DNA from: Alphaproteobacteria bacterium
GTDB lineage: Bacteria; Pseudomonadota; Alphaproteobacteria; Bin95
DNA: 64,000 bases
Direction: 5' to 3'
Assembly: GCA_022822125.1 (NCBI GenBank)
Contig: JAJECF010000048.1
Span: 16,905-80,904, forward strand
The translations under genes and the position numbers were made by a program. The notes beneath the pieces are model-generated. The model was not told where the DNA came from. It did not search any database and saw nothing but the letters and a program-made list of their open reading frames with translations. Below are positions 1 through 64,000 of the stretch, piece by piece. How positions within the stretch are numbered: the stretch's first letter is position 1; each line of letters opens with the position of its first letter.

Positions 1-1038
1 TCCCGCCGCCTGCAGCGCCGGCACGAGTTCGAGGCTCGGCGCCTCGCGCATGTCGTCGGTGTTGGGCTTGAAGGCGAGGCCGAGCACGGCGACGATCTTG
101 CCGGCCGCGTCGCCGCCGAGCGCCGCCAGCACGCGCCCGGCCATGGCGCGCTTGCGGGCATCGTTCACCGCAGCGGCGGTTTCAACCAGCCGCATCGGCG
201 AGCCGGCATCGCTGGCGGTGCGGGTCAGCGCCAGCGTGTCCTTCGGGAAGCAGGAGCCTCCATAGCCGGGGCCTGGATGCAGGAATTTGTCGCCGATGCG
301 CCGGTCGAGCCCCATGCCGCGCGCCACGTCCTGCACATCCGCGCCCACCCGCTCGCAGAGGTCCGCAATCTCGTTGATGAAGGTGATCTTGACCGCGAGG
401 AAGGCGTTGGCGGCGTATTTGGTGAGCTCCGCCGTCTCACGGTCGGTGAAGAGGATCGGCGTCTCGCGCAGGAAGAGCGGGCGGTAAAGATCCTGCATGG
501 CGGCGCGGGCGCGGTCGGTTTCGGCCCCGATCACCACCCGGTCGGGATGCACGAAATCCTCGATCGCCGCGCCCTCGCGCAGGAATTCCGGGTTGGAGAC
601 AACATCGATCTCGGCGTCCGGACGCAGGCTGGCGGCAATCTCCGCAACACGCGCGCCCGTTCCCACCGGCACCGTCGATTTCGTCACCAGCACGGTATAG
701 CCCCGGACCGCCGCCACGACTTCGCGCGCCGCCTCGAAGACGAAGCTCAGATCCGCATGGCCGTCGCCGCGCCGACTCGGTGTGCCGACGGCGATGAACA
801 CGATATCCGCCCCGGCAACCGCCGCCGCAAGGTCGGTTGAGAAGGTCAGCCGCCCGGACTCGACATTGCGCGCCACCAGATCGTCGAGGCCCGGCTCGTA
901 GATCGGCATGCCGCCCTGCCGGAGCCTTTCGATCCGGTCCGCATCCTTGTCCACGCAGACCACATCCGTGCCGAATTCGGAGAAGCACGCGCCCGTCACC
1001 AGGCCGACATAGCCGGCGCCCACCATTGCAATGCGCAT
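1..1038 (-). CDS. ugd: UDP-glucose 6-dehydrogenase, C-terminus cut by window edge
   Basis: This enzyme oxidises UDP-glucose to UDP-glucuronate, a precursor of surface polysaccharides, in the cytoplasm. The frame is open for 346 codons from the ATG at 1038 to the window start, against about 435 residues for the family, so the last part lies outside. The N-terminus reads MRIAMVGAGYVGL, an NAD-binding Rossmann start. The catalytic cysteine motif GGSCFPKDT is present, with Cys near residue 263. galU lies just upstream on the same strand, so the two genes form the UDP-glucose to UDP-glucuronate route. The symbol could equally be tuaD or rkpK. Confidence 0.93.
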   Translation of the reverse strand, partial: MRIAMVGAGYVGLVTGACFSEFGTDVVCVDKDADRIERLRQGGMPIYEPGLDDLVARNVESGRLTFSTDLAAAVAGADIVFIAVGTPSRRGDGHADLSFVFEAAREVVAAVRGYTVLVTKSTVPVGTGARVAEIAASLRPDAEIDVVSNPEFLREGAAIEDFVHPDRVVIGAETDRARAAMQDLYRPLFLRETPILFTDRETAELTKYAANAFLAVKITFINEIADLCERVGADVQDVARGMGLDRRIGDKFLHPGPGYGGSCFPKDTLALTRTASDAGSPMRLVETAAAVNDARKRAMAGRVLAALGGDAAGKIVAVLGLAFKPNTDDMREAPSLELVPALQAAG

Positions 1039-1077
1039 GTTGCTTTCCCCGCCGTCTTCCCGGTTCCGGCCCTGGCT

Positions 1078-1947
1078 TCAGGCGAAGCGCGCCAGGATTT
1101 CCCTTGCCGCCGGCGCGAGTTCGGGCCTTGCAAGCGCACAGGCGATGCTGGCTTCGAGGAAACCCATCTTGTCGCCGCAGTCGAACCGCCGCCCTTCAAA
1201 GCGCAGCCCGTGGAAGGGCGCGTCGCCGATCGTGCGCGCCATGGCGTCGGTCAACTGGATCTCCCCGCCGGCGCCCGTCTCCTGGGCGTCGAGCGCCGTC
1301 AGCACCGCCGGGTCAAGCACGTAGCGCCCGACAATCGCGAGCGTCGAGGGGGCGGCGGCCGGGGCCGGCTTCTCCACCAGGCCCCGGGCCGAGGCGAGCC
1401 GCCCGTCATCTGCTACGACATCCAGCACGCCGTAACGCCCGGTTTCCGCGCGCGGCACATCCATGACCGCCACGACATTGCCCCCATGCTCGCGGTGGAC
1501 ATCGAGAAGCTGGCCCAGGCACGGCCGTTCGGAGAGCACGAGATCGTCCGGCAGCAGCACGGCAAAAGGCGAATCGCCGACGACATGGCGCGCGCACCAG
1601 ACCGCATGGCCGAGGCCGAGCGGCGCCTGCTGGCGGACATGCACGACAGCGCCCGCCGCCGGCGCCATATCCGACGCGGCGGCGCGCAGCGCCTCCTTGC
1701 CGCCCGCCGCCAGCGCCTCGTCGAGCTCGGGGGCAAGGTCGAAATGGTCTTCCAGCGCCGCCTTGCCGCGCGCGGTCACGAAGACGAAAGTCTCGATCCC
1801 GGCGGCCCGCGCCTCCTCGACCGCATACTGGATCAGGGGCTTGTCCACCACCGGCAGCATTTCCTTCGGCACCGCCTTGGTGGCCGGCAGGAAGCGCGTG
1901 CCGAGTCCTCCCGCCGGAATGACCGCTGTCTTGACCTGTCCGCTCAC
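1078..1947 (-). CDS. galU: UTP-glucose-1-phosphate uridylyltransferase GalU
   Basis: The enzyme makes UDP-glucose from UTP and glucose 1-phosphate. It is 289 residues, the usual length. The nucleotide-binding signature GGLGTRFLPATKAVPKEM sits at residues 13-30, and the later segments LLPDDLVL and VEKPAP are typical of GalU. It is followed after 39 bp by the UDP-glucose dehydrogenase gene on the same strand, so the product can feed straight into UDP-glucuronate synthesis. Confidence 0.95.
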   Translation of the reverse strand: MSGQVKTAVIPAGGLGTRFLPATKAVPKEMLPVVDKPLIQYAVEEARAAGIETFVFVTARGKAALEDHFDLAPELDEALAAGGKEALRAAASDMAPAAGAVVHVRQQAPLGLGHAVWCARHVVGDSPFAVLLPDDLVLSERPCLGQLLDVHREHGGNVVAVMDVPRAETGRYGVLDVVADDGRLASARGLVEKPAPAAAPSTLAIVGRYVLDPAVLTALDAQETGAGGEIQLTDAMARTIGDAPFHGLRFEGRRFDCGDKMGFLEASIACALARPELAPAAREILARFA

Positions 1948-1989
1948 GCCAAGGACCGCCGCTCGGGACCCGGCGCCCCGATGCTTTTT

Positions 1990-2082
1990 CCGTCATGCCC
2001 GGCCTCGCTCCGGGCATCTCTCCGGGCTGCTTCCGCCGGACAGGCGGCCGCATGGATGCCCGGAACGAGGCCGGGTATGACG
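1990..2082. repeat. Long inverted repeat between galU and the DnaJ-like gene
   Basis: Two 28-bp arms at 1990-2017 and 2055-2082 are reverse complements with two mismatches. The arms begin CCGTCATGCCCGGCCTCG. They flank a 37-bp centre and could form a long hairpin in DNA or RNA. This looks like a dispersed intergenic palindrome (REP or MITE-like), different from the CTTCGATACGC family found elsewhere in this window. It lies upstream of galU (leftward) and downstream of the DnaJ-like gene (also leftward), so it could also act as a bidirectional transcription stop. Confidence 0.7.
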
Positions 2083-2159
2083 GAGGGAGCCTGCATCGAG
2101 CGACCCGGCCTCATGGTTGAACGTCCCTTTCTTCCCTTGGCATGCGCGGGCGCTGCGCT

Positions 2160-2858
2160 TCAGGACCCGAGCAATATATCCTTCGCCTGGTTTATCTGCG
2201 CGGCGAAGAATGTCGAGCCGCCCCGGTCCGGATGGTATTCGCGCATCAGCCGACGGTGCGCCGCGCGGATTTCCGCCGCCGCCGCCCCCGGTGTCAAGCC
2301 CAGCACCTTGTAGGCCTCGTTGCGGGTCATGCCGGCGCCGCCCGCAGCCGGCGCCTCGTTGGCGGCCCTGTCGCGCCAGTTCTCCGGTCCTTCGCGGTCC
2401 AGCCAGCTTTCCAGAAGCTGGGCCGAACGGGGGTCGTTGCCGGTGTAGAAACGCAGCAGGTCGAACAGCTCGTCTTCGGCAAGGTCGGCAAGGGCCGCGC
2501 CGGTATGCGGTCCGTCGATGACCCGCCCGTGCATGGCCCCGGAATCGTGGTCGAGGCGCATGGCGAGAAAACGCGTCTGCACCTCCGACCCCTTACCGGG
2601 AGTCGGGCCCCTCGCGGTCTTCGCCATATTGCGCGCGCGCCGCCATTGCATGAACAGGCCGAACAGCAAGGGCGCCAGCAGGCCCAGTATCAGCCCCCGG
2701 CCGAAGATCACCAGCAGGAGGACAGCAGCGCCCATGACGAGCACGGCCGCCAGCCTGAGCACGCGCAGCAACGCGCCGGGGTCGGCATTGGCGGCCCAGC
2801 GCGCCAGCAGCGGCAGGCTGATGAGCAGCGCCAGAACCAGGACGACGACGCCGATCAC
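2160..2858 (-). CDS. Membrane-anchored DnaJ-domain protein
   Basis: A 232-residue protein with hydrophobic helices at about residues 2-22 and 33-70 and a J-domain at the extreme C-terminus (about 178-232). The J-domain carries the HPD motif at 209-211, which stimulates the ATPase of an Hsp70 partner. A C-terminal J-domain after an N-terminal membrane anchor resembles DjlA/TIM14-type co-chaperones rather than DnaJ itself. The Gly/Phe and zinc-finger regions of DnaJ are absent. It overlaps the upstream VWA gene by 4 bp, so the two are probably translated together. Confidence 0.85.
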   Translation of the reverse strand: MIGVVVLVLALLISLPLLARWAANADPGALLRVLRLAAVLVMGAAVLLLVIFGRGLILGLLAPLLFGLFMQWRRARNMAKTARGPTPGKGSEVQTRFLAMRLDHDSGAMHGRVIDGPHTGAALADLAEDELFDLLRFYTGNDPRSAQLLESWLDREGPENWRDRAANEAPAAGGAGMTRNEAYKVLGLTPGAAAAEIRAAHRRLMREYHPDRGGSTFFAAQINQAKDILLGS

Positions 2859-3568
2859 CGCCGCCTGCCCCTCCCGCCGCCCGGCAGGGCCTTCATCTGT
2901 CCCGCCAATTGCTTCGCCGCGCTGCCGGGCAGCGAAGTCAGAGCGGCCCGACCGCCGGCGGCGAACGCCGCCACGGCGCGCAGCAGGGCGCGCAGCTGCT
3001 CGGCGCTGCCGGTGTCGAACCGGCAGCAGGCGCCGCCGGTCAGCCGCGCGATCTCGTTGAAGCCGCGCGTCGCCAGCGGGTCGCCGCCCTCCTGGAACAG
3101 GAAGGCCGGCGTGCCGAGCATGCCGAGCCGACCGGCTTCATGCGAAACGCGGTCGATATCCTCCTCGAAGGCGTCGCCCACGAAGACCAGCGCATCCACC
3201 TTGCGCTTGTTCGTCTCCTTGGCGGCATGGGCCAGCACCCGGCCGATCTGCGTCAGGCCGCCATAACAGCGGATCTGCAGCATGCGCTTCAGCAGGTCGT
3301 TCGCATTCTTCACCCAGCCGCTCGCCTTGCATTCGCGGAAACCGCGATAGAAGACGAGCTGCACCTCGAGCCCGCCCAGCGCCGCCGCAGTCTGGAACAT
3401 TTCCGCTTGCAGGTGGCTTGCGCGGTCCCAGGTCGGTTCGCGGCTGGCGGTGGCGTCGAGCGCGAAGATCAGCCGTCCGCCGCCGCCGGTGCGCGGCATC
3501 CGGGCGGCCTTCTCCAAGAAGGCGTCGATATCGCCCTCGGGCGAGAAGCGTGTCGGCGTTCCGGCCAT
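2855..3568 (-). CDS. VWA-domain protein
   Basis: A 237-residue protein with a von Willebrand factor A fold. The MIDAS-like motif DATAS is at residues 38-42, followed by a conserved Thr (GGLTQIG) and an Asp (VFVGDAFEED). There is no signal peptide or membrane segment, so it should be cytoplasmic. Its stop overlaps the start of the DnaJ-like gene by 4 bp. The pair could form a small metal-dependent adaptor and co-chaperone unit, but that is inference. The substrate is unknown. Confidence 0.8.
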   Translation of the reverse strand: MAGTPTRFSPEGDIDAFLEKAARMPRTGGGGRLIFALDATASREPTWDRASHLQAEMFQTAAALGGLEVQLVFYRGFRECKASGWVKNANDLLKRMLQIRCYGGLTQIGRVLAHAAKETNKRKVDALVFVGDAFEEDIDRVSHEAGRLGMLGTPAFLFQEGGDPLATRGFNEIARLTGGACCRFDTGSAEQLRALLRAVAAFAAGGRAALTSLPGSAAKQLAGQMKALPGGGRGRRR

Positions 3569-3587
3569 GGCAGCGCGGAAACATACA

Positions 3588-3746
3588 CTATCGGGACGCT
3601 CCGGGGCGACCTTCCGAACGCTCGAGCAGTTGCGTGAGCAGAAGACGAGCTTCGTTTACTGCAACACGCCGCAAGGCTCGCCGATAACCAAGGAGCTCGT
3701 TCGCCGGTCTCTCAACCGGATACGCCTTTGCCGACAACTCTTCCAT
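3588..3746 (-). CDS. Small ORF, possible antitoxin remnant
   Basis: A 52-codon frame starting ATG GAA GAG. Its codons (GTT, GCA, GTA, CGT, CTT) are less GC-biased than those of its neighbours, which hints at acquired DNA. The stretch VAVNEARLLLTQLLERSEG weakly resembles the N-terminal half of Phd/YefM-type antitoxins, but no toxin gene lies next to it. It could equally be non-coding. I do not assign a function. Confidence 0.2.
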   Translation of the reverse strand: MEELSAKAYPVERPANELLGYRRALRRVAVNEARLLLTQLLERSEGRPGASR

Positions 3747-3760
3747 CATGCCGGAACACC

Positions 3761-3901
3761 CCCTTCGACAGGCTCGGAACAGGCCCTTCGATACGCACCC
3801 GCTAGCGCGGGCGTTACTCAGGACGAGGAACAAGGGGGCAGCGGCCGGTCTCCTTGTCGCTCCTCATCCTGAGTAGCGGCGCCAGCCGCGTATCGAAGGA
3901 C
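3761..3901. repeat. Inverted pair of CTTCGATACGC palindromic elements
   Basis: The element CCTTCGATACGC...CTACTCAGGATGAGG occurs here twice in opposite orientation. The left copy is at 3785-3828 (divergent, preceded by a CCTTCGACAGGCTCGGAACAGG extension from 3761). The right copy is at 3862-3900. Each carries a short internal hairpin. Further copies are at 19815-19853, 27129-27191, 28482-28519 and 28592-28659. The whole 3569-3920 stretch otherwise holds only the weak small ORF at 3588-3746. Confidence 0.75.
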
Positions 3902-3920
3902 GGCCGTTCCCCCCTTTGCG

Positions 3921-4472
3921 TCATCCCGGCCGAAGCGCAGCGCCTGCTTCGGAGGCCGGCCGCCAAGCCCGGAGTTCGCCCTGCGGCGCGGGAATGTCCG
4001 GGGCAAGCGCCATGTGGTGGACGCGCTCCGCCGGTTCGCCTGCGACCGCAACGCCCACCGCCTCGGCCGGGCCGAAGCCGAGCGGTTCGTAATAGGCCCG
4101 CTCGCCGACAAGGAAGACATGGGACCAGCCGGCGGCGCGCGCTGCATCCAGGGAATGGCGGAGTAGCGCCCGGCCGATTCCCTGCCCGCGAAGCGCCGGC
4201 TCAACTGCCAACGGGCCGAGCAGCAGGGCGCGGGCGCTTTTGTCCCCGACCGCGACCGGCGTTTGCTGCACGCTGCCGACCAGGCGTCCGTCCATCCACG
4301 CAGCGAAGGACAGCCCCGGGCAGGGCAGGTTGCTGGCGCGGAGGCGGTAGGAGGACTTGTTCCTGCGGTCCAGCCCGAACACAAGGTCTAGCAGCGCTTC
4401 CACTGCGGGCCGGTCGGCGGATTCGAGCGGAGAAATCTGGGAAGGATGCATGGTCGGACGGCTCCCGGACAA
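3921..4472 (-). CDS. GNAT family N-acetyltransferase (YhbS-like)
   Basis: A 183-residue GNAT-fold protein that should transfer an acetyl group from acetyl-CoA to an unknown amine. The acetyl-CoA P-loop motif RGQGIG is at residues 95-100, followed by the typical HVFLVGERAYYEPLGF segment that places it in the YhbS-like subgroup. A second in-frame ATG at 4451 (MHPSQISPL) may be the real start. The last 15 or so codons and the stop run into sequence resembling a dispersed intergenic repeat (GTCATCCCGGCCGAAGCG), so the C-terminus may have been rewritten by repeat insertion. Confidence 0.8.
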   Translation of the reverse strand: MSGSRPTMHPSQISPLESADRPAVEALLDLVFGLDRRNKSSYRLRASNLPCPGLSFAAWMDGRLVGSVQQTPVAVGDKSARALLLGPLAVEPALRGQGIGRALLRHSLDAARAAGWSHVFLVGERAYYEPLGFGPAEAVGVAVAGEPAERVHHMALAPDIPAPQGELRAWRPASEAGAALRPG

Positions 4473-4556
4473 CGAAACGGCGACAATGCCGGCCGGAGCC
4501 TTGTCCGGCCGGTTCAGGCGCGTTTTCGTCGGAGCCGGCGAACCATGAGGCTGAAA

Positions 4557-5168
4557 TTAGCCGCTTTCGGTCGTCTCCGGCAAGGGCAGGTCGGCGGCCT
4601 TTGCGACCGTTCCGGAAGCGCGCTCGAACAGGCGAACCGCCTTGGCCGGTGCAAGCGTGTCCGCCCACCACTCGAACTCCTCGTGCTGACGCAGGAACGG
4701 TATGTCGCCGCAACCGGGAACAAGACACTCGCGCTTGCCTTTCGGGCAGGTGTTGAAACTGCAAAGCCGCCCCAGATAACGGTCAGTCCCGGGTTCCAGA
4801 ATGAAGACATCGACCTCGTGGGCCGCGACGCCGATGCACCGGCTGGTTATCAGCTCCGTGAGCGCCGCCGCGATCTTCCGGCGCCGGCCGTTCAGGTCCG
4901 ACAGGTCGGAAAGCCAGAGCGCCAAGTCGAGGTCCTTGCATTCATGCCAAAGCTCGATCCGGGCGCGCCGATATGCGGAAAAACGCGGCACTTCCTTCCA
5001 CGGGTCACGCGCCACCGAGCCGATCGGCGACACCGCCAGCACATGTGGGTGGAGCCGCAAGGCCGCCGTCACGGCGTCGGCGGCAATGCGGAACCGGCGA
5101 TAGCGGTCCAGCAGAAAGCTGTTCTGTTGCTCGATACCAGCCCGAGAAGTTGCCCGCACTGCCGTCAC
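4557..5168 (-). CDS. Pol beta-type nucleotidyltransferase-like protein with Cys cluster
   Basis: A 203-residue protein with the signature of the nucleotidyltransferase fold: Gly50-Ser51, then Asp79 and Asp81 in KDLDLALW, and a third acidic residue Asp120 in HEVDVFI. The C-terminal half has four cysteines (136, 141, 148, 153) that could bind a metal. The substrate is unknown, and a toxin or antibiotic-modifying role is possible. It overlaps the stop of dnaQ by 4 bp and is the last gene of the ppsR-maf-aroE-coaE-dnaQ run. Confidence 0.65.
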   Translation of the reverse strand: MTAVRATSRAGIEQQNSFLLDRYRRFRIAADAVTAALRLHPHVLAVSPIGSVARDPWKEVPRFSAYRRARIELWHECKDLDLALWLSDLSDLNGRRRKIAAALTELITSRCIGVAAHEVDVFILEPGTDRYLGRLCSFNTCPKGKRECLVPGCGDIPFLRQHEEFEWWADTLAPAKAVRLFERASGTVAKAADLPLPETTESG

Positions 5169-5845
5169 TCCAGCCAGACAGGGTCCTTCAGGCCGGCGAC
5201 GAACGCCTTGTGGGCGGCAAGCTCCTCCGCCGTCGGCGCATGGGGCCGGGGCGGACGGAAGGGATTGCTAACCTGTGTTTTCTCCACGGTTTCGGCATTG
5301 CCGCCGGCGCCGGCCTGAAAGGCAAGGCCCGGCTGACGGCCGCCGGTCAGATGCAGATAGACCTCCGCCAGCAGGCGGCAATCCACCAGCGCGCCATGCA
5401 GGGCGCGGACCGAAAGGTCGATCTCGAACCGCTTGCAGAGCGCATCCAGGCTGTTCGGCGCGCCCTGGAAACGGCGGCGCGCCATTTGCAGCGTATCGAC
5501 CAGCCGCTCCCCGGCGAGCGACGGCAGGCCGAGCCGGGTGAGTTCGGCATTCAGAAAGCCTGCATCGAAGGGCGCATTGTGGATCACCAGCGGCGCATCG
5601 CCGATATATTCGAGGAATCCCGCCGCGACTTCGGCGAAACGCGGCTTGTCGCTCAGGAACTCCTCCGACAATTCATGGACGCGGTATGCGTCCGCCGGCA
5701 TGTCGCGCTCCGGATTGATATAGCTGTGCCAGTGTGACCCCGTCGGGACGCGGTGGACCAGCTCCAGAGCGCCGATCTCGACGACCCGGTGGCCCTCAGC
5801 CGGATCGAGCCCGGTCGTCTCGGTGTCGAGGACGATCTCACGCAT
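5165..5845 (-). CDS. dnaQ: DNA polymerase III epsilon subunit (proofreading exonuclease)
   Basis: The 3'-5' proofreading exonuclease of the replicative polymerase. It is 226 residues, close to the alphaproteobacterial norm. The DEDDh motifs are visible: Asp7 and Glu9 in LDTETTG, the IHNAPFDAGF segment, and HGALVDCRLLAEVY near residue 155. It overlaps coaE by 8 bp and is followed by the nucleotidyltransferase-like gene with a 4-bp overlap, as part of a tightly packed leftward operon. Confidence 0.95.
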   Translation of the reverse strand: MREIVLDTETTGLDPAEGHRVVEIGALELVHRVPTGSHWHSYINPERDMPADAYRVHELSEEFLSDKPRFAEVAAGFLEYIGDAPLVIHNAPFDAGFLNAELTRLGLPSLAGERLVDTLQMARRRFQGAPNSLDALCKRFEIDLSVRALHGALVDCRLLAEVYLHLTGGRQPGLAFQAGAGGNAETVEKTQVSNPFRPPRPHAPTAEELAAHKAFVAGLKDPVWLE

Positions 5846-6449
5846 TGCGCTTTCCTCCCTTGCCGAGCCGCCGGCGCAGCACGGCCCTCAACCGGTCGCG
5901 GGTCAGCCGCTTGCCGGCCCCCGTTGGAATCACAATATCGGCGCGCTTGCGCTTTTCCGCATCCGGCGTCTGTTGCGCGCGCACCTGTTCCAGCCGTTCG
6001 CGGCTCGCGCCCGGGCGGGCCAGCACGCGGGCGGCCTGAATATGTGCCGGCGCGGAGACCACGACGATCCAGTCGCAGCGCTTCTCGCCTCCGGTTTCGA
6101 AAAGCAGCGGCACATCACGCACCGCTGCGGGTTTGCGCTCGCGGGCGGCGCGGCGCAGGAAAGCCCGCTCCGCCCGGCCGACCAGCGGATGCACAATGCG
6201 CTCCAGCCGCCGGAGCGCGTCCGCATCGGCGAAGACGCGCGCACCGAGCGCTGCCCGGTCGACTGCGCCGTCGCACACCGTTCCCGGAAAGGCCGCCGCG
6301 ATGGGCGCGACGGCCGCGCCGCCGGGCGCCATCATGCGATGCACCTCGGCATCGGCGTCGAACACCGGCAGCCCCGCCTCGCGCATCATGGCAGCGGCGG
6401 TGCTCTTGCCCATGCCGATGGAGCCGGTGAGGCCGATAATGCGGGGCAT
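5838..6449 (-). CDS. coaE: Dephospho-CoA kinase
   Basis: Performs the last step of coenzyme A synthesis, phosphorylating dephospho-CoA. The P-loop GLTGSIGMGKST is at residues 6-17 when translation starts at the ATG at 6449 (MPRIIGLTG). This start is preferred over an upstream ATG at 6593, which would add 48 basic residues inside aroE. The length of 204 residues fits the family. It lies 14 bp after aroE and overlaps dnaQ, the conserved alphaproteobacterial order. Confidence 0.95.
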   Translation of the reverse strand: MPRIIGLTGSIGMGKSTAAAMMREAGLPVFDADAEVHRMMAPGGAAVAPIAAAFPGTVCDGAVDRAALGARVFADADALRRLERIVHPLVGRAERAFLRRAARERKPAAVRDVPLLFETGGEKRCDWIVVVSAPAHIQAARVLARPGASRERLEQVRAQQTPDAEKRKRADIVIPTGAGKRLTRDRLRAVLRRRLGKGGKRNA

Positions 6450-6463
6450 GGTCCGCCGACGCT

Positions 6464-7303
6464 TCACAGCCCGGCCAGCACGCTTTGGCGAAGCGCCTCG
6501 TCCACTTCCGGGTCGGTCCCGAACCAGGCCGCGAAACCGGGCCGCGCCTGGTGCAGCAGCATGCCGAGCCCGTCCACGGCGGCGAGGCTGCACCGGCGCG
6601 CGTCGGCAAGCAAGGGCGTTTCCAGCGGCGCATAGACGATGTCGTTCACCACCGCACCGTCCGGAAGGGCGTCGAGCGCAATCTCCAGCGGCGGGCCGCC
6701 TGTCATGCCGAGGCTCGTCGTGTTGACCAGAAGGCCCGCGCCGTCGAGCGCTGCATCCCGTTCGCGCCAGGCGACCGCCGATACGGGTCCGCCGATATCG
6801 TCGGCAACCTTCTCCGCACGGGCCGCCGTGCGGTTGGCGAGCCGCACTTCCGACGCACCTGCATCGACCAGCGCCGCCGCCACCGCTCGCGCCGAGCCGC
6901 CTGCGCCCAGCACAACCGCCACGCCCGGACGCCAGTCCGGTGCAGATGCGCGCAGATGCTCCAGGAAGCCGTAAGCGTCCGTGTTGCCGCCATGCAGCGA
7001 GCCGTCCTCCCGCGCGACAACTGTGTTGACGGCGCCGATGCGCCGGGCGAGCGGGTCCGCCTCGTCCACCGCGCGCAGCGCCGTTTCCTTGTGCGGCAGG
7101 GTGACATTGGTGCCGGAGAAGCCCAGGCGCGGCAGCATGCGGATCGCGTCATAGCCGTCCTCAGGGCGCACGGAGAAGGGAATATAGGCGCCGTCTATGC
7201 CGTAGCGCCGAAGCCAGTAGCCGTGAATTGCGGGCGAACGCGAATGCGAAACCGGCCAGCCCATGATGCCGGCCACCTTCGCCGCCCCGGTCAGCAGGCC
7301 CAT
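6464..7303 (-). CDS. aroE: Shikimate dehydrogenase
   Basis: Reduces 3-dehydroshikimate to shikimate with NADPH in the aromatic amino acid pathway. It is 279 residues. The substrate-binding segment SHSRSPAIHGYW is at 19-30. The catalytic Lys72 lies in NVTLPHK and Asp109 in GGNTDAYG. The NADP loop is VLGAGGSARA. The start overlaps the end of maf by 13 bp, consistent with translational coupling. Confidence 0.95.
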   Translation of the reverse strand: MGLLTGAAKVAGIMGWPVSHSRSPAIHGYWLRRYGIDGAYIPFSVRPEDGYDAIRMLPRLGFSGTNVTLPHKETALRAVDEADPLARRIGAVNTVVAREDGSLHGGNTDAYGFLEHLRASAPDWRPGVAVVLGAGGSARAVAAALVDAGASEVRLANRTAARAEKVADDIGGPVSAVAWRERDAALDGAGLLVNTTSLGMTGGPPLEIALDALPDGAVVNDIVYAPLETPLLADARRCSLAAVDGLGMLLHQARPGFAAWFGTDPEVDEALRQSVLAGL

Positions 7304-7902
7304 GCCGGTACCCCCTCGCCGCGCAGGAACTCAAGCAGCGGCAGCAGCGGCAGACCCAGAACGGTGAAAAAATTCCCCTCCACGCGCTCAAACAATTGCG
7401 CTCCCGGCCCCTCCAATTGATAGGCGCCGACGGATGCCAGCGCCGTCTCGCCGACTACCTTCAGATAGGCGTCGATGGCCGCCGGGGTCAGAGGGCGCAT
7501 GGCGAGCCGGGCGCGCTCCGTCCGCTCCCACAGCACGGTCCTGTCCCTGAGCGCCACAGCAGCTGTCACAAGCTCGTGCTCGCGCCCTGAAAAAGCAGTC
7601 AGATGCGCAGCGGCCTCGCCCTTGTCGCGCGGCTTGTCGAACCGCCGGTCGCCCATGACGAGCAATTGGTCGGCGCCGAGAACCAGCCGGCCGGGGCGGA
7701 CTGCCGAAACAGCCGCCGCCTTCGCCTCGGCAAGCGCCAGTGCGAGGGCATTGTGGTCCAACGTGCCGTATTCCGCCTTCACCGCACCTTCGTCCACACC
7801 CGAGCCGACCTGTTCGACCGCCACGCCGGCGGCGGCGAGCAGACGCGCCCGCACGGCGCTGGCGGAGGCCAGGATCGGCCGTTCAGCCGGCAGTACTGTC
7901 AT
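7291..7902 (-). CDS. maf: Maf-family nucleotide pyrophosphatase
   Basis: Maf proteins hydrolyse non-canonical or modified nucleoside triphosphates such as dTTP, UTP or m7GTP analogues. The protein has 203 residues from the ATG at 7902 (MTVLPAERPILASAS). The N-terminal LASAS motif and the LGADQLL catalytic Asp motif are present. The predicted specificity (YhdE or YceF type) cannot be told by eye. It overlaps ppsR by 20 bp and aroE by 13 bp. Confidence 0.92.
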   Translation of the reverse strand: MTVLPAERPILASASAVRARLLAAAGVAVEQVGSGVDEGAVKAEYGTLDHNALALALAEAKAAAVSAVRPGRLVLGADQLLVMGDRRFDKPRDKGEAAAHLTAFSGREHELVTAAVALRDRTVLWERTERARLAMRPLTPAAIDAYLKVVGETALASVGAYQLEGPGAQLFERVEGNFFTVLGLPLLPLLEFLRGEGVPAWAC

Positions 7903-8713
7903 GGGCGCGTTCTTCCAGAAGGCGGATAATGCCCGCCGCGGTCTCTTCGATGGACCGGCGCGTGACATCGATCGACGGCCAGCCCTTCTCCGTAAAGAGG
8001 CGGCGCGAGGCGGAGACCTCGGTCCTCACGCGGTCAAGGTCCACATAATTCGTTTCCCGCTGTTCGCGCAATGACCGCAGGCGGTTGCGCCGCACCTGCA
8101 CGAGCCGGCCCGGATCGACCGTAAGGCCCACCACAAGCGGCCGCGTCAATTGCATCACTAGGTCCGGCAGCGGCACCTCAGGCACGAAGGGCACATTCGC
8201 CGCCTTGTAGCCAAGATTGGCGAGATAGATGCAAGTCGGCGTCTTGGAGCTGCGCGAGACGCCGATCACGACGACATCCGCCTCGTCCAGATCGTCACTC
8301 ATCTGGCCGTCGTCATGCACCATGGTGAACTGCATGGCGTCGATGCGGGCGAAATATCTGTCGTCCAGCTTCTGGCGGCGTCCCGGGCGGTGATGCGCCG
8401 GGCGGCCGGCCCATTCGCTGATGGCGGCGACCGGTTCGTCGAGCAGCGACACGAACGGCGCGCCAGCCTCGCGGCAGGCCACTTCCAGCAGATGACGAAG
8501 CTGATCGTTGACGACGGTGGCAAGGACCACACCCGGCGCGGCCCGAATGCCCTCGATGACTCCGAGAAGCTGATCCCGGTTGCGGATGAGCACCCAGAAA
8601 TGCTCCCGGACCGCTATACCATCGAACTGGCTGATGCAGGCCCGGCCGAGCGTGCGCACCGTTTCGCCGGTCGCATCGGAGACCAGATGCAGATGAACGA
8701 CCGGATTATCCAC
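7883..8713 (-). CDS. ppsR: PPDK/PEP synthase regulatory kinase-phosphorylase (DUF299)
   Basis: A bifunctional Ser/Thr kinase and Pi-dependent phosphorylase that controls pyruvate phosphate dikinase or PEP synthase. The protein is 277 residues from a GTG at 8713. The GTG is chosen because GGAGG lies 6 bp before it and the product begins VDNPVVHLHLVSDATGE, where family members start. An ATG at 8818 would add unrelated residues. The nucleotide-binding motif GVSRSSKTPT is present. Its start codon overlaps a DnaA-box-like 9-mer. This gene and hemE flank the replication origin in Caulobacter and Rickettsia. Confidence 0.93.
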   Translation of the reverse strand: MDNPVVHLHLVSDATGETVRTLGRACISQFDGIAVREHFWVLIRNRDQLLGVIEGIRAAPGVVLATVVNDQLRHLLEVACREAGAPFVSLLDEPVAAISEWAGRPAHHRPGRRQKLDDRYFARIDAMQFTMVHDDGQMSDDLDEADVVVIGVSRSSKTPTCIYLANLGYKAANVPFVPEVPLPDLVMQLTRPLVVGLTVDPGRLVQVRRNRLRSLREQRETNYVDLDRVRTEVSASRRLFTEKGWPSIDVTRRSIEETAAGIIRLLEERAHDSTAG

Positions 8714-8971
8714 GCAACCTCCGGGGAAAAACGGTGAAGAACCGGCTTCGACTGATAACACACCCGACTCTCCCGCCGCGCCCCAAAACCTTCCCCAGGC
8801 GGAAAAGAACAATATCAATTCCGTGGATAACGGGAGCAGCGGCGGTCGATGCGGCCTTCCCCGGCAGCAGGGCAGGGGATAAGGCCTGTTTCCACAGCCG
8901 GGAGGCGCTATATAGAAAAAACAACAATTCAGAATCCCTTGTATTCGGTTAAGGAAACGCTGCCGGCCGGC
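8706..8971. other. oriC: Candidate chromosomal replication origin (oriC) between ppsR and hemE
   Basis: The divergent spacer between ppsR (DUF299) and hemE holds TTATCCACG at 8706-8714 and its reverse complement CGTGGATAA at 8822-8830, both one base off the DnaA-box consensus TTATCCACA. Weaker matches are GGGGATAA at 8876-8883 and TTTCCACA at 8889-8896. Two GANTC sites (8766-8770, 8932-8936) could be CcrM methylation sites. An AT-rich stretch covers about 8911-8950, a possible unwinding element. The conserved hemE-origin-RP001 synteny of alphaproteobacteria supports this. The region must also carry the two divergent promoters. Confidence 0.6.
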
Positions 8972-9976
8972 ATGGTCAAACCCCTTCTCAAAGTTCTTGC
9001 GGGCGAGACCGTTCGCCCGGCGCCCTTCTGGCTCATGCGGCAGGCCGGACGCTACCTGCCGGAATACCGCGAATTGCGCGCCTCAGCGGAAGGCTTCCTT
9101 GACCTCTGCTTTTCGCCGGTGCTGGCGGCCGAGATCACACTGCAACCGGTGCGCCGCTTCAGGACCGATGCAGCGATCCTGTTCTCGGACATCCTGACGA
9201 TTCCGCACGCCATGGGCCAGGAAGTCCGCTTCGTGGAAGGCAGGGGACCGGTTCTGGGACCTCTCGAACCCGCTGTCCTGCAAGCTGTCAACGGCCGGCT
9301 GGACCCTGTCTATGAGGCAGTAAGACTGGTGCGCGCGGACCTGCCCGAGAAGGCGGCGCTGATCGGATTCGCCGGCGCGCCCTGGACGGTGGCGGCCTAT
9401 ATGGTCGAGGGCGGCTCCAGCCGCGACTGGCTCAGAGTAAGGCATATGGCGCTTGGCGAGTCGGACCGCTTCGCGGCGTTGATCGACCGGATTGTCGAGG
9501 CCACCATCGATCATCTCGCAGCGCAAGCGGAAGCCGGGGCAGAAGCGCTGCAATTATTCGACAGTTGGGCGGGTTTGCTGTCGCCCTCCGGCATGAGGCG
9601 CTGGTGCCTGGAGCCGGCGCGGCGGATCGCGGCGGCGCTCAGGGACCGGCATCCCTCCGTGCCGCTGATCCTGTTTCCGCGCGGCGCCGGCGCCTTGGCG
9701 GCCGAGTTTGCTGAAATCGGCGCCTGCGTCGGACTGGATACAACCACGGACCCTGTCTGGGCGGCGAAAGCGATACAGGGCAGGGCAGCGGTGCAAGGCA
9801 ATCTCGACCCGATGCTGCTCGTTGTCGGCGGCAAGCCCATGGAGCAAGCCGCGCAAGCGATCCTGTCCGCGCTCCGGCAAGGTCCGCATATTTTCAATCT
9901 CGGCCACGGCGTTTTGCCGATAACGCCGCCCGATCATGTTGCCGCATTGAGACGGATCGTGCAGGAAGCGCCGTGA
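8972..9976 (+). CDS. hemE: Uroporphyrinogen decarboxylase
   Basis: Decarboxylates uroporphyrinogen III to coproporphyrinogen III in haem synthesis. It is 334 residues from the ATG at 8972 (MVKPLLKVLAGE). This start is preferred over an ATG at 8849, whose extra 41 residues look like translated promoter DNA. The family signature RQAGRYLPEYRELR and the catalytic Asp in LFSDILTIPHAMG are present. The stop overlaps the GTG start of hemH by 4 bp. Confidence 0.96.
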   Translation: MVKPLLKVLAGETVRPAPFWLMRQAGRYLPEYRELRASAEGFLDLCFSPVLAAEITLQPVRRFRTDAAILFSDILTIPHAMGQEVRFVEGRGPVLGPLEPAVLQAVNGRLDPVYEAVRLVRADLPEKAALIGFAGAPWTVAAYMVEGGSSRDWLRVRHMALGESDRFAALIDRIVEATIDHLAAQAEAGAEALQLFDSWAGLLSPSGMRRWCLEPARRIAAALRDRHPSVPLILFPRGAGALAAEFAEIGACVGLDTTTDPVWAAKAIQGRAAVQGNLDPMLLVVGGKPMEQAAQAILSALRQGPHIFNLGHGVLPITPPDHVAALRRIVQEAP

Positions 9977-10989
9977 GCCGGCTGGCCGTGGTTCTTTTCA
10001 ACCTCGGCGGGCCGGACAGTCCGGGGGCCGTCAAGCCGTTTCTGCGCAACCTGTTTTCCGACCCTGCCATTCTTCCCGCCCCGGCTCCTGTCCGCTACCT
10101 GCTGTCGCGCTATATCGCCGGCCGGCGAGCAGCTCCCGCGCGCGCGGCCTATGAGCAATTGGGCGGTGCTTCGCCGCTGCTGGCGCAAACCGAAATTCAG
10201 GCGCGCGCGCTCGAAGCCGCACTGGTCGCGCGCGGCCGGGAGGCGCGTTGCTTCATCGCAATGCGCTACTGGTATCCACGTGCGACGACGGCGCTTCGGG
10301 AGGTGCGCGATTACCGGCCGGATGAGATCGTGGCCCTGCCGCTTTATCCGCAATATTCGACCACGACCTCCGGCTCCTCCCTGGCGGAATGGCGAAAGCT
10401 TGCCGTCGAAGATCAGGGACTGCGGGTTCTGTGCTGTCATCCGCTGCTGGAGGGGCTGGTGGAAGCCTGGGCCGGGCCGCTTGCAGAAGCGATTCGCCGC
10501 GCGCGCGCCGCCGCGCCGGTCCGCGTGTTGTTCTCAGCGCATGGCCTGCCGGAGCGGGTGATTGCGAAGGGCGACCCTTATGCCTGGCAGGTAGAGCGGA
10601 CGGCCGAGGCACTCCGCGCTGCGACCGAGGCAAGGCTGGGCGAGCTCGACGACATCGACTGGCGCGTGACCTGGCAAAGCCGGGCAACGCCGGAGAAATG
10701 GCTGCAGCCGGACACAGAAGCGGAGGTCGAGGTGGGCGCAAGGGAGGGTCTGGCGCTGGTGCTGGCGCCGATCGCCTTCGTCTCCGAACATTCCGAGACG
10801 CTGGTGGAACTCGATATCGAATACCGAGCCGTAGCGGAGCGAGCAGGCGCCGCCGCCTGGGAGCGTGTGGCAACTCCCGGGGCCGCAACCTCCTATATTG
10901 AGGGGCTTGCCGATCTGGTGCTCGACCGCGGGCCGCTGAAGCGGCTCTGCCCGGCCTCCTGCGGCGGCTGTCCGATCGCCCCGGCATGA
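9973..10989 (+). CDS. hemH: Ferrochelatase with Cys-rich C-terminus
   Basis: Inserts ferrous iron into protoporphyrin IX. It has 338 residues starting at a GTG that overlaps the hemE stop by 4 bp. The catalytic His lies in FSAHGLPERVIAKGDPY, and SEHSETLVELDIEY is the second conserved segment. The protein ends CPASCGGCPIAPA. Some alphaproteobacterial ferrochelatases bind a [2Fe-2S] cluster at their C-terminus, and this C-x3-C-x2-C could serve that role, though the spacing differs from the human enzyme. It overlaps hemJ by 4 bp. Confidence 0.95.
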   Translation: MSRLAVVLFNLGGPDSPGAVKPFLRNLFSDPAILPAPAPVRYLLSRYIAGRRAAPARAAYEQLGGASPLLAQTEIQARALEAALVARGREARCFIAMRYWYPRATTALREVRDYRPDEIVALPLYPQYSTTTSGSSLAEWRKLAVEDQGLRVLCCHPLLEGLVEAWAGPLAEAIRRARAAAPVRVLFSAHGLPERVIAKGDPYAWQVERTAEALRAATEARLGELDDIDWRVTWQSRATPEKWLQPDTEAEVEVGAREGLALVLAPIAFVSEHSETLVELDIEYRAVAERAGAAAWERVATPGAATSYIEGLADLVLDRGPLKRLCPASCGGCPIAPA

Positions 10990-11432
10990 GCTGGCTCTTC
11001 GCGCTCTACCCATGGATCAAGGCGCTGCACATTGCGGCCGTCGTCTTCTGGATGGCGGGAATGCTCTATCTGCCACGCCTCTTTATCTATCATCTGGAGA
11101 CCGAGCCGGGCGCGGCGGACAGCGAGCGCTTCAAGCAGATGGAACGGCGCCTGCTCAGGGTCATCATCAACCCTGCGATGATCGCGGCCTTCCTGTTCGG
11201 AGGGCTGCTGCTCTGGGTTTCGCCAAACATGGACTGGGGTTCCGGCTGGCTGTGGGGCAAGCTCGCCGCCATTGCCGTCATGTCCTGGCTGCATCACCTC
11301 TTCGCGCGCTGGCGCAAGCATCTCGACGAAGACGGCAGGAGCCTCTCCGCCCGCTGCTGCCGCCTCGCCAACGAAGCCCCGGCGCTGCTTACGCTCGCCA
11401 TCGTCGTGCTGGTTGTCGTCAAGCCGTTCTGA
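10986..11432 (+). CDS. hemJ: Protoporphyrinogen IX oxidase HemJ
   Basis: A small integral membrane enzyme that oxidises protoporphyrinogen IX to protoporphyrin IX in bacteria without HemG or HemY. The 148 residues hold about four hydrophobic helices. The conserved His of the first helix (KALHIAAVVFWMAGMLYLPRLFIYH) is present. It completes a hemE-hemH-hemJ operon with 4-bp overlaps, placing the oxidase beside ferrochelatase, its next enzyme. In many alphaproteobacteria rho follows, but here it does not. Confidence 0.93.
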   Translation: MSWLFALYPWIKALHIAAVVFWMAGMLYLPRLFIYHLETEPGAADSERFKQMERRLLRVIINPAMIAAFLFGGLLLWVSPNMDWGSGWLWGKLAAIAVMSWLHHLFARWRKHLDEDGRSLSARCCRLANEAPALLTLAIVVLVVVKPF

Positions 11433-11475
11433 GTGCGAAATTTGGCGGTAGTATGCACGCGCAGGAGGGAGCCCC

Positions 11476-12921
11476 ATGGCTGTTGACGAACCGCGCTTCC
11501 TGATCGTGGCGATGGACGGGCTCAGGCCCGACATGATCTCGGAGGAGGCCTGCCCGACCGTGGCGCGTTTCATCGCCGAGGGCTGTGTGTGGCCGAACGC
11601 GCGGACCGTCTTCCCGAGCGAGACCCGCGTCGTCACGCCGACCGTTGCGACCGGAGCATGGCCCGCCCGGCACGGGCAGGTTGCCAACACCTTTCCCACG
11701 GCCGGGAACGGGCCGCTTATCAATACCGCGCCGGTCGAGGGCCTGCTGGCGGCGGTCGAGCATTTCGGCGATGCGCTGGTCGCCGCGCCGGCATTGGGAG
11801 ACCGGCTGGCGGCGGCGGACAAGCGTCTTGCGGTTGTTTCTTCCGGCACGGCCGGCAATGCCTACTGCCTGAACCCCAGGGCGCGGGGGCGGGGCCAGCC
11901 GACCTTCTCCGTGCAGGGGCCGGAGATCAGCACGCCCGCGGCCGACCATGCCGGGATCGAGGAGCGGCTGGGGCCCGTGCCGGCGCAGGCGCTGCCCAAC
12001 AATGCCCGCTGCCGCTATGCGACGCGCGTGGCTCTGGAGGAGATGCTGCCGAAGCACGAGCCGCATGTCGCCATCGTCTGGTATTCCGAGCCCGATATCG
12101 CCATGCATTATGCCGGCATTGGCTCGGACGCCTGCCGGGAGGCGCTCTCCTGCGTGGACGCGGAATTCGCGCAATTGCTGGCGGCGCTCGACGCCAGACC
12201 CGACGCTGCGCGCTGGAATGTCATCCTGCTCTCCGACCACGGCCAGGTGACGATCCGCGAAAAGATCGACGTGGCGGCGGAGATGCGCGCCGCGGGCTTC
12301 CGCGCCGGGCCCCGCATTGACGCCGACACCGACTATGCGGTCGTGTCGTCCTCCTGCGGCAATGTCGTGAGCCGCGACGGCCGGATCGCGAAGCTGGCGG
12401 ACTGGATGCGCGAGCAGCCCTGGGCGGGGCTCCTGTTCGCGCGCGGCGTAAACGAGGTGGAGGGGCATGTCACCGGCAGTTTCGCGCTGAACCTGGTCGG
12501 CCTCGACCATGAGCGCACGCCGCATCTCGTCTATACGCTCGGCCAGGATGACATCCCCAATCGCTGGGGCTTCATCGGTGGCGCGCTCGCCGGGACGGAT
12601 GACTCACCGCCGCCCGCTTTCGGCGGCATCCACGGGGGGCTGCACCCTAGGGAACTCTCCTGCCTGCTGGCGGCGCGGGGGCCGTTCTTCCCGGCCGTGG
12701 CGCGCGCGGAGGCGGCGGTCGGCCCCATCGACATCGCGCCGACCGTGCTCGCGGCCTTCGGCATCGCGCCGGCGGAAACGGTCGCCGGCGGGCCGCTGGT
12801 GCGCCCCGGCCTGCCGCAACGCCTTGTCTTCGAAACCGGCGCGGGCGGCTATGCGGCGCGCATCGACATGCTGGAGATCGGCGCCCGACGCTATCTGGAC
12901 TCGGGCCGCCGCGCGAGCTGA
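11476..12921 (+). CDS. Type I phosphodiesterase/nucleotide pyrophosphatase family protein
   Basis: A 481-residue alkaline-phosphatase-superfamily hydrolase. Metal ligands and the nucleophile motif are seen: MDGLRPD near residue 14, PSETRVVTPTVATG with the likely Thr nucleophile, SEPDIAMHYAG, and LSDHGQ. There is no signal peptide, so it appears cytoplasmic. The substrate is unknown. Relatives cleave nucleotide phosphodiesters or phosphonoacetate. A GGAGG lies just before the start (caggagggagccccATG). The gene ends in convergence with the DMT transporter gene, overlapping it by 31 bp. Confidence 0.85.
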   Translation: MAVDEPRFLIVAMDGLRPDMISEEACPTVARFIAEGCVWPNARTVFPSETRVVTPTVATGAWPARHGQVANTFPTAGNGPLINTAPVEGLLAAVEHFGDALVAAPALGDRLAAADKRLAVVSSGTAGNAYCLNPRARGRGQPTFSVQGPEISTPAADHAGIEERLGPVPAQALPNNARCRYATRVALEEMLPKHEPHVAIVWYSEPDIAMHYAGIGSDACREALSCVDAEFAQLLAALDARPDAARWNVILLSDHGQVTIREKIDVAAEMRAAGFRAGPRIDADTDYAVVSSSCGNVVSRDGRIAKLADWMREQPWAGLLFARGVNEVEGHVTGSFALNLVGLDHERTPHLVYTLGQDDIPNRWGFIGGALAGTDDSPPPAFGGIHGGLHPRELSCLLAARGPFFPAVARAEAAVGPIDIAPTVLAAFGIAPAETVAGGPLVRPGLPQRLVFETGAGGYAARIDMLEIGARRYLDSGRRAS

Positions 12922-13733
12922 GCCTCGCGGCGGACGATGTAGAAGGTCGAGGCGAAGATGACCGCGCCGCCCGCCAGCGCCCAGACCGAGGGCGTCTCGT
13001 TGAAGACCAGCATGGCGACCAGCACCATCATCGGCAGGCGGGTGAACTCCCACGGCATCACCACGGTAAGGTCTGCGAGGGCGAGCGCGCGCACGAAGGC
13101 CACATGCCCGAGCGAGGCGACCCCGGCGAGCGCGAACAGCCACAGCCAGGTCTCCCAGCCCGGCCACCGCCAGACGAACAGCGCCGGCGCAAGCGACAGA
13201 AGGGCGATGACGGCCGAGGCGAGGAACACGATGCGCTCCACCGGCTCCCGGTGCGCCAGCCTTTTGATGACGAGCGTCGAGGCCGCGATCATCACCGCAT
13301 TGGCGAAGGCGAGGCCGGCGCCGGCATTGAGACCGGAGAAATCCGGACGCAGCACCAGCATGGAGCCGAGGAAGCCGACGACGATGGCGGTCCAGCGCCG
13401 GGCACGCACGGTTTCGCCCAGCACGAGCGCCGCGCCCGCGGTCGCGAAGAGCGGCATGGTGAAGGAGAGCGCGGTGACATCGGCAAGCGGCATGACGATA
13501 ATCGCCCAGAAGCCGCAGATCATGCCGACCGTGCCGAATACGCCGCGCAGGGCGTAGAGCTGCCAGGGAAAGCCCGGCCGCCGGAGCGCCGAGAGGTCCA
13601 GCCGGCGGAAAAACGGGGCCATGAAGGCCAGCACCAGCAGATTGCGGAAAAAGACGATCTGGAACGGGTGCAGCTCCGTCGATGCGAAGCGGATGCACAC
13701 GCTCATGCCTGTAAAGGCGGCCATCGCCGCCAT
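12891..13733 (-). CDS. DMT-superfamily (EamA) membrane transporter
   Basis: A 280-residue integral membrane protein with about ten hydrophobic helices in two homologous halves, the EamA/drug-metabolite exporter fold. It starts at the ATG at 13733, and a second ATG at 13724 is possible. The substrate is unknown. Family members export amino acids, metabolites or drugs. Its 3' end overlaps the end of the phosphodiesterase gene in a tail-to-tail arrangement. Confidence 0.85.
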   Translation of the reverse strand: MAAMAAFTGMSVCIRFASTELHPFQIVFFRNLLVLAFMAPFFRRLDLSALRRPGFPWQLYALRGVFGTVGMICGFWAIIVMPLADVTALSFTMPLFATAGAALVLGETVRARRWTAIVVGFLGSMLVLRPDFSGLNAGAGLAFANAVMIAASTLVIKRLAHREPVERIVFLASAVIALLSLAPALFVWRWPGWETWLWLFALAGVASLGHVAFVRALALADLTVVMPWEFTRLPMMVLVAMLVFNETPSVWALAGGAVIFASTFYIVRREAQLARRPESR

Positions 13734-13783
13734 GGCGAGAATACCGGCTTTGGCGAGGGCCGGCAGGCCGCTCCAGGCCGGGA

Positions 13784-14395
13784 TCAGCCGAATAGCGGGG
13801 ACTCGTCCTCGACGGGCTCGGCGTCGAACTGGGGCCGCTCCGCGGCCTCAAGCGCTTCGCGCTCCTCGGGCGGCAGCTTGGCGCGCGCCTTGGCGGTCTC
13901 CTCCGCGAGGTCGATATAGGTGCAGAGGCCGAGATCGACCGGGTGCTGCGGGCGGATATTGCTCGTGTTCCAGTGCGTTCGCTCGCGCACGGCGGTGATC
14001 GTGTTCTTGGTGGTGCCGATCAGCTTGCCGATCTGCGCATCCGAGAGTTCGGCGCGGTTGCGGAGCAGCCAGGCGATCCCGTCCGGCTTGTCCTGGCGCT
14101 TGGCGACAGGGGTGTAGCGCGGCCCGGTGCTGCGCGCCGTGGCGCGCGGGGAATCGCGTTTCGCCATCCTGAGCCGTCCGTCCGGCAAGGCCTCGCAGCG
14201 GGCGATTTCCTCGCGGGTGAGTTCGCCATAGGAAATCGGGTCGCGGCCGTTGATGCCGGCGCCGATATCGCCGTCCGCCAGCGCCTGCACCTCCAGCATG
14301 TGCAAGCCGCAAAACGCGCCGATCTGCTCGAAGGTGAGGCGCGTATTGTCGATCAGCCAGACCGCTGTCGCCTTCGGCATAAGGGGCATGTCCAT
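13784..14395 (-). CDS. trcR: Cell-cycle transcriptional regulator TrcR (DUF1013)
   Basis: A 203-residue protein of the DUF1013 family, found across alphaproteobacteria and named TrcR in Caulobacter, where it binds RNA polymerase and DNA and acts on cell-cycle genes. The sequence shows two helix-turn-helix-like parts: LTFEQIGAFCGLHMLEVQALADGDIGAG in the N-terminus and LSDAQIGKLIGTTKNTITAVRER in the middle. The C-terminal 40 residues are acidic and low in complexity. Conservation is high enough for a confident call, but the gene symbol rests on the Caulobacter name. Confidence 0.88.
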   Translation of the reverse strand: MDMPLMPKATAVWLIDNTRLTFEQIGAFCGLHMLEVQALADGDIGAGINGRDPISYGELTREEIARCEALPDGRLRMAKRDSPRATARSTGPRYTPVAKRQDKPDGIAWLLRNRAELSDAQIGKLIGTTKNTITAVRERTHWNTSNIRPQHPVDLGLCTYIDLAEETAKARAKLPPEEREALEAAERPQFDAEPVEDESPLFG

Positions 14396-14447
14396 GGGAG
14401 AGGCGCTTTCGGTTTCGAGGAGGAACTGTCGCCAGATTTAGGGTGTT

Positions 14448-15320
14448 TCACTCCGGTTGCAAAGGCCGGGGCGGCATGAGCGGGCCGGGAGCGGCTTCTT
14501 CAAATTGCGGAAGATCGTCCGTAATCGCGTGCCAGGGGGCCATCGAGCCGGTGTAGATATGGCGGTCCACATCCCGCCCCGGATCGTCGTCCAGCGCGCC
14601 CATCGGGGTGACGGTAAGGCCCCGCTCCGGGGAGCGCCGGGGGACGCCGGAGCCGCAGACGCGGCAGAAGGAGACGGCGAAATGGCGGGCTTCCGGCAGT
14701 TTCCATTCGATCGCGAGGTCCTCGCCCCGGATAAAGCGCAGGCCGTCGATCGAGGTGAACCCGTTGGTGGCATGGGCCGCGGCGCGCGCCCGCTGGCAGC
14801 GCGAGCAATGGCAATTGTGGACGCGGCCGAACGGCTCGAGCACCTCCCAGACGATCCCGCCGCACAAGCAGCTTCCGGTGAGCCCTTCCGTGCTCTCCGG
14901 CCAGGCGCGCTCGATTTCCGGCAGCCCCTTGTTCGGCGGCCAGCCGTCGAAGCGGATGAGGTCGTCGTCGATCCTGTCCCAGGACGGCGCCGAGGCGGCG
15001 AAGATATGGGCGTTCGGGCGTTTGCCGGGGTCATCCGCGAAAAGACCGGCCGGCACGAACCAGCCGCCGGCCGGCGAACGCTCTGGCAGGGAGGAGCCGC
15101 AGACGCCGCAGAAGGAACGATGAAAGCCCGGCGAGGACTCATAGCGCCGGACCGCCTCTTCGCCGGCCGTCCACCGGAAGGCCTCTTCCCGGACCCGCGC
15201 CATGGTGGCGAAGGCGGCGCCGTGATGCTTGCGGCACATCGAGCAATGGCAATGGGACAGGTCGCGCACCGCGTCCACGGCGAAGCGCACGGTCCCGCAA
15301 AGGCAGCGTCCCAGAGTCAT
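14448..15320 (-). CDS. Tandem GFA-domain protein (glutathione-dependent formaldehyde-activating fold)
   Basis: A 290-residue protein built of two GFA/CENP-V zinc-binding domains. Domain 1 (about 1-130) has CLCGTVRF, CHCSMCRKHHGAAF and FCGVCGSSLPERS. Domain 2 (about 150-285) repeats the pattern as CLCGGIVWEV, CHCSRCQRARAAAH and FCRVCGSGVPRRS. Each should bind zinc through Cys residues. Single-domain members are usual and a fused pair is less common. A catalytic role in formaldehyde-glutathione adduct formation is disputed for the family. Start is the ATG at 15320, from which the product begins MTLGRCLCG. Confidence 0.85.
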   Translation of the reverse strand: MTLGRCLCGTVRFAVDAVRDLSHCHCSMCRKHHGAAFATMARVREEAFRWTAGEEAVRRYESSPGFHRSFCGVCGSSLPERSPAGGWFVPAGLFADDPGKRPNAHIFAASAPSWDRIDDDLIRFDGWPPNKGLPEIERAWPESTEGLTGSCLCGGIVWEVLEPFGRVHNCHCSRCQRARAAAHATNGFTSIDGLRFIRGEDLAIEWKLPEARHFAVSFCRVCGSGVPRRSPERGLTVTPMGALDDDPGRDVDRHIYTGSMAPWHAITDDLPQFEEAAPGPLMPPRPLQPE

Positions 15321-15413
15321 CTCCGTCCTCCCGGCAAAACGGCGGCGAGCATAGCGCAAACGGAGCCGGGCCGTCCCTTGCCAGTCCTTGCCGGTTGCCG
15401 TTAGCGTCGAGGG

Positions 15414-15605
15414 ATGAGACCGACGAACATATCGCCTCCGGGCGCCATCGAGACAAATGCGGTCGAGTCTGCCCGCGAGGAGCAGGATCGCCGGAGCCTG
15501 CGCGACATGCTTCCGGAAGGTGCGTCGTCGCCACCGTCCGTGATGGTCGATGCGGATTACTTCGACCGGGTTCGGCAACGGATTCGAAGAACGGCCCGAA
15601 GGTAA
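15414..15605 (+). CDS. Small hypothetical protein
   Basis: A 63-codon frame (MRPTNISPPGAIETN...) whose C-terminal stretch MVDADYFDRVRQRIRRTAR resembles the tails of small antitoxin-like proteins. GAGG lies almost at the ATG, so the ribosome site is poor. It ends 21 bp before the amidohydrolase gene. No function can be assigned and it may not be expressed. Confidence 0.3.
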   Translation: MRPTNISPPGAIETNAVESAREEQDRRSLRDMLPEGASSPPSVMVDADYFDRVRQRIRRTARR

Positions 15606-15626
15606 GCGCGGCAGGAGGGCGACGCC

Positions 15627-17057
15627 ATGAGCAGCAACACCACCGTCATCCGCAATGCAGCCTGGATCGCGGCCTGGGACGGCGAGCGGCACCGCTATCT
15701 GCGGGACGGGGACATCGCCTTTGCAGGGGACAGCATCATTCAGGTGGGCGGTCGCTACGATGGCGCGGCGGACCGCGTCCTGGACGGCGCGCGCCGCTTC
15801 GCCATGCCGGGCCTCGTCAACCTGCATGCGCACCCCCACACCGAGCCCGCCTACAAGGGCGTGCGCGAGGATCACGGCGTGCCGGAGATGTACGACACCG
15901 GGCTCTATGAGCGCATGTGCGCCTTCACCCTCGACGCAGCGGGCCAGCGGGCCGGGATGGAGATGGCCTATGCCGAACTGCTGCTCTCCGGCGCCACCAC
16001 CCTGGTCGATCTCTCCGGGCGGGTGGAGGGCTGGCTCGATTGCGCCGCCCGCAGCGGGCTTCGCGTCTATGTCGGGCCTTATTTCGCCGACGCCCGATGG
16101 AAGCTCGAAAACCGGCATGAGCTCCGCTTCGACTGGGACGAGGCGGAGGGCCGCCGGGCCTTCGACGCGGCTGTCGGCGTCATGGAAGAGGCCGAGCGGC
16201 ATCCGGGCGGGCGGCTTCGCGGCATCGTCTTTCCTGGGCAGATCGAGACCTGCTCGGAAGCGACCCTGCGCGACGCGGCCGCCTTTGCGCGCGAGACCGG
16301 GCGCCCGCTCACCACGCATATTTCGCAGTCGAAGGTCGAATTCCTCGAAATCCTGCGCCGGCACGGCAAGACGCCGCTCGAATACGCCGCCGATATCGGC
16401 TTTCTCGGTCCGGACGTCATTCTCGGGCACGCAATCTTCATCGACGAGCATCCGGACATTCGCTGGCGCGGCGCGGGAGACCTCGACCGGCTCGCCGGGT
16501 CCGGGGCGTCGGTGGCGCATTGCCCCTCGCCCTTCGCCCGCTACGGCCAGGCGATGGACCATTTCGGGCGCTACCGGGCGCGCGGGGTCAATGTCGGGCT
16601 CGGCACCGATGTCGCGCCGCACAATCTCGCCGAGGAGATGCGGTTGGCAATCCTGCTGGCCCGCGTGATGGCGGGCGATCTCGGCGCGGTCGATACCGCC
16701 GAGATATTCCGCGCCGCTACCGTGGGCGGGGCCGATGCGCTCGGGCGCGGCGATCTCGGCAGGCTCGCGCCGGGCGCAAAGGCGGATATCGTGCTGCTCG
16801 ACCTCGACCATCCTGCCATGCGCCCCGTGCGCGACCCGCTGCGCACATTCGTGTTCGAGGCGGCCGACCGGGCGGTCCGCGAGGTCTTCGTGGACGGCCG
16901 AGCCGTGGTCGAGGACGGCAAGCCCCTTCATCTCGATCCGGACGGAGCCGCGGCGCTGCTCGAAGAATCCCAGGCGCGGATGCTGGCGGAGGCGCCCCGG
17001 CGCGACTTCCTGGGCCGCACGGGCGACGAGATCGCGCCCCGTTCGCTTCCCCTCTGA
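15627..17057 (+). CDS. Amidohydrolase (TrzA/AtzA/MtaD-like deaminase)
   Basis: A 476-residue metal-dependent amidohydrolase. The metal ligands follow the family order: HAHPH in PGLVNLHAHPHTEP, His in TTHISQSKVEF, His in GHAIFIDEHPD, and Asp in GLGTDVAPHN. The layout matches chlorohydrolases, SAH/MTA deaminases and related TIM-barrel enzymes. The substrate is not clear. It sits 23 bp before a carbamoylase-type gene, so the pair may act on a cyclic amide or ureido compound in sequence. A GGAGG motif (15613-15617) precedes the ATG. Confidence 0.88.
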   Translation: MSSNTTVIRNAAWIAAWDGERHRYLRDGDIAFAGDSIIQVGGRYDGAADRVLDGARRFAMPGLVNLHAHPHTEPAYKGVREDHGVPEMYDTGLYERMCAFTLDAAGQRAGMEMAYAELLLSGATTLVDLSGRVEGWLDCAARSGLRVYVGPYFADARWKLENRHELRFDWDEAEGRRAFDAAVGVMEEAERHPGGRLRGIVFPGQIETCSEATLRDAAAFARETGRPLTTHISQSKVEFLEILRRHGKTPLEYAADIGFLGPDVILGHAIFIDEHPDIRWRGAGDLDRLAGSGASVAHCPSPFARYGQAMDHFGRYRARGVNVGLGTDVAPHNLAEEMRLAILLARVMAGDLGAVDTAEIFRAATVGGADALGRGDLGRLAPGAKADIVLLDLDHPAMRPVRDPLRTFVFEAADRAVREVFVDGRAVVEDGKPLHLDPDGAAALLEESQARMLAEAPRRDFLGRTGDEIAPRSLPL

Positions 17058-17080
17058 CCCCTCGCAGCAGGACCGCCGCC

Positions 17081-18325
17081 ATGCCGACCCAGATTCCCAA
17101 CCTCTCCATCGACGCCGGACGCCTCCGGGCCGCGCTCGACCGCTCCTCGGAGATCGGCGCGGGGCCCAAAGGCGGCCTGCGGCGCCTCGCGCTCTCGGAC
17201 AGCGACGGGGAGATGCGCGACCGGTTCGTCGCGTGGTGCGAGGCCATCGGCTGCCGGGTGACGGTGGACGAAGCGGGCAGCATCTTCGCCCGGCGCGCGG
17301 GGCGGGAGGACGGCCTGCCGCCGGTCGTCATCGGCAGCCATCTCGACACCCAGGCGTCGGGCGGGCGCTTCGACGGCGTGCTGGGCGTGCTCGCCGGGCT
17401 GGAGGTCCTGCGTACGTTCGAGGACAACGGCATCGTCACGAAGCGGCCCGTCGAGGTCGTCAACTGGACAAATGAGGAGGGCGCGCGCTTCGCCCCGCCC
17501 ATGGCGGCCTCGCGGGTCTTCGCGGACCTCGCGACCGTGGAGTGGCTGCACGGCCTGACCGACGATGACGGCATAAGCTATGGCGACGAGCTCCGGCGGC
17601 TCGGCTATCTGGGCGCCGCGCCGGTCGGCGGGCGGACGCTCGATTCCTATTTCGAGCTGCATATCGAGCAGGATTCGCTGCTGGAGGAAGCGGGCGTGTC
17701 GGTCGGCGTGGTGACCGGCGGCTATTCCAGCCATGCGCTCAACTGCGTCTTCCGGGGCGAGTGCGCCCATACCGGGCCGACCGAGATGAGGAAGCGCCGC
17801 AACGCCATGATGGGCGCGGCCTATTTCCTCGCCGCCGTCAACGATATCGGCTGGGAGTATGAACCCGTCGGCCGCACATCGGCCTCGCGCATGCAGCTCT
17901 GGCCGAACCGCTTCGGCATCCTGCCGGATTATGCCGAGGTGACCGTCGATATGCGCCACACGGACCGCGCGGTCACCGACGAGATGGTGGCGAAGACGCG
18001 CGCGGCGCTGGCGCAGGCGGCGGAAAAGGCGCAGGTCGAGGCCGAGGTCACCGCCGAATGGACCTTCGGCGACGAGGCGTTCGACCCCGAATGCAGCGAT
18101 CTGGTGCGGCAGGCGGCGGCGGCGCGCGGCGCGTCCTGCATGGACATGCTCAGCATCGCCGGCCACGACGCCTATTACATCTCGCGCATCGCGCCGACGG
18201 CGCTCATATTCAGCCCCTGCATCGGCGGCATCACCCACAATGAGGCCGAGGACATCCCCTGGGAGCCGACCGTCGAGGCGGTGAATGTGCTGCTCGACGC
18301 CGTCCTCGCCCGCGCCGACCGGTAG
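17081..18325 (+). CDS. Zn-dependent N-carbamoyl-L-amino-acid hydrolase / allantoate amidohydrolase family
   Basis: A 414-residue M20-type hydrolase that removes a carbamoyl group from N-carbamoyl amino acids or allantoate. Metal-binding motifs are GSHLDTQASGGRFDG, NEEGARF and the late segment DMLSIAGHDAYYISRIAPTA. The start chosen is the ATG at 17081 (MPTQIPNLSID). It follows the amidohydrolase gene by 23 bp. The hydantoinase genes hyuA and hyuB lie on the other strand downstream, so this enzyme may finish hydantoin breakdown started there (inference). Confidence 0.88.
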   Translation: MPTQIPNLSIDAGRLRAALDRSSEIGAGPKGGLRRLALSDSDGEMRDRFVAWCEAIGCRVTVDEAGSIFARRAGREDGLPPVVIGSHLDTQASGGRFDGVLGVLAGLEVLRTFEDNGIVTKRPVEVVNWTNEEGARFAPPMAASRVFADLATVEWLHGLTDDDGISYGDELRRLGYLGAAPVGGRTLDSYFELHIEQDSLLEEAGVSVGVVTGGYSSHALNCVFRGECAHTGPTEMRKRRNAMMGAAYFLAAVNDIGWEYEPVGRTSASRMQLWPNRFGILPDYAEVTVDMRHTDRAVTDEMVAKTRAALAQAAEKAQVEAEVTAEWTFGDEAFDPECSDLVRQAAAARGASCMDMLSIAGHDAYYISRIAPTALIFSPCIGGITHNEAEDIPWEPTVEAVNVLLDAVLARADR

Positions 18326-18349
18326 GGCGCCAGCGGGCCGCTACCCTGG

Positions 18350-18799
18350 TCATTGCGGCCCTGCCGCCCAGGGATCGACGGTCTCGATCCCGGTGTTGCG
18401 AAACTCGCGCGTGTTCCGGGTCACGAGGGTGAGGCCGCGCGTCGCGGCGGTCGCTGCGAGGAAGGCGTCCGGCAGGTGGTCGTCGAGCGACTCCCCGCGC
18501 CGTCGCTTGTGCTCCATGATCCGCGCGCATGCATGCGCATCGGCCGGGGACCACGCAACGATCCGGCCCTCGAACAGGTCGTCGAGAAGATCCCGGAACC
18601 GGTCGGCCAAGCTCCGCCGACGCCGCCCGGGATCGAGCCGGCCGATACCGTCGAGAATTTCCCAGACGGTGACGGAAGCAAGGCCGAGTCCCTCATCGGC
18701 GATCGAATCCAGAAACGCGGCGACCCGCGGCTCGGGCCTGGGCCGCATCATTTCGGAGACGACATTCGTGTCGATCAACCATGCGAGCGGGACGGTCAT
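18350..18799 (-). CDS. vapC: VapC-type PIN-domain toxin
   Basis: A 149-residue PIN-domain ribonuclease toxin. The acidic active-site residues are visible: Asp in LIDTNVVSEM (N-terminus), Glu in SVTVWEILDGI, Asp in DDHLPDAFLAATAATRGL, and the final TRNTREF segment. It starts at the ATG at 18799, overlapping the stop of the antitoxin gene by 4 bp. The layout (antitoxin first, then toxin) is normal. The subtype resembles FitB/VapC of Rhizobiales. Confidence 0.9.
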   Translation of the reverse strand: MTVPLAWLIDTNVVSEMMRPRPEPRVAAFLDSIADEGLGLASVTVWEILDGIGRLDPGRRRRSLADRFRDLLDDLFEGRIVAWSPADAHACARIMEHKRRRGESLDDHLPDAFLAATAATRGLTLVTRNTREFRNTGIETVDPWAAGPQ

Positions 18800-19053
18800 T
18801 CCTCCTCCTCGCTGAAGAACGACAACGGCCTGTAGCCGTGACGGACCGGCGGCGGGAGTTCGACGCCGTGCTCCGGCCCGAAATGTCGCGCAAAGGCCTC
18901 CGACGGCTTCGGACGGCGCTCGGTCCCGGCGCGCTTCTCGCGGATCAGGCGGCGGACAAGCTCTTCCATGGATATGCCGGTCCGCCGGGCCTCGCGTCTG
19001 AGCCAGGACTTGTCCCCGGGGTCGATGCCGCGAACGACGATGCTGGTGCTCAT
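18796..19053 (-). CDS. vapB: FitA/VapB-type antitoxin
   Basis: An 85-residue antitoxin with a ribbon-helix-helix N-terminus (MSTSIVVRGIDPGDKSWLRR) and the FitA-like helix ISMEELVRRLIREK. The C-terminus (FSEEEE) is acidic and should wrap the toxin. The ATG at 19053 is preferred because the product then starts at the RHH strand, and an upstream ATG at 19077 is possible. Antitoxin and toxin are translationally coupled. The pair probably autoregulates its own promoter at about 19060-19130. Confidence 0.88.
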   Translation of the reverse strand: MSTSIVVRGIDPGDKSWLRREARRTGISMEELVRRLIREKRAGTERRPKPSEAFARHFGPEHGVELPPPVRHGYRPLSFFSEEEE

Positions 19054-19153
19054 ACCCGGTTTCCCTGTTCTGGCCACTCACATGCAACCGCTGCCATTAT
19101 GCTATCGAATTATGCTATCATGGAAGCGTGGGTCAAGGATGGGTGTGGCCGGG

Positions 19154-19558
19154 CTACAGGTAGTTCGACACCTCGACGAGATTGCCGTCCGGGTCGCGGA
19201 AATAGACCGAGCGGATGGGGCCGAGCGCGCCGCTGCGCTCCGAGGGCGGGGTCTCGATTTCGACGCCGCAGGTTTCCAGATGCGCGATGACCTCCTCCAG
19301 CGGCGTTTCCGTGATGAGACAGAAATCCTCCCCGCCGCAGCGCGGGTCGCGGGCGCGGTACCAGTCGGTGTCGTCGGGATGCAGGTTGATCTTGTGCGGG
19401 CCGAAACGGAGCGCCCTGCGCAGGATGCCGTCCTGCCCGATGCCGTCGCGCCCGAATGTCACGACCTCCATGCCGAGCGCCTTCGCGTAGAAGTCGCATG
19501 TCGCCTCGACATCCTTCACCCGCATCACGAAATGGTCGATCCGCTCGATCCGTATCAT
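19154..19558 (-). CDS. VOC-family (glyoxalase/bleomycin resistance-type) protein
   Basis: A 134-residue vicinal-oxygen-chelate protein. Metal-binding residues fit: His in IDHFVMRV near residue 9, His in INLHPDD near 60, and Glu in NLVEVSNYL near the C-terminus. The RSVYFRDPDGNLVEV ending is diagnostic. It resembles GLOD5-type proteins, and the substrate is unknown. The promoter region carries two tandem TGTCATG decamers at 19611-19630, about 55 bp upstream of the start. Confidence 0.85.
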   Translation of the reverse strand: MIRIERIDHFVMRVKDVEATCDFYAKALGMEVVTFGRDGIGQDGILRRALRFGPHKINLHPDDTDWYRARDPRCGGEDFCLITETPLEEVIAHLETCGVEIETPPSERSGALGPIRSVYFRDPDGNLVEVSNYL

Positions 19559-19610
19559 CGCCGCCTCCGCTTTCCTTGTTCCGCCGGCCCTGCTTCGCGC
19601 CGCCCCCCGC

Positions 19611-19638
19611 AGATGTCATGATATGTCATGTTCGCCAT
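19611..19638. promoter_or_regulatory. Two phased TGTCATG decamers upstream of VOC gene
   Basis: Decamers AGATGTCATG (19611-19620) and ATATGTCATG (19621-19630) are repeated head-to-tail with a 10-bp period, followed by TTCGCCAT. The same arrangement in three copies precedes DUF983 (62061-62090) and folE (35775-35801, opposite orientation). In all three cases the motif reads CATGACA toward the downstream gene. Each arm resembles a half of a Pho box (CTGTCAT), but Pho boxes are spaced 11 bp, not 10. Confidence 0.55.
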
Positions 19639-19814
19639 GCGCATCGTGCATGTTTTTCGGCCCGTCCAGGCATATCAGCCCCTTTCCCGTTCCGTTCCAT
19701 CCCCGCCGCCTTTGCATCCTATTTCGTTATGGATTTCCCGGAGGCAAGTCCATGAGAAGGAATTGTTTCTGAACAATCCAACGGGAGATCGCGCGCCCCT
19801 CTCCGCCGCCCGGC

Positions 19815-19853
19815 CCTTCGATACGCGGCTGACGCCGCTACTCAGGATGAGGA
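19815..19853. repeat. CTTCGATACGC palindromic element
   Basis: One copy of the element (CCTTCGATACGCGGCTGACGCC...GATGAGG) lies just after the hyuB stop (which ends at 19867 reading leftward). The inner GCGGC-TGAC-GCCGC part forms a hairpin. The 19559-19866 stretch otherwise holds only the TGTCATG decamers and unremarkable promoter DNA. Confidence 0.7.
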
Positions 19854-19866
19854 AGGGGTGGCTCGG

Positions 19867-21501
19867 TTATTCCGGGTTGCTCTCGATGCCGTCCAGCCGG
19901 TCGCGCTCGGCGAGGCCGGGGTCGCGCTCCGCCGCCGGGCCGTAGCCGGCTCCGCCGCCGGTGCGGACGATGAGCCGGTCGCCGCGGCGGAGCGGGAATT
20001 GCTGCTTCGAGCGGAGCGGAATGCGCTGGCCGCCGCGCTCGACGAAGCTTTCCGCCTTCGCGCCGGGGCCGCCGCCGAACAGGCCCTCCGGGGCGAAGCG
20101 GAACCGGTCCCCATAGGTGGCGAAGGTCACGCCGTCCTCGAGGATGCGGTAGATGCGCTGGAAGCCCATGCCGCCGCGCCGCCGCCCGCCGCCGCCCGAG
20201 GCGGAGCGCAGGCTGTAATCCTCCACGCGGAAGAACGGATAGTCGCTCTCCATCGCCTCTATCGGGATGTTCGAGCAATTGGACAGCATTGAGTCCACCG
20301 CATCGCAGCCGTCATTGTCGGGGCCCGCCCCGTAGCCGCCACCGAAGATCTCCAGATAGATGTTGTAGCCGCCGTCATGCTTGTGGCTGAGGCAGCTGAC
20401 CGTCGTCGTGTCGAAGCCGGGCGCGATGACCTTGTCCGGCACGGCGCCGGCCAGCGCGTTCATCACCGCGTTCACCACCCGGTAGCTCGGCAGCAGGCGG
20501 GCGCGCACCGGCGCGGGCGGGCGCGGATTGACGAGGCTGCCATAAGGCGCCGTCACGCTTATCGCGCGCTCCGCGCCCTCGTTGAAGGGGATGTCGGGGT
20601 CGGTCAGCACGGCCTTGATGCAGGCGATGGCGGAGGAGGCCGTGGAGGCGAAGGGGCTGTTCATATTGGTGGCGACCTGCGGGGCGGTGCCCTCGAAATC
20701 CACCGCGATGGAGTCCCCGTCGATCGTCAGCGCCGCCCTGACCGGCACCGGGTCCTCGCCCGCGCCGTCGTCATCGAGCCAGGCCTCGCCGCGATAGACG
20801 CCGTCGGGCGCGGCCCGGATCGCGGCCCGGATGCGGCGCTCGGAATAGTCCAGCATTTCGTCCATCGCCGCGAAGACGGTTTCCGCGCCGAATTTGCGGC
20901 AGAGCCCCCTGAGGCGCTCGCCGCCGACGGCATTGGCGGCGAATTGCGCGTTGATGTCGCCGATGGTGGCCTCCGGCATGCGCACATTGGCGCGCACCAG
21001 ACGCTCGAACGGGCCGCCGTTCCAATCCCGCGCGACCGACCAGCGGCCCGGCGGGAAGGTGATGCCCTCCTCATGCACGTCGCCCGCATCCGGATTGAGG
21101 CCGGGCGCGCCGCCGCCGAGGTCGATATGGTGGACGACCGTGGCCGTGACCCCGACCAGCGCGCCCTCCAGGAAGATCGGCGAGAACAGGAAGATGTCCG
21201 GCAGATGCTGGCCGCCGGAATAGGGGTCGTTGTTGATGAGGAAGTCCCCGTCCCGCAGCGTCTCCAGCGGATGGCGCTCCAGGCAGGCGCGGAAGGTGTG
21301 CGTGACGGAGCCGAGCTGGATCGGGATGAGGTCCGCCTGGGCGACGACCCGCCCCTTGCGGTCGAGAATGGCGGCGGAGCAGTCCTGGGCTTCGCGCACC
21401 ACCGGGGAATGGGCCGAGCGGATGAGCTTGATCCCCATTTCGTCGGCGGCCGCCACCAGCGCCTGGATGATGACCGCCTGATCGACGGGCGAAACCTTCA
21501 T
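19867..21501 (-). CDS. hyuB: Hydantoinase/oxoprolinase B subunit
   Basis: A 544-residue HyuB-family subunit that acts with HyuA in ATP-dependent opening of N-methylhydantoin, 5-oxoproline or acetone-type substrates. The family features DLGGGAPGLNPDAGDVHEEG, NMNSPFAST and the Gly-rich SASGGGGRRRGG are present. Length matches family members (about 520-570). It overlaps the HyuA stop by 4 bp. The specific substrate cannot be told from sequence. Confidence 0.92.
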   Translation of the reverse strand: MKVSPVDQAVIIQALVAAADEMGIKLIRSAHSPVVREAQDCSAAILDRKGRVVAQADLIPIQLGSVTHTFRACLERHPLETLRDGDFLINNDPYSGGQHLPDIFLFSPIFLEGALVGVTATVVHHIDLGGGAPGLNPDAGDVHEEGITFPPGRWSVARDWNGGPFERLVRANVRMPEATIGDINAQFAANAVGGERLRGLCRKFGAETVFAAMDEMLDYSERRIRAAIRAAPDGVYRGEAWLDDDGAGEDPVPVRAALTIDGDSIAVDFEGTAPQVATNMNSPFASTASSAIACIKAVLTDPDIPFNEGAERAISVTAPYGSLVNPRPPAPVRARLLPSYRVVNAVMNALAGAVPDKVIAPGFDTTTVSCLSHKHDGGYNIYLEIFGGGYGAGPDNDGCDAVDSMLSNCSNIPIEAMESDYPFFRVEDYSLRSASGGGGRRRGGMGFQRIYRILEDGVTFATYGDRFRFAPEGLFGGGPGAKAESFVERGGQRIPLRSKQQFPLRRGDRLIVRTGGGAGYGPAAERDPGLAERDRLDGIESNPE

Positions 21502-23519
21502 GGGGCCGCTTCCTTCGCCAGTATTGCATTGCCGTGTTCGTCCGCCGCCGCCGTCCAGCCCGGCGGCGCGTAGATCGTGGCATTGCCGTCGTCGATCAGC
21601 AGCGGCCCCTGAATGGCGGCCGGGCCGAGCGCCGCGCGCGTCAGCAGGCCCGCTTCCAGGGTCTCGCCGCGTTCGGTCAGGCGCGCCGTGCCCCGTTCCG
21701 CCGCGCCGCCGGCCCGCGCCCGGCCCATTGCCGGCATGGGCGGCGGCGGCGCCTTGCCCCCCACGCGGAAGGACACGACCTCGACCGGATCGCCATGCGG
21801 CTTGGAAAACTCGAAAATCCGCCGGTGCGCCTCGCCGAACAGCGCGGCGAGCTCGCCGGCCTGCAGGCGGCCTGCGTCGATGCCGGACAGCGACACCGGC
21901 ACCTCGAAGGCCTGGCCCAGATAGCGCATCTCCAGCACCCGGTCGAATTCCGCATCCGCCTCGATGCCGAGCGCCGCCAGATAGTCGCGGGCTTCGGCCT
22001 GGAGCGTCCCCACCGTGTCGCGGATGGCGGGCATGGCGGCGTCCGTCACCGGGAGGCGCCGCGTCCGGCTGCGGTAATGCACATGATCGGAGAGCAGCAG
22101 GCCGGACGCGGAGAGCACGCCTGCATGGGGCGGCACGACGACCGTGCCGATCGCGAGCTCCTCCGCCACCCGCGCCGCATGCAGCGGGCCGGCGCCGCCA
22201 TAGGGCACCAGCACATAGTCGCGCGGGTCGCGCCCGCGTTCGGTGGAGACCCGCTGGATGGCGCGCACGATGCTGACCTCGGCGAGGCGGACCGCGCTGT
22301 CGGCGATCTCCTCGACCGAGAGACCGAACCGCGCGGCCAGCGGCTCCAGCGCCCGGCGGGCGGCCGCGGGGTCCACCGCCATGCGGCCGCCGAGAAAGGC
22401 GTCCGCCCGGAGCGTGCCGCGCAGGAGATGGGCGTCCGTCACCGTCGGCCGGTCGCCGCCGCGCCCGTAGCAGGCCGGCCCCGGCATCGCGCCGGCGGAT
22501 TGCGGGCCGACGCGCAGCAGGCCGCCGTCATCGACCCAGGCGAGCGAGCCGCCGCCGGCCCCGACCGTGACGATGTCGATCACCGGCGTCTTCACCGGCA
22601 GGCCGTCGATCCGCGTCATGGAGGCAAGCTCCGGCCGGCCGTCGGCGATCAGCGCGACATCCGTGCTGGTGCCGCCCATATCGAGCGTAATCAGATTGCG
22701 GAAGCCGGCGCCGGCGACGCTGCGCACCGCGCCGACCGCGCCCGCCGCGGGGCCGGAGAACAGCGCCGCGATGGCGTTGCGCTCCATCGCTTCGGCAGGC
22801 ATCCGCCCGCCATTGGACTGCATGATGGAGAACCGCCCGGCGAAGCCGCGTTCGGCGAGCGCGGCGGAGAACCGCCCGACATAACCCGCCATGACCGGCT
22901 GCACATAGGCCGCGAGCGCGGTCGTGGAGGCGCGCTCATATTCCCGGAATTCCCGCGTCACATCGCTGGAGCAGGTGACCGGCAGCGCCGGAGCCGCCTC
23001 GCGGATAATCGCCGCAACGGCGCGCTCATGATCCGGATTGGCGTAGGCATGCAGGAAGCAGATCGCCGCCGCCTCATATTCGCCCGCCGCCAGCGCCCGC
23101 CGCACGAGGTCCGCCACGGCGGCGCGGTCCGGCGCCTTCAGCGCGCGGCCGTCGGCCGCCATGCGCTCGTCGACCTCAAAGGTGTCGCGGCGTGGGACGA
23201 CCGGCTCCGGCTTGCGGTAGCGGAGGTCGTAGATCGCGTCCTTGTCGTGACGCTGGAGCAGCAGCAGGTCGCGCGCGCCTTTCGTGACGAACAGGCAGAC
23301 CGCGGCGCCCTTGCGTTCGAGCACGGCATTGGTCGCCACGGTCGAGCCGTGGACGAGCTCCGCGATCCCCGCCGGGTCGAGGCCGGCGGCGTCCAGCGCC
23401 TGCATGGCGCCCCGGTCGGGATGCGCCGGCGTGCTCGGCACCTTCGCCGTCAGCACCGTCTCCCCGTCCACCGCCACAAGGTCGGTGAAAGTCCCGCCCA
23501 CCTCAATGCCGACGCGCAT
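21498..23519 (-). CDS. hyuA: Hydantoinase/oxoprolinase A subunit
   Basis: A 673-residue HyuA ATPase subunit. The actin-like phosphate-binding loop GIEVGGTFTDLVAVD begins at residue 4 when translation starts at the ATG at 23519, and DMGGTSTDVALI lies in the middle. An upstream ATG at 23573 is possible but would overlap the spacer to the divergent CoxS-like stub. It is co-translated with hyuB. Together with the nearby carbamoylase gene it forms the core of a hydantoin catabolic route (inference). Confidence 0.92.
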   Translation of the reverse strand: MRVGIEVGGTFTDLVAVDGETVLTAKVPSTPAHPDRGAMQALDAAGLDPAGIAELVHGSTVATNAVLERKGAAVCLFVTKGARDLLLLQRHDKDAIYDLRYRKPEPVVPRRDTFEVDERMAADGRALKAPDRAAVADLVRRALAAGEYEAAAICFLHAYANPDHERAVAAIIREAAPALPVTCSSDVTREFREYERASTTALAAYVQPVMAGYVGRFSAALAERGFAGRFSIMQSNGGRMPAEAMERNAIAALFSGPAAGAVGAVRSVAGAGFRNLITLDMGGTSTDVALIADGRPELASMTRIDGLPVKTPVIDIVTVGAGGGSLAWVDDGGLLRVGPQSAGAMPGPACYGRGGDRPTVTDAHLLRGTLRADAFLGGRMAVDPAAARRALEPLAARFGLSVEEIADSAVRLAEVSIVRAIQRVSTERGRDPRDYVLVPYGGAGPLHAARVAEELAIGTVVVPPHAGVLSASGLLLSDHVHYRSRTRRLPVTDAAMPAIRDTVGTLQAEARDYLAALGIEADAEFDRVLEMRYLGQAFEVPVSLSGIDAGRLQAGELAALFGEAHRRIFEFSKPHGDPVEVVSFRVGGKAPPPPMPAMGRARAGGAAERGTARLTERGETLEAGLLTRAALGPAAIQGPLLIDDGNATIYAPPGWTAAADEHGNAILAKEAAP

Positions 23520-23593
23520 GCCCGCTCCCGGTCTCCGACGCCCCCAGCGGCGTGCTAGAGTGCATCCGCACACACGGGAATGGAAGGCAGGGA

Positions 23594-23728
23594 GTGAAGG
23601 CGCCGCGCTTCTCCTACGTCCGGCCGGAAATCCGGGAGGTCCTGTCGGGCGATTTCTGCCGCTGCACCGGCTGTCACGCCATTGTCGATGCCATTGAGGC
23701 GGTCATGAGGGAGCGCTTCCGTGACTGA
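23594..23728 (+). pseudogene. Truncated [2Fe-2S] subunit of CO dehydrogenase/xanthine dehydrogenase (CoxS-like stub)
   Basis: A 44-codon frame from a GTG at 23594. Its core, EIREVLSGDFCRCTGCHAIVDAI, matches the C-terminal helix pair of CoxS-type small subunits, where C-x-C binds the second [2Fe-2S] cluster. The N-terminal ferredoxin-like domain and the other two cluster-binding cysteines are missing. It ends inside the start of the large-subunit gene (overlap 8 bp), the normal small-large coupling. This is most likely a gene remnant whose reading frame survived at its 3' end. Confidence 0.75.
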
Positions 23729-26078
23729 CCGGCCCGGAACCGTCGGGCAGCCCCTGCCGCGCAGCGGCGCGAGGCGGTTTGCCGCCGGCCGCGGCAAATA
23801 TGCCGGCGACCTCCGCTTCCCCGGCCTGCTCCACCTCGCCTTTGTCCGAAGCCCGCATGCGCATGCCCGAATCGTGAAGATCGATCCGGCGCCGGCGCTC
23901 GCCGCCGTGCCGGCCGCAAGAGTGTTCACCGGGGCCGATATTGCGGCGGTCTGCACGCCCTGGCAGGGGAAGATGGACCATCTGCCAACGCTGGTCTCGC
24001 CGCCGCAGCATGCCGTCGCGGTGGACCGCGCGGTCTGGCAGGGCGAGCCCGTCGCCGCGGTCGTCGCCGCCAGCCGCGCTCTGGCCGAGGACGCCGCGGC
24101 CGCAGTCGCTGTCGAGTGGGAGCCGCTGGCGCCGGCCGCAATCCGCGACCGCACGCTGGACGAGGATGCCGCGCCGGCCCATCCGCAGCTCGGCGGCAAT
24201 CTCGCTTATGCCGCCGCGATCCGGGCCGGAGACCCGGAGGCCGCGCTTGCCGGGGCAGCGCATGTCGTGGAGGGCCGCTTCTCCTTCGCGCGGCATACCG
24301 GCGTGCCGCTCGAACCGAGGACGGTGATTGCCGACTATGACCCGGGCGAGGGCCGGCTCACTGTTCATGGCAGCCACCAGGCGCCCTGGCACCAGCAGGA
24401 CACGCTGTCGCGCCATCTCGGCATCCCCGAACACCTCGTCCGCGTGGTCACGCCCGATATCGGCGGCGGGTTCGGCATCAAGCTGCACGTCTATGGCGAG
24501 GAGGTCGCGGTCTCGGCCGTCAGCAGGATCCTCGGCCGGCCGGTCAAATATGCTGCAGACCGCCTGGAATCCTTCGTCAGCGACATCCAGGCCCGCGACC
24601 AGAGGGTGGAGGCGCGCATGGGGGTGGACGCCGACGGCGCCATCCGGGGGCTCTCCGTGGACGCGCTCTCCTCCTTCGGCGCGTTCGCCTCCTACGGCCG
24701 CGCGCCGGTCAATGAAGGCATGATGACGATCTCGATGGCCGGCGGCCCCTACGCCAACGGGCACTATGAAGGCCGGCTGCGCATCGCCTTCCAGAACAAG
24801 CCGCCGTCCGGCATGTACCGCGCGGTCGGCCAGCCGATCGCCTGCGCAGTGACCGAGCAGCTTCTCGACCGGGCGGCGCACGCCATCGGCATCGACCCGG
24901 TGGAGATGCGCCGGCGCAACTACTGGGCCGGGGACGCCTTTCCGCTGAGGACGCCCGGCGGCATCGCCATGGACCGGCTGAGCCTCCGGCAGTGCCTCGA
25001 CAGGCTGGTCTCCATGATGGGCTATGACGCGCTCCGCGCCGAGCAGGCGGCGCTGCGCCGAAACGGGGTCTATCGCGGCATCGGGGTCGCGACCTTCCTC
25101 GAAATGACCGCCATCGGCGCGGAGCGCTACGGCCCGGCGGGGGCCCGCATCAGCACCCAGGACGGCGCGACCGTGCGGCTCGAACCGTCCGGCAGGGTGC
25201 GCTGCGTCACCTCGGTCATCGAGATCGGGCAGGGAACCTTGAGCGCGCTCGCGCAGATTGTCGCCGACCGGCTGGGCGTGGCGCCTGAGGATGTCGGCGT
25301 GGTGGGCGGGGACACGGCGCTCACCCCCTATGGCGGCGGCGCCTGGGCCTCGCGCGGGCTGACCATAGGCGGCGAGGCCGCCTGGCGCGCGGCGGAAGGC
25401 CTGCGCGAGAACATCCTCGAACTCGCCGGTTCGATCCTCCAGGCCGATCCCGCCGGGCTCGACCTCGCGGGCGGCGCGGTCTGCGACCGGGCGACGGGAG
25501 AGGCCCGGATTACGCTCGCCGAAATCGGGCGCATCGGCCATTTCCGCCAGGACACCCTGCCGCCGGGCGTGCAGCCGGAACTCGCCGTCACCCGCCACTA
25601 CGCGCCCGACGACGTGCCCTTTGCGCTCGCCAACGGCGTGCAGGGCTCGTTGCTGGAGGTCGATGCGGAGACCGGCGAGGTGCGTCTGCTCGACCACTGG
25701 GTGGTCGAGGATTGCGGGCGGATCGTCAACCCGCTCCTGGTGGAGGAGCAGATCAGGGGCGGCGTCGTGCAGGGGATCGGCGGGGCGCTGTTCGAGGAAT
25801 GCCGCTACGACGAGCACGGCCAGTTGCTGAACGGCAGCCTCGCCGATTACCTGGTTCCGATGGCGGCGGAGCTGCCGGACATCCATGTCGGCCATGTCGA
25901 AACCCCGCTCAGGGGCACCGCGCTCGGCGCCAAGGGGGCAGGCGAGGCCGGAACGGTCGGCGCGCCGGCGGCCGTGCTGCTCGCGGTGAACGACGCGCTC
26001 AGGCCGCTCGGCGCGCAGGTCTCGAGCCTTCCGATCACGCCGGCGACCGTCCTGAACGCCCTCGCGGCGGCGGCCTGA
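23721..26078 (+). CDS. Molybdopterin-binding large subunit of xanthine/CO dehydrogenase family
   Basis: A 785-residue CoxL/XdhB-type hydroxylase large subunit. The molybdopterin-binding segment DIGGGFGIKLHVYGEE (about 250-265) and the C-terminal GAKGAGEAGTVGAP with the catalytic Glu are present. The active-site loop reads GMYRAVGQP, not the CO-dehydrogenase AYXCSFR motif, so a nitrogen heterocycle or aldehyde is a better guess. Its start overlaps a truncated small subunit, and no FAD-binding (CoxM-like) gene lies in this window. It either uses partners encoded elsewhere or is non-functional. Confidence 0.85.
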   Translation: MTDRPGTVGQPLPRSGARRFAAGRGKYAGDLRFPGLLHLAFVRSPHAHARIVKIDPAPALAAVPAARVFTGADIAAVCTPWQGKMDHLPTLVSPPQHAVAVDRAVWQGEPVAAVVAASRALAEDAAAAVAVEWEPLAPAAIRDRTLDEDAAPAHPQLGGNLAYAAAIRAGDPEAALAGAAHVVEGRFSFARHTGVPLEPRTVIADYDPGEGRLTVHGSHQAPWHQQDTLSRHLGIPEHLVRVVTPDIGGGFGIKLHVYGEEVAVSAVSRILGRPVKYAADRLESFVSDIQARDQRVEARMGVDADGAIRGLSVDALSSFGAFASYGRAPVNEGMMTISMAGGPYANGHYEGRLRIAFQNKPPSGMYRAVGQPIACAVTEQLLDRAAHAIGIDPVEMRRRNYWAGDAFPLRTPGGIAMDRLSLRQCLDRLVSMMGYDALRAEQAALRRNGVYRGIGVATFLEMTAIGAERYGPAGARISTQDGATVRLEPSGRVRCVTSVIEIGQGTLSALAQIVADRLGVAPEDVGVVGGDTALTPYGGGAWASRGLTIGGEAAWRAAEGLRENILELAGSILQADPAGLDLAGGAVCDRATGEARITLAEIGRIGHFRQDTLPPGVQPELAVTRHYAPDDVPFALANGVQGSLLEVDAETGEVRLLDHWVVEDCGRIVNPLLVEEQIRGGVVQGIGGALFEECRYDEHGQLLNGSLADYLVPMAAELPDIHVGHVETPLRGTALGAKGAGEAGTVGAPAAVLLAVNDALRPLGAQVSSLPITPATVLNALAAAA

Positions 26079-26100
26079 CGGGCTGGCTGGACAATCCGGG

Positions 26101-27096
26101 ATGGAAGAAACCCGCAGACCCGTCCGCTACCTGTCCGGGGCCGATCTCGACGGGCTCGGCCTCGGCATGGGCGCGCTTGTGGACATTCTGGAGGAGGCGT
26201 TCCGGGCGAAGGCGGCGGGCGAGGTGGAGATGCCGCCCAAGATCTTCTTCCACCGGGGCGGTCCGCGTTTCTACAGCGCGATGGTCGCGGCCTCCCCCGC
26301 GCTCGGCTATGCCGGCTGCAAGTGGCAGAGCGGCGACCCGGACAACCCCGCCAACGGCCTGCCCTACATCCAGGGCCTCTACATCCTGACCGAGGACGGG
26401 ACCGGGAGCATGCGCGCCGTCATGGACGCGGAATGGATCACCGGACGGCGCACCGCGGCCGCCTCCGCGCTCGTCATCCGGCATCTGGCGAAAGCGGACG
26501 CCCGCACGCTCGGCATTCTCGGCTGCGGCCTGCAGGCGCGCGCGCATCTGGAGGCTGTCCATGCCGTCCGGCCCGGCATCGACCGCTGCCTGTGCTACGA
26601 CATCCGCCCCGAACGGCAGGAGCGGTTCGTTGCGGAGATGACGGGCCGGTTTGGTTTCGCGTCCGTCGAGGGGACGGGCGGGCCTGAAGAGGTCGCCCGG
26701 AGTTCGGACGTGCTGGTGACCGGCGGGCCGATCGAGAAGGACCGCAGGCCCGTCATCCGGCCGGACTGGATCGGGGCCGGCGCGCTGGTCGTCACCATCG
26801 ACTATGACAGCTATGTCACCGACGAGGCGATCCGGACGATGGACCTGCTGCTGACCGACGATTTCGCCCAGATCGAGGACGCGCGGCGGCATGAGGGGAA
26901 GTTCCCGGCGGTGGACCGCGTGGATGCTACCGTCGCGGAGCTGGTGGCGCATGGCAGGGGCGCCAGAACTTCCGATACGCAGCGGATTCTGGCCTTCAAT
27001 CTCGGCATCGCGCTGGAGGACCTGGCGGTGGCGGTCGAGCTCCTGAAGCGGGCCGAACAGAGCGGCGCCGGGACGATGCTGCCCGCCCGGGGGTGA
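26101..27096 (+). CDS. Ornithine cyclodeaminase/mu-crystallin family protein
   Basis: A 331-residue NAD(P)-dependent protein of the OCD/mu-crystallin/alanine-dehydrogenase fold. The Rossmann motif LGILGCGLQARAHL and the N-terminal substrate region are visible. Relatives include ornithine cyclodeaminase, alanine dehydrogenase and ketimine reductases, so the substrate cannot be assigned. It starts 22 bp after the molybdenum-hydroxylase gene on the same strand, so the two probably share a transcript and a pathway. Confidence 0.85.
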   Translation: MEETRRPVRYLSGADLDGLGLGMGALVDILEEAFRAKAAGEVEMPPKIFFHRGGPRFYSAMVAASPALGYAGCKWQSGDPDNPANGLPYIQGLYILTEDGTGSMRAVMDAEWITGRRTAAASALVIRHLAKADARTLGILGCGLQARAHLEAVHAVRPGIDRCLCYDIRPERQERFVAEMTGRFGFASVEGTGGPEEVARSSDVLVTGGPIEKDRRPVIRPDWIGAGALVVTIDYDSYVTDEAIRTMDLLLTDDFAQIEDARRHEGKFPAVDRVDATVAELVAHGRGARTSDTQRILAFNLGIALEDLAVAVELLKRAEQSGAGTMLPARG

Positions 27097-27128
27097 CCCG
27101 TTCGGGCTGAAACGGAAATCCGGGCGTC

Positions 27129-27191
27129 CCCTTCGACAAGCTCAGGACAGGCTCCTTCGATACGCGGCTGACGCCGCTACTCAGGATGAGG
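27129..27191. repeat. CTTCGATACGC element with CTTCGACAAGC extension
   Basis: The full-length form of the element: CCCTTCGACAAGCTCAGGACAGG followed by CCTTCGATACGCGGCTGACG and the CAGGATGAGG end. It lies between the convergent ornithine-cyclodeaminase-like and quinone oxidoreductase genes, which is a favoured position for REP-like elements. Confidence 0.75.
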
Positions 27192-27230
27192 AAAGAGGGC
27201 CGCCGCCCGCGCTGGCCACCCGGCGCCGCG

Positions 27231-28226
27231 TCAGGGCAGGAGCAGGATCTTGCCGATATGCGCGCTCGATTCCATCAGCCGGTGGGCCTCTGCCGCCTGT
27301 GCCAGCGGGAAGCGGGCATGCGTCACCGGGCGGAGTTCGCCCGAAGCGAAGCGCGGCCAGGCGTAGTCCGCCACCTCCCGGCAGATTCGCCCCTTCTCCC
27401 CGACGGAGCGCGGCCGCAGCATCGAGCCGGTCACGACAAGGTGCTTGCGCTGGACGAGGCCGAAATTCACCTCCGCCTGCGCGCCCTGCATGAAGGCGAC
27501 GAAACAGAGCCGCCCGCCATGGTTCAGCAATTCGAGCTGGCGCTGGATATAGCCGCCGCCCACCATGTCGAGAATGACATCGGCCCCGCCCGCTGCGTCG
27601 CGCGCAGCCGCCACGAAATCCTCCTCGCGGTAGTTGATCGCCCGGTCGGCCCCGAGCGCCTCGCAGGCGGCGGCCTTCTCCGCGCTGCCGGCCGTCGCGA
27701 GCACGGTGCAGCCCCAGGCCTTCGCAAGCTGGATCGCGGTCGTGCCGATGCCGCTGGAGCCGCCCTGCACGAGGAAAGTCTCGCCGGGCCTGAGCGCGCA
27801 GGCCTGGAAGACATTGGCCCAGACGGTGGCGTAGGTCTCCGGCAGGCCGCCCGCCTCGATCAGGTCCACGCCCTCCGGCACGGCCATGCACTGGGCGGCC
27901 GGCACGGCGGTGTATTCGCAGTAGCCGTCGCCGGAGAGCAGCGCGCAGACCGGTTCGCCCACCGCCCAGCCCTCGACGCCCGCGCCGAGCGCGGCCACGG
28001 TGCCGGAGCATTCGAGGCCGATGATGTCGGAGGCGCCCGGCGGCAGGGGGTAGCTGCCGGCGCGCTGCATGCAGTCGGCGCGGTTGATGCCAGCGGCCGC
28101 GATGCGGATCAGCACCTCGCCGGGGCCGGGCCGGGGCACGGGCCGGCGGCCGGGCACCAGCGCCTCCGGGCCTCCGGGCGTCGGAGTTTCGATCACGGTC
28201 ATTTCGGCGGGCAATGCGTTGGCCAT
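27231..28226 (-). CDS. NAD(P)H-quinone oxidoreductase, PIG3/QorA-type
   Basis: A 331-residue medium-chain dehydrogenase/reductase without catalytic zinc ligands. The start is the ATG at 28226 (MANALPAEM), just inside a longer frame that extends to 28289. GLECSGTVAALG, VQGGSSGIGTTAIQLAKAWG (cofactor-binding Rossmann loop) and INYREEDF are typical of the PIG3 group. It should reduce quinones with NADPH. It is divergent from a DUF1192 gene, a pairing common in alphaproteobacteria. Confidence 0.9.
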   Translation of the reverse strand: MANALPAEMTVIETPTPGGPEALVPGRRPVPRPGPGEVLIRIAAAGINRADCMQRAGSYPLPPGASDIIGLECSGTVAALGAGVEGWAVGEPVCALLSGDGYCEYTAVPAAQCMAVPEGVDLIEAGGLPETYATVWANVFQACALRPGETFLVQGGSSGIGTTAIQLAKAWGCTVLATAGSAEKAAACEALGADRAINYREEDFVAAARDAAGGADVILDMVGGGYIQRQLELLNHGGRLCFVAFMQGAQAEVNFGLVQRKHLVVTGSMLRPRSVGEKGRICREVADYAWPRFASGELRPVTHARFPLAQAAEAHRLMESSAHIGKILLLP

Positions 28227-28283
28227 CTCGGTCCGTTCCGGGTAAAGGGCAAGGCCGGCGACATTGGCAAGCGGAGGCCCGCC

Positions 28284-28469
28284 ATGCAAGACGAAGACGA
28301 GAAACCCCGCCCGCCGGACTACACGCTCGGCGACGACCTCTCCCAGCTCTCCGTGGGGGACCTGGAGGAGCTCGCCGCCCGGCTCCGCGCCGAGGCCGGG
28401 CGCGTCGATGAGGAGCGCGAGCGGAAAAAAGGCGCCATCGGCGGCGCCGCAGCCCTGTTCAGGACCTGA
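28284..28469 (+). CDS. DUF1192-family small protein
   Basis: A 61-residue protein beginning MQDEDEKPRPPDYTLGDDL. The conserved DLSQLSVGDLEELAARLRAE segment and the predicted coiled-coil that follows identify DUF1192. A GGAGG (28273-28277) lies 6 bp before the ATG. DUF1192 is of unknown function and usually sits beside a PIG3-type quinone oxidoreductase, as here on the opposite strand. Confidence 0.85.
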   Translation: MQDEDEKPRPPDYTLGDDLSQLSVGDLEELAARLRAEAGRVDEERERKKGAIGGAAALFRT

Positions 28470-28481
28470 GGCGGGGGCCGT

Positions 28482-28519
28482 CCTTCGATACGCGGCTGGC
28501 GCCGCTACTCAGGATGAGG
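28482..28519. repeat. CTTCGATACGC palindromic element
   Basis: One copy, GTCCTTCGATACGCGGCTGG...CAGGATGAGG, lies 12 bp after the DUF1192 stop. The next copy is inverted at 28592-28659, so these two form another inverted pair, as at 3761-3901. Such pairs could fold into a long hairpin and act as a terminator or transcript stabiliser. Confidence 0.75.
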
Positions 28520-28591
28520 ATTGGGGATAGCGATGCGGCTGGCGGTCCGGACCGAACCCTCACCCCAAGTATCCGTGCGGCCTCCCGCCCC

Positions 28592-28659
28592 CTCCGAGTA
28601 GCGGCGCCAGCCTCCCGCTCCTCATCCCGAGTAGCGGCGCCAGCCGCGTATCGAGGGAC
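28592..28659. repeat. Inverted CTTCGATACGC element, with partial duplication
   Basis: A partial copy (CCGAGTAGCGGCGCCAGCC, 28593-28611) is followed by a full one in the orientation CCTCATCCCGAGTAGCGGCG...TATCGAGGGA (28620-28658). The partial duplication suggests slippage or nested insertion. The 28470-28737 stretch between DUF1192 and the ferredoxin gene holds only these repeats and the promoter region of the ferredoxin-P450 operon. Confidence 0.7.
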
Positions 28660-28737
28660 GGCCGCCATGTTCAAGAAGCGAACCGGGCATGCTAGCATCG
28701 GCGCGGAACCATGAACGCAAGCGGAGGGTCGCGGGCC

Positions 28738-28938
28738 GTGAGAATCAAGGTCGATCCCGATCTGTGCGAGGGCCATAACCGCTGTTTCGCGCTGGCGCCG
28801 GCGCTGTTCGAGGTGGACGATTACGGCCTGTCCCGCGCGCTGAACGACGGCGTTGTGCCGCCCGGCCGGGAAGAACAGGCCCGGCTCGCTATCGACAATT
28901 GCCCCGAATTCGCGATTTCGGTCGTGGACGAGGACTGA
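28738..28938 (+). CDS. [3Fe-4S]-type ferredoxin, P450 partner
   Basis: A small ferredoxin with the pattern C-x2-H-x2-C (CEGHNRC) and a later C-P (NCPEFAI). The missing second Cys means a [3Fe-4S] cluster, as in ferredoxins that feed bacterial P450s. The start is probably the GTG at 28738 (VRIKVDPDLCEGH): GGAGGG lies 10 bp before it, and family members begin there. An ATG at 28711 is the alternative. It is directly followed by two P450 genes on the same strand. Confidence 0.85.
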   Translation: MRIKVDPDLCEGHNRCFALAPALFEVDDYGLSRALNDGVVPPGREEQARLAIDNCPEFAISVVDED

Positions 28939-28952
28939 CGCGGGAGACGCTT

Positions 28953-30188
28953 ATGACCGACGCGCCGGAGACCTGCCCGGTCCATGACTGGGCGACGGAT
29001 TACGACATTTTCGACCCCGATTACGTGCGCGATCCCGTGCCGGTCTGGGACGATTTGCGCGAACGCTGCCCGATTGCGCATACGGAACGCTGGGGCGGCT
29101 CCTGGCTGCCGACGCGCTACGAGGACCTGCAGGCGATGGTCAAGATGGTGCCGGCGCTCTCCTCGCGTTCGGCGGTTGTGGTGCCGCCGCCGCCGGAATT
29201 GCGCGAGCAATTAGTGGCGGAGGCCAAGAAATACGGCAGCGAGAACCCGCCGATCACCGCCGACCCGCCGGAGCACAAGCCCTTCCGGCGGCTGATCCTG
29301 CCCTTCTTCAGCCCCCGCGCGGTCGAGGCGCAGATTCCCTATACGCGCGCGCTCTGCAACAGCCTGATCGACGGCTTCATCGACAGGGGCGAAGCGGACG
29401 CAGCGGCCGACTATGCCCAGCAGATCACGCCGCGCGTCATCGCGCATGTGCTCGGCATCGACCCGGCGCGCGCCGACGATTTCGTCGAGTGGGTGCGCGG
29501 GATCCTGGAGCTCGGCCAGACGCAGCCGGAAATGCGCATCAAATATCGCGGCATCATTCGCGATTTCTTCCAGGAAATGGTGGCGGAACGGCGCAAGACC
29601 CCCCGCGACGACGCGATCTCGACGCTCATCGAGGCCGAGGTCGAGGGCGAGAAGCTCGACGACTACAAGATCGTCGGCGTCTGCTTCCTGCTGCTGGTGG
29701 CGGGCATCGACACCACATGGAGCTCGATCTCCTCCTCGCTGCTGCATTTCGCGACGCATGACCGGGACCGGGCGCGGATGCTGGCCGAGCCGGAGCTGTT
29801 GCCGAGCGCGGTGGAGGAGATGCTGCGCTTCTATTCGCCCGTCACCATGGCCCGCAAGGTGATGGAGCCGGTGGAGATCGGCGGCGTGGAGATGGTCCCC
29901 GGCGACAAGGTGCTGCTGAACTTCCCCGCCGCCAACCGCGACCCGGAGGCCTTCGAGCGCCCGGACGAGGTGGTGCTGGACCGCCAGCGCAACCGCCATA
30001 TCGCCTTCGGCGTCGGCATCCACCGCTGCGCCGGCTCCAATCTCGCGCGGATGGAGATGCAGGTGGCGCTCCGCACATGGTTCGACCGCATTGGCGATTT
30101 CGAACTGGCGGACCCGGACGCCGTCACATGGGCCGGCGGGCAGGTGCGCGGGCCGAGGAGCGTGCCGGTCCGTTTCGCGGCGCCCTGA
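28953..30188 (+). CDS. Cytochrome P450 (copy 1)
   Basis: A 411-residue haem-thiolate monooxygenase. The oxygen-binding I-helix AGIDTT, the EXXR motif in VEEMLRFYSP and the haem Cys signature FGVGIHRCAGSNLAR are all present. It begins MTDAPETCPVHDW at the ATG at 28953, 14 bp after the ferredoxin gene. Substrate is unknown. It should receive electrons from the adjacent ferredoxin. A very similar second copy follows at 30219. Confidence 0.92.
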   Translation: MTDAPETCPVHDWATDYDIFDPDYVRDPVPVWDDLRERCPIAHTERWGGSWLPTRYEDLQAMVKMVPALSSRSAVVVPPPPELREQLVAEAKKYGSENPPITADPPEHKPFRRLILPFFSPRAVEAQIPYTRALCNSLIDGFIDRGEADAAADYAQQITPRVIAHVLGIDPARADDFVEWVRGILELGQTQPEMRIKYRGIIRDFFQEMVAERRKTPRDDAISTLIEAEVEGEKLDDYKIVGVCFLLLVAGIDTTWSSISSSLLHFATHDRDRARMLAEPELLPSAVEEMLRFYSPVTMARKVMEPVEIGGVEMVPGDKVLLNFPAANRDPEAFERPDEVVLDRQRNRHIAFGVGIHRCAGSNLARMEMQVALRTWFDRIGDFELADPDAVTWAGGQVRGPRSVPVRFAAP

Positions 30189-30218
30189 GATGCGGGCGAC
30201 GCAGGGGGAGACGGCGCC

Positions 30219-31463
30219 GTGACCGATAGGCGCTGCCCGGTCCGCGACTGGGCGACGGATTACGACATTTTCGACCCGGACTATGTGCGCGACCCGGCGC
30301 CGGTCTGGGACGAGTTGCGGGAACGCTGCCCGATTGCGCGCACGGAGCGCTGGGGCGGCTCCTGGCTGCCGACCCGCTACGAGCATCTGCAGAAGATGGT
30401 CAAGATGGTGCCGGCGCTCTCCTCGCGCTCGCCGCTGGTGGTGCCGGCCTCGCCGGAAATGATGGAAATCTACGCGGCCGAGACGGAGAAATACGGCGAG
30501 ACCAGCCGGACGCCGCCGATCACCTCCGACCCGCCGCGCCACCGGCCCTATCGCCGGCTCATCATGCCCTTTTTCAGCCCCCATGCGGTCGAGGCGCACA
30601 TCCCCTATACGCGCGCGCTCTGCAACGGGCTGATCGACGGTTTCATCGACAGGGGCCGGGCCGACGCGGCGGCGGACTATGCCGAGCGGATCACGCCGCG
30701 CGTCATCGCGCATATCCTCGGCATCGACCCCGGCCGCGCGGACGAATTCACCGCCTGGGTGCGCGGCATGCTGGAATTCGGGCTGACCGACCCGCAGCAG
30801 ATGATGGCCTGCCGCACCGCCATCCGCGCGTTCTTCCAGGAGATGGTGACCGAGCGCCGCGCCCGGCCGCGCGAGGATGCGATCTCGGCGCTGATCGCCT
30901 CCGAGGCGGAAGGCGAGAGGCTGGACGATTACAAGATCGCCGGCATGTGCCTGCTGCTTCTGGTAGCAGGCATCGACACGACATGGAGCGCGATCTCCTC
31001 CGCGCTGCTGCATTTCGCGACGCACGGGCGGGATCAGGCGCGGCTGCGCGCCGAGCCGGAACTCTGGCCGACCGCGGTGGAGGAGCTGCTGCGCTTCTAT
31101 TCGCCGGTGACGATGGGGCGCATCGTGACGGAGCCGGTCGAGATCGACGGGGCGGAGATGCAGGAAGGCGACCGGGTGCTGCTCAACTTCCCCGCCGCCA
31201 ACCGCGACCCGGAGGCCTTCGAGCGCGCCGGTGAGGTGGTGCTGGACCGCCGGCGCAACCGCCACATCGCCTTCGGCCTCGGCATCCACCGCTGCGCCGG
31301 CTCCAACCTCGCCCGCATGGAAATGCAGGTGGCGCTCCGCACATGGTTCGACCGCATCGGCGACTTCGAGCTGGAGGACCCGGACGGCGTTTCCTGGGCC
31401 GGCGGGCAGGTGCGCGGGCCGAGGAAAGTGCCGGTGCAGTGGGGAGCGGTGGGGTCGGGGTAG
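30219..31463 (+). CDS. Cytochrome P450 (copy 2, tandem paralogue)
   Basis: A 414-residue P450 starting at a GTG (MTDRRCPVRDW). Most positions match copy 1 by eye, including the N-terminal block ATDYDIFDPDYVRDP and the haem signature FGLGIHRCAGSNLAR. The two differ mainly around residues 70-95 (putative B-C loop, substrate recognition) and 185-200. This points to a recent tandem duplication with divergence at the substrate pocket. It lies 30 bp after copy 1 in the same operon. Confidence 0.92.
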   Translation: MTDRRCPVRDWATDYDIFDPDYVRDPAPVWDELRERCPIARTERWGGSWLPTRYEHLQKMVKMVPALSSRSPLVVPASPEMMEIYAAETEKYGETSRTPPITSDPPRHRPYRRLIMPFFSPHAVEAHIPYTRALCNGLIDGFIDRGRADAAADYAERITPRVIAHILGIDPGRADEFTAWVRGMLEFGLTDPQQMMACRTAIRAFFQEMVTERRARPREDAISALIASEAEGERLDDYKIAGMCLLLLVAGIDTTWSAISSALLHFATHGRDQARLRAEPELWPTAVEELLRFYSPVTMGRIVTEPVEIDGAEMQEGDRVLLNFPAANRDPEAFERAGEVVLDRRRNRHIAFGLGIHRCAGSNLARMEMQVALRTWFDRIGDFELEDPDGVSWAGGQVRGPRKVPVQWGAVGSG

Positions 31464-31469
31464 GCGGCG

Positions 31470-31745
31470 CTACTCCGCCGCCGGTTCCGGCGCGGCGTCG
31501 TTGCGGCGCAGGATATAGCCCTCGACGAAGGTGAGCTTGCCCTTCATCTCGACCACATCCTTCACAACCTCGCCGAGCTCTCTTTTCACCTCGGCGATTT
31601 CTTTCTTCACTTCGCCCAGTTGGTCTTCGAACCGGTTCATCCGCTCGTTCAAGCGAGCTTCGGCGCGGTGGATGTCGGAGCGCAGCCAGGCGAAGACAGC
31701 GACCAGTATGGCCGGCGTGATCCAGGGGGCGAGGTCGAGTTCCAT
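31470..31745 (-). CDS. Small membrane protein with coiled coil (PWITPA family)
   Basis: A 91-residue protein with an N-terminal transmembrane helix (LAPWITPAILVAVFAWLR) and a charged coiled coil with heptad spacing (about 30-75, rich in EVKKE and EVKRE). The N-terminal motif PWITPA also begins the protein at 62465-62716, so the two are paralogues. The function is unknown. It could tether something to the membrane or act as a small scaffold. Confidence 0.6.
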   Translation of the reverse strand: MELDLAPWITPAILVAVFAWLRSDIHRAEARLNERMNRFEDQLGEVKKEIAEVKRELGEVVKDVVEMKGKLTFVEGYILRRNDAAPEPAAE

Positions 31746-32128
31746 GGCGAGGAGCGGACCGTTTATCGAACAGAAAGAGAATAAAACTGCCGCGGCGGCC
31801 CGTCAACGCCATCCGCCCGAAGCCCAACGGATTTGTCGCCGCCGCGCCCTGTGTTGGAGCCTTCGTCCGAGGGCAGGCCCATACGGATCGCTCGGTTCGC
31901 CCGCCGCGAGGGACACGGGAACCGCGGGCTTTGCAAGGCTGTGGAGCGCGCGGCGGAGGGGCTGGCGGACGAGATGCCGGGGCAGGATGGCCCCGGTCCG
32001 GAAGCGATGCTGAAGAACGGGATGATCGGCGAGGCGGCGTGTGACGGCAGGGCGATACGGGAGCCGGGCGCTGCCGCCCGGTTCGGTAAACGCTTGCATA
32101 TCGCACTAGCCTCGGCCACAACAAGGCA
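31746..32128. other. 383-bp intergenic stretch without a recognised gene
   Basis: Between the small membrane protein (leftward) and the restriction-modification enzyme (rightward) there are open frames on both strands (for example leftward 31803-32099), but none has a recognisable family, a convincing ribosome site or a conserved motif. A GC-rich dyad (GCCGCGGC near 31787-31796) lies ahead of the leftward gene. The region probably contains the two divergent promoters and nothing else that I can support. Confidence 0.4.
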
Positions 32129-35100
32129 ATGGCGGGAACGAACGAGAAACTCACGGCGGCGGCCGAGGCCTATTTCGAGGATTTGCGCCGCATCCGCGCC
32201 TCGGGCGGCGCAACGGCCGAACGGTCGAATTACGGGCCGCTCAACAACCTGTTGAACGCGGTCGGCCAGACTCTCAAGCCCAAGGTCTTCTGCATTCAGG
32301 AGCTTGCCGAACAAGGCGCGGGCCATCCCGATTTCGGCCTCTATGCAGCGAAGCAGGTGCGAAAGGGAGAGCCGCGCGAGGGACAGCTTCCCGAATGCGG
32401 CGTCGTCGAGGTAAAACCCGTCGAGGACGATGCCTGGCTGACGGCGGCTTCGGATCAGGTCAGCCGCTATTGGGGCTGCTACCGGCTGGTGCTGGCGACC
32501 AATTTGCGGGATTTCGTGCTGGTCGGCGAGGACGGCGCCGGCCGCCCGGCGAAGCTCGAAACCTTCCGGCTGGCGGAGAGTGCGGAGGAATTCGCCCGCA
32601 AGCTGGAGACGCCGCGTGCCTTTGCAAGGGAAACGGGCGCGGGCCTCGGCGAATATCTCTCCCGCGCGCTCTCGCATCGCGCCGCGCTGGCGGAGCCGAA
32701 AGACCTTGCCCGCCTGCTCGCTTCCTATGCACGCGACGGCCTCGCGCGGGTCGAGGCGACGGGCGACGCCCCTTCCCTCGTGGCCGTGCGGTCGGCGCTG
32801 GAGGAAGCGCTTGGCGTTCGCTTCGAGGGCGAGCGGGGCGCGCGCTTCTTCCATTCGACGCTGGTGCAGACGCTCTTCTACGGCGTCTTCTCCGCCTGGG
32901 TGCTGTGGGCGCAGCAGCGGCCCCCACCGGCGGGCGGCTTCGATTGGCGCACGGCCGTCTGGCATTTGCGCGCGCCGGTGCTGCGGGCGCTGTTCCAGCA
33001 ATTGTCCGATCCCGGCCGGCTCCAGCCGCTCGGCCTCGTCGAGGTGCTGGACTGGACCGCCGCCGCGCTGGACCGCGTGGACCGCCCGGCCTTCTTCTCG
33101 CGCTTCGCCGAGGGCGAGGTCGTGCCCTATTTCTACGAGCCCTTCCTGGAGGCTTTCGACCCCGCGCTCCGCAGGCAATTAGGCGTCTGGTACACGCCCC
33201 CGGAAGTGGTCCGCTACATGGTCGCCCGCGTGGACCGGGCGCTGAAGGAGGATCTCGGCATCCCGGAGGGTCTGGCGGCGGAAAACGTTTATGTGCTGGA
33301 CCCTTGCTGCGGCACCGGGGCCTATTTGGCGGAGGTTCTGCGTCGCATCACGGCCCACCATCGCGGAATGGGCATGGATGCGCTCACGGGCGCTCTGGTG
33401 CGGCGGGCGTGGGCCGAACGCATTTTCGGCTTCGAGATTATGCCCGCGCCGTTGGTCGTGGCGCATTTGCAGGTTGGTCTTACCATGCAGGCGCTCAATA
33501 TACCGCTGGCCGAGGACGAAAGCGGCCACACCGGCATTTTCCTGACCAACGCCTTGACCGGTTGGGAGCCGACCGACAGGGAGAAACAGTTGGTCGCGTT
33601 TCCGGAACTGGAGGAGGAGCGCGACCGTGCAGACCGGGTGAAGCGGGACAGACCCATCCTCGTTGTCCTCGGCAATCCGCCCTATAACGGTTTTGCCGGC
33701 ATGGCGGTGGAGGAAGAGCGCGAACTCTCGACCGCTTACCGCACGGCGAAGCGCGTCCGCAAACCGGAGGGGCAGGGGCTGAACGACCTCTATGTCCGCT
33801 TCTTCCGCATGGCCGAACGCCGCATTGCGGAGAAGACCGGCCGGGGTATCGTCTGCTTCATTTCGAACTATTCTTGGCTTGACGGCCTGTCCTTCACGGG
33901 AATGCGCGAGCGTTATCTGGAAGCGTTCGACGCCATCCGGATCGATTGCCTGAACGGCGACAAATACAAGACCGGCAAGGTGGCACCGGACGGTTCGCCC
34001 GACCCCAGCATCTTCTCGACGGAAAGCGAGCCGGTCGGCATCCAGGTCGGCACAGCCATCGCGACTCTGGTGCGCAAGGCGGAGCACAAGCCGGCGGAGC
34101 GAGTAGAATTCCGGCATCTATGGGGCCGGGCCAAACATGCGGAACTGGCAAAGACGGCGGAGTCGGAGCTGGAAACGCTCTACAACGACATAATACCGGC
34201 CCTGCCGCTCGGCCTGCCCTTCGCGCAAACAGCGGTGAGCGCGGGTTGGTCCGACTGGCCTGCGCTGCCCGAGCTCTTCCCGGTGTCTTTCCCCGGCGTC
34301 AAGACCAGCCGCAACGGCTTCCTGATCGACACCGATCTCGACCGGCTCAGAGCGCGGATAGCGGACTATTTCGACCCGTTGTTGAGTCACGAGGAAATCG
34401 AGCGGCGTTATCCGGCGGCAATGAAGGCGACGGCGCGTTTCGACGCCCGCGCGGCTCGCGAAACGCTGCTGAAACGCGGCGGGCCGGACGATGCCGGCTT
34501 CGTTCGCCACGCCTACCGGCCGTTCGACGACCGCTGGCTCTATTGGGAGAAGGACACGAAGCTGCTTGACGAGAAGCGCGCCCGATACAAGCGACAGATA
34601 TTCGATGGGAATCTCTGGATCGAGGCGCGCGAACGGGACGCCAGGGAGGACTATTCGCGCGGCGCGTTGGTGCGCCATCTTGCGGACAATTTCGGCAACG
34701 GCCTGTCCAGTTTCTTTCCCGTATGGCTGCGCGACGACGATCTCGGAGGCAATGGCGATGGTGCGCGCCGGGCTAACCTAACGGAAGCCGCCTATTGCTA
34801 CCTGAGGCGCCTCGGGCTCGGCGGGGAGGACCTGTTCCACCATATTCTTACGGTGCTGCACGACCCGGCATATCGGCGGGCCAATGCCGGGGCGCTGCGC
34901 ATAGGCTGGCCGCGTATCCCGCTGCCCGGCTGGCCAAACGGGGAGGCCAGTGGCTCGGCGGCGGTCCTTTCCAGATCGGCAGCGTGCGGTCGCCACCTCG
35001 CTGCGCTACTGGACCCCGGAACGCCCGTCCCCGGCGTGACGCAAGCTCCGCTCCGCCCGGAGATCGAAGCCATCGCCGCCGTCACCGCCATCGGCGGAGG

Positions 35101-35485
35101 CTATATGGAAGGAGACGATTTCGCCGTAACCGTCGGCTGGGGCCATTATGGCCGGGACGACGCCGTGATGCCCGGCCAGGGCCGCGCGGTCGAACGTCCC
35201 TTTACCCCGGAGGAGCGCTCCGCCATGGGCGCAACCCTGCCTGCGCTCGGCGAAACCACCTTCGACATTTACCTGAATGCCAAGGCATACTGGCGCAACG
35301 TCCCCGCCGCTGTCTGGACCTACCGCCTCGGGGGCTACCGGGTCCTCAAGAAATGGCTCTCCTACCGTGAGCGTCCCATCCTCGGCCGGTCCCTGCTGAT
35401 CGAGGAGGTGCAGCACTTTGCGGAGACGGCGCGGCGGATTGCGGCGATATCGACGCTTGAACGCCTTTCCCTGCCCGCCGGATAG
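32129..35485 (+). CDS. Single-chain type ISP/IIG-like restriction-modification enzyme (N6-adenine methylase)
   Basis: A 1118-residue protein. The N-terminus has a PD-(D/E)xK nuclease-like pattern (Pro67-Asp68, then Glu94-Val-Lys96 in GVVEVKPV). The methylase core has SAM motif I VLDPCCGTGAYL near residue 390 and the catalytic NPPY at 516-519, the gamma-type N6-adenine pattern. The C-terminal third resembles type ISP target-recognition domains (the stretch ending EVQHFAETARRIAAIS). No helicase motifs (Walker A or DEAD) are seen, so it is shorter than classic LlaGI-type ISP enzymes and fits type IIG better. It should both methylate and cut DNA. No separate specificity or nuclease gene is adjacent. 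Confidence 0.88.
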   Translation: MAGTNEKLTAAAEAYFEDLRRIRASGGATAERSNYGPLNNLLNAVGQTLKPKVFCIQELAEQGAGHPDFGLYAAKQVRKGEPREGQLPECGVVEVKPVEDDAWLTAASDQVSRYWGCYRLVLATNLRDFVLVGEDGAGRPAKLETFRLAESAEEFARKLETPRAFARETGAGLGEYLSRALSHRAALAEPKDLARLLASYARDGLARVEATGDAPSLVAVRSALEEALGVRFEGERGARFFHSTLVQTLFYGVFSAWVLWAQQRPPPAGGFDWRTAVWHLRAPVLRALFQQLSDPGRLQPLGLVEVLDWTAAALDRVDRPAFFSRFAEGEVVPYFYEPFLEAFDPALRRQLGVWYTPPEVVRYMVARVDRALKEDLGIPEGLAAENVYVLDPCCGTGAYLAEVLRRITAHHRGMGMDALTGALVRRAWAERIFGFEIMPAPLVVAHLQVGLTMQALNIPLAEDESGHTGIFLTNALTGWEPTDREKQLVAFPELEEERDRADRVKRDRPILVVLGNPPYNGFAGMAVEEERELSTAYRTAKRVRKPEGQGLNDLYVRFFRMAERRIAEKTGRGIVCFISNYSWLDGLSFTGMRERYLEAFDAIRIDCLNGDKYKTGKVAPDGSPDPSIFSTESEPVGIQVGTAIATLVRKAEHKPAERVEFRHLWGRAKHAELAKTAESELETLYNDIIPALPLGLPFAQTAVSAGWSDWPALPELFPVSFPGVKTSRNGFLIDTDLDRLRARIADYFDPLLSHEEIERRYPAAMKATARFDARAARETLLKRGGPDDAGFVRHAYRPFDDRWLYWEKDTKLLDEKRARYKRQIFDGNLWIEARERDAREDYSRGALVRHLADNFGNGLSSFFPVWLRDDDLGGNGDGARRANLTEAAYCYLRRLGLGGEDLFHHILTVLHDPAYRRANAGALRIGWPRIPLPGWPNGEASGSAAVLSRSAACGRHLAALLDPGTPVPGVTQAPLRPEIEAIAAVTAIGGGYMEGDDFAVTVGWGHYGRDDAVMPGQGRAVERPFTPEERSAMGATLPALGETTFDIYLNAKAYWRNVPAAVWTYRLGGYRVLKKWLSYRERPILGRSLLIEEVQHFAETARRIAAISTLERLSLPAG

Positions 35486-35618
35486 CAAATGATATGGGCT
35501 GCACGGCCTCCGGTGTGTGATGGAGTGCTGGATTAGTTAGGATTTTATACCACTTTCTCTTGATAATAGCCCCTATATGTTCCATATTGCCGCCCTCGAA
35601 AACAAGGAGGCGGCGGAC

Positions 35619-35730
35619 ATGCCGAAGGCGCTTTCCCTCGACCTGGCGGATGCAGGGCCTCGATGCGTTGGCGGCGGAAATAGGCCGGCGGGCGGCATAG
35701 CCGGAACCCCCTGCCCGATGCGGCGTCTCC
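35619..35730 (+). pseudogene. Possible IS630-type transposase 5' remnant
   Basis: An ATG at 35619 with a strong GGAGG before it opens with MPKALSLDL, which matches the usual beginning of IS630-family transposases, but the similarity stops after nine codons. The preceding DNA (35520-35580) is AT-rich, unlike its surroundings, as terminal regions of an IS often are. No inverted repeat partner or target duplication was found. The match is short and may be chance. Confidence 0.3.
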
Positions 35731-35774
35731 TATGCCGGGGCGGGATATCGCCCATGCGCTCTGCGCATGCAGAT

Positions 35775-35801
35775 CATGACACCGCATGACATTTCATGAC
35801 A
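35775..35801. promoter_or_regulatory. Three phased CATGACA decamers upstream of folE
   Basis: CATGACACCG, CATGACATTT and CATGACATGT follow each other at 35775, 35785 and 35795 with a strict 10-bp period, about 130 bp before the folE ATG. Read on the other strand they are TGTCATG repeats, as at 19611 and 62061. The rest of the 35486-35930 stretch holds the possible IS630 remnant and no other gene. Confidence 0.6.
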
Positions 35802-35930
35802 TGTCCCGTTCTATTCTCCCGGAGCCATGCGCTTTCCTTTCGCGCTTCCCGCCTCCTTACGGCGCGCGCGTCTCGACCCGGGCGCGCCGCTGTTGTAGCA
35901 ATGCGAGCGATACGCAACGGGAAGGACAAC

Positions 35931-36545
35931 ATGGCTCCGGATTCAGGACACAGCGCCCCTCCGGTCCGCCCGAGCCGGGCGCAGGCCGAGGAGGCGGTGC
36001 GCACCCTCTTGCGCTGGGCGGGCGACGACCCCGCGCGCGAAGGCCTGGTCGGCACGCCGGACCGGGTGCTCCGCGCCTATCGCGAGTTCTTCGCCGGCTA
36101 TGAGGAAGACCCGGTGACGGTGCTGGAGCGCACCTTCGAGGAGACGGCAGACTATGACGAGATGATCCTGGTGCGCGACATCCGCCTGGAAAGCCATTGC
36201 GAGCACCATATCGTGCCGATCCTCGGCAAGGCCCATGTCGGCTACCTGCCGGCCGGCCGCGTGGTCGGCATCTCCAAGCTCGCCCGCGTCGTCGATATCT
36301 TCGCCAAGCGCCTGCAGATCCAGGAGAGGCTCACCACCCAGATCGCCGACGCCATCGACCATGTGCTGAAGCCGCGCGGCGTGGCGGTCGTCATCGAGGC
36401 CACGCATATGTGCATGTCCACGCGCGGCATCCACAAGACCGCGTCGTCCACCGTGACCAGCCGGATGCTCGGCAGCTTCCGCTCCGATCCGACCACGCGG
36501 CGCGAATTCCTGACCATGATCGGGCGCGGTGGCGATTCCGTCTGA
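35931..36545 (+). CDS. folE: GTP cyclohydrolase I
   Basis: Makes dihydroneopterin triphosphate from GTP, the first step to folate and other pterins. It has 204 residues from the ATG at 35931, which follows AAGGA by 6 bp. An upstream ATG at 35796 would add 45 unrelated residues. Zinc ligands fit the family: Cys and His in [11 protein letters not shown] and Cys in [10 protein letters not shown]. The [20 protein letters not shown] segment is also diagnostic. It is preceded by the phased CATGACA motif. Confidence 0.95.
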
Positions 36546-36590
36546 GCCGCGTTATCCTGCCGCCCGAACGGATACCGGAGGGAGGACGCC

Positions 36591-37115
36591 ATGACCTATA
36601 CGCTCGAGCAATTCGCCGCCGAATGCCGCGCGGCGCTGGCCGCAGACAGCGGCCGGGCAGGCAAGGAAGGCGTGCTCGCCTGCGTGAAGAAGGCGCTGGC
36701 GAGCCCGGAATTCCTGCAGACCCATCTGGGCCCCCAGGCCACAGCCGAACGCGACATCATCTATGAGGACCCGGAATACGGCTTCTGTATCTGCGCGCAT
36801 GTCTATGAAGGCGCGCGGACGGGCGGCCCGCACGACCACGGGCCGACCTGGGCGATCTACGGCCAGGCCTTCGGCGAGACGGAGATGACCGACTGGCGCA
36901 TCGTGGCGCCGCCGGAGGGCGACCGGCCGGGCCGGGTCGCGCTCGCCCGCAGCTACACGATGAAGCCGGGCGACGCCCATCTCTACGATGTGGGCGATGT
37001 GCATGCGCCGCGCCGCATGTCGGCCACGCGCCTCATCCGCATCGAGGGCTGCGACACGATGAAGGTCAAGCGCACGCCGCTCATGGCGGTGGAAGAAGCG
37101 GACGCCGCGCAATGA
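36591..37115 (+). CDS. Cysteine dioxygenase-like (double-stranded beta-helix) metalloprotein
   Basis: A 174-residue cupin-fold protein. The likely iron ligands are in GPHDHGPTW (H-x-H) and in a second His, DVHAPRR, near residue 140. The family (predicted metal-dependent enzymes with a double-stranded beta-helix) includes cysteine dioxygenase-like and 3-mercaptopropionate dioxygenase-like proteins. Substrate is unknown. It overlaps the following TauD-type gene by 4 bp, so the two are co-translated. Confidence 0.75.
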   Translation: MTYTLEQFAAECRAALAADSGRAGKEGVLACVKKALASPEFLQTHLGPQATAERDIIYEDPEYGFCICAHVYEGARTGGPHDHGPTWAIYGQAFGETEMTDWRIVAPPEGDRPGRVALARSYTMKPGDAHLYDVGDVHAPRRMSATRLIRIEGCDTMKVKRTPLMAVEEADAAQ

Positions 37116-37999
37116 GCGTGCGGATCCGCAGGCTGACGCCGGCCTTTGCGGGCGAGGTCTCGGGCGTCGATACCACCCGCCCGCTGCCGCCGGGGGTGGC
37201 GGAGGAACTCGACGCCGGCATGGCCGAACACGGCGTGCTCGTATTCCCGGACCAGGCGCTGACGGACGAGCAGCAGGCGGCGTTCAGCCAGAATTTCGGC
37301 CGGCTGGAAATGCCGTCGGCGGTGTCCAACATCACCAAGGAGCATGAGCGCCGGCTCGGCCCCGCCATGGCGGATGTCTCCAACCTCACCAGGGAGCACC
37401 GGCCCTTCGACCGCGAGGACCGGCGGCGCATGTTCAATCTCGGCAACCGCCTTTGGCACTCGGATTCCTCCTTCCGGGCGGTGCCGGCGAAATACTCGCT
37501 GCTCTCCGGGCGTATCCTGCCGTCGCGCGGCGGCGATACCGAGTTCGCCGACATGGCCGGAGCTTACGACGCGCTCGACGCGGCGATGAAGGCGCGGATC
37601 GAGGACCTGGTCTGCGAGCACTCGCTGCTCTATTCGCGGGGCCGGCTCGGCTTCGAGGGCCTGACGGAGGAGGAGAAGGCCAATTTCCGCCCCGTGCGTC
37701 AGGCGCTTGTACGCGTCCACCCCGCGAACGGGCGCAAGTCGCTCTACCTCTCCGCCCATGCCGGCAGGATCGTCGGCTGGCCGGTGCCCGAAGGCCGCCT
37801 GCTGCTGGAGGAGCTGACCGAGCACGCGACGCAGCCGGCGTTCGTCTATGCCCATGAATGGCGCGTGAACGATCTCGTCGTCTGGGACAACCGGCGCACC
37901 ATGCACCGCGCGCGCCCCTTCGACGATGTCCACGAAGTCCGCGACATGCGCCGCACCACCGTGGCCGGCGAGGAAATGACGGCCGCCCAGGCGGCCTGA
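37112..37999 (+). CDS. TauD/TfdA-family alpha-ketoglutarate-dependent dioxygenase
   Basis: A 295-residue non-haem iron dioxygenase. The iron ligands are His and Asp in LWHSDSSF (about residue 113-115) and a distal His in RTMHRARPF near 268, with the Arg of the oxoglutarate-binding segment nearby. Members oxidise taurine, aryloxyacetates, sulfonates or similar. It is coupled to the cupin-like gene upstream and is followed 5 bp later by an MmgE/PrpD gene. Confidence 0.87.
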   Translation: MSVRIRRLTPAFAGEVSGVDTTRPLPPGVAEELDAGMAEHGVLVFPDQALTDEQQAAFSQNFGRLEMPSAVSNITKEHERRLGPAMADVSNLTREHRPFDREDRRRMFNLGNRLWHSDSSFRAVPAKYSLLSGRILPSRGGDTEFADMAGAYDALDAAMKARIEDLVCEHSLLYSRGRLGFEGLTEEEKANFRPVRQALVRVHPANGRKSLYLSAHAGRIVGWPVPEGRLLLEELTEHATQPAFVYAHEWRVNDLVVWDNRRTMHRARPFDDVHEVRDMRRTTVAGEEMTAAQAA

Positions 38000-38004
38000 C
38001 GGCG

Positions 38005-39423
38005 GTGCCCGACAGCGGCGGTCCGGCGCCCAACCCGGCGGAGCGGCTCGCGGCCTTTGCGGCGGGGCTGCGTGCGGAGGATGTGCCTCCCGCCGTCCGG
38101 GAGCGCGCCCGGCATCTGATTCTGGATGCGCTCGGCGTGGCGGCGGCCTCCAGCCGGCAGGAGTTCGCGCGCGTCATGCTGGAGGGCTTCCGGGCGGCCG
38201 GCGGCGAAGGCGGGTCCGGCGTGGTGGCGATGGGGGCGCGGCTTTCGCTTCGCGATGCGGCGGCGCTCAATGCCGCGCTCATCCACGGCCTCGATTTCGA
38301 CGACACCCATCCGGGCGCGGTGGTGCATTGCACAGCCGTTTCCCTGCCCGCCGCGCTGGCGCTCGGGGAAGAACGCGACGCGCCCGGCGCGGAAATCCTC
38401 ACCGCCTATATCGCCGCGATGGAATGCGCGGCGCGGATCGGCCTCGCCGCCGATTACGGGTTCCACCGGCGCGGCTTCCACGCCACCGGCATTGCGGGAC
38501 ATTTCTCTTCGGCGCTGGCGGCGGGGCGGCTCATGGGCCTCGATGCAGCCGCGCTCGCCTCGGCGCAGGGCGTGTGCGTTTCGACGGCGGCGTCTAGCCG
38601 CGAGTTCTGGTCGGACGGCGCCTGGAACAAGCGCCTCCATCCCGGCTGGGCGGCGCAGGCCGGCATCACCGCGGCAGGGCTCGCGGGCGCAGGTTTCAAG
38701 GGCTGCGAGCGGCCCTATGACGGACGCTTCGGCCTCTTCCGCATGCTGATGGGGGAAGAGGCGGCCGGTGTCGATTTGTCCCTGCTGGCGGACGGGCTGG
38801 GCGAACGCTGGGAGCTGCTCGACTCCGCCGTCAAACCCTTCCCGACCTGCCACTACACCCATGCGATCATCGACAGCGCCATCGCGCTCCGCCGGGATCA
38901 TGGCCTCGAACAGGATGACATCGCCCGCATCACGGTGCTGGTGCATGAAGACCTGATTGCGGCGCTGATGGAGCCGGATGCGCTGAAGCGCAGGCCGCCG
39001 GAAGACTATGCCGCACGCTTCAGCGCTCCCTGGGCGGCGGCGTGCGGGCTGGCGCTGGGCAGGCTCGGCCTCGCCGAACTGGAGCCGGAGGCTCTCAGCG
39101 ACCCGCAAGTGCTGGCGCTGGCGGCCCGCGTTGAATGCCGCCCGGACCCGGACTCGCTCTTCCCGCGCTATTTCTCCGCCGGCGTCGAGGTCGAGACCCG
39201 CTCGGGCGCGCGCTTCAGGCACCACGAGCCGGTCAATCGCGGCGCCGGCGACCGGGCGCTCGCCAATGCCGAAATCGTGGAGAAATTCCGCGCCAATGCC
39301 GCCCCGGCGCTGGGCGAAACGCGGGCCGAAACCATGGCCGGGCATGTACTGGATATGGAGCGGATCTCGGGAAGGGAGCTGATGCTGGGATTGATACCGG
39401 CGGCGTCGGGATGCGATTTATGA
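38005..39423 (+). CDS. MmgE/PrpD-family protein
   Basis: A 472-residue protein of the family that includes 2-methylcitrate dehydratase and cis-aconitate decarboxylase. A GTG at 38005 (VPDSGGPAPNPAERL) is the likely start, as it lies 5 bp after the TauD stop. The segments HGLDFDDTHPGAV and FHATGIAGHFSSALAAG and the late PTCHYTHAIIDSAI are conserved features. A GC-rich codon bias matches its neighbours. Exact substrate is uncertain. It is part of the catabolic block that leads to the TRAP transporter. Confidence 0.87.
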   Translation: MPDSGGPAPNPAERLAAFAAGLRAEDVPPAVRERARHLILDALGVAAASSRQEFARVMLEGFRAAGGEGGSGVVAMGARLSLRDAAALNAALIHGLDFDDTHPGAVVHCTAVSLPAALALGEERDAPGAEILTAYIAAMECAARIGLAADYGFHRRGFHATGIAGHFSSALAAGRLMGLDAAALASAQGVCVSTAASSREFWSDGAWNKRLHPGWAAQAGITAAGLAGAGFKGCERPYDGRFGLFRMLMGEEAAGVDLSLLADGLGERWELLDSAVKPFPTCHYTHAIIDSAIALRRDHGLEQDDIARITVLVHEDLIAALMEPDALKRRPPEDYAARFSAPWAAACGLALGRLGLAELEPEALSDPQVLALAARVECRPDPDSLFPRYFSAGVEVETRSGARFRHHEPVNRGAGDRALANAEIVEKFRANAAPALGETRAETMAGHVLDMERISGRELMLGLIPAASGCDL

Positions 39424-39524
39424 AGGATGCCGCCTTGCCGACGCGCCGCCCGGCACTGTTGAGCGACAGGACGCTGGCCAAAGGCGGTTCCGCCATGTTT
39501 CAATCCGACAAGATAAGGGCCTGA
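39420..39524 (+). CDS. Possible 34-residue peptide overlapping the MmgE/PrpD stop
   Basis: An ATG at 39420 overlaps the TGA of the preceding gene (ATGA), and the frame runs 34 codons, beginning MKDAALPTRRPALL. It has no recognised motif and no hydrophobic helix. The ATGA overlap makes translation possible, but a spurious frame is as likely. Confidence 0.2.
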   Translation: MKDAALPTRRPALLSDRTLAKGGSAMFQSDKIRA

Positions 39525-39655
39525 CGCAACCGAACGCGCACAAGGAATCAGCACGGTCAAACCGTAAGCCGCCGCATGTACTGCGGGCGATCGCTGCCTC
39601 ATAGGCCGCGCCCATCGAACCGACAAGCCGCAGGCGACCAGGGAGGAACTACGCC

Positions 39656-40843
39656 ATGACGCTTTCTCGACGCGATTTTCTGCGCATTTCCGCAGACTAC
39701 GGGACCAAGGCAGCCATCTTCGCCGCCGTTGCCGGAACGACGTCCGCCACGCTCATCAGTCAATTTGCGGCCAAGGACGCGCAGGCTGCCAAAAAGGCCA
39801 AATATAAGATCCGTTTCGGCGCCAGCACTATAAATCCGAAGAACGAGGAATTCCTGCAAACCCGCGTCTATGACTTCGCCAAATGGATCGAAGAAGGATC
39901 GGATGGCGAAATCGCCATGCAGGTCATCGGCAGCACTCAGGCCTGCGCGGAAAACCAGTGCGTCGAGCGGGTCGGGGCCGGTGTCCTCGATATGGGCGCC
40001 TCTTCGGCGCAGAATGCCGCTGCCATCGTCTATCACGCGCAGGCGCTCGACTGGCCGTTCCTGTGGCGGGATCCGCAATCGCTCATCAACCTGTTGCACG
40101 ATCCTGGCATGAACCCGGTCTATAGGGATGTCTGGCGGAACAAATACGGTATCGAATTCCTCTATTGCACCAACGAGTTGCGCGACATTTTCATGGGGTT
40201 GAAATACAGCGATCTGCCGGAGGTCCGACACCCGGAAGCCCTGAAAGGCCGCAAGCTCCGGATCACCAACTCCACCATGATCCAGAATTTCGCGGCTTCG
40301 CTCGGCATGAGCCCGGTGCCGCTCGCCTGGACCGAGACGCTGGAAGGCATGAAGTCCGGTGTCGTCGATGGTATGGAGACCTGGGGCGGCGCGGCGGCGG
40401 GCTTCGGTATGACCAAGGTCACGGCTCAGGCGCTCGAGCTGAACTTCTGCCCCGGTACGGCCTCGATTTTCATCAATTCGCGGACGATGGAGCGCATGCC
40501 GGCACGTCTGCAGGACGTGGTCCGCGAAGCCAGCCGCAGGGCGAGCGAAGCCTCGTATCACAAGCTTCAAGACGCCTTGAACACCGTCACAGGCGCGGGA
40601 CCGAACCCGACGGCGGACAGCAACTATGTGCAGATGAAGGACACGATGCGCCATGTCCGCCTGACCGAGGACGAAATGGACGCATTCCGCGATCGCGGCT
40701 CGGTCGAACGCAACGGCGAGATCTACAGCGGGATCCGCAAGGAGCTGGACGATCTGGCGGGCCTCGACGTGTTCGGCGCTATTGCCGAGTTCGAAAAGAA
40801 AGTCCGTGGCAAACCGCTGAATCCGCAGAAGTGGTGGGCATAG
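39656..40843 (+). CDS. dctP: TRAP transporter substrate-binding protein (DctP-type)
   Basis: A 395-residue periplasmic solute receptor. The N-terminus SRRDFLRIS followed by a hydrophobic stretch is a Tat-type signal. The conserved GMETWGGAAAGFG and LKGRKLRITNS parts fit TRAP binding proteins of the DctP/TAXI-like group for organic acids. It precedes dctQ and dctM and so delivers the substrate to them. The ligand is probably a carboxylate linked to the upstream catabolic genes (inference). Confidence 0.9.
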   Translation: MTLSRRDFLRISADYGTKAAIFAAVAGTTSATLISQFAAKDAQAAKKAKYKIRFGASTINPKNEEFLQTRVYDFAKWIEEGSDGEIAMQVIGSTQACAENQCVERVGAGVLDMGASSAQNAAAIVYHAQALDWPFLWRDPQSLINLLHDPGMNPVYRDVWRNKYGIEFLYCTNELRDIFMGLKYSDLPEVRHPEALKGRKLRITNSTMIQNFAASLGMSPVPLAWTETLEGMKSGVVDGMETWGGAAAGFGMTKVTAQALELNFCPGTASIFINSRTMERMPARLQDVVREASRRASEASYHKLQDALNTVTGAGPNPTADSNYVQMKDTMRHVRLTEDEMDAFRDRGSVERNGEIYSGIRKELDDLAGLDVFGAIAEFEKKVRGKPLNPQKWWA

Positions 40844-40943
40844 TCGCGTGGCCGGACCCCGGAAGCCGTCAGGCTGTCCGGGGCCTACTCAATCCTTTTC
40901 CGGACGGAAATCCCTGACTGCCTGACGGCGTCGGGGATACCGA

Positions 40944-41459
40944 GTGTGTCTGATGGGCCAGCGGTTCGACGACCTGATTTCATGGATCGAAAAGGCGGTG
41001 ATGCTGCTCGCCTACGTGACGATCATCTTGGTGGTGGGGCTGGAGACGATCCGGCGGATGATCACGGGCGAGCAGGCAGCTTGGGGGCCGGAGATCGCAA
41101 TGGGCGCGTTCGTCTGGCTCTCATGGTTCGCCATGTCGAGCGGCGTGCGCACGGGCGCGCATCTCTCTTTCACCACCATGCGGGACCGCATGCCCGACGG
41201 GGTTCGCCGGGGTGTGGAGGTCTTCGACTGCCTTCTCTGGTTCGTGCTGGGCGCTGTCGTCATCGTCGCGTCGTGGGATGTCGTGATGCTGAATGAGCGC
41301 TTCAATATCAAGATCTTCGGCACCGACATCCCGATCGCCGCGATCTCAATTGCCGTGCCACTCGGCTGGGGCTTCACCATGGTGCGGGTGCTGCAACAAC
41401 TGGTCCGGGTGTTGCAGGGCAAGACCGGCCCGCATATCACGGCGGAGGAAATCCGATGA
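40944..41459 (+). CDS. dctQ: TRAP transporter small membrane subunit (DctQ)
   Basis: A 171-residue four-helix membrane protein. The GTG at 40944 is chosen because GGGGA lies 8 bp before it, and the ATG at 40953 is an alternative. The typical EIAMGAFVWLSWFAMSSGVRTGAHL segment of DctQ is present. It overlaps the start of dctM by 4 bp. The 100-bp gap after dctP contains no recognisable feature. Confidence 0.88.
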   Translation: MCLMGQRFDDLISWIEKAVMLLAYVTIILVVGLETIRRMITGEQAAWGPEIAMGAFVWLSWFAMSSGVRTGAHLSFTTMRDRMPDGVRRGVEVFDCLLWFVLGAVVIVASWDVVMLNERFNIKIFGTDIPIAAISIAVPLGWGFTMVRVLQQLVRVLQGKTGPHITAEEIR

Positions 41460-42799
41460 GCGAAGGCGACCTCCCGACCCTGGCGCTCCTTGTGGACTGG
41501 CTTCGCGAGGTGCTGAATGTCTGGAACATCACCGCCATCGCCGTCCTGCTGTTCTTCCTTGGAACCCCCGTCGTCCTGGTGCTGGCATCCTGGGTGGTGG
41601 CGTCCTCCTATTTCGTCGTCGAGTTCCCGCTGACCAATGTCGGCATTGCGGCAAACGACTCGATCAAGAACTTCATCTTCCTCGCCGTACCTCTGTTCGT
41701 CATCACCGGCGACTTCCTGACGGAGGGCGGCATCAGCCGCAAGCTGATCGCGTTCTCGCGTTCCTGCGTCGGCTTCATGCATGGCGCCACGGCGGCGACG
41801 GCGATGTTCTCCTGCGGCCTGTTTGCGGCGATTTCCGGGTCCAACGCCGCGACGGCAGCGACCATGGGGCGGCTGCTCGGGCCGGAAATGGTGGAGCGCG
41901 GCGTCAATCCGGGCCTGTCGGGCGCGATCATTGCGGCGGGCGGCACCGTCGGCGTCATCATCCCGCCGAGCGTGATCTTCCTGATCTACGGTGTCACCAT
42001 GGACGTGCCGAGCGTCGACCTGTTCATCGGCGGCATGATCCCGGGCCTGCTGATGGTCATAGCGCTGATCAGCAGTGCGGTCGTGCTGACGGGAAAGGTG
42101 GAGCGCGGGGTCGGCCTGCGCAACCTGAGCCCCCGGAAAATCGCCAGTTCGGCGCTGACGGCCTGGGCGGGGTTTGTCGCCATCGGGGTGATTTTCTTCG
42201 GCATTTACTGGGGCTATTTCAGCCCGACGGAGGCGGCCGGGGTTGTCGCCATATACTGCTTCATCGTCGGCTCCGTGCCGGCCCTCGGCGGCCGGCTCCG
42301 CCTGCGCCAGATTCCCGGCATCATGCTGAACAGCGCGCGGCTGGCCGGCCTTCTGGTGCCGCTGGTGGTGTTTTCCATCCAGTTTCAACAGGTCTCCAGC
42401 GTCATGGGCCTGCCGGAGGCGATTCAGAACTTTCTGGGCGGCCTCGGCGAGAGCTACGGCCCGACCGTGCTGATCGCCGTCATGATGCTTCTGATCCTGG
42501 CGGTGGGCGCGATCACGGAATCGGTCGCTGTGGTCCTCATTCTCGGTCCGATCCTGGCGCCGGTGGCGGAGAGCATCGGTATCGATCCGATCCATTGGGG
42601 CGTGGTCTTCGTCGTCGGCACCACGATCGGCTTCATCACGCCGCCTTACGGCCTGAACCTGTTTGTGGTCTCGGGCGTCCTGAGAATCAATTATGACCTG
42701 ATCATCCGCCAGATCTTCAAATTGCTGATCCCGCTGATGATCGTGTGGATCATCGTGACGGCGACGCCCTGGTTGTCTCTGGCATTGCTCGGCGGCTAG
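41456..42799 (+). CDS. dctM: TRAP transporter large membrane subunit (DctM)
   Basis: A 447-residue integral membrane protein with about twelve hydrophobic helices, the Na+-coupled permease of the TRAP system. The motifs GSNAATAATMGRLLGPEM and GGTVGVIIPPS are typical, as is GTTIGFITPPYGLNLFV near the end. Together with DctP and DctQ this makes a full transporter. Translation is coupled to dctQ by a 4-bp overlap. Confidence 0.93.
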   Translation: MSEGDLPTLALLVDWLREVLNVWNITAIAVLLFFLGTPVVLVLASWVVASSYFVVEFPLTNVGIAANDSIKNFIFLAVPLFVITGDFLTEGGISRKLIAFSRSCVGFMHGATAATAMFSCGLFAAISGSNAATAATMGRLLGPEMVERGVNPGLSGAIIAAGGTVGVIIPPSVIFLIYGVTMDVPSVDLFIGGMIPGLLMVIALISSAVVLTGKVERGVGLRNLSPRKIASSALTAWAGFVAIGVIFFGIYWGYFSPTEAAGVVAIYCFIVGSVPALGGRLRLRQIPGIMLNSARLAGLLVPLVVFSIQFQQVSSVMGLPEAIQNFLGGLGESYGPTVLIAVMMLLILAVGAITESVAVVLILGPILAPVAESIGIDPIHWGVVFVVGTTIGFITPPYGLNLFVVSGVLRINYDLIIRQIFKLLIPLMIVWIIVTATPWLSLALLGG

Positions 42800-42808
42800 G
42801 AGGAACGA

Positions 42809-43177
42809 ATGAGCGAGCGCAAAGAAGCGACCGAAACGCTGTTCAAGGCGTTCGTGAAAGGCTTCGCGACGCACGACACGGCGCTGGTTGCGCCGACGCT
42901 GGCCGATGATTTCGTCTGGAGCCAGCCGACAGGCGAGACCTTTGTCGGCAAGGAAGCCGCCCTGCAGGCCATGGCCGACCGCTGGTCCGCCCCCGGCGGC
43001 GGACCGGTGTTCGGCAATGGCGGTTTCGAGGTGATCGGCGACACCGTCATCCAGACCTACGAGGTGACGACCGACGCGCCGGACGGCGGCAAAAGGACCG
43101 TGCGCGGCATGGACATCTACAAGGTCCGCGACGGTCTGCTCACACGAAAGGATGCCTTCTGGAAGCAGCTCGGATAG
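42809..43177 (+). CDS. SnoaL-like/NTF2-fold protein
   Basis: A 122-residue small alpha+beta protein with a cone-shaped barrel of the SnoaL/NTF2 type. It has LADDFVWSQPTGETFVGKEAALQAMADRW, a typical N-terminal segment. Such proteins act as isomerases, cyclases or dehydratases, or bind ligands without catalysis. It begins 9 bp after the DctM stop and probably belongs to the same operon, handling the imported substrate (inference). Confidence 0.75.
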   Translation: MSERKEATETLFKAFVKGFATHDTALVAPTLADDFVWSQPTGETFVGKEAALQAMADRWSAPGGGPVFGNGGFEVIGDTVIQTYEVTTDAPDGGKRTVRGMDIYKVRDGLLTRKDAFWKQLG

Positions 43178-43292
43178 CGTTGCCGGCTCACCGGCTCCCG
43201 GGCGGTTTTCGACAGTGATCCATGCCCCGGTTTGCGCCCGGCTCGTCGAGCCCGTTATTCTCGTCGACCCGAAGTTCCTGCAAGGCGGACCC

Positions 43293-44081
43293 ATGACCGG
43301 CGAGACGGCCCTCTATGAACGCGATGGCGCGATCGTCACGATCACGCTCAACCGGCCCGAAAAGCTCAACGCCTTCGACGATGCGGCGGTGGAAGCGCTG
43401 TCGGAGGCGCTGGCACGCTTCGACACCGATCCGGACGCCAATGTCGCGATCCTGCACGGGGCAGGCCGCGCCTTCTCGACCGGGGCGGACGTGCTGCGGC
43501 GGCAATTGCGGCCGCGCGAGGAGCTGGAGCGCTTCGGCGGCCCGCAGGGGCGCGGCGCGGATTCCGGGCGGCTGTTCACCCATGCCGTCAACTGGAAGCC
43601 GGTGGTGGCCGCCGTTCACGGTTATGTCATGGGGCTTGCGGTCGGCATCGCGCTCGATTGCGACCTGCTGGTGGCGGAGGCCGGCACGCGCTTCCAGATC
43701 ACGGAAACCTCGCGCGGGCTCGGCGGCTCGGTCTATTGGGGGCTGATGCGGCTGCGCGGCGCGGGCGCCTTCGGCGACGAAGTGGCGCTGACCGGCCGCT
43801 GGTTCACGGCGGCGGAGGCCGCAGCCGCCGGCGCGATCAACCGCCTCGCGCCGGCCGGCGGCCACCTCGAAACCGCGCGTGAACTCGCGAATATGCTGAA
43901 CGCCAACCCGCCGCTCAGCGTGCGTTCGACGGTGCGGGCGCGCCGGCGGGAGATCGCGCGGGTGCGCTCCGAACTCTCCGCCGCGGCGCAGCCGGAGCGG
44001 CTCTACCTCACCGAGGATTTCCACGAGGCAGCGCTCGCCTTCAAGGAGAAGCGCCCGCCCCGCCCGTTCAAGGGGCGCTGA
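43293..44081 (+). CDS. Enoyl-CoA hydratase/isomerase family protein
   Basis: A 262-residue crotonase-fold protein starting at the ATG at 43293 (MTGETALYER). A typical oxyanion-hole segment GAGRAFSTGAD and the second-half motif GYVMGLAVGIALDCDLLVA are seen. The usual catalytic Glu pair is not fully clear, since the region reads SRGLGGSVYWGLMRLRG, so isomerase or hydrolase activity is also possible. It lies 115 bp after the SnoaL-like gene and ends overlapping the SUMF1 gene by 14 bp. Confidence 0.85.
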   Translation: MTGETALYERDGAIVTITLNRPEKLNAFDDAAVEALSEALARFDTDPDANVAILHGAGRAFSTGADVLRRQLRPREELERFGGPQGRGADSGRLFTHAVNWKPVVAAVHGYVMGLAVGIALDCDLLVAEAGTRFQITETSRGLGGSVYWGLMRLRGAGAFGDEVALTGRWFTAAEAAAAGAINRLAPAGGHLETARELANMLNANPPLSVRSTVRARRREIARVRSELSAAAQPERLYLTEDFHEAALAFKEKRPPRPFKGR

Positions 44082-44925
44082 CCGGGTCGAGCCCTTCCAG
44101 CACCGGGCGGAAGCCGACCAGGATGTGCTTCAGCCCGGCCGGGCGGCTGTGGCGGGCGGCGGGCCGGCAGACACCGCAGCCGCTGTCGTCCCAGGACCCG
44201 CCCTTGACCAGGAAACGCCCCGGCCGGGCCTCGGTCGCGGTCCATTCGAACACCTGCCCGGCGGCGTCCAGAAGACTGAAAGGCGAGGCGCTGTCGGGGA
44301 ACCGGCCGACCGGCAGCGTGTCGAACGGCCCGCCGTCGTGGCTGTTGAGCCGCTCCGGCGCAAACCCGTCGCCCCAGGGGAACCGGCGGCCATCCGCGCC
44401 GCGCGCTGCCTTCTCCCATTCCAGCTCGGTCGGCAGCCGCCAGACGCGTTCGGTGCGCGCCGAGAGCCAGGCCGTATAGGCCCGTGCGTCCTCATGCGAG
44501 ACCAGCACGACGGGATGCTGCTCCCGCCCTTCCGGCGGCCGGCCGCTGGCCCAGGCATGGCGGCGGGTGCGGGCATAGGGATGGATCAGGCCGTAGCCCT
44601 TCCAGGTTTCGGCATCGACATCGGGCACCCGGTGTCCGGTCGCCGCGATGAAGGCCGCATATTGCGCATTGGTGACCGGCGTGCGCGTGATCCGGAAGCC
44701 CGGCAGGCTCACCTTGCGGCGGTCGCGCTCGCCGTCGTACCAGCCCTGCCGGCGGGTGACGGAATGGCCGTAGGCGACCTCGTCCAGTCGATAGGCGGCC
44801 TCGCGCTCGGCCGCATCGGAACCTGCGATGAACGGGCCGGCGGGAATCGGCACGGTTTCCGGCGCCTCCGCGGCCGCTGCTTCGAAGGACGCCGCCAGAA
44901 ACAAAACCGCCAGCGCAATACGCAT
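44068..44925 (-). CDS. SUMF1/formylglycine-generating-enzyme-like secreted protein
   Basis: A 285-residue protein with a cleavable signal peptide (MRIALAVLFLAASFEAAAA, likely cleaved near 20). It has the FGE-sulfatase fold: TRTPVTNAQYAAFIAATG, RLPTELEWEKAARGADG and FPWGDG. The C-terminal GGSWDDSGCGVCRPAARH has two cysteines three apart. FGE-like proteins act on sulfatases or, in bacteria, as varied oxidases or ligand-binding proteins. Start at 44925 is chosen because GGAG lies 7 bp before it. Confidence 0.82.
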   Translation of the reverse strand: MRIALAVLFLAASFEAAAAEAPETVPIPAGPFIAGSDAAEREAAYRLDEVAYGHSVTRRQGWYDGERDRRKVSLPGFRITRTPVTNAQYAAFIAATGHRVPDVDAETWKGYGLIHPYARTRRHAWASGRPPEGREQHPVVLVSHEDARAYTAWLSARTERVWRLPTELEWEKAARGADGRRFPWGDGFAPERLNSHDGGPFDTLPVGRFPDSASPFSLLDAAGQVFEWTATEARPGRFLVKGGSWDDSGCGVCRPAARHSRPAGLKHILVGFRPVLEGLDPVSAP

Positions 44926-45052
44926 TTCCCTGCTCCTTCCCGCCGCCCGGTCTATCCGGCTCCGCGGCCTGGAAAAACCGTTTCTCACGCAGATGTGACC
45001 GGCTTCTTCCCTTTGTTCCGGGGGGACATATAGGTTAGCCTCGACAGCGGCG

Positions 45053-45080
45053 ATTATCGGATCGTCCGACGCATTATCGG
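45053..45080. promoter_or_regulatory. Direct repeat ATTATCGG upstream of Cys-repeat gene
   Basis: ATTATCGG occurs at 45053-45060 and 45073-45080, exactly 20 bp apart (two helical turns), 25-53 bp before the start of the Cys-repeat peptide gene. The spacing suits binding of a regulator to one face of DNA. A possible -10-like CATATAGG lies upstream near 45028-45035. This is seen directly, but the role is inference. Confidence 0.35.
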
Positions 45081-45105
45081 TAAAACGACAAACGGGAGAA
45101 CCGCC

Positions 45106-45429
45106 ATGAAATCCTATAAGGCCCGCCTTCTTTCCACTGCGGTCATCGGCGTGGGTATGGCCGTCGGCGCGGTCGGCGCAGCCAGCCTCGCCGGCACGGC
45201 CTACGCGGCCTGCAAGCCCGCGGCAGCGTGCAAGGCCTGTAATCCCTGCAAGCCGAAAAAGGCCTGCGGAGCCTGCAACCCGTGCAAGCCCGCTTGCGGC
45301 GCGTGCAATCCTTGCAAGCCTGCTTGCGGCGCGTGCAATCCCTGCAAACCCGCCTGCGGCGCATGCAATCCGTGCAAGCCGAAAAAAGCCTGCGGCGCGT
45401 GCAACCCCTGCAAGCCCAAGAGCAACTGA
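45106..45429 (+). CDS. Secreted Cys-repeat peptide (C-x2-C-x2-C units)
   Basis: A 107-residue protein. The first 34 or so residues are a signal peptide ending TAYA-A. The mature part is almost only Cys, Gly, Ala, Asn, Pro and Lys: six units of the form [10 protein letters not shown] or [12 protein letters not shown], with 19 cysteines and no His or aromatic residue. The DNA repeats with a 30-bp unit. The C-x2-C-x2-C spacing fits metal binding, and Pro-Lys linkers prevent hydrophobic core formation. A GGGAG precedes the ATG by about 8 bp. No maturation enzyme (such as an MNIO/DUF692 gene) lies near. Likely a metallothionein-like or structural peptide. Function is unknown. Confidence 0.75.
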
Positions 45430-45443
45430 AGCCCTGTCGGGCG

Positions 45444-45473
45444 GCGGCCGGTCTCCGGGCCGGCCGCGCTTTT
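45444..45473 (+). terminator. Rho-independent terminator after the Cys-repeat gene
   Basis: The stem GCGGCCGG (45444-45451) pairs with CCGGCCGC (45460-45467) across an 8-base loop, followed by GC and a run of four T (45470-45473). It lies 15 bp after the stop at 45429, on the plus strand, so the Cys-repeat gene is probably a single-gene transcript. Confidence 0.8.
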
Positions 45474-45508
45474 CCGGGATCGCGGCGCCGAAAGGCGCCG
45501 CGCCCGTT

Positions 45509-46063
45509 TCAGGCGGCGTCGAGAACCGCCAGCGTTTCCGGCTCCAGATCGAGCTGCAGGGCGTCGTTGAAGCGGTTGAACGCCCCGCAAAGCGCGATCC
45601 GCCAGGTCAATTCGACGATCTGATCCTCGCTGAAATGCGCTTTCAGCCGGTCGAAGATGTCATCCTTCATCTGCCCGGCGCGGTCGTTGACCTGGACCGC
45701 ATACTCGACCACCAGGCGGTCGATCCCGTCGAGTTCCGGATGGTTGTCCGGATCGTCCAGCAGGCTGGCGACGCCGGCGGCGCTCATGCCTTCCACAGCC
45801 AGCATCGGCCCGTGATGGGCCACGCAATAATCGCAGGCATTGCGCTGCGAGACCGCGACCAGCGCCAGTTCGAGATAGCGGCGCGGCAGCACGGCGTCGC
45901 GGCGGAGCTCGGTCAGCAGGCCGAATATATGCTCCAGAATGGGCGGCCGTCGGCCGAGCGCGCCGACCAGGCTGGCGAAGGGACCGTAGGACGCGGCGTC
46001 GTCCACGAGCGGGTGCAGGGCGGGTGGCAGGTCTTCCCTTGCGGCGTAAGCAATGCGGGCCAT
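45509..46063 (-). CDS. Carboxymuconolactone decarboxylase (CMD/AhpD-like) family protein
   Basis: A 184-residue AhpD-like protein with the redox motif C-x2-C followed by His (CDYCVAHH). It starts at the ATG at 46063 (MARIAYAAREDL). CMD-like proteins reduce peroxides through the Cys pair or decarboxylate lactones. It follows the second hyuA gene by 14 bp on the same strand and may be co-transcribed with it. Confidence 0.87.
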   Translation of the reverse strand: MARIAYAAREDLPPALHPLVDDAASYGPFASLVGALGRRPPILEHIFGLLTELRRDAVLPRRYLELALVAVSQRNACDYCVAHHGPMLAVEGMSAAGVASLLDDPDNHPELDGIDRLVVEYAVQVNDRAGQMKDDIFDRLKAHFSEDQIVELTWRIALCGAFNRFNDALQLDLEPETLAVLDAA

Positions 46064-46077
46064 GGGTGGGGTCTCCG

Positions 46078-48171
46078 TCAGCCGATTTCGACGATGATGT
46101 TGCCGTGTCCATCCAGCCGGGCCGAATCCTCCGGCGGGACAAGGCAGGTGGCGTCGTATTCCTCGACGATGAGCGGGCCCGGCACAAGGTCCGGGCCGAG
46201 GTCGCCGCGCGCCAGCACCGCCGCTTCGCGCCATCCATGCTCGCGGCCGAACCAGGCGCGGCGGCTGCCGGCCCTGCCCGACGGCGCGGGCGGCGGCGGC
46301 GACGGCGTCCGGTTGCGAGAGAGGCCGCGCCCGACCACCTGCACGGTCATCAGCTCCACAGGCTCCTCCGGTCCGGCGCGGTGGCCGTAGGTACGCTCAT
46401 GCTCGACGCCGAACGCCTCTTCGAGCGCGGCGACCCATGCCGCATCCACGGGCCCCGGCGGCGCCGCGACCTGAAGCTCGAAGATCTGGCCGTGATAGTG
46501 GAGTTGCGCGCTGCGGACGAGCGTGCGCCGGTCGGGCGCAATGCCGTCGGCGTCGAGTTGGGTGTGCGCCTCCGCTTCCAGCGCGGCCCATGCGCCTTCG
46601 AGCTCCGCCGGGTCGGCCTCGCGCAGGATGCGCCGGTGCGCATGGGAGTAATGGTGCTCGACCTCGGCATGCAGCAGGCCGAAAGACGAGAACAACCCGG
46701 GCGAGGGCGGCACCAGCACCTGCCGGATGGCGAGATCGCGCGCCATGCCGGCGGCGAAGAGCGGCCCGTTGCCGCCAAAGGCGAACAGCGCATAGTCGCG
46801 CGGGTCGCGCCCGCGCTCCGAAGACACGGCGCGGATGGCGCGAATCATGTTGGAAGCGGCGATGCGATGGGCGCCGAGGGCGGCATCCTCCGGCGCCAGG
46901 CCCATCGGTTTCGCCACGCAGCGCTCGAAGGCCTCCCGCGCCGCCTCGAAATCGAGCTTGAGCGCGCCGCCGACAAGATGGTCCGGATTGAGATAGCCGA
47001 GCAGCAGGTTGGCGTCGGTAAGCGTCGGCTCCGTGCCGCCCGCGCCGTAGCAGACGGGGCCCGGATCGGCGCCGGCGCTTTCCGGCCCGACCTGAAGGCC
47101 GCCGGCGGCGTCGAGACGGAGCAGCGAACCGCCGCCGGCGCCGACTTCCGCGAGGTCGATGGCCGGCGTCTTGACGACATAGCCCGCGCCGGTCATCAGG
47201 CGGGACCCTGCGATCACCCCGGCGCCGACGCTGAATTCGAGCGCGCGCGACACCTCGCCCCGCTCGACGATGGACGCCTTGGCCGTTGTGCCGCCCATGT
47301 CGAAAGTGAGGATGTTGTCGAGCCCGATCTCCCGGGCCAGCGCCTGCGCGCCGATCACGCCGCCGGCCGGGCCGGATTCGACGATATGCATGGGCAGGCT
47401 GCGCGCCGCCTGGGAGGGCATGAGTCCGCCGCTCGACTGCATCAGCAGCAGCGGCGCGCGCGCGCCGATATCGGCGAAGCCCCCTTCCAGCCCGGCCAGG
47501 TAGCGCGAGACCACCGGCTTCAGATAGGCGTTCACCACTGTAGTGGAGGTACGCTCATACTCCTTGGCCTCGGGCAGAACGCGGTGGCTGACACTGATCT
47601 CGACGTCGGGCGCAAGGCGCTCGACGATCCCGGCAACGATGTCCTCATGCGCGGGATTGGCGTAGCTGTGCAGCAGCGCCACGGCGATGGCCTCGACGCC
47701 TTCGTCGAGCAGGCGCCGGACCGCCGTTTCGGCGTCATCCGGGTCAAGCGGCGCCTGCACCGCGCCATTATGCGTCATGCGCTCCGCGACTGTGCGGCGC
47801 AGATAGCGCGGCACCAGCGGCGGCGGCTTCTGCCAGGCGATGTCGTAGAGGCGCGGCATGCGGAGATTGCGGATCTCCAGGATGTCGCGGAAGCCCTCGG
47901 TGGCGATCAGCCCGGTTTTCGCGCCCTTGCCCTCCAGGATGGCATTGGAGGCGACGGTGGTGCCGTGGCGCAGTTCGCCGATGTCCTCGCCGGCGAAGGC
48001 GCCCTCGGCAATCAGCCCGGCGAGCGCCTCGACGATGGCGCGGGCGTAATTGTCCACCGAGGAGGACACCTTGCGGGTCAGCAGCCGACCTTCCGCATCG
48101 AGGCAGACGATGTCGGTAAAGGTGCCGCCGATATCGATCCCGAGGCGCCAGCGGGTTTGAACGTTTTCCAT
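46078..48171 (-). CDS. HyuA-type hydantoinase/oxoprolinase (stand-alone)
   Basis: A 697-residue HyuA homologue. N-terminal GIDIGGTFTDIVCLD (about residue 11) and FDMGGTTAKASIV are the actin-like ATP-binding parts. No HyuB partner is adjacent: upstream is the cold-shock gene, downstream the CMD gene. A HyuB may be encoded elsewhere or the family member may work alone. The acetophenone carboxylase type also uses similar subunits, so substrate is uncertain. Confidence 0.9.
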   Translation of the reverse strand: MENVQTRWRLGIDIGGTFTDIVCLDAEGRLLTRKVSSSVDNYARAIVEALAGLIAEGAFAGEDIGELRHGTTVASNAILEGKGAKTGLIATEGFRDILEIRNLRMPRLYDIAWQKPPPLVPRYLRRTVAERMTHNGAVQAPLDPDDAETAVRRLLDEGVEAIAVALLHSYANPAHEDIVAGIVERLAPDVEISVSHRVLPEAKEYERTSTTVVNAYLKPVVSRYLAGLEGGFADIGARAPLLLMQSSGGLMPSQAARSLPMHIVESGPAGGVIGAQALAREIGLDNILTFDMGGTTAKASIVERGEVSRALEFSVGAGVIAGSRLMTGAGYVVKTPAIDLAEVGAGGGSLLRLDAAGGLQVGPESAGADPGPVCYGAGGTEPTLTDANLLLGYLNPDHLVGGALKLDFEAAREAFERCVAKPMGLAPEDAALGAHRIAASNMIRAIRAVSSERGRDPRDYALFAFGGNGPLFAAGMARDLAIRQVLVPPSPGLFSSFGLLHAEVEHHYSHAHRRILREADPAELEGAWAALEAEAHTQLDADGIAPDRRTLVRSAQLHYHGQIFELQVAAPPGPVDAAWVAALEEAFGVEHERTYGHRAGPEEPVELMTVQVVGRGLSRNRTPSPPPPAPSGRAGSRRAWFGREHGWREAAVLARGDLGPDLVPGPLIVEEYDATCLVPPEDSARLDGHGNIIVEIG

Positions 48172-48215
48172 ATGTCACCGCTCTTGCCGGGTTTCGCCGC
48201 CGGAGCGTCGCCGGT

Positions 48216-49058
48216 TCATATAGGCTCGATATCCCTCGCCTGGAGCCCGCGCGGCACGCTTTCCGCCCGGACGAAGACGCGCTGTCCCGGAGCGAGGTCC
48301 GCCATACCGGAGCGCTGCAGGACGCTGGAATGGACGAACACCTCGCGGCCGCCATCGTCCGGCACCACGAAACCGAAGCCCCGTATGGGATCGTAGAATT
48401 TGACCGTTCCCGGTAATTCCATGACAGGCCCCGCGGGCGCATCGCCGTGCCGGAAACGGTCCCGCGGCTCGTATCGCGGCCGGTCGCGGTCCGCCGGCCC
48501 GGCCCCGAAGGCCGGGGGCTCCATCGAGAGGAGCCTCGACACCTGGGGGCCCCTGTCCCCCTGCACGATCTCGCAGGTCACCACCGCGCCCTGCGGCAGC
48601 GTCTCGTGGCCGGACGCCTGCACGGCGGTCATATGGCAGAACAGGTCGGCGGTCCCGTCCTCGGGCTCGATGAACCCGTAGCCCTTGCTCGGCATGAACC
48701 ATTTGACAATGCCCCGAACCGTGCGGTCCGGAGCGGCAGCGGCCCGGGGGGCGCCGCGCTCCGCCATCGCCCCGTTGCCGGGCGTGCGGGCGAAAGGCGC
48801 TTCGCGCGGCGCGGCCTCGGAAAAATCGACAGCAAGTATCCGGGAGACCTCGGGGCCGAAGCGGCCCTGCGCGGTCTCACAGGTGACCGCCGCTCCGGCG
48901 AGCAGAACCTCCATGCCGACGGCATGCAGGGCCGCCCCGGAGCAGAAGACCTCGGCCGACCCGTCGCCGGGATCGAGCACGCCATGACGCTTCGCCGCAT
49001 CGTACCACTTGACCGTCGCCGAAATACGCGCGCCGGGTTCTGAAATCGGATCGGTCAT
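48216..49058 (-). CDS. Triple cold-shock-domain protein
   Basis: A 280-residue protein with three CSDs instead of one or two. Domain 3 (TVKFYDPIRGFGFVVPDDGGREVFVHSSVL) has good RNP1 and RNP2 motifs. Domain 2 (IVKWFMPSKGYGFIEPEDGTADLFCHMTAV) is intact except for the F-C change in RNP2. Domain 1 (TVKWYDAAKRHGVLDPGDG) has lost the aromatic RNP1 residues. Linkers are rich in Arg, Ala and Pro. ATG at 49058 (MTDPISE) is taken as start, and 49100 is possible. It should bind single-stranded nucleic acid. Confidence 0.85.
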   Translation of the reverse strand: MTDPISEPGARISATVKWYDAAKRHGVLDPGDGSAEVFCSGAALHAVGMEVLLAGAAVTCETAQGRFGPEVSRILAVDFSEAAPREAPFARTPGNGAMAERGAPRAAAAPDRTVRGIVKWFMPSKGYGFIEPEDGTADLFCHMTAVQASGHETLPQGAVVTCEIVQGDRGPQVSRLLSMEPPAFGAGPADRDRPRYEPRDRFRHGDAPAGPVMELPGTVKFYDPIRGFGFVVPDDGGREVFVHSSVLQRSGMADLAPGQRVFVRAESVPRGLQARDIEPI

Positions 49059-49213
49059 CCCGAATGGCTTTCCCGGTTTATGGACATTCGTATCGAACAT
49101 TCCTTTTACCGCCTGTCTCCGGGAGGGTGAAGGCCTTCGACTGCCGAAGGGCGGAACCGCAGCCGCACCGGACCGATAAGGGCGTCCGGCGGCTGCACGG
49201 CCCGTCCGTCGCG

Positions 49214-49939
49214 CTAGACATCCCGCCCGAGCTGCTCCCTGAGCGTCTTGCGGCGGATTTCGGCGACGGCGCCGCGGGCAAGGTTGCCAAGCTGGAAGGG
49301 GCCGTAGGCGATGCGGATGAGGCGGTTCACCGGATGGCCCAGATGCTCCAGCACGCGGCGCACCTCGCGATTGCGTCCCTCGGCGAGGCTGACCGTCACC
49401 CAGGCATTGCCGCTGCGCTGCTCGTCGAGGCTCGCGGCAATCGGCCCGTAGCGCCAGCCGTCGATCTCCGCGCCCCCGGCAAGCCGAGCAAGCCGCGTCT
49501 CATCGACCCGCCCCCGCACCCGCGCCCGGTAGCGCCTGACCCAGCCGCGCGAGGGCAGTTCGAGATCGCGGGCGAGCGCGCCGTCATTGGTCAGCAGCAA
49601 GAGGCCCTCCGAGGCGAGGTCGAGTCGCCCGACGCTCACCACGCGCGGCAGATGGGCGGGCAGGCTTTCGAACACGGTCGGCCGGCCCTCGGGGTCGCGG
49701 TCGGTCGTCACCAGGCCAGCGGGTTTGTGGTAGCGCCAGAGGCGGGTCGGCTCCGGCTCGGCGAGCGGCGCGCCGTCCACTTCCACAAGGTCGTCCGGCC
49801 CGACATTCACCGCCGGGTCCCGGAGCGCGCGCCCGTTCAGGCTGACGCGCCCGGCGAGGATGCGCCGCTCGGCCTCGCGCCGCGAGCAGACGCCGGCGCG
49901 GGCGATGCGCTTTGCGATGCGCTCGCCACCCTCGCTCAC
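49214..49939 (-). CDS. rluB: 23S rRNA pseudouridine synthase, RsuA/RluB family
   Basis: A 241-residue RsuA/RluB-type pseudouridine synthase. The S4-like domain (IAKRIARAGVCSRREAERRILAGRV) and catalytic GRLDLASEGLLLLTNDG (Asp) are present. The GTG at 49939 overlaps the stop of the glutamine amidotransferase gene by 4 bp, the reason for choosing it. RluB modifies 23S rRNA position 2605 in E. coli. RluE/RluF alternatives cannot be ruled out, so the symbol is tentative. Confidence 0.88.
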   Translation of the reverse strand: MSEGGERIAKRIARAGVCSRREAERRILAGRVSLNGRALRDPAVNVGPDDLVEVDGAPLAEPEPTRLWRYHKPAGLVTTDRDPEGRPTVFESLPAHLPRVVSVGRLDLASEGLLLLTNDGALARDLELPSRGWVRRYRARVRGRVDETRLARLAGGAEIDGWRYGPIAASLDEQRSGNAWVTVSLAEGRNREVRRVLEHLGHPVNRLIRIAYGPFQLGNLARGAVAEIRRKTLREQLGRDV

Positions 49940-50661
49940 GGCGTGGCGCCGCGCGCGGCCGCCACGAAGGCCTCGACGATGCGCGCGTCGCCGGGGTCGA
50001 TATGGAACTCCGGATGCCACTGCACGCCGAGGCAGAAGCGGTAGCCCGGCGCCTCGATGCCCTCGATCACGCCGTCCGGCGCGCGCGCATTGACGGTGAC
50101 GCCCGGCGGCTCGTCCGCCGCGGCCTGGTGGTGGGCGCTGTTGACGCGGAGCGGGCCCGCCCCGACGATCCCGGCCAGCCTCGTGCCCGGCTCGACGGCG
50201 ACCTCGTGGCCGGGTTCGGTGCGCGGGTTCGGCTGCTCATGGGCGAGTGCGCCCGGCACCTCGTCCGGAATATGCTGGATCAGCCGCCCGCCCAGCGCCA
50301 CATGCAGCAATTGCTGGCCGCCGCAAATGCCGAGCAGCGGCATGTCGCGAGCGAGCGCGCCCCGGACCATGGCGAGTTCAAAATCCGTGCGGCCGGGCTT
50401 CAGGGACACGGTTTCGTGCCGCTCCGCAGCGCCGAACAGCGCCGGATCGACATCGAACGCCCCGCCCGTGACCATGAGGCCGTCTATGCGGTCCAGATAG
50501 GCCTCGGCATGGCTCGTCTCGTGCGGCAGCAGCAGTGGGATGCCGCCCGCCGCGCTCACCGCGCCCGCATAGTTGCAGCGCAGCGCATACCACGGCAGGC
50601 TGGAATAACCGCCGGCGGGTTCCCGGTCGGTGGTGAGGCCGATGACTGGAAGATGCGTCAT
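49936..50661 (-). CDS. Gamma-glutamyl-gamma-aminobutyrate hydrolase-like (PuuD, class-I glutamine amidotransferase)
   Basis: A 241-residue peptidase C26 protein. The catalytic Cys sits in GICGGQQ and the His in VQWHPEFH, with a downstream Glu. PuuD in E. coli splits gamma-glutamyl-GABA in putrescine breakdown. Start at 50661 (MTHLPVIGLTTDRE) overlaps the start of the divergent tadA by 2 bp, so the two genes must share a compact promoter. An alternative start at 50670 exists. Confidence 0.87.
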   Translation of the reverse strand: MTHLPVIGLTTDREPAGGYSSLPWYALRCNYAGAVSAAGGIPLLLPHETSHAEAYLDRIDGLMVTGGAFDVDPALFGAAERHETVSLKPGRTDFELAMVRGALARDMPLLGICGGQQLLHVALGGRLIQHIPDEVPGALAHEQPNPRTEPGHEVAVEPGTRLAGIVGAGPLRVNSAHHQAAADEPPGVTVNARAPDGVIEGIEAPGYRFCLGVQWHPEFHIDPGDARIVEAFVAAARGATP

Positions 50662-51127
50662 GGCGCCCATCTACACGCTTCGCCGGGCAATGCAACGGGC
50701 GCTTGCGCTGGCTGAGGCGGCCGCAACGCGCACGCCCGCCGATGCGCCGGTGGGCGCGGTGCTGCTGGACGCGGACGGAGCGGTGCTGGCGGAGGCGCAT
50801 AACGAGGTCGAGGCGGCTGTGGACCCGACGGCCCATGCGGAGATCCTGGCGCTGCGGCGCGGGGCCGGGGCGCTCGGCCGGCCGCGTCTCGACGGCTGCA
50901 CGCTGGTCGTCACGCTCGAGCCCTGCGCGATGTGCGCGCAGGCGGCGGCGCATGCCCGGATCGCGCGGCTGGTCTTCGGCGCCTGGGACCCGAAGGGCGG
51001 CGGCGTGGACCACGGCGCGCGCATCTTCGACCGCGAGACCTGCACCCACCGCCCGGAAGTGGTGGGCGGCCTGATGGAAGAGGAGGCCGCCGCCCTGCTG
51101 ACGGCGTTCTTCCGGGAGCGGCGGTAG
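50660..51127 (+). CDS. tadA: tRNA adenosine deaminase
   Basis: Deaminates A34 in tRNA-Arg(ACG) to inosine. A 155-residue zinc-deaminase with HAE in PTAHAEILALRRG and PCAMC in LEPCAMCAQAA. The ATG at 50660 (MAPIYTLRRAMQRAL) is taken. The ATG at 50690 (MQRALALAE) would fit the family start better and avoid overlap with the divergent gene. It is the only TadA-like gene in the window. Confidence 0.9.
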   Translation: MAPIYTLRRAMQRALALAEAAATRTPADAPVGAVLLDADGAVLAEAHNEVEAAVDPTAHAEILALRRGAGALGRPRLDGCTLVVTLEPCAMCAQAAAHARIARLVFGAWDPKGGGVDHGARIFDRETCTHRPEVVGGLMEEEAAALLTAFFRERR

Positions 51128-51189
51128 GGACACTTGACGGGGTTCGGGCGCCGTTCCATAAGGGCGGCGATGCCGGCTCCGCGCCGGCT

Positions 51190-51243
51190 CCGCGGGATTT
51201 GATCGGGCAGCTTGCAGCCGCGTCACCAAGTGCTAAAGCGCCA
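51190..51243 (+). promoter_or_regulatory. SAM-II riboswitch upstream of metZ
   Basis: The sequence GATTTGATCGGG...CTTGCAGCCGCGTCACC...AAGTGCTAAAGCG matches the SAM-II consensus. Helix P1 can form between CGCGG (51191-51195) and CCGCG (51218-51222). The pseudoknot arm CTTG (51211-51214) can pair with CAAG (51227-51230). The invariant GCTAAA (51232-51237) closes the motif. SAM-II is known upstream of met genes in alphaproteobacteria and represses translation when S-adenosylmethionine binds. GGGAGG at 51245-51250 lies right behind it. Confidence 0.88.
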
Positions 51244-51293
51244 CGGGAGGCATTTCCGTGGGCCCGCCAACCGGCAACCCAGGGAGACGCTCA

Positions 51294-52514
51294 ATGCCCC
51301 GATTGCCAGACCCGCTCCATGCGGACACGACCGCCGTCCATGGCGGCATTCAGCGCAGCCAGTTCGAGGAAACCGCCGAGGCGCTCTACCTCACCTCGGG
51401 CTATGTCTACGGCTCCGCCGAGGAGGCGGCCGAAGCCTTCGACGGCGAGCGGGACCGCTATATCTACAGCCGCTACGGCAACCCCACCGTGCAGATGTTC
51501 ATAGACCGTCTCTCGGCCATCGAGGGCGCGGAGGCGGGCGCGGCGACGGCAAGCGGCATGTCGGCCGTGTTCACCGCGCTGCTCGGCCTCTTGCGCAAGG
51601 GCGACCGGCTGGTCGGCTCGCGGGCGCTGTTCGGCTCCTGCGCGCATATATGCACCCATATCCTGCCGCGCTACGGCATCGAAACGGAGCTTATCGACGG
51701 CAACGACCTCGCAGCCTGGGAGCGGGCGCTCTCGAAGCCGGCGAAAGCGGTGTTCCTGGAGACGCCGACCAATCCGCAGCTCGACATCATCGACCTGAAG
51801 GCGGTCTCACAGCTTGCGCACGCCGCCGGCGCCAGGGTCGTGATCGACAATGTGTTCGCCACGCCGCTCCTGCAGAAACCGCTGGAGCTCGGCGCCGATG
51901 TCATCGTCTATTCCGCCACCAAGCATATCGACGGGCAGGGACGCTGCCTCGGCGGGGCGATCCTCGGCTCGCGGCAATTCTGCGACGAGGACCTTCAGCC
52001 CTTCATCCGCCATACCGGCCCCAGCATGAGTCCGTTCAATGCCTGGGTGCTGCTCAAGGGGCTGGAAACGCTTGCGGTCCGGGTCGAGCGCCAGTGCCGC
52101 ACGGCGCTGGAGGTCGCGCGCTGGCTGGAAGGGCGGGCCGGAGTCAGGCGGGTCATCTACCCCTTCCTCGAGTCCCACCCGCAGGCGGCGCTCGCGCGGC
52201 GGCAGATGAGGGACGGCGGGACCGTCGTCACTTTCGAGATCGAGGGCGGCCGGCGCGAGGCCTTTGCGCTGCTGAATGCGCTGCGGCTCATCCCGATCTC
52301 CAACAATCTGGGCGACACGAAGAGTCTCGTCACCCATCCGGCCTCGACCACCCACCACCGGATCGGGGCGGAGGGCCGCGCCGCCGTCGGCATCGGCGAG
52401 GACATGATCCGCCTCTCCATCGGCCTGGAGCATGGGCAAGACCTGGTCCGCGACCTCGACCGCGCCATCGCCGCCGCAGGGTTGGGGACGGGCCGCTGCA
52501 GCAGGGTGGCGTAG
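51294..52514 (+). CDS. metZ: O-succinylhomoserine sulfhydrylase
   Basis: A 406-residue PLP enzyme of the cystathionine gamma-synthase family that makes homocysteine from O-succinylhomoserine and sulfide. The PLP-lysine lies in YSATKHIDGQGRCLGG, and the N-terminal SQFEETAEALYLTSGYVY segment identifies MetZ. The ATG at 51294 has GGGAGA 7 bp before it. An in-frame GTG at 51258 has GGGAGG 7 bp before it and lies closer to the riboswitch, so it may be the true or alternative start. Confidence 0.93.
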   Translation: MPRLPDPLHADTTAVHGGIQRSQFEETAEALYLTSGYVYGSAEEAAEAFDGERDRYIYSRYGNPTVQMFIDRLSAIEGAEAGAATASGMSAVFTALLGLLRKGDRLVGSRALFGSCAHICTHILPRYGIETELIDGNDLAAWERALSKPAKAVFLETPTNPQLDIIDLKAVSQLAHAAGARVVIDNVFATPLLQKPLELGADVIVYSATKHIDGQGRCLGGAILGSRQFCDEDLQPFIRHTGPSMSPFNAWVLLKGLETLAVRVERQCRTALEVARWLEGRAGVRRVIYPFLESHPQAALARRQMRDGGTVVTFEIEGGRREAFALLNALRLIPISNNLGDTKSLVTHPASTTHHRIGAEGRAAVGIGEDMIRLSIGLEHGQDLVRDLDRAIAAAGLGTGRCSRVA

Positions 52515-52519
52515 GAGCT

Positions 52520-53545
52520 CTACTGCTGCCGCGCCTTCACGGCCGCGCCGGCGTCCCAGGCGTCGACATGACGGAGCATGAGGGGGGAGAAGGCGAAGGC
52601 GATCCGGTCGGGCGCGGCGGCGTGCGCATGGACGCCGTCGGCGGCGAGCGCCCGGGCCAGATTCTCCGCATGCGCGCGCTCCAGCATGACATGCGCGCCC
52701 CGGCTTGCGGGAGGCAGCGGGTCCGGTTCGCCGAGCGCGCCGAGGAACAGCGACGCCAGCGTGCGCGCCTTCCAGCCGACCGCCTCGATATCGACGCCCG
52801 CAAACATGTCGAGTGCGCCGTCCAGCGCGGCGAGCGCCAGCGCGGAAGGCGCGGGCAGCGCCTCCAGGGCGGCGCCGAGCACGCCGGTCGCATGCGCCCA
52901 GGCCGGCGCGCCGGGCCCGCCGCAGAGGAAACCGCAGCCCTGCCCGAACGCCGCGTCCACGCCTGCCCGCTCCAGCGCCGCGGGCAGGACGCCGGCGGTT
53001 TCCGAGAGGTCGAAGACGGCAAGTGCGCCCGCCTCGCGCGCTTGCCGGGCCAGCGCCTCGATATCGCGGAGCGCGCCCGTTTCCGGGTCGAGACGGCGGA
53101 GCAGCAGCAGCGTCCCGCCGTCGAGTTCGGTCTCGGGCGCCCGGGTTTCGACAACGGTCAGGCCTTGCGCGCCGAGCCGGGCCGGCGCGTCGGCGAACTC
53201 GCCGGGCGCGGCGAGGATGCGCCTGTGCCCGGATGCGGCGGCGGCCTCGACGAGCGCCTCCAGCGCCCCGGTTGCGTTTGCGGCGAAGCCGAGCGCCTGC
53301 GGCGGCGCGCCCAGAAGCGGCGCCAGCTTCTCCGCCGCCGCCCCGGCAAGGCGGCCGCCGTCCGAAAACTCCGCGCCCCACTCGATTCTGAGGAAGCTTG
53401 CAAGCCGCGCCTGCGCTTCGCGCGTCAGCGGCCCCCGCCGGTCGCTGTCCAGCCGGAGCGTTCCGGCAGGCAGCAGGAACCCCTCCCGCAGGCCGGCGAG
53501 CGGGTCGCCGGCGTCGAGCGAAAGGCAGTCCGCGCGCGTCGTCAT
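52520..53545 (-). CDS. Kynureninase-like protein lacking the PLP lysine
   Basis: A 341-residue protein of the class V aminotransferase/kynureninase fold. The N-terminal SLDAGDPLAGLREGFLLPAG and the later FGQGCGFLCGGPGAPAW match kynureninase, but the family motif GCTYKYLNGGPGAP is shortened to GCGFLCGGPGAP (203-214), so the Schiff-base lysine is missing. The N-terminal LDGNSLG loop is also altered (LDSDRRG). It is about 60 residues shorter than family members. A pseudoenzyme or a re-purposed fold is likely. It overlaps the hydrolase gene by 4 bp. Confidence 0.7.
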   Translation of the reverse strand: MTTRADCLSLDAGDPLAGLREGFLLPAGTLRLDSDRRGPLTREAQARLASFLRIEWGAEFSDGGRLAGAAAEKLAPLLGAPPQALGFAANATGALEALVEAAAASGHRRILAAPGEFADAPARLGAQGLTVVETRAPETELDGGTLLLLRRLDPETGALRDIEALARQAREAGALAVFDLSETAGVLPAALERAGVDAAFGQGCGFLCGGPGAPAWAHATGVLGAALEALPAPSALALAALDGALDMFAGVDIEAVGWKARTLASLFLGALGEPDPLPPASRGAHVMLERAHAENLARALAADGVHAHAAAPDRIAFAFSPLMLRHVDAWDAGAAVKARQQ

Positions 53546-54351
53546 CGGTCCCCGAACAGCAATTCCGCCGCCCTCTGCGTCATGCCTGCATTGTTGTGTC
53601 CTACCCCGGGCGCGGTGCGCAGCTCCCAGGCGAAGGGCGCGGGCAGGCGGCGCGCCATGTCCTGCCCCGCAGCGTAGAAATACCGGCCGCGGGCCAGGCG
53701 GTGCGGCCCCTGCGCCATCGCCTCGGGGGACTTCAGCAGCATGGGCGCGTCCGTCACCGTGTCGTTCTCGCCCAGCAGCACGACGAGCCGGACGGAAAAG
53801 GCGGCGGCGAGCGCCTCGTCGCCCATGCGGAAGCCGCTGAGGCCGTAGGGATAGCGCTCCTCCTCGCGCGGCACGGTGTAGGCGCCGGCATTGGCGGCGA
53901 CAGCGGCCTCGATGCGCGCGTCCGGCCGGAAGAGCGCCATGCGGTGGACGAACTGCCCGCCGGCGGAATGGCCGTAAAGATAGTAGCGCCGGGCCTCCGC
54001 GCCGCTCCAGGCGCAGGCGGCGTCGAAGGCGGTCTCGACCACGCCGAAGCTCCAGTCCGCTTCCGGCAGGAAGGCGCGCCGGTCCGGCGTGCGCATGTTG
54101 CCGACCTCGTATTCGCGCGGGCCCGGGAATTGCTCCCGGTCGAATTCGGGCGCTGCGACGAGCACGCGATGGCGCTCGGCATGCTCGGCCCAGACATCGC
54201 GGTAGTCGGCGGCGTTGCGTCGGTAGCCGTGCAGCGCGACGAGCACCGGGTCGGACGGCCGCCACGCCGCCGGCCGCCAGAGATGGGTGCGGACAGTGAC
54301 ATCTCCCTCGGTCGGACGGTGGTGCGGGACGGTGATCTCCGCCGCGCTCAC
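53542..54351 (-). CDS. Alpha/beta hydrolase (esterase/depolymerase-like)
   Basis: A 269-residue alpha/beta hydrolase. The nucleophile elbow GHSAGG is near residue 127, an Asp is in LGENDTVTD, and a late His is in GVGHNNAG, making a full catalytic triad. The LHGYRRNAADYRDVW loop resembles PHB-depolymerase/LpqC-type esterases. The substrate is unknown. Its 4-bp overlaps with the PhyH gene (upstream) and the kynureninase-like gene (downstream) show a co-translated operon. Confidence 0.82.
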   Translation of the reverse strand: MSAAEITVPHHRPTEGDVTVRTHLWRPAAWRPSDPVLVALHGYRRNAADYRDVWAEHAERHRVLVAAPEFDREQFPGPREYEVGNMRTPDRRAFLPEADWSFGVVETAFDAACAWSGAEARRYYLYGHSAGGQFVHRMALFRPDARIEAAVAANAGAYTVPREEERYPYGLSGFRMGDEALAAAFSVRLVVLLGENDTVTDAPMLLKSPEAMAQGPHRLARGRYFYAAGQDMARRLPAPFAWELRTAPGVGHNNAGMTQRAAELLFGDR

Positions 54352-55181
54352 CGCCTCGCCTCGGTGACGTCCGTGCCGGAATAGACCGCGCCCAGCATGC
54401 GCTGCATCGCCGCCGTGTGGGCCGCGCAGGCGGCCGGGTCGAGATCGCCTGCGGGCCGGGGTTCGAGCTCGAAATGCCCGTAGCGGTCCTCGCCGCGCAC
54501 CAGCGTCGCAGAGTCGTCCAGCTTAATCTGGCGCACATAGGTCGGGATGTAGCGGATCGCGAGGCCGATGCGCCGGTCCGCCACGCGGTTCGGCATCGAG
54601 CCGTGGACGAGCCGGATATGGTGGAGCGAGAACTCGCCCGCCCGGAGCGGCGCATCGACGGCCAGCGCCTCGTCCACCTCCATCTCGATCTCCTGGCCGC
54701 GCGTCAGCAGGTTGTCCTCGGCGTAGCTGTCGGTATGAGCCATCTGGTCGAGCTTGTGCGAGCCCGGCAGGAAGCGCATGGGCCCGCTCTCCAGCGGGGC
54801 GTCGGACAGCGCCACCCAGGCGGTGACGACATCGTGCGGATCGAGCCCCCAATAGGTCGAATCCTGGTGCCAGGAAACGAAGGCCGGGTCGTTCGCCTCC
54901 TTGATGAAGAAATTGGTCGTCCAGCAGAGCAGGTCCGGCCCCAGCAGGTCCTCCACCGCATCGAGGATGCGCGGGTGATGGACGATCTCGTCCGCCCAGC
55001 GGAACAGCAGATGGACCTTGTGGCGCATATTGGAGTGGATGACGTCGCCGGTTCCGGCTTCATAGGCCTCCAGCCCGTCGCGGTAGCGCCGCGCCTCGGC
55101 CGCGGAAAAGGCCCGCACCGGAAAGACATAGCCGTCGCGCACATAGGCCTCGATCTGGGCCCCGGTCAGCAATTTGCCCAT
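54348..55181 (-). CDS. Phytanoyl-CoA dioxygenase (PhyH) family protein
   Basis: A 277-residue Fe(II)/oxoglutarate-dependent oxygenase. The iron ligands are HQD in SWHQDSTYWGL (H-x-D) and the distal His in RLVHGSMPNR. The 2-oxoglutarate-binding Arg follows in VADRRIGLAIRYIP. ATG at 55181 (MGKLLTGAQ) has AAGGA before it. It starts a co-translated operon with the alpha/beta hydrolase and the kynureninase-like gene. Substrate is unknown. Confidence 0.88.
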   Translation of the reverse strand: MGKLLTGAQIEAYVRDGYVFPVRAFSAAEARRYRDGLEAYEAGTGDVIHSNMRHKVHLLFRWADEIVHHPRILDAVEDLLGPDLLCWTTNFFIKEANDPAFVSWHQDSTYWGLDPHDVVTAWVALSDAPLESGPMRFLPGSHKLDQMAHTDSYAEDNLLTRGQEIEMEVDEALAVDAPLRAGEFSLHHIRLVHGSMPNRVADRRIGLAIRYIPTYVRQIKLDDSATLVRGEDRYGHFELEPRPAGDLDPAACAAHTAAMQRMLGAVYSGTDVTEARR

Positions 55182-55204
55182 CGGTCTTTCCTTCTGCTGG
55201 CGGC

Positions 55205-55705
55205 TCAGTCGCCGGTAAGGCGCGGCGTGACGGGCCGCCAGACGCGGCCGCCGGGCGGCCTGTCGGGCCTGTCGGCGACGGCCCAGCCGCGCCACAAGAC
55301 AGTGCGGTCGAGGCCGGCGCCCCGGAGCCAGTCGAGGTCGAAGCCGGGGCAGTCCGCCGGCCCGTCGGCGGAATCGACCGTCACCAGAAAGGCGTCTTCC
55401 GGCACTTCCGGCAGCGTGTCGCGGCCGTCGAACAGGTTGCGCGACCAGTCAACGATGTCCGCCTGCCATTCGCCGAAACCGCCGCCGCCTGCGCCGCGAT
55501 AATTCGCCCGGTCGAAGAATTCCGGTCCCGGCACGGTGTGGACCGCGAGCCAGGGCGCGGGTTCGTCGTCGAGCGCGCGGAAGCGCTGCGAAGCCTCGAA
55601 GCCCGGCAGGGCCAGAAGCGAAGCGAGCTTCGGCCCGCTGTACCACGCGGACCAGGCCGCCTCGCGCGCCGGGTCCCCGAAGCCGCATTCCACCATGTAA
55701 AGCAT
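55205..55705 (-). CDS. Hypothetical protein (dimeric alpha-beta barrel-like)
   Basis: A 166-residue protein starting at the ATG at 55705 (MLYMVECGFGDP). The first part (YSGPKLASLLALPGFEASQRFRALDDEPAPW) resembles small EthD/DUF4286-type stress-responsive barrel proteins, judged from the fold-like pattern only. The function is unknown. It lies 23 bp upstream of the PhyH operon and likely belongs to it. Confidence 0.6.
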   Translation of the reverse strand: MLYMVECGFGDPAREAAWSAWYSGPKLASLLALPGFEASQRFRALDDEPAPWLAVHTVPGPEFFDRANYRGAGGGGFGEWQADIVDWSRNLFDGRDTLPEVPEDAFLVTVDSADGPADCPGFDLDWLRGAGLDRTVLWRGWAVADRPDRPPGGRVWRPVTPRLTGD

Positions 55706-55758
55706 GAAAGCGAGTATAGAAGCCGGCGGCGGGGAGCGGAAGCGGGGCCGAAGGCGGG

Positions 55759-56316
55759 ATGAACTGGAGCGACTACTACGCGAAGACGCGGGGCCGCCCA
55801 CCGCGCCCGACGCTTCTGGAGGCGCTGGCGCGCTTCGGTGGGCGGACCGGACTGGCGGTCGATCTCGGCATCGGCGGCGGGCGCGATGCGGTCGCACTGC
55901 TGGCGCGCGGATGGCATGTGACGGGCATCGACAGCGAGCCCGCCGTTCTGGCGCTGCCGCGCCACCCGCGGCTGACGATCCGGCAGGCGGCGTTCGAGAC
56001 CGCAGAATTGCCGCAGGCTGACCTTGTGAACGCCAGTTTCAGCCTGCCCTTCTGCCGCCCGGACGCCTTCCCGGCCTTCTGGAAACGCATCGCGGCGGCG
56101 CTGCATCCCGGCGGGCGCTTCGCCGGCCAGTTCTTCGGCCCCCGCGACGGCTGGTTCGGCAATCCGGGCATGGTCCACCTGCCGGAAGCCGAAATCCGCA
56201 GCCTCCTCGCCTCCTTCGACATCGAACGTTTCGACGAGGAGGAGGACGACGCCGAAACCCCGCGCGGCGCCATGAAGCACTGGCACATCTTCCACATCGT
56301 GGCGCGGAAGCGGTGA
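55759..56316 (+). CDS. Class I SAM-dependent methyltransferase
   Basis: A 185-residue methyltransferase. SAM-binding motif I AVDLGIGGGRDAVALLARG is near residue 33, with acidic VTGIDSE following. The layout (short, TehB-like) resembles tellurite-resistance or small-molecule methyltransferases. Substrate is unknown. It is divergent from the preceding hypothetical gene by about 50 bp. Its stop codon is followed directly by an in-frame antitoxin-like remnant. Confidence 0.85.
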   Translation: MNWSDYYAKTRGRPPRPTLLEALARFGGRTGLAVDLGIGGGRDAVALLARGWHVTGIDSEPAVLALPRHPRLTIRQAAFETAELPQADLVNASFSLPFCRPDAFPAFWKRIAAALHPGGRFAGQFFGPRDGWFGNPGMVHLPEAEIRSLLASFDIERFDEEEDDAETPRGAMKHWHIFHIVARKR

Positions 56317-56460
56317 AAAGCAGGGGCCGTTTGCGCCTGCGACGCCATCCTCGAATATCTGGACGATATGGAAGACCTTCACGTCGCCGAACGGCGTCTG
56401 GCCGATAACAGGGCTGACCGATCGCAATCCGTCCCGCTGGAGGACGTGATGAGGCGGTAA
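56317..56460 (+). pseudogene. RelB/RHH-type antitoxin remnant
   Basis: After the methyltransferase TGA the same frame continues with no start codon and reads AILEYLDDMEDLHVAERRLA... ending SVPLEDVMRR and a stop at 56460. That pattern matches the C-terminal tail of small antitoxins (DLxxAExRLAxxRxG...SLEDV). The N-terminal DNA-binding part and any toxin gene are missing, so this is a decayed module. Confidence 0.55.
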
Positions 56461-56506
56461 GTCCCGCTGCGACCGTCGGCCGGGCCGGCGTTCGTCCTTC
56501 TTGCCC

Positions 56507-57241
56507 CTACACCGCCTCCACAATCAGCACGAGGCCGGAGAGGCAGAGGAGGCCGGTGACGATGCGGTGGAAGAGGGCGGCGTCGATGCGGCGGTAGAGG
56601 CGGGCGCCCGTCCAGGCGGCGGCGAGCGCGACCGGCAGGCAGATCGCGGCGGCCTGCAGCGCGGCCAGGTCCATGGCGCCGGAGACGGCCATCGCCGCGG
56701 CGGCAAGCGCCAGCACGACGAGGTTGAAGGGTTGGTAAACGGCGCGCTGCGCATCGGCGCTGCCGCCTCTCAGCCTGAGCCAGATCACCGGCAGTGGGCC
56801 CGAGAGCCCGGCAAAGCCCCCAAGCGCGCCGCCGCCGAGCCCGACCGCCGCATCGGCCGCGCGCGAGGGCGGCGGCGCCGGCAGCCGCCGCGCCATCGAG
56901 AGCATCGTATAGCCCACGAGCAGCAGCCCGACGGCGAGCCGCAGCATGTCCGGCGAGACCACGGCAAGCGCCGCCACGCCCAGCGGCACGCCGACGATGC
57001 CGCCCAGCAGATAGGGCCCCGCCCGGCGGCGGTCGAAGGCATGGCGCACGAAGAGCGATGCCACCGCCTGCCCGCCGACGGAGACGAGTGCGACCAGCGG
57101 CGGCACGGTCCCCGGCTCCAGCGCGTGGAACCACACGCCGGCGGCCGCCAGCCCTGTGCCGAAACCGGCAAGGCCTGTCACGAAGCCGCCGGCAAGCGCC
57201 CCCAGCAGCAGGAAGGGAAGCGCGCCGCCGTCAATCCCCAT
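56507..57241 (-). CDS. TauE/SafE-family membrane permease
   Basis: A 244-residue membrane protein with about seven to eight hydrophobic helices and the TauE/SafE signature (LAGGFVTGLAGFGTGL near the N-terminus and LGGFAGLSGPLPVIWL in the middle). The family exports sulfite, sulfonates or organic anions. It lies 39 bp after the aminotransferase gene on the same strand. Confidence 0.88.
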   Translation of the reverse strand: MGIDGGALPFLLLGALAGGFVTGLAGFGTGLAAAGVWFHALEPGTVPPLVALVSVGGQAVASLFVRHAFDRRRAGPYLLGGIVGVPLGVAALAVVSPDMLRLAVGLLLVGYTMLSMARRLPAPPPSRAADAAVGLGGGALGGFAGLSGPLPVIWLRLRGGSADAQRAVYQPFNLVVLALAAAAMAVSGAMDLAALQAAAICLPVALAAAWTGARLYRRIDAALFHRIVTGLLCLSGLVLIVEAV

Positions 57242-57280
57242 GGGGAAGACCCGGCGGATCGCAGGACAAGGCGGGCGGCT

Positions 57281-58480
57281 TCAGGAGAGCTTCGCCATTG
57301 CGCGGGCGATGCGCCGGCCGGCCTCTTCCAGCCGGTCGAGCGGGGCCGCGTAGCTTACCCGGACATGGGGCGAGAGGCCGTAGGACGCGCCCTGCACCAC
57401 GGCGACATGGGCTTCCTCGACCAGATAATCGGTCACCGCCGTATCGTCCTCCAGCCGTTTGCCCGAGGGCGCGCGGGCACCAATGGCCGAGGCGACCGAG
57501 GGATAGACATACATCGCCCCTTCCGGCGCATGGCAGGGCAGGCCCGCCTCGTTCAGCGCGCCCACCATCAGATCGCGGCGCTCGCGCATGATCTGCCGGC
57601 GCTCCTCGACAATGTCCTTCGGCCCGTCCAGCGCCGCCAGCGCCGCGCGCTGTCCGACCGCATTGGGGCAGGAGACGAGCTGGCCCTGGAGCTTGCCCAT
57701 CTCTTGGACGATGTCGCGCGGCCCGCCGGCGAAACCGACGCGGAAGCCGGTCATCGAATAGGCCTTGGAGACGCCGTTGATGGTGAGCGTGCGGGAAAAC
57801 AGCTCCGGGACCGCATTGGCCATCGTGGCTAGCGGCGCGTCCGTGTAGAGCAGATGCTCATAGATGTCGTCCGCCATCACATGCACATGGGGATGGCGCG
57901 CCAGCACGGCGGCGAGCGCGCGCAGGTCCCCCTCTGAATAAGCGGCGCCCGAGGGGTTGGAGGGCGAGTTGAGCGAGAGCCATTTCGTCTTCGGGCCGAT
58001 GGAGGCTTCCAGGTCCTCGGGGAGCAGGCGGAAGCCGTTCTGCTGCGGGCAGGACACCGGCACCGGCACGCCGCCGGCCAGCCGCACGAGGTCCTCATAG
58101 GCGCCCCAGAAGGGCGCGGGCAGGATCACCTCGTCGCCCGGCGCGAGCGTCGCCAGGAAGGCGCAGGAGATGGCCGCCTTGGCGCCCGTCGTCGCCAGCA
58201 CCTCGTCGGCGGCGTAGTCCAGGCCGTTCTCGCGGCTGAACTTGCGCCGGATTGCTTCCTTGAACTCCGGGATGCCGTCGCGGTTGGTGTAGCCGACCAC
58301 GCCCGCCGCCATCGCCTTCTCCGCCGCTTTGCGCACATGGTCCGGCGGCGGGAAGTCGGGCTGCCCGATGGTGAGGTTGATGACGTCGATGCCGTCGGGC
58401 GCCCAGGCGCGGGCGCGCATGGCGGCGTTCTGGCTGGCGGAGGCCTTGAAGCGGCGCATCCTGGGCGCAATGATGGACAT
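57281..58480 (-). CDS. Class I aminotransferase (aspartate aminotransferase type)
   Basis: A 399-residue PLP-dependent aminotransferase. It begins MSIIAPRM at the ATG at 58480. The PLP-lysine lies in INGVSKAYSMTGFRVG, and NSPSNPSGAAY is the conserved substrate-side motif. Closest fit is the aspartate/aromatic type found in alphaproteobacteria (AatA-like), but specificity is not certain. It is divergent from the carbamoylase-like gene. Confidence 0.9.
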   Translation of the reverse strand: MSIIAPRMRRFKASASQNAAMRARAWAPDGIDVINLTIGQPDFPPPDHVRKAAEKAMAAGVVGYTNRDGIPEFKEAIRRKFSRENGLDYAADEVLATTGAKAAISCAFLATLAPGDEVILPAPFWGAYEDLVRLAGGVPVPVSCPQQNGFRLLPEDLEASIGPKTKWLSLNSPSNPSGAAYSEGDLRALAAVLARHPHVHVMADDIYEHLLYTDAPLATMANAVPELFSRTLTINGVSKAYSMTGFRVGFAGGPRDIVQEMGKLQGQLVSCPNAVGQRAALAALDGPKDIVEERRQIMRERRDLMVGALNEAGLPCHAPEGAMYVYPSVASAIGARAPSGKRLEDDTAVTDYLVEEAHVAVVQGASYGLSPHVRVSYAAPLDRLEEAGRRIARAMAKLS

Positions 58481-58548
58481 AGGAAAACCCGCCCCTCCCT
58501 GGGCCTTGCAACGGCGCGGGGTTATAGCACCGAAAGGAGCGCCGCCCC

Positions 58549-59517
58549 ATGCCGGACAAGTCATCGCGCCACCTCACCGTCGCCGCCGCGCAGATGGGAC
58601 CCGTCGCCCGCGCTGAACCGCGCCGCCGGGTGGTGGCGCGCCTCCTGGATATGATGCGGGAGGCGCATGGCCGGGGCGCCGGCCTCGTGGTCTTTCCGGA
58701 GCTTGCGCTCACCACCTTCTTCCCGCGCTGGTTCATGGAGGACCCGGCGGAGTTGGATGCCTTCTACGAGGCGGAGATGCCGGGGCCGGAAACGCAGCCG
58801 CTCTTCGACGCCGCCGCCGAACTCGGCGTCGGCTTCTATCTCGGCTATGCGGAACTCACCCGCGAAGGCGGGCGGGAGCGGCGCTACAACACGTCGATCC
58901 TCGTGGACCGGCAGGCCCGCATCGTCGGCAAATACCGCAAGGTCCACCTGCCGGGCCACAGCGAGTACGACCCGAAGCGCCCCTGGCAGCATCTGGAGAA
59001 GCGCTATTTCGAGGTGGGCGATCTCGGCTTCCCCGTCTGGCGGACGATGGGCGGCGTGATGGGCATGGCGCTCTGCAATGACCGCCGCTGGCCGGAGACC
59101 TTCCGCGTGATGGGCATGAAGGGCGTCGAGCTGGTGATGCTCGGCTACAACACGCCGGCGGCCAACTCGCTCGGGCCGGAGGCGCCCCATGTGCGCATGT
59201 TGCACAACCATCTCTCCATGCAGGCCGGGGCCTACCAGAACGGCTGCTGGGTGGTCGGCACCGCCAAGGCCGGCCATGAGGACGGCTGCGACCTGATGGG
59301 CGGAAGCTGCATCGTCGCGCCGTCGGGCGAGATCGTCGCCCAGGCGCACACGCTGGAGGACGAGGTGATCGCCTATGACTGCGACCTGGAGGAGGGCCGC
59401 TTCAACAAGCAGACGATCTTCAACTTCGCCGCCCACCGCCGCCCGGAGCATTACGGCATCATCACCGCGCAAGCCGGCGCGAGCGAACCCGCGGGGGAGG
59501 ATGGCGCGACGCTTTAA
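58549..59517 (+). CDS. Carbon-nitrogen hydrolase, N-carbamoyl-D-amino-acid hydrolase-like
   Basis: A 322-residue nitrilase-superfamily amidase. The Glu-Lys-Cys triad is visible: Glu in VFPELALTTFF, Lys in YRKVHLPGHSE, and Cys in MALCNDRRWPE. The sequence around these (NTSILVDRQARIVGKYRKVHLPG) is close to D-carbamoylase. It could take the product of a hydantoinase, matching the hydantoin theme elsewhere, though no cyclic hydantoinase gene lies beside it. Confidence 0.87.
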   Translation: MPDKSSRHLTVAAAQMGPVARAEPRRRVVARLLDMMREAHGRGAGLVVFPELALTTFFPRWFMEDPAELDAFYEAEMPGPETQPLFDAAAELGVGFYLGYAELTREGGRERRYNTSILVDRQARIVGKYRKVHLPGHSEYDPKRPWQHLEKRYFEVGDLGFPVWRTMGGVMGMALCNDRRWPETFRVMGMKGVELVMLGYNTPAANSLGPEAPHVRMLHNHLSMQAGAYQNGCWVVGTAKAGHEDGCDLMGGSCIVAPSGEIVAQAHTLEDEVIAYDCDLEEGRFNKQTIFNFAAHRRPEHYGIITAQAGASEPAGEDGATL

Positions 59518-60026
59518 CCGGCGGGGTTTCCGGAAAGCCGGCCTTCCTCATCGATGAGGACGACCCGCGCCGGGCGGTCCTCTCCCCACCGCCACGTCAC
59601 GAGGTTGAGATCGCCGTCGCCCGCCCCGGCGGCGAAGCTCCGGACCCGCATGCCGGCATAGCCCGCCGCGATGAGCCGGTCGGCCAGCGCCTGCGATGCC
59701 GGGAGGGCGCCTTCAAGCATTTCGGCCTCCCATTCGGGGCAGGCCAGGTCGAATTCCTTCACGCCCAGAGTCCGGCGCTCCTTCGTGTCCGCCGCCTCGA
59801 AAACGGGCTCGGCGTCCACGTCATAGGCGCAAAGCGTGAGCGGCTGGAGGGGCCGGCCGAGCGGCGAGGCCTCCCGTATGGCGGTCAGCGGCGCCAGCGA
59901 GGTGTAGAGCGCCGGAACGCCGCGCCGGTTGAAGCGCCCGCCATGCCGCCATGCGCCTTCGCCGGAGAGCGGCGTCCAGGACCATTGCGGATTATGCGCC
60001 CGGTAAACCGTGCCGCGGAACCGCAT
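59514..60026 (-). CDS. RES-domain toxin
   Basis: A 170-residue RES-domain protein beginning MRFRGTVYRAHN. The conserved Arg-Glu-Ser set is visible: Arg in YRAHNP or GGRFNRRG, Glu in IREASPLGR and a Ser in LYTSLAPLTAIRE. RES toxins degrade NAD+. The gene starts 11 bp after the antitoxin stop, the standard order for the Xre-RES module. Confidence 0.9.
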   Translation of the reverse strand: MRFRGTVYRAHNPQWSWTPLSGEGAWRHGGRFNRRGVPALYTSLAPLTAIREASPLGRPLQPLTLCAYDVDAEPVFEAADTKERRTLGVKEFDLACPEWEAEMLEGALPASQALADRLIAAGYAGMRVRSFAAGAGDGDLNLVTWRWGEDRPARVVLIDEEGRLSGNPAG

Positions 60027-60037
60027 CGGGCGCCGGC

Positions 60038-60388
60038 TCAGGCGTAGCCGCCCGCCGCGACCCGGTCGAGATAGGCATGCACCCGGTCGGCCTTGCCCTC
60101 GCGCACCAGTCGGTCCGGCGTGGCGCCGCCGAAGCCCGGCAGCGGCTCGGAGCGGAACCACGCATAGGCGGCGAGCGGCGATCCGGTCGCGGCTTCCACG
60201 CGGTTCAGGATCTCCAGCATCAGGCGCAGCCGGGTCTGCGTCTTGCGCGCCCGGATCCGCGAGGCGCGGGAGAAGGCGTCCCTGCCGAGGCCCAGCGTGC
60301 CGGCGATCTCGGACCGGGTGGTGCGCAGCGCCTCCGCGATGAGCGCCGGGGAAAACGCCCGGTCTTCCATGAGTTCCTGAAACCGCAT
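60038..60388 (-). CDS. Xre-type antitoxin of RES toxin (DUF2384)
   Basis: A 116-residue antitoxin from the ATG at 60388 (MRFQELMEDRAFSPA). The N-terminal helix-turn-helix and the C-terminal MbcA/ParS/Xre domain (LMLEILNRVEAATGSPLAAYAWFRSEPLPGFGG) are typical of the antitoxins that bind RES toxins. It should repress its own promoter at about 60390-60440. Confidence 0.88.
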   Translation of the reverse strand: MRFQELMEDRAFSPALIAEALRTTRSEIAGTLGLGRDAFSRASRIRARKTQTRLRLMLEILNRVEAATGSPLAAYAWFRSEPLPGFGGATPDRLVREGKADRVHAYLDRVAAGGYA

Positions 60389-60456
60389 GGCCGAACCTCG
60401 CAAGCCGTCGCGCTTTATAGCGCCGCAAAACATGTGCTTCCAGAGCGGCGGGAACG

Positions 60457-61179
60457 CTATCCCGGCAGGCCGGACTGCGGTTGCGCCCGCCCGTAGCGGT
60501 GCAGGCCGGGGCCTTCGGTCCGGAGCCAGCGTTCGGCGGCGTCGGTTTCCGGGCAGAGGCGGCGGCAGAGGCTCCAGAAGCGGGGGCCGTGGTTCATCTC
60601 GCGCAGATGCGCCACCTCATGCGCGGCGAGATAGTCCAGCACGAAAGGCGGGGCCATGACCGCGCGCCAGGAGAAATTGAGCCGCCCGGCGGCGCTGGCG
60701 CTGCCCCAGCGCGTCTTCTGGTCCCGGATGGCGATGCCGCGCGGCTCGACGCCGAGCGCCGCGGCATGGCGGGCGACGGCGTCGCCGAAGGCGAGCCGCG
60801 CCTCGCGCCGGAGCCAGGCTTCGACCAGTCGTTCGCAGCCGGCGGCGGTTGCGAGCAGAAGACGGTCCTCTTCCAGCCTGAGCGGGTCCCGGAGCCCCGG
60901 AACAACGCAAATCCGGCGCGGCCGGCCGCGGAACGGGACCGTCCCGCCGGGACGGAACGGCGCCGGTTCCGGCGCGTCGCGCAGCCGGCGTTCCAGCCAT
61001 GCGCGCCGGCTTTCAAGGAAGGCGAGCCCGGCCGCCTCGCCCGCGCCCGGCGGCAGCGTCAGCCGCACTTCGCCGCCCCGCACGGTGAGCGAGATGCGCC
61101 GCGCGCGCGCATTGCGCCGGACGGCGACCGGGACATCGCGCCCGCCGAGCCGGACCTCCCTATAGCGCCCAGTCGACAA
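60457..61179 (-). CDS. YgjP-like M48 metallopeptidase
   Basis: A 240-residue protein with the zinc-peptidase motif [16 protein letters not shown] (HExxH plus a downstream His). YgjP/DUF45 family members are probably metal proteases or metal-dependent nucleases of unknown role. The start is uncertain: a TTG at 61179 overlaps the stop of the YcgN gene by 20 bp and gives a product that begins close to family members. No ATG fits. Confidence 0.85.
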
Positions 61180-61600
61180 TATGGCGTTCCAGGTCTTCCT
61201 GTTCGGTCCCGGCCTCGTCCTCGGAAACGACCTTGCCGCGCACGGACATCTGGGCGAGATGCACCGTTTCCGGGTCGCCGGAAACCAGCGGGTGCCACCA
61301 GTAGAGCTCCTTGCCCTCATGCAGCAGGCGGTAGGCGCAGCTGGACGGCATCCAGGCGATCTCCGCGATATTGGCGGGCGAGAGCCGGATGCAGTCCGGC
61401 ACGCGGGCCTTGCGGTTGGCGTAGTCGGTGCAGCGGCAGCTTTCGGTGTCGAGCAGCCGGCAGGCGACGCAGGTCGGCTCGATCTCGCCCGTATCCGCCC
61501 ATTCGATCTTGAGCAGGCAGCATTTGCCGCAGCCGTCGCAGAGCGACTCCCACTCGTCGGACGTCATCTCGTCGAGCCGCTTTTCGCGCCAGAAGGTCAC
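61160..61600 (-). CDS. YcgN-family Cys-rich protein (UPF0260)
   Basis: A 146-residue UPF0260 protein. The Cys pattern DGCGKCCLL, then TCVAC, CRCTDY and DCIRLSP fits YcgN, likely metal or iron-sulfur binding. A GTG at 61600 ([12 protein letters not shown]) overlaps the stop of the DUF983 gene by 4 bp, the reason for choosing it. The function is unknown. Confidence 0.87.
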
Positions 61601-61980
61601 GGGGCCCCGCCCGGTTCTTCCTGCCGCTCCCCGCCGGTGAGGCCGAGCGCCCACATCGCCGCGAGCACGCCGCCCTTCGCCACCGGCAGCAGCGCCGCGG
61701 CGAGCGCCAGCGCCAGCGTGGGCCAGACCAGCGCCTGCAGCCAGAGCGGCGGCGCCCAGCTCTGCTCGACGAACAGCAGGAGCGGCACGATGACATGGCC
61801 GGCGACCAGTATGGCGATATAGGGCGGGAAGTCGTCGGCGCGGATATGGCCGAGCGCCTCGCCACAGCTGCCGCAGGCCGCCACGGGGCGCAGATAGCCC
61901 GCGAACAGCGCGCCCCGGCCGCAGGCCGGACAGCGCCGGCGAAGGCCGTTGCGAAGAGCGGGTCCGAGCGCGCGCGCCAT
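61597..61980 (-). CDS. DUF983 membrane protein
   Basis: A 127-residue protein with a zinc-ribbon-like [10 protein letters not shown]...[10 protein letters not shown] in the N-terminus and two transmembrane helices after it. DUF983 is of unknown function and is common in alphaproteobacteria. ATG at 61980 (MARALGPAL). Three phased TGTCATG decamers lie at 62061-62090, about 83 bp upstream. The gene heads the DUF983-ycgN-ygjP operon. Confidence 0.87.
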
Positions 61981-62060
61981 GCCCGGCAAGGTGCGCCCGC
62001 CTGCGCGGAGGGTCAAGCCGCGCCTGCATTCCGCCGCCGTCCAGGGGGCCCAAGTCGGCA

Positions 62061-62098
62061 AAGTGTCATGGAATGTCATGCGATGTCATGTTCGCCAT
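62061..62098. promoter_or_regulatory. Three phased TGTCATG decamers upstream of DUF983
   Basis: AAGTGTCATG, GAATGTCATG and CGATGTCATG follow each other exactly at 62061, 62071 and 62081, then TTCGCCATAC. The same TTCGCCAT tail follows the copies at 19611-19630. The third related site is at 35775. The strict 10-bp period puts every TGTCATG on the same face of the helix. Confidence 0.65.
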
Positions 62099-62261
62099 AC
62101 CTTCGGTGAAGGTGTGCCGCACCGTTCCTGCATAGCGCGCCTCCCTTGCGCTTCGTTCCGCGCCACACCGTCCGGCGGGTCCCGTTGTCGCGCGCGACGG
62201 AGGACGCACTTCCCCTTCCGCTCCCGCCGGGGCTTCTTTCGGCCCCAGCCATTGCTTCCCT

Positions 62262-62297
62262 GCAGAAAAGCGAAAGGCGGCCTCCGGGAGCCGCCTC
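62262..62297 (-). terminator. Leftward rho-independent terminator
   Basis: A 7-bp stem (62275-62281 with 62290-62296) with an 8-base loop is followed on the minus strand by TTTCGCTTTT. Since no minus-strand coding gene lies directly upstream, it supports a small RNA read leftward from about 62440. Confidence 0.45.
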
Positions 62298-62440
62298 TCT
62301 GCATCCATCATACCACATTTTGCCCAAGGACGGTCTCCCGCATTGAGCGGGCTGTCACCACCTCCTGTAAGGGGACGACCCGGTGGTGGGCAATGGAGCG
62401 CGCTTCGTTCCGGGCAAGTCCGAATGTCCGGAACATTCCC
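62262..62440 (-). ncRNA. Candidate structured small RNA with 3' terminator
   Basis: The 62300-62440 stretch has several stems: TTGCCC (62320-62325) with GGGCAA (62412-62417 or 62388-62393), CCCGC (62337-62341) with GCGGG (62347-62351), and CACCACC (62356-62362) with GGTGGTG (62382-62388). Read leftward, it is followed by a stem AGGCGGC/GCCGCCT (62275-62296) and TTTCGCTTTT, a rho-independent terminator pattern. No minus-strand protein starts here. The strand is inferred from the terminator, and a 5' UTR of the rightward gene is the alternative. Confidence 0.3.
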
Positions 62441-62464
62441 TGCCCGGTCTGCTAGAGTGTTGTC

Positions 62465-62716
62465 ATGGAACAGGTTTTTCCCTGGATCACGCCGGCTGTG
62501 CTGATCGGCGGTCTGTTCGGCCTCTGGCGCCTGCTTGAGGCAATGCATCGCGACTTCCGCCAGGAGATCGGCGAGGCCCGGCAAACGATGCATCGGAACA
62601 TAGGCGCGGTGAGTCGTGACATAGCGGAGTTGCGCGAACGCATGGCCCGTCTCGAATGGCTGTTCGAGGGCCGTAGCATGCGCCCCGCCGCTTCGGACGC
62701 ATCGGGCAACGATTAG
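62465..62716 (+). CDS. Small membrane protein with coiled coil (PWITPA family)
   Basis: An 83-residue protein. The N-terminal helix FPWITPAVLIGGLFGLWRLL is followed by a charged coiled coil (about 25-65). PWITPA and the WRLLEAMH stretch match the 31470-31745 protein, so they are paralogues. The last 15 residues are low in complexity. A weak TAGAG lies about 10 bp before the ATG. Function is unknown. Confidence 0.6.
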   Translation: MEQVFPWITPAVLIGGLFGLWRLLEAMHRDFRQEIGEARQTMHRNIGAVSRDIAELRERMARLEWLFEGRSMRPAASDASGND

Positions 62717-62812
62717 GCGGTTTTGCAGCGCGCTCCCGCCGCAGCGCGATAACACTCCGCCAAGGCTCTCCGGGCTGCAGGGTAGCGCGTAGCGCAACCT
62801 GCGCAACGGCCG

Positions 62813-63982
62813 TCAGAGCCGGATGTTGCGCGTCGTGTCCTCCGGGTCCCAGTGGAGGAATTCCGGTCCCAGCTGGTCGAGCGACGGGCAGCCGATCTGG
62901 GCCATGACCTTGTCGATTTCGTCGCGGAGGATGTCCACCGCCTTCGCGGCCCCGGCAGCGCCGCCGGCGACCGCGCCGTAAAGGGTCGGCCGGCCGAGAA
63001 AGACGAATTTCGCCCCGCTGGCGAGCGCGATCAGTATATCCGCGCCGCGCCGGACGCCGCCGTCGAGCATCAGCGCCATGCGGTCGCCCACGGCCGCATC
63101 GAGCGCCGGCAGCACATCCAGCGGCGACGGCGCGCGGTCAAGCTGGCGGGCGCCGTGGTTGGAGACCATCAGCCCGTCCGCGCCAAGCTCCGCCGCACGG
63201 AGCGCATCGTCCGTGCGCATGATGCCCTTCAGGATCAGCGTGCGCGGCCAGAGCGCGCGGAACCGCTCGATGTCGGCCCAGGTGAGGCCGGTCGGCCTCT
63301 GCCCGGCCACGAACTCATCGACCTGCCTGGCGTTGGAGCCTGCCGGCGCATAGGCCCGCCAGTTCTCCAGCATGGGGGAGCCATGCTTGATGTAGTCCTT
63401 CAACCAGAGCGGACGGCGGAGAGCATCCAGCTTCGTCGCAAGCGTGAGCCTGCCGCCGAGGCCGTTGCGCCGGTTGCGCTCCTTGTTGGAATCGACCGGC
63501 GCATCGACCGTGACCACCAGGGCGGGAATGCCGAGGTCGGCCGCGCGCCGGATCATGTCTTCGGAGATCGATCGGTCCTTCGCCGCGGATAACTGGTACC
63601 AGCCATGCTCGGGCGCCTCGCGCGCCATCTCCTCCATCGGGGCGGTGGCGACAATCGACATGATGAAGGGGATATTCGCGTCCCGCGCGGCCCGCCACAG
63701 CATCGCGTCGCCGCCGCGCCGGAAATAGCCGATGCCCCCGGTGGGCGCGATGCCGTAGGGGCTCGACCATGTGCGTCCGAACAGCGCCACCGACCGGTCG
63801 AGCGCGGAGACGTCCACCATGTAGCGCGGCAGGAGCGAGCGCCGCCGGAAGGCGTCCTCGTTGCGCCGGAGCCCGCCTTCGTCGTCCACGCCGCCCTCGA
63901 TGTAGTCGTAAACCAGCTTCGGCACGCGCTTCTTCGCCAGCACGCGCAGATCGTCGAGGTTGACGCAATTGTCGATCTTCAC
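62813..63982 (-). CDS. FMN-dependent alpha-hydroxy-acid dehydrogenase (LldD/mandelate-type)
   Basis: A 389-residue FMN enzyme that oxidises 2-hydroxy acids such as L-lactate or mandelate. Key motifs are APTGGIGYFRRGGD near 80, VTVDAPVDSNKERNRRNG, SNHGARQLD with the catalytic His, and DGGVRRGADILIALASG for phosphate binding. It begins MKIDNCVNLDDLRVLAKKRVPK. The subgroup (lactate, glycolate or mandelate) cannot be told by eye. It ends 18 bp before the window edge. Confidence 0.92.
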   Translation of the reverse strand: MKIDNCVNLDDLRVLAKKRVPKLVYDYIEGGVDDEGGLRRNEDAFRRRSLLPRYMVDVSALDRSVALFGRTWSSPYGIAPTGGIGYFRRGGDAMLWRAARDANIPFIMSIVATAPMEEMAREAPEHGWYQLSAAKDRSISEDMIRRAADLGIPALVVTVDAPVDSNKERNRRNGLGGRLTLATKLDALRRPLWLKDYIKHGSPMLENWRAYAPAGSNARQVDEFVAGQRPTGLTWADIERFRALWPRTLILKGIMRTDDALRAAELGADGLMVSNHGARQLDRAPSPLDVLPALDAAVGDRMALMLDGGVRRGADILIALASGAKFVFLGRPTLYGAVAGGAAGAAKAVDILRDEIDKVMAQIGCPSLDQLGPEFLHWDPEDTTRNIRL

Positions 63983-64000
63983 CCGGCCCTCTCCCGGCGC

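Follow-up and report, generated by a model that had tools for sequence, protein, structure and literature searches.

A peptide gene in a 64,000-nucleotide stretch of alphaproteobacterial DNA (hereafter, the window) encodes what we consider, at a probability of about one half, to be a repeat-only member of a hitherto undescribed family of exported Cys-repeat ("NPC-repeat") proteins that work with an adjacent FGE-fold partner and with DUF6969. The genes are linked, while the chemistry of the system is what we infer. An earlier note on this DNA had proposed a secreted, thiol-rich and perhaps modified or metal-binding peptide, and this is still the best class of explanation, although the gene is not isolated, as had been thought, and the MNIO partner that had been suspected is unsupported.

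The repeat peptide and its surroundings

Table 1 Features of the peptide locus, with their position and strand in the window and the basis on which each was assigned.
Feature	Position	Strand	Details
Cys-repeat ("NPC-repeat") peptide gene	45106..45429	+	107 aa; ORF and homologues
Signal peptide	45106..45207	+	residues 1-34, ends TAYA; AxA-type cleavage site, by eye
Repeat units	45229..45417	+	six C-x-A-C-N-P-C-K-P units, two pairs with extra KK(A) spacer
Shared divergent promoter region	44926..45105	.	180 bp; six sequences compared
Terminator-like hairpin	45439..45471	+	between peptide gene and convergent AhpD-like gene; folding and alignment
FGE-fold protein	44068..44925	-	285 aa; hydrophobic leader (by eye), conserved GCG(V/I/T)CR loop

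Counting residues confirmed the composition given in the earlier note, namely 19 Cys and six C-x2-C-x2-C units, which follow the pattern [CGAC/CKAC]NPCKP, with no Phe, Trp, Tyr or His downstream of the signal peptide. Cleavage after A34 would leave a chain of 73 residues, of which Cys, mostly inside the six units, makes up 26%. The claimed DNA repeat unit near 30 bp was also found, as Tandem Repeats Finder reports a period of 30 at 45265-45380. When the codons of the six units were compared pairwise, 55 synonymous and 5 non-synonymous differences were obtained, with synonymous sites making up only 21%, and the repeat unit is thus under selection at the protein level. The Cys array is neither a product of chance nor of mere DNA slippage. 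The LLST block of the leader is seen in many homologues (47 of 95 rows pass a loose [LI][LF][ST][SGTA] test, though a few of these matches fall at unrelated positions). No NCBIfam model matched the peptide up to an E-value of 1, and the sole Pfam match, to zf-CXXC (PF02008), is a low-complexity one that falls below threshold (20.5 bits, as compared to a curated cut-off of 26.5). There was no Pfam metallothionein match either, which should be read bearing in mind that low-complexity sequences are poorly modelled.

The statement that the gene stands alone, with no modification enzyme adjacent, does not hold. Its divergent neighbour, 180 bp away, matches PF03781 (FGE-sulfatase or sulfatase-modifying factor, E 1.9e-43) and has the FGE/SUMF1 fold. 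Of the features by which the proposed family is defined, a C-x-(P/A)-C repeat, a leader and an adjacent FGE of the subfamily described below are present in the window; the fourth, DUF6969 elsewhere in the genome, was found in all five close relatives. Across the six sequences compared, the divergent region retains the blocks CTCACGCAG(A/T)TGTGACCG, CATAT(A/C)GGTTAGC and GCATTATCGG, as well as the ribosome-binding stretch CGGGAGAAC. Two copies of ATTATCGG (45053 and 45073) account for the phased promoter repeat that had been noticed, but this arrangement is not conserved, as the first copy reads otherwise in the five close relatives. Similarly, the terminator ascribed to the gene was borne out only in part: The hairpin past the stop codon is strong (-33.7 kcal/mol, z -2.37), with a stem kept in 6/6 aligned sequences (the T-run is altered in L005), but was absent from the list of a consensus terminator scan of the window and, because it sits between two convergent genes, need not serve the peptide gene alone.

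The convergent neighbour encodes an AhpD/CMD-like protein. Relatives of the AhpD, enoyl-CoA hydratase, FGE and hydantoinase genes are found in all five of the closest loci (L001-L005), and a SnoaL-like gene in four of the five. Within the window, neither a metal gene nor a metal-response site was shown, DUF6969 was not found, and no haem protein was noticed close to the peptide gene. Elsewhere in the window, one protein (48216-49100, minus strand) has three cold-shock domain matches.

Variable repeat number with frameshifts in relatives had been named as grounds for abandoning the proposal. The number does vary, with 22, 22, 19, 25 and 13 Cys, counted from the ATG, in L001-L005, and of the five database proteins closest to the window peptide, two (P0003 and P0005) carry a frameshift within the array or close to its end, where true decay and assembly error in a repeat are indistinguishable, but the peptides of L001-L005 are all in frame. 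The two frameshifts would suit a spurious or decaying repeat ORF, a reading that is hardly credible given the 55:5 ratio in the array, the conserved ribosome-binding stretch and hairpin, and homologues in two bacterial classes. A low-complexity repeat with an export leader, and with a length that ranges from 13 to 25 Cys among the five close relatives, would also be expected of a cross-linked peptide with a structural role in the envelope or the extracellular matrix, where disulfides, or aldehydes that the FGE partner makes, would harden it. We consider this highly doubtful, as CxxCH fusions, uncommon in structural proteins, are seen in roughly half of the homologous ORFs, and as the pairing of FGE with DUF6969 would be left unexplained.

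Linkage of the repeat with an FGE subfamily and DUF6969

A protein homologue search with the peptide returned 24 proteins, and a genome scan for [AS]CGACNPC gave 49 loci, 48 of them in Alphaproteobacteria, subgroups thereof or unspecified Proteobacteria and one in Marinobacter. The window's FGE was matched in 25 of these 49 loci at an E-value of 3e-110 or better, and in 21 of 22 repeat-bearing genomes, several of which have no FGE at the first repeat locus. In an evenly drawn sample of 385 genomes from the class of G006 (the genome of L006, recorded as Alphaproteobacteria), the FGE subfamily was found in 32, the repeat in 47 and DUF6969 in 90 genomes. FGE and repeat overlap in 27, DUF6969 and FGE in 30, and DUF6969 and repeat in 44 genomes, so that DUF6969 is found in 44 of the 47 repeat genomes, while the FGE subfamily is missing from 20 of them and from the Marinobacter one. 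These counts ignore shared ancestry and should be considered lower bounds, since the repeat profile missed repeats that were found by regular expression (G086, G283, G289, G360, G551, G556 and G456).

The p values of co-occurrence take no account of shared ancestry, an objection to which physical linkage is less exposed. The FGE subfamily and DUF6969 are neighbours of the repeat in many loci whose gene order is rearranged. Of 31 FGE-subfamily copies (30 of the 33 matches in the 385-genome sample and the G146 copy, L089, with the second copy of G334 left out), 23 have a Cys-repeat ORF no more than about 1.5 kb away, as compared to none of 20 control regions, which surround other FGE-family matches and cover part of 36 lower-scoring ones. 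A looser repeat test gave 24 of 31, again with none among the control regions; the added locus, L050, has a repeat known from L005. The FGE copy in G062 has no repeat nearby. After overlapping copies were merged (L074 and L106, for example, are one gene), 61 FGE groups were obtained, and a repeat is encoded no further than 3 kb from 45 of them (32 divergent, 10 on the same strand and 3 convergent), although this is not an even sample, as 22 of the groups come from repeat-anchored loci. DUF6969 is found within 3 kb of 48 of the 61 groups, in 46 cases on the same strand, and also adjoins FGE where no repeat is nearby (L183, L184, L187 and L188). Outside the Alphaproteobacteria, the repeat profile matched 4 of 229 genomes from the class of G022 (Marinobacter), all 4 with DUF6969 within about 1.5 kb, and the FGE subfamily was found in 2, in one of which (L224) it stands next to a Cys-repeat ORF whose tail is of the haem type.

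DUF6969 is rich in His, with many invariant histidines and no evident leader (L023:7818-8519). Its structure model is confident, yet no fold match was found in the PDB, and no description of it was found in the open PMC literature. The association with the repeat is not strict in this direction, as no Cys repeat was detected in 46 of the 90 DUF6969 genomes of the 385-genome sample. Together with 18 genomes of the Marinobacter class, these make up 64 DUF6969 genomes lacking a repeat-profile hit. Of 25 that were inspected, 5 have a Cys-repeat or NPC ORF nearby (L133, L204, L207, L208 and L210), while the same test revealed no Cys-repeat ORF near DUF6969 in the other 20. All five close relatives of the window's genome encode DUF6969 (the G004 copy is a fragment) on contigs other than that of the repeat, and the stretches read around the copies of G001, G003 and G005 contain no repeat.

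The loop of the FGE subfamily is strongly conserved, with C-x2-C in 57 of 58 readable groups, including L088 and L091, which a strict pattern had missed. The remaining three of the 61 groups gave no reading of the loop (L048 has unreadable bases there, and L192 and L089 end before it). In human FGE, the copper pair is Cys336/Cys341, i.e., C-x4-C (PMC4505483), to which the C-x2-C would correspond as judged by eye rather than by residue-level structural alignment. In L224, the gammaproteobacterial relative beside a Cys repeat, both loop cysteines are missing. FGE is a copper protein and its substrates start with C-x-P (PMC4505483). A C-x-(P/A) core, which the repeat detector used favours, is common to the repeats and to FGE substrates and is suggestive, although the repeats do not seem to contain the full CXPXR motif, as the six residues that are commonest at position +4 do not include Arg.

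The unmodified repeat could serve as a passive exported buffer of metal or thiols, through binding of Cu(I), Zn or Cd or through reversible disulfide formation, with the FGE-fold protein as a non-catalytic binder or chaperone. The high Cys content and lack of aromatic residues and His are consistent with such a role, as are a partner that does not have the canonical C-x4-C, a gamma relative devoid of both cysteines and a fold that includes proteins with other listed roles, such as PorK and ToxD. By itself, however, a passive buffer explains neither DUF6969 nor the strong conservation of the FGE loop, and we hold it to be possible but, on balance, unlikely.

Haem-type tails and the proposed mechanism

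Many homologous loci encode far longer proteins than does the window. The long homologues have a leader (often LLST-like), Cys repeats, a short C-x-(V/I)-P motif, further repeats and a C-terminal CxxCH domain; among 102 Cys-repeat ORFs, the motif is present in 55 and the CxxCH haem-type tail in 53. Between the two repeat blocks, the motif reads C-x-(V/I)-P, followed mostly by R and then mostly by L, and could be a special site. In L010:2884-4302, L013:3401-5725, L031:8846-10945 and others, up to 111 Cys are found in an open frame that ends with a CxxCH tail. The tail of L010 is a Cytochrome_P460 domain (PF16694; 32.6 bits, with a cut-off of 27). In Marinobacter (L049), the repeat instead surrounds a SoxA/TsdA-type c domain, as assigned by Pfam, and in three of the four repeat-bearing Gammaproteobacteria, the repeat is found around a CxxCH domain other than P460 (by eye, except for L049), while the fourth is repeat-only. 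In these three (L195:799-1710, the same gene as that of L049; L197:1075-1827; L198:859-1641), the enclosed domain is of a mono-haem type, and DUF6969 is adjacent or about 1.5 kb away. Furthermore, small CxxCH proteins are encoded near DUF6969 in five repeat-free loci (L215, L217, L218, L219 and L221). Two other genes recur in repeat loci: an MsrB-like gene (methionine sulfoxide reductase B, by eye; L022:7280-7798) with relatives in L009, L010, L015, L021 and L023, i.e., six loci in all, and a cupredoxin-like gene, tested with Pfam in L008.

These tails and the small CxxCH proteins would fit a haem-redox module, in which the repeat would assist haem proteins of the envelope (P460-like or mono-haem c) by providing or storing thiols or electrons under, for example, NO or oxidative stress, with the window peptide acting in trans or being a reduced form. 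We find this improbable for the window, whose clade has the repeat-only form of the peptide. Among the genomes tested for PF16694, the five close relatives (G001-G005) gave no match and the others did in 7/7 cases, and no haem protein was noticed beside the window's gene.

In the mechanism that we propose for the repeat, FGE-fold protein and DUF6969, the chain would be exported from the cytoplasm as a flexible, thiol-bearing C-x-(P/A) array, and in the envelope, the FGE-fold protein would bind this array and oxidise some of the cysteines or load them with copper. Close to haem and copper proteins, the product may then buffer a soft metal, Cu(I) being the leading candidate, or thiol-redox stress. 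DUF6969 shows no obvious leader, and its target is probably the not yet exported precursor or else this same supply of metal or haem. Copper is the first candidate because FGE is a copper protein, because bufferin-Cytochrom_C-FGE fusions are read as copper-related in a 2025 survey (PMC12452194), and because the cupredoxin-like gene recurs near five relatives. Several observations appear to count against the proposal and should be considered: the window shows no metal gene or site, the C-x4-C pair seems to be replaced or absent, and the repeats apparently do not offer the Arg of CXPXR. To these are added the repeat genomes devoid of FGE, the DUF6969 genomes devoid of the repeat, the blindness of co-occurrence to ancestry, and the frameshifts of P0003 and P0005.

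A further-reaching reading, which we offer only tentatively and consider rather unlikely, is that of a new class of exported, ribosomally made poly-thiol proteins, whose cysteines would be modified by an envelope FGE-fold enzyme outside the sulfatase context. A cytosolic, His-rich enzyme of new fold, DUF6969, would be a second, MNIO-independent maturation factor, and the class would have been fused to two haem domains in different bacterial classes.

Comparison with known systems

Bufferins and the Buf_EGKCG/oxazolin precursors, which occur with MNIO enzymes, are among the nearest known counterparts. As described in the 2025 survey, they are exported and Cys-rich, sometimes with long repeats (up to 58 Cys), and buffer copper, and rare bufferin fusions with Cytochrom_C and FGE-sulfatase domains are reported (PMC12452194). 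The window peptide resembles them in its export, richness in Cys, repeats and genetic tie to partner proteins, and combines a signal peptide (by eye) with 19 Cys. Unlike them, it has C-x-(P/A)-C rather than EGKCG, no MNIO found in its loci and, as partners, a free-standing FGE-fold protein and DUF6969. As to a bufferin domain (Buf1, Buf2 or EGKCG), NCBIfam gave no family up to an E-value of 1 and Pfam only the sub-threshold zf-CXXC.

The suspicion of the earlier note, an MNIO-modified RiPP of bufferin type, draws on this shared anatomy and on the MNIO gene present in all five close relatives. No MNIO (PF05114) ORF was found, however, either within the window or within the 49 homologous loci, up to 10 kb on each side (phmmer, E 1e-3, with 5 of 10 queries, L147, L148 and L150-L152, in the right frame), and 11 of 22 repeat-bearing genomes encode MNIO while the other 11 have none. 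In the close relative G001, the MNIO gene stands beside a bufferin-like peptide of its own (L156:1063-1380, by eye), apart from the NPC repeat. An MNIO partnership is thus disfavoured, and we regard it as very improbable.

Aerobic FGE (SUMF1) shares its fold with the window's neighbour, and its C-x-P substrates resemble the C-x-P and C-x-A of the repeats. The neighbour and its relatives differ in having C-x2-C, or in L224 no such pair, rather than C-x4-C, in being linked to Cys repeats, and in that these do not contain CXPXR. By sequence and structure, its best PDB neighbours are ToxD, CalU17, PvdO, EgtB/OvsA and PorK, all of which are known for other partners, and ToxD, when aligned, has no counterpart of the conserved C-x2-C loop.

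Metallothioneins and copper storage proteins are thiol-rich and devoid of aromatic residues, as is the window peptide. The latter differs from these in being an exported low-complexity repeat, for which Pfam gave no metallothionein match. Cytochrome P460 (PF16694) enters the comparison as the C-terminal domain of the long homologue L010, with similar CxxCH tails in others by eye, while the window peptide lacks this domain.

The pairing of repeat and FGE points to an undescribed thiol-handling system, and no description of a system of Cys repeat, FGE-fold protein and DUF6969 was found among the papers listed from the open PMC literature, subscription papers and preprints being outside this scope. 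The FGE-fold subfamily thereby gains a testable physiological partner and DUF6969 a place within a system. The pairing also suggests a route of copper or redox handling that standard annotation overlooks, as the Cys-repeat partner is of low complexity. Should the FGE-fold protein act on the repeats, the substrate range of formylglycine-type chemistry would be wider. By analogy, the system would belong to a kind that is already known, that of exported Cys-rich peptides which each have a partner protein of their own, here with an FGE-fold protein and DUF6969 as the partners.
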